Source: Gammaproteobacteria bacterium
GTDB lineage: Bacteria; Pseudomonadota; Gammaproteobacteria; Competibacterales; Competibacteraceae
Assembly (NCBI GenBank): GCA_020047885.1
Contig: JAIFNF010000198.1
Coordinates: forward strand, 1-7,851
Direction: 5' to 3'
DNA: 7,851 nt
Position 1 is the first letter of the stretch, and every line of letters begins with the position of its first letter. Of the stretch, positions 1-7,851 are shown in pieces. A program made the translations under genes and the position numbers. Below the pieces are notes generated by a model. It made no database searches, was not told where the DNA came from, and saw nothing but the letters and a program-made list of their open reading frames with translations.

Positions 1-1
1 C

Positions 2-208
2 CGCTTTCGGATTTCGGTACGGGTCGAGGGGACGCGGGAAGCGGCGTTCTACCTATACGCCGTCGGTCAGCCGCAACCGAGCTGGGCGTACAATTCCGAT
101 AATGTCTGGTTGCCGATGCCCCGGGATCGCCAGTTGATTTTGCGGGCGGAGGGAGAGCCGTTTTTTGGCGACTGGGGCAGCGAAGTGCGGATTATTGCCT
201 GGCGGTGA
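2..208 (+). CDS. 3' end of an unrecognised protein (partial)
   Basis: An open frame enters from the left edge in frame 2 and ends at TGA 206-208, giving the last 68 residues of a protein whose start lies outside the window. The visible part has no membrane segment or cysteines. It is rich in aromatic residues (five Trp, including WAY, VWLP and GDWG) with alternating hydrophobic residues near the end (VRIIAWR), which suggests a beta-rich C-terminal domain. I do not recognise the family. It is the only rightward gene and converges on ettA. It is followed within a few bases by a GC-rich hairpin and a T-rich stretch, as expected for the end of a transcription unit. The lack of stops in this frame up to the edge and the protein-like composition support it, but 68 codons cannot exclude a chance frame. 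Confidence 0.55.
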   Translation, partial: RFRISVRVEGTREAAFYLYAVGQPQPSWAYNSDNVWLPMPRDRQLILRAEGEPFFGDWGSEVRIIAWR

Positions 209-213
209 GTAAT

Positions 214-242
214 CGCCCCCAAGGGGTGAGGGCGTTGTTGTT
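214..242 (+). terminator. Possible intrinsic terminator after the left-edge gene
   Basis: Six bases after the stop codon at 206-208, CGCCC (214-218) can pair with GGGCG (230-234). Extra pairing is possible between C and G runs in the loop, and the hairpin is followed by TTGTTGTT (235-242). The stem is short and the T tract is interrupted by G, so this is a moderate-to-weak terminator candidate. Its position right after a stop codon is the main support. Confidence 0.35.
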
Positions 243-279
243 AGGCAGGCAAAAAATATTCCCACACCCTTCCGAACCT

Positions 280-346
280 AGCCACGGAAAAACACGGAAA
301 AACACGGAAGATTCTTTTTCCGTGCCTTCCGTGTCTTTCCGTGGCT
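280..346. repeat. Long imperfect inverted repeat of CACGG-A-rich 10-bp units
   Basis: The left arm (280-309) begins AGCCACGG and contains three CACGG cores at 283, 293 and 303, exactly 10 bp apart and separated by A runs. The right arm (318-346) is its near-complement, with CCGTG at 320, 329 and 339 and ending in CCGTGGCT. The 8-base loop (310-317) is GATTCTTT. Only a few positions mismatch, including one unit that is 9 bp rather than 10. The element sits between two convergent genes. No run of T follows the hairpin on either strand, so it is not a canonical intrinsic terminator. It could still block or protect transcripts of both genes, or be a dispersed palindromic (REP/MITE-like) element. 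Confidence 0.8.
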
Positions 347-410
347 CTGTCCTCATACGCGGTCAAAGCGATGATCCAAGCTGACTGGAGGATTTTTATT
401 GCGAGTTGCC

Positions 411-2075
411 TTAAGCCAGCTTCCGATATTTGATCCGGTGTGGCTGATCGGCATCGACACCCAGCCGGCGTTTCCGATCCGCTTCATAGTCTGCGTAGTT
501 GCCCTCGAACCACACCACCTGTGAATCGCCCTCGAAGGCCAGAATATGCGTAGCGACGCGATCCAGGAACCAGCGGTCATGGGAGATGATCACCGCACAA
601 CCGGCGAAGGTGAGCAACGCCTCCTCCAGCGCCCGCAGCGTCTCCACATCGAGATCATTGGTTGGTTCGTCCAGCAGCAGCACGTTGCCGCCGCTTTTCA
701 ACAACTTGGCAAGGTGGACCCGGTTGCGTTCGCCGCCGGACAGATCCTTGATGAACTTCTGCTGATCCGATCCTTTGAAATTGAACCGGCCCACATAAGC
801 GCGTGAATTGATCTGGTAGCTACCAATCGCGACCAGATCCAGCCCGTCGGAAATTTCCTGCCAGACCGTTTTGCTGCCATCCAGACTGTCCCGCGACTGA
901 TCCACATAGGCCAGCTTGACGGTATCACCAATCCGCAGGGTGCCACTGTCCGGCTGCTCCTGCCCGACCAGCATCCGAAACAGCGTGGTTTTGCCCGCGC
1001 CATTGGGGCCGATGATGCCGACAATGCCGCCTTTGGGCAAATTGAAGTCCAGACCGTCGATCAGCAGTCGGTCACCGAAGCCTTTGCCGAGTTGCTTGGC
1101 TTCTACGACCAGTTCGCCCAGCCGGGGGCCGGGGGGAATGTAGAGTTCCTGGGTTTCATTGCGTTTCTGGAATTCCTGGGACTCCAGTTCATCAAACCGG
1201 GCCAGACGGGCCTTGCTTTTGGCATGGCGACCCTTGGGGTTGGAGCGCACCCATTCCAGTTCCGCCTTCATGGCTTTAGTATGCGCGGTTTCCTGCTTCT
1301 CCTCGATCTCCAGGCGCTGTTCCTTCTGATCCAGCCACGACGAGTAGTTGCCTTCCCAGGGAATGCCATAACCGCGATCCAGTTCCAGAATCCAGCCGGC
1401 GACGTTATCGAGGAAGTAGCGATCATGGGTGACGGCGATTACCGTACCGGGGTAGTCGCGGAGGAAGCGCTCCAGCCAGGCGACCGATTCCGCGTCGAGA
1501 TGGTTGGTGGGTTCATCCAGCAGCAGCATGTCCGGCTTGGAGAGCAGCAATCGGCACAGCGCGACGCGGCGTTTTTCGCCACCGGACAGCGGGGTGACCT
1601 CGGCGTCCCAGGGCGGCAGGCGCAGGGCATCGGCGGCAACATTCAGGGTGCGATCCAGGTTATGGCCGTCCACCGCTTGCAGATACGCTTCCAGATCGCC
1701 CTGTTCAGCAGCCAGTTTCTCGAAATCGGCGTCGGGATCAGCATAAGCCGCGTACACCTCATCCAATCGAGCCTGCGCGGCCTTGATCGGCGCGACGGCT
1801 TCTTCGACATTGCCGCGCACGTCTTTGGCCGGGTCAAGCTGTGGTTCCTGAGTCAGAAAGCCGATGTTGATCCCGGCCTGCGGGCGGGCTTCGCCGAGGA
1901 TGTCGGTATCGAGGCCGGCCATGATGCGCAGCAGGGTCGATTTGCCAGAGCCGTTCAGGCCGAGGACGCCAATCTTGGCACCGGGGAAGAACGACAGGGA
2001 AATATTCTTGAGAATTTCCCGCTTGGGCGGCACAACTTTGCCCACGCGGTTCATAGTGTAGATGTATTGAGCCAT
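411..2075 (-). CDS. ettA: Energy-dependent translational throttle protein EttA (ABC-F ATPase)
   Basis: This is a 554-residue soluble ABC-F protein of usual EttA length (E. coli 555). EttA binds the ribosomal E site and gates the first steps of elongation according to the ATP/ADP ratio. It has two ABC domains: Walker [10 protein letters not shown] at 39-47 and GPNGAGKTT at 356-364, signatures LSGGE at 163-167 and LSGGER at 445-450, and Walker B glutamates E188 and E470. The two glutamates fall at the same numbers as the E. coli catalytic residues. The linker carries the P-site tRNA interaction motif (about 242-322), with the basic stretch [14 protein letters not shown]. The start [19 protein letters not shown] matches the E. 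coli N-terminus, and AGGA lies 5 bases before the ATG. It begins 42 bp after the DAHP synthase stop with no visible terminator between, so co-transcription is likely. Other ABC-F members (Uup, YbiT, YheS) are excluded by the matching N-terminus and interdomain motif. Confidence 0.97.
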
Positions 2076-2117
2076 GCGATCCTGGTCGGTCCGGGGTGAA
2101 CGAAAGTGGTGGGAAAA

Positions 2118-3185
2118 TCAGGCCGCGCTGCGGGCGGGCAGGACGGTTTTCAGCTTGTTATGCGTCTCGCGCAACATCTTCTCGGTGGTTTCCCAGTCCA
2201 CGCAGGCGTCAGTGATCGACACGCCGTATTTTAATTGGCTGTGATCTGCGGGCAATGACTGACTGCCCCAGCCCAGGTTGCTTTCAATCATCAGCCCGAC
2301 AATAGAGGTGTTGCCTTCCATGATCTGGTGGGTGCAGTCGCGCATCACCAGCGGTTGCATGGCGGGGTCTTTGAAGGAATTAGCATGGCTGCAATCCACC
2401 ACTACGTTCACCGGCAATTTCTTGTCGCGCAACGCCTTCTCGCACAGAGCAATCGACACCGAATCATAGTTGGGGCGGTCGCCGCCGCGCAGCACGACAT
2501 GGCCGTAACGATTGCCCAACGTGCGGATGACCGCCGACTGCCCGAAGGGATTGATCCCCAGGAAGCTGTGTGGCCGGGCAGCCGATTGCAGCGCGTTAAT
2601 CGCTACTTCCAGACTACCATTGGTGCCGTTTTTGAAGCCGACCGGCATGGACAAGCCGCTGGCGATTTCGCGGTGGGTCTGTGATTCGGTGGTGCGGGCG
2701 CCAATCGCCGTCCAGGCAATCAGGTCGGAAATATATTGCGGGATAATCGGATCCAGCGCCTCGGTGCCAGCGGGCAGACCCAGTTCCGCCATATCCAGCA
2801 GCAGGCGACGGGCAATCTGCAACCCTTCGTCGATGCGGAAGGTATCGTCCATGCGCGGATCGTTGATCAAGCCCTTCCAACCCACGGTGGTGCGCGGCTT
2901 CTCGAAATAGACCCGCATGATGATGAACAGCGTGTCCTTCACCTCGTCAGCCAGGGTCTTCAGGCGCAGGGCATAGTCATGGGCGGCGTCGACATCATGA
3001 ATCGAGCAGGGGCCGACGACGACAAACAGGCGGGGATCCTGACGGTCAAGAATGCGTTTGACCGTCTCGCGAGCCTGAAATACGGTATCTGCCGCCACAT
3101 CGCTCAGGGGCAGGCGCTGCCGGATGTCGTCGGGAGTCGGCAGGACATCCACGGCGGCGACATTAAGGTTGTACAGGTTTTGCAT
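2118..3185 (-). CDS. aroF: Class I 3-deoxy-7-phosphoheptulonate (DAHP) synthase, AroF-like
   Basis: This enzyme condenses phosphoenolpyruvate with erythrose 4-phosphate to give DAHP, the first step of the shikimate pathway, in the cytosol. With the ATG start it has 355 residues, close to E. coli AroF (356) and AroG (350). Visible motifs are GPCSIHD (58-64, metal ligand C60), the active-site block MRVYFEKPRTTVGWKG, GARTTESQTHRE, KNGT, and the remaining metal ligands H267 (DCSHAN), E301 (MIES) and D326 (SITDAC). These numbers agree with AroG C61/H268/E302/D326. The open frame extends to a TTG at 3209, but the ATG at 3185 reproduces the family's N-terminal length (a few residues before LNV). Neither start has a strong Shine-Dalgarno. 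SGLSMPVGF and GIN..GQ resemble AroF more than AroG, so tyrosine inhibition is my tentative inference, and the isozyme symbol is less certain than the family. Confidence 0.95.
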   Translation of the reverse strand: MQNLYNLNVAAVDVLPTPDDIRQRLPLSDVAADTVFQARETVKRILDRQDPRLFVVVGPCSIHDVDAAHDYALRLKTLADEVKDTLFIIMRVYFEKPRTTVGWKGLINDPRMDDTFRIDEGLQIARRLLLDMAELGLPAGTEALDPIIPQYISDLIAWTAIGARTTESQTHREIASGLSMPVGFKNGTNGSLEVAINALQSAARPHSFLGINPFGQSAVIRTLGNRYGHVVLRGGDRPNYDSVSIALCEKALRDKKLPVNVVVDCSHANSFKDPAMQPLVMRDCTHQIMEGNTSIVGLMIESNLGWGSQSLPADHSQLKYGVSITDACVDWETTEKMLRETHNKLKTVLPARSAA

Positions 3186-3235
3186 GGGCGTGAAATCGAA
3201 GGTCGTCAATGAAGGAAATCAAAGTGAAGTCGGGA

Positions 3236-3265
3236 CTTTTAGCCTAGCGGACGCCAGCCCGTCAA
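3236..3265 (-). promoter_or_regulatory. Candidate sigma70 promoter for the DAHP synthase-ettA unit
   Basis: On the minus strand TTGACG (3265-3260, 5 of 6 to the -35 consensus) is followed after 18 bases by TAAAAG (3241-3236, 4 of 6 to the -10 consensus). This lies in the 108-bp gap between the HAD gene and DAHP synthase. The predicted transcript would start around 3229 and carry a leader of roughly 45 bases before the ATG at 3185. I see no TyrR-type TGTAAA-N6-TTTACA operator. This is a motif-level prediction only. Confidence 0.4.
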
Positions 3266-3293
3266 GCGGAGGCGTAGTAGCGTGGTAGTCGCG

Positions 3294-3947
3294 TTAGTCC
3301 CGCAGACTGATGATCGGCCAGCCACATTCCCGGGCATGGCGGGTCAGCTTCGGGTCAGGATCGACCGCGACCGGATAGGTCACGCGATTGAGCAGCGGCA
3401 GGTCGTTGTGCGAATCGCTGTAGAACCCACTGCCGGCCAGATCATGGCCAGTTTCCGCCAGCCAGGCCTCCAGTCGCGCCACCTTGCCCTGTTGGAAGCA
3501 GGCCAGGCCAACCGTGCGACCCGTGTAGCGGCCATCGATCATTTCCGGTTCGGTGGCCAGTAAGTGCGGGATCCGCAGTCGTTCCGCAATCGGTTCGGTG
3601 ATAAAGCGATTGGTGGCGGTGACAATGACCAAGACATCCCCAGCATTGCGGCGCTGGTTCAGCAACTGATCGGCTTTGGGCAACATAATCGGCTCGATTT
3701 TATCGGCCATGAACCGCTCCCGCCAAGCGTGCAGTTCATGCAGCGGACGCCCAGTCAGGGGTTGCAGCATAAACGCCTGATAGGCGTAGATATCCAGCGT
3801 CCCCGCCTCGTAGTCGCCATAGAAGCGCTGATTTTCTTGCTGATACTCGCTATCAACCAGCCCCTGTTCGACCAGGAACCGGCCCCAGAGATAATCGCTG
3901 TCGCCGCCCAACAAGGTGTTATCCAGATCAAAAATTGCCAGACTCAT
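3294..3947 (-). CDS. HAD superfamily subfamily IB phosphatase (SerB-like)
   Basis: This 217-residue cytosolic phosphatase has all four HAD motifs: DLDNTLL with nucleophile D7 and acid D9, T110 in IVTATN (motif II), K155 in QQGK (motif III), and [10 protein letters not shown] with D178 and D182 (motif IV). The helical cap lies between motifs I and II (about 15-90), as in subfamily IB. It belongs with the SerB-related HAD-IB proteins. Members have been assigned phosphoserine, histidinol phosphate or phosphatidylglycerophosphate phosphatase activity, and the sequence alone does not settle the substrate. There is no transmembrane segment, which argues against a membrane PgpC-type enzyme. Its ATG overlaps the fis stop by one base (TGATG), so translation is probably coupled to fis. 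It is followed by a 108-bp gap holding a candidate promoter for the next gene. Confidence 0.9.
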
Positions 3948-4258
3948 CAGAGATATTCCGTAGTCATGTTCGTGGGGGCTGATTCGTCGTCGTCCAGTCC
4001 GTATTGCCGGAGTTTCTTGCGTAAGGTGCCGCGATGGATACCGAGCAGGTCGGCGGCTTTGGTTCGGTTACCCTCGGTGCGCAGCATCACCATCTCCAAC
4101 AGTGGCACCTCCATCTCCTGCAACACCAGGTCATAGAGATTGCTCGGTTGCTGGTCGCCCAGATTGTGAAAATAGATGCACAGGGCTTCATAAACGTGTT
4201 CGCGTAACGGGGTGCCGGGCAACAGATCAACCGGTGAATCAGCAGTGGGCAGGTTCAT
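3947..4258 (-). CDS. fis: DNA-binding protein Fis (nucleoid-associated regulator)
   Basis: This is a 103-residue Fis homologue: a small dimeric nucleoid protein that bends DNA, activates rRNA promoters and stimulates site-specific inversion. Residues 17-87 align throughout with E. coli Fis (PLRE..., [18 protein letters not shown], then the helix-turn-helix [20 protein letters not shown]). DNA-contact residues R76, T78, R80, K81 and K82 are present. H75 replaces the usual Asn (E. coli N84). The region before PLRE is about 9 residues shorter than in E. coli, where it forms the beta-hairpin arm used for Hin/Gin activation. The protein also runs about 15 residues past the usual end (KYGMN in E. 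coli), with an acidic tail (LDDDESAP...). It overlaps prmA by 4 bp (ATGA), so it is translated from the accBC-prmA message. No dusB gene is adjacent, unlike the E. coli dusB-fis operon. Confidence 0.93.
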
Positions 4259-5166
4259 ACAGCGAGGGACTTCCGGGCGCCTTCCAGCAGCACCCAGTCT
4301 TCCCGTTGCCGGGGCGGGGCAAAGGTGAAATCGTGGGCGAAAGCCGCCTGCACCGCGTCCGCGTGTTGTTCCAGAATCCCCGACAACGCCAGTCGCCCAC
4401 CCGGTTTCACCTGCCGGGCGAATTCCGGAGCCAGTCGCACCAGCACCCCCGCCAGAATATTGGCTACCAGCACATCCACAGTCAGCGCCGGCGGCAATTC
4501 CCCGGGCGCGGCCAGCGTCAGCCGATCCTCAACGTCATTTTCGGAAGCGTTGTCATCGCTGGCCAATAACGCTTGCGGGTCGATATCCACCGCCCAGACC
4601 CGGCGTGCGCCCAGTTTGGCGGCGGCAATCGCCAGAATGCCTGAACCACAGCCGTAATCCAGCACGGTTTGTTCTGCCATCTCCACGCTGTCCAGCCATT
4701 CCAGACAAAGCGCAGTGGTCGGGTGCGTCCCGGTGCCGAAAGCTAATCCCGGATCGAGGCGAATGTTGATGGCATTCGGGTCGGGCGGGGTGTGCGTGGT
4801 CGGGCAAATCCACAGCCGCTGACCAAAGCGCATCGGGTGAAAATCATCCATCCAGGCGCGCACCCAGTCGCGCTCTTCCAGTTCGGTCAAGCAACATTCC
4901 GGGAGAATGGGTGCGTGCAGGAGGCAGTGCAGTTGGCGTTTGACGACCTCAATATCGGTCTGCGCGTCGAACAGCCCGGTGACGCAGGTTTGACTCCATA
5001 ACGGTGTCTCGCCGGGTCCCGGCTCCAGCACCGGCTGATCGCCAGCGTCCTGTAGCGTGACGGCCAGTGCGCCGACGTGCAGCAAGGCGTCTTCGAGTTG
5101 CTCAGCGGTATGGTCGATGGCTTGAAGACTCAGTTGCAACCAGGGGGCCATGGCGTCATCACTCAT
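4255..5166 (-). CDS. prmA: Ribosomal protein L11 methyltransferase PrmA
   Basis: PrmA transfers methyl groups from S-adenosylmethionine to the N-terminal amine and lysines of ribosomal protein L11. The product has 303 residues (E. coli 293). An N-terminal L11-recognition domain (about 1-60) is joined to a Rossmann methyltransferase domain. Visible motifs are FHPMRFGQRLWICP (109-122), DPGLAFGTGTHPTT (138-151), the SAM-binding loop LDYGCGSGILAIAA (169-182), the acidic VDIDPQA (193-199), and VANILAG (234-240), the catalytic-site motif. The first ATG (5166) overlaps the accC stop by one base (TGATG) and has GGGAG about 7 bases upstream. A second ATG at 5151 (MAPWLQL) aligns better with the E. coli start MPWIQL but lacks as good a Shine-Dalgarno, so I kept the first. 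The C-terminus ends inside the fis start codon. Confidence 0.96.
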   Translation of the reverse strand: MSDDAMAPWLQLSLQAIDHTAEQLEDALLHVGALAVTLQDAGDQPVLEPGPGETPLWSQTCVTGLFDAQTDIEVVKRQLHCLLHAPILPECCLTELEERDWVRAWMDDFHPMRFGQRLWICPTTHTPPDPNAINIRLDPGLAFGTGTHPTTALCLEWLDSVEMAEQTVLDYGCGSGILAIAAAKLGARRVWAVDIDPQALLASDDNASENDVEDRLTLAAPGELPPALTVDVLVANILAGVLVRLAPEFARQVKPGGRLALSGILEQHADAVQAAFAHDFTFAPPRQREDWVLLEGARKSLAV

Positions 5167-6512
5167 CAGCGAACTCCCAGCAGTTGCTTTTCCAGATAGT
5201 GAATGTCCATGCCGCCATCCAGAAAGCGCGCGTCGCTGAGAATCCGTCGATGCAGCGGCGCATTGGTTTTAATGCCATCAACCACCAGTTCCGCCAACGC
5301 CCCGCGCATCCGGGCTATGGCGACCTCGCGGGTTTCGCCGTGGGTAATCAGCTTGCCAATCATGGAGTCGTAATTCGGCGGGACCCGGTAACCATTATAC
5401 AAGTGCGAATCGACCCGGACGCCCGGCCCCCCCGGCGCGTGATATTGCGTCACCGTACCGGGAGAGGGTGCAAAGGTGTCCGGATCTTCGGCATTCAGTC
5501 GGCATTCCACCGCGTGGCCACGAAGGTGAATTTCGTCCTGACGATAGCCGAGCGGGAGGCCGGCAGCGATGCGCAATTGCTCCTTGACGATGTCAACGCC
5601 GGTAATCAATTCCGTGATCGGATGCTCAACCTGCACCCGGGTATTCATTTCGATGAAGTAGAACTCACCGTCCTGGTAGAGAAATTCAAAAGTCCCGGCA
5701 CCCCGATAGCCGATGCGCTGACAGGCGTCGATGCAGACCTGACCGATTCGTCGGCGCTGCGCGGCAGTGATGCCCGGCGCTGGCGCTTCCTCAATGACCT
5801 TTTGATGGCGGCGCTGCATGGAGCAGTCGCGCTCGCCCAGGTAAATCACGTGACCGTGGGTATCCGCCAGCACCTGAATTTCAATATGGCGGGGATGTTC
5901 CAGGTACTTTTCCATGTACACGGTCGGATTGCCGAACGCGGCTCCGGCTTCGCTGCGGGTGAGATCGAGCGTGGTCAGCAGCGCCGCTTCGCTATGCACC
6001 ACGCGCATCCCGCGCCCGCCGCCGCCGCCGGCCGCTTTGATGATAATCGGGTAGCCAATCTCGCGGGCGATGCGCAGATTCTCATGATCATCATCGCCCA
6101 GTAGTCCGTTCGAACCCGGGACGCAGGGCACCCCCGCTTCCTGCATGGCACGGATGGCCGAGACCTTGTCGCCCATCAACCGGATGGTTTCCGGGCGGGG
6201 GCCAATGAAAATGAAGCCGCTTTGTTCAACTCGTTCCGCGAAATCGGCGTTCTCGGACAGGAAACCGTAGCCGGGATGAATCGCGACTGCGTCCGTGACC
6301 TCGGCAGCGCTGATGATCGCCGGCATGTTCAGATAGCTCTCGGCGGCTGGCGGCGGACCGATGCAGACGGTTTCATCGGCCAGTCGCACGTGTTTCAAAT
6401 CGCGGTCGACCGTGGAATGCAGGGCGACCGTGCGGATACCGAGTTCCCGGCAGGCGCGCAGGATGCGCAGGGCGATTTCTCCCCGGTTGGCGATAACGAC
6501 TTTTTCGAGCAT
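5166..6512 (-). CDS. accC: Acetyl-CoA carboxylase, biotin carboxylase subunit AccC
   Basis: AccC carboxylates the biotin on AccB using ATP and bicarbonate, the first half-reaction of acetyl-CoA carboxylase. With ATG 6512 it has 448 residues (E. coli 449). The conserved residues then fall at the E. coli numbers: K116 (MGDK), K159, the glycine-rich ATP lid GGGGGRGM (162-169), K238 (RRHQK), E276, E288 (FIEMN), N290, the RVQVEHP block with R292 and E296, and catalytic R338 (VECR). The frame extends to a TTG at 6530, which would overlap accB. The family start [12 protein letters not shown] and the residue numbering favour the ATG, which lies 10 bp after the accB stop. The Shine-Dalgarno is weak, so coupling to accB translation is likely. 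Related domains in pyruvate or propionyl-CoA carboxylases are excluded by size and the accB neighbour. Confidence 0.97.
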
Positions 6513-6522
6513 GGCAGGCAGG

Positions 6523-7005
6523 CTATTCAATGACCAGCAGGGGTTGGTCGTATTCGACCGGTTGACCGTTTTCGACCAAGATGCGGGTTATGGTCCCGGA
6601 ATAGTCCGCGTCAATCTGGTTGAACATCTTCATCGCCTCAATGATGCAGGCTGGGTCGCCGGTAGTGACGGTCTGGCCGATTTCCACAAACGGCTTGGAT
6701 CCCGGCGTGGCCGAGCGATAGAAGGTACCGACCATCGGCGCCCGCAGGATATGCCCCTTGATGGCGGGTTCCGCTTCAGCAACCGGTGGCAGTGCGGCAG
6801 GCGTGGCGGCGGGTGGATGAGCCGATGGTGGCGCACCGTAACCGGGCATCGCCCAAAAGGGCGGCGACATGGTCATGGGCGCGCCCCCTTGAGGATGGCG
6901 ACTGATCCGCACCGAATCCTCACCCTCCTTGATTTCGATTTCGGCAATACCCGAGGTTTCGAGCAGCTCGATGAGCTTCTTGACTTTGCGAATGTCCATC
7001 GGCAT
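6523..7005 (-). CDS. accB: Acetyl-CoA carboxylase biotin carboxyl carrier protein AccB
   Basis: AccB carries biotin between biotin carboxylase and the carboxyltransferase. The 160-residue product (E. coli 156) has an N-terminal segment opening [19 protein letters not shown], a Pro/Ala-rich flexible linker (about 38-82), and a C-terminal biotinyl domain with the 'thumb' [18 protein letters not shown] (89-106). The biotinylation motif is EAMKM with K126 as acceptor, and the end PLLVIE is the family's usual end. The open frame reaches a GTG at 7071, but that adds an unrelated basic stretch. The ATG at 7005 has AGGA 10 bases upstream, and the ATG at 6999 (MDIRK) is the exact E. coli-type start and remains possible. 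It lies 62 bp downstream of the Rpn gene stop with no clear promoter in the gap. E. coli accBC is autoregulated by AccB, but nothing here lets me confirm that. Confidence 0.96.
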
Positions 7006-7027
7006 GGCAGCGGAGTCCTGATCAAAC

Positions 7028-7056
7028 AAAGGGAGCGATTGCCGCTCTATCCCTTT
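7028..7056 (-). terminator. Weak stem-loop in the accB leader / Rpn 3' end
   Basis: AAAGGG (7028-7033) pairs with CCCTTT (7051-7056), and AGCG (7034-7037) pairs with CGCT (7043-7046) around a 5-base loop, with a 4-base bulge (7047-7050). On the minus strand the stem is followed by a mixed T stretch (TTTGTTTGA including the stem end). It lies between the Rpn stop (7068) and the accB ATG (7005). It could be a leaky terminator for the Rpn gene or an RNA structure in the accB leader. The bulge and poor T tract make either role uncertain. Confidence 0.25.
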
Positions 7057-7067
7057 CCCAGATCGCT

Positions 7068-7418
7068 TCACTGTGAGGGCGTTTCTGCAAAAACTTCTAC
7101 CAAGCTCGGTGCCGTCAAGACCCGCTCGCCCCAGATGAGCAGCGTATCGCTGTCCGCTGCCGCCAACCGCGCCAGAATTTCGGCATCCAGGGATCCGAAG
7201 CGCCGAGCCAACAGGCGTTGTAACAATAATAATTCACCTTCCTGACGGCCTTCCTGACGGCCTTCCTGACGGCCTTCCTGATGGCCTTCCTGACGGCCTT
7301 CCTGACGGCCTTCCTGACGGCCTTCCTGACGGCCTTCCTGACGGCCTTCCTGACGGCCTTTTTCGATCCCCTGCTGTTTCCACTCTTGGGTCCACTCGAT
7401 CACTCGTTCCGCTAACAT
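7068..7418 (-). CDS. Candidate internally initiated C-terminal Rpn product (RpnS-like antitoxin)
   Basis: Inside the Rpn gene an in-frame ATG (7418-7416) starts a 116-residue product opening [17 protein letters not shown], then the GRQE repeat helix and the DUF4351-like tail, ending at the shared stop. It is preceded by GAGG (7430-7427) with an 8-base spacing, a better Shine-Dalgarno arrangement than several of the annotated genes here have. In studied E. coli Rpn loci the separately translated C-terminal domain (RpnS) dimerises through a helix that can contain four-residue repeats, and it blocks the toxic full-length RpnL. The placement of a start just before a four-residue repeat array matches that design. 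I see no convincing promoter directly upstream, so it may come from internal ribosome entry on the full transcript. Expression is inferred, not shown. Confidence 0.45.
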
Positions 7419-7851
7419 GTTGTGTACCTCGCTCAGTTCCAATACGGCATCAATGCGTACTCCCGGCACGCGTACCGGCAGCAGCACGTCGCGTAACCAC
7501 ACGGCAAAGGCCCGGCGTAAACTGTCTTGCCGGGGCGCTTGTAACCAGTCAATCAGGCGTTCGATCACCGCCTGCACGTCGTCCGGCCCCCGGCTATTTT
7601 CCAACCGGAAGAGCGCCGCCGCCAGGTTCTGTAAGGGGGCTAACTCGGCTTCCTGATAGCTGTTTTCTTCCAGTAGCAGATAGTGCAACCGGGGTTGATA
7701 CTGTTCCAGTCCCACCGGTGGGGGCACGATGAGATCGGTCAGCTGGGTCTTGGCCGTCCAGTGGCGTCGACCGTTGTACAGCACGATGGGAACCACCGGC
7801 GGTAATAGGTCGTCCTCGGTGAGCTGCTTGGTGCGGATCAAATCCTGATAC
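7068..7851 (-). CDS. Rpn family nuclease / YhgA-like putative transposase, N-terminus cut by window edge
   Basis: The frame enters from the right edge (visible start YQDL, then [14 protein letters not shown]) and ends at TGA 7068-7070, giving about 260 residues. The PIVLYNG segment and following helical region are typical of the Rpn/YhgA (Transposase_31-like) family: PD-(D/E)XK nucleases once linked to RecA-independent recombination and, for several E. coli members, reported as toxin-antitoxin anti-phage proteins. The catalytic motifs lie N-terminal to what is visible, so activity cannot be judged. Downstream are [17 protein letters not shown], ten GRQE-type repeats, and a DUF4351-like tail ([18 protein letters not shown] ... 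GERVL...SLVEVF). A TTG at 7841 is in frame, but family-like sequence continues beyond it, so it is not the start. No frameshift is visible. It immediately precedes accB on the same strand. Confidence 0.85.
7237..7356 (-). repeat. Ten 12-bp tandem repeats encoding (GRQE)10
   Basis: Ten consecutive copies of CCTTCCTGACGG (plus-strand reading) fill these 120 bases. Nine are identical and one (7273-7284) has C to T at 7282, turning the seventh Arg of the array into His (GHQE). The unit length is a multiple of three, so gain or loss of copies by slippage keeps the Rpn frame open. The encoded charged, glutamine-rich repeat is predicted to be an extended helix or linker between the nuclease part and the C-terminal tail. 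The near-identity at DNA level points to recent expansion or ongoing homogenisation. Confidence 0.97.
7427..7430 (-). promoter_or_regulatory. Internal Shine-Dalgarno before ATG 7418
   Basis: GAGG on the minus strand, within CGAGGT, lies 8 bases before the in-frame ATG inside the Rpn gene. It supports internal translation initiation of the C-terminal product. Confidence 0.45.

Follow-up and report, generated by a model that had tools for sequence, protein, structure and literature searches.

The rpn gene and its genomic setting

The window (the whole stretch of 7,851 nucleotides that was analyzed, from a bacterium of the Competibacteraceae) carried at its edge the 3' part of an rpn gene, within which an internal start was predicted for a second, shorter product. 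The features of this gene were located as follows.

7068..7850, minus strand: 3' part of the rpn gene, 260 codons plus stop, comprising the second half of the nuclease domain, the repeat helix and a DUF4351-like tail
7427..7430, minus strand: internal Shine-Dalgarno sequence GAGG, made up of a Glu GAG codon and the first base of a Val GTA codon
7416..7418, minus strand: internal ATG at which the predicted short product would start, the sole in-frame ATG in the visible gene
7068..7418, minus strand: frame encoding the predicted RpnS-like short product, 116 aa followed by the stop TGA at 7070-7068
7239..7358, minus strand: ten 12-bp units, nine encoding GRQE and one GHQE, in the predicted long helix (TRF 7237-7360)
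7071..7256, minus strand: end of the array and C-terminal tail, with the DUF4351 match covering 7256-7164 (fragment residues 199-229)

The window edge cut the rpn gene, and its 5' part, including the catalytic half, lies upstream of 7851, outside the window. The 260-residue fragment matched PF04754 (Transposase_31/YhgA-like nuclease) at 34 bits (cut-off 21), over positions 102-195 of the 203 in the Transposase_31 profile. Its closest full-length relative, P0001 (381 aa), covered 100% of the visible fragment and scored 100.8 bits against PF04754. TIGR01784 (NCBIfam Rpn family nuclease) gave 17.8 bits on the gene fragment alone, its curated cut-off of 52.1 being set for whole proteins.

Pfam matches were obtained for the seven genes downstream of rpn on the window side, which we take to be accB, accC, prmA and genes for a Fis-type regulator, a HAD hydrolase, a DAHP synthase and an ABC-F-like protein; no evident defence gene was found among these seven. 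Just past the 3' end of the ABC-F-like gene, window positions 283-343 held two short tandem arrays of 10-bp units, CACGGAAAAA and TTCCGTGTCC. The closest accB region (L238, 90.7% DNA identity) aligned from window position 7040 on and was without rpn. Similarly, none of the 30 accB loci read, drawn from the 36 of 40 searched genomes that had accB, carried rpn upstream of accB within 1.5 kb (647 bp in one locus). The absence of rpn from that region and from all 30 loci suggested that the rpn gene in the window had probably been acquired in this lineage specifically, which agrees with the reported mobility of rpn. Within window positions 7033-7068, homology with the closest accB locus started at 7040, marking an insertion or replacement edge, and a terminator-like hairpin at 7047-7033 (minus strand) spanned that edge.

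The predicted internal start within the window

Read on the minus strand, GAGG was followed by a spacer of eight bases (7426-7419) and the ATG at 7418, precisely as the original prediction had described, and the frame of about 116 residues claimed to begin there ran for 116 residues to its stop. The same prediction had described the repeats as (GRQE)10; ten 12-bp units were indeed present, but they encoded nine GRQE and one GHQE rather than ten GRQE. The codon at 7418 was the sole ATG among 19 scored in-frame ATG, GTG or TTG codons of the visible gene (one TTG at 7841 was too near the window edge to be scored), and anti-Shine-Dalgarno pairing was strongest at this codon, at -9.6 kcal/mol, with runners-up at -8.6 and -7.8. 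When the window peptide was recoded synonymously, an equally strong site arose in 24% of draws, and the 7418 site, taken from the window alone, was therefore not beyond chance; its strength comes from relatives. RNA folding around the window start was weak, as 199 of 200 shuffles folded at least as well as the real sequence. A consensus scan gave no sigma-70-like promoter match in 6900-7851. An internal transcript start is reported for all rpn genes in the available text of Zhong et al. (PMC10327210).

The internal start of E. coli rpnA, proven by mutation, is Met244 according to the available text of that preprint (PMC10327210). Scored in the same way, Met244 outscored every other in-frame site within the last 45% of rpnA, at -8.5 kcal/mol, close to the -9.6 of the window site. 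The strongest sites in rpnB, rpnC and rpnE were Met244, Met241/242 and Met244 (-8.7, -10.8 and -8.7 kcal/mol, respectively); internal starts are stated to exist in these three genes, their positions not being given in the available text (PMC10327210).

Conservation of the start codon and Shine-Dalgarno sequence

A protein search found 3430 relatives, of which 120 were listed, and the residue counts given here refer to those 120. The internal Met was kept in 118, and neighboring residues were equally constant (Glu-4 in 119, Leu+1 and Trp+8 in all 120). The nuclease half was homologous to E. coli RpnA (32% over 120 residues for relative P0026). The residues mutated by Kingston et al. (2017) include, in RpnA numbering and as far as the available account goes, the catalytic D11, D63, E82 and Q84. 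Among the 120 listed relatives, D63 was present in 104 and E82 and Q84 in 106 each, the rest being gaps, and D11 was present in 91, with 27 gaps and 2 other residues; D63, E82, Q84 and R94 were kept wherever the listed relatives covered them. In the window gene, the positions of D11, D63, E82 and Q84 lie beyond the window edge, and these counts are those of the relatives alone.

DNA of the relatives was taken from public genomes, yielding 163 rows, 137 of them distinct, and 124 genes after thinning at 90% DNA identity, the window gene included; 22 tblastn hits were dropped because they failed to cover the site, and loci L017 and L082 lay outside the set. The relatives included an intact Candidatus Contendobacter gene (L001/L065) with an open frame of 366 codons, and Nitrosomonas was among the carriers named in the protein search. 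The later set consisted of the last 40 loci, which were fetched from already sampled genomes after the hypothesis had been fixed, and 36 of these survived thinning. ATG occupied the internal-start codon in 110 of 124 genes and stood one codon upstream in another 11. Five genes (L132, L216, L109, L089 and L106) had no Glu aligned at -4. In the remaining 119, the Shine-Dalgarno Glu codon was GAG in 117, where the other Glu codons of each gene predicted 52.7; the two with GAA were L164 and L143. The preference was complete in the later set (35/35 vs. 14.8 expected) and in the first set of 93 genes once thinned to less than 65% DNA identity (28/28 vs. 12.6 expected). Among the 12 other columns that held 40 or more Glu, the largest GAG excess was 14 percentage points, in contrast to 52 at the Shine-Dalgarno Glu. 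The codon before this Glu preferred CAG (23/24 vs. 15.2 expected), AAG (11/11 vs. 5.8) and GAG (14/17 vs. 6.3), and therefore the site extends to AGGAGG.

Spacing was also preserved. GAGG stood 8 nt from the start in 87 of 124 genes, and GGAG stood 9 nt away, which is the same place, in 11; the rest had GGAG at 6 nt (11 genes), GAGG at 11 nt (8), one of three other spacings (1 each) or no scored site (4). In one group the Met was shifted one codon upstream (e.g., L-K-E-L-K-M-T-L), with GGAG still 6 nt away. Only L143, L109 and L089 lacked ATG both at the site and one codon upstream. L143 was the one gene of the 124 missing both GAG and ATG, and by eye, though unscored, L109 and L089 had a nearby ATG behind a purine-rich stretch. 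In L106 the Glu-Val peptide motif was gone, and a GAGGAG stretch before the ATG persisted in another reading frame.

Comparison across relatives showed that the internal start and its Shine-Dalgarno sequence are under selection. Conservation of this Met and Shine-Dalgarno sequence among homologues had been named as a check on the original prediction, and it was passed strongly. Dual translation from one gene, the central proposal of that prediction, is well supported, as conservation at the level of individual codons across the 124 genes, later set included, argues strongly for two products.

Other signatures of a probable translation start

Across 236 codon columns, the most deviant was the codon right after the ATG (Leu TTA, 28 vs. 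4.9 expected), followed by the Shine-Dalgarno Glu. Two remote codon columns reached z values of 9.2 and 9.0, which indicated that shared ancestry of the genes inflates the scores and that simulated p-values overstate certainty; we therefore gave weight to effect size and to the later set, not to p-values. TTA followed the ATG in 8 of 35 genes of the later set (1.6 expected). The Glu at +3, just after the start, had the opposite bias to the Shine-Dalgarno Glu, with GAG in 13 of 72 (36.0 expected), and its preference for GAA was not significant in the later set (14/20 vs. 11.1).

Anti-Shine-Dalgarno pairing exceeded the mean of synonymous recodings in all 90 genes tested (3 of the 93 were left out), and the excess at the site was the largest of 78 positions sampled every third codon. 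Taken gene by gene, the recoding test reached p <= 0.05 in just 13 of 90 genes, with a median of 0.16, and the case from this test rests on agreement among genes and not on single genes. The RNA around the start was the least folded of 38 sampled positions, and in 111 of 121 genes it lay above the mean of the gene concerned; structure was nearly as weak at positions 15 nt to either side. The codon choice after the ATG and the weak local RNA structure look like those of a translation start.

The C-terminal module

A Gly-led array began after a 16-residue lead, with one unit encoding GIEK followed by the ten 12-bp units, of which nine were identical and one had a single change (TRF: period 12, 10.3 copies, 98% match). 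The first array Gly was residue 17 in the window gene, and the same held for 87 of the 105 usable genes that had ATG at the site, the window gene included. Among 38 pairs whose residues before the site were 88% identical or more, the length of the short product differed in 34, and by a multiple of four in 26. Larger differences were also observed. The two copies within the 4-kb locus L133 had nuclease halves 0.99 identical and last 48 residues 0.50 identical, and L195 and L202, from one genome, gave 0.97 and 0.52, respectively; in the pair L192/L185, the tail was as conserved as the rest (0.96 and 0.98). Because nearly identical nuclease halves carry tails only about 50% identical in some pairs, some members of the family may plausibly have swapped the C-terminal module as a whole. 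A first look at genome G417 gave 90 candidates for the family (5 scored), and some genomes gave dozens, which suggests large rpn expansions.

DUF4351 (PF14261) matched the 260-residue fragment at 26.5 bits (cut-off 25) and the 116-residue piece alone at 17.8 bits, below the cut-off. The short products of 73 relatives were scanned. They came from the 93-gene set and had to begin with ATG at the site, end in a stop, contain no masked bases and reach at least 65 residues; the window gene was excluded. DUF4351 matched 64 of these 73 at E <= 0.05, which indicated that the DUF4351 tail is the norm in this rpn branch; in a few relatives (L008, L107 and L118), the tail resembled that of RpnA instead, as judged by eye. 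No DUF4351 match at E <= 1 was found in E. coli K-12 RpnA, RpnB, RpnC, RpnE or YpaA. The tail had originally been presented as a variant worth describing. This stood with respect to the five K-12 proteins, but not for the family at large, given the matches among relatives and the DUF4351 annotation of free-standing RpnS genes in some species, which is already in print in the available text of PMC10327210.

The AlphaFold2 model of the short product predicted a long helix over residues 3-74 and then short helices (pLDDT 82.2, pTM 0.52). The modeled outline was like that of RpnA-S (PDB 7TH0), as far as it is described in the available text of PMC10327210. A profile comparison of the short product with RpnA-S gave no sequence-profile similarity (hhalign probability 0.4%). 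Residues 246-326 of P0001, a region beginning just before the internal Met, matched phrog_4785, a 94-position phage-protein family of unknown function, possibly reflecting phage-borne pieces of such genes.

Relation to E. coli Rpn and a proposed mechanism

Experiments have established a gene-within-gene arrangement of Rpn in E. coli and, with E. coli as the expression host, for one C. difficile gene; the short E. coli products that were tested block the long proteins with which they pair (Zhong et al. 2023, preprint, PMC10327210, available text). The window gene shared with E. coli RpnL-RpnS the Transposase_31 nuclease domain, an internal ATG with a Shine-Dalgarno sequence, and a small C-terminal product, predicted in the case of the window gene. 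Four-residue repeats soon after the internal Met were a further likeness, beginning here with the Gly at residue 17 and, in the available text of PMC10327210, 8-20 residues after the Met. It differed from K-12 Rpn in its DUF4351-like tail, and K-12 RpnA differed in turn in that no repeat array was seen by eye. Free-standing DUF4351 proteins share the domain to which the window tail matched, whereas the window tail is fused to a nuclease and would be reached by an internal start.

We consider it highly probable that this rpn gene is read twice, to give the full nuclease and a short RpnS-like product, the likely inhibitor of that nuclease. Ribosomes starting at the far 5' end would make the full PD-(D/E)XK-type nuclease (RpnL-like), and ribosomes at the internal ATG 7418, guided by GAGG, would make the C-terminal 116 residues alone. 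The short product would be a long helix, lengthened by four-residue repeats, with a DUF4351-type tail, and would most likely pair with the same helix in the full-length protein, holding the nuclease inactive. Stress such as phage infection may then shift the balance and free the nuclease. Repeat number and tail sequence would set which partner is recognized; in E. coli, one extra repeat in RpnC breaks and restores the partner match (PMC10327210, available text). The role of the short product as an antitoxin is likely by analogy with E. coli, given the kinship of the nuclease and the shared layout. By the same analogy, we infer an RpnLS-type action against phage, as RpnP2 reduces the plating of some T-even phages in the available text of PMC10327210.

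The window gene could instead be a decaying remnant in which the start signals survive from an active ancestor. Several relatives have internal stops, L017 and L082, in which the gene is broken by stops, have ATA in place of ATG, and the 5' half of the window gene is out of view; the visible 260 codons are nevertheless open, running from the latter half of the nuclease domain through the repeats and tail, and we regard decay as unlikely.

The short product could also be made without being an antitoxin, serving instead to complete the nuclease complex structurally, in the way that Cas11d partners Cas10d. Cas10d/Cas11d has the same genetic layout, with one gene, an internal start and a second product, although the proteins are different and the Cas11d short product helps rather than inhibits (per the available text of PMC10327210). 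Two long and two short subunits fit the E. coli RpnA complex in the same source, and the tail type had no detectable sequence likeness to the tested RpnA-S. However, the tested E. coli short products block their long partners (PMC10327210, available text), and the nuclease half is homologous to RpnA, which makes a purely structural role quite unlikely.

Production of the full-length nuclease alone, with Met and GAG kept for the protein motif L-x-E-V-x-x-M-L-A-E-R-V, would agree with the high conservation of the neighboring residues, yet it is very unlikely, as a protein need would be indifferent to GAG or GAA, the other Glu columns have no comparable GAG excess, the 11 genes with Met one codon upstream and GGAG 6 nt before it are not predicted by a peptide need, and L106 keeps GAGGAG before its ATG in another frame after losing the Glu-Val motif.

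Implications for the Rpn family

Gene-within-gene Rpn in E. coli and DUF4351 on free-standing RpnS were already known, and to these the window gene adds a member. With dual translation and a likely inhibitor as the preferred reading, our comparison indicates that selection maintains the internal start across a large branch in which most tails are of the DUF4351 type. The codon-level test needs DNA sequence only, and can be used on other Rpn families or to find other intragenic antitoxins. The findings also offer a concrete hypothesis for the function of DUF4351. We tentatively propose, at a little short of an even chance, that DUF4351 is a family of intragenic antitoxin domains. In this large branch, the nuclease half could stay near-constant and the module after the start, comprising repeat number and DUF4351 tail, would be diversified or exchanged as a unit, so that a genome may hold a number of near-identical nucleases whose individual inhibitors are not interchangeable.
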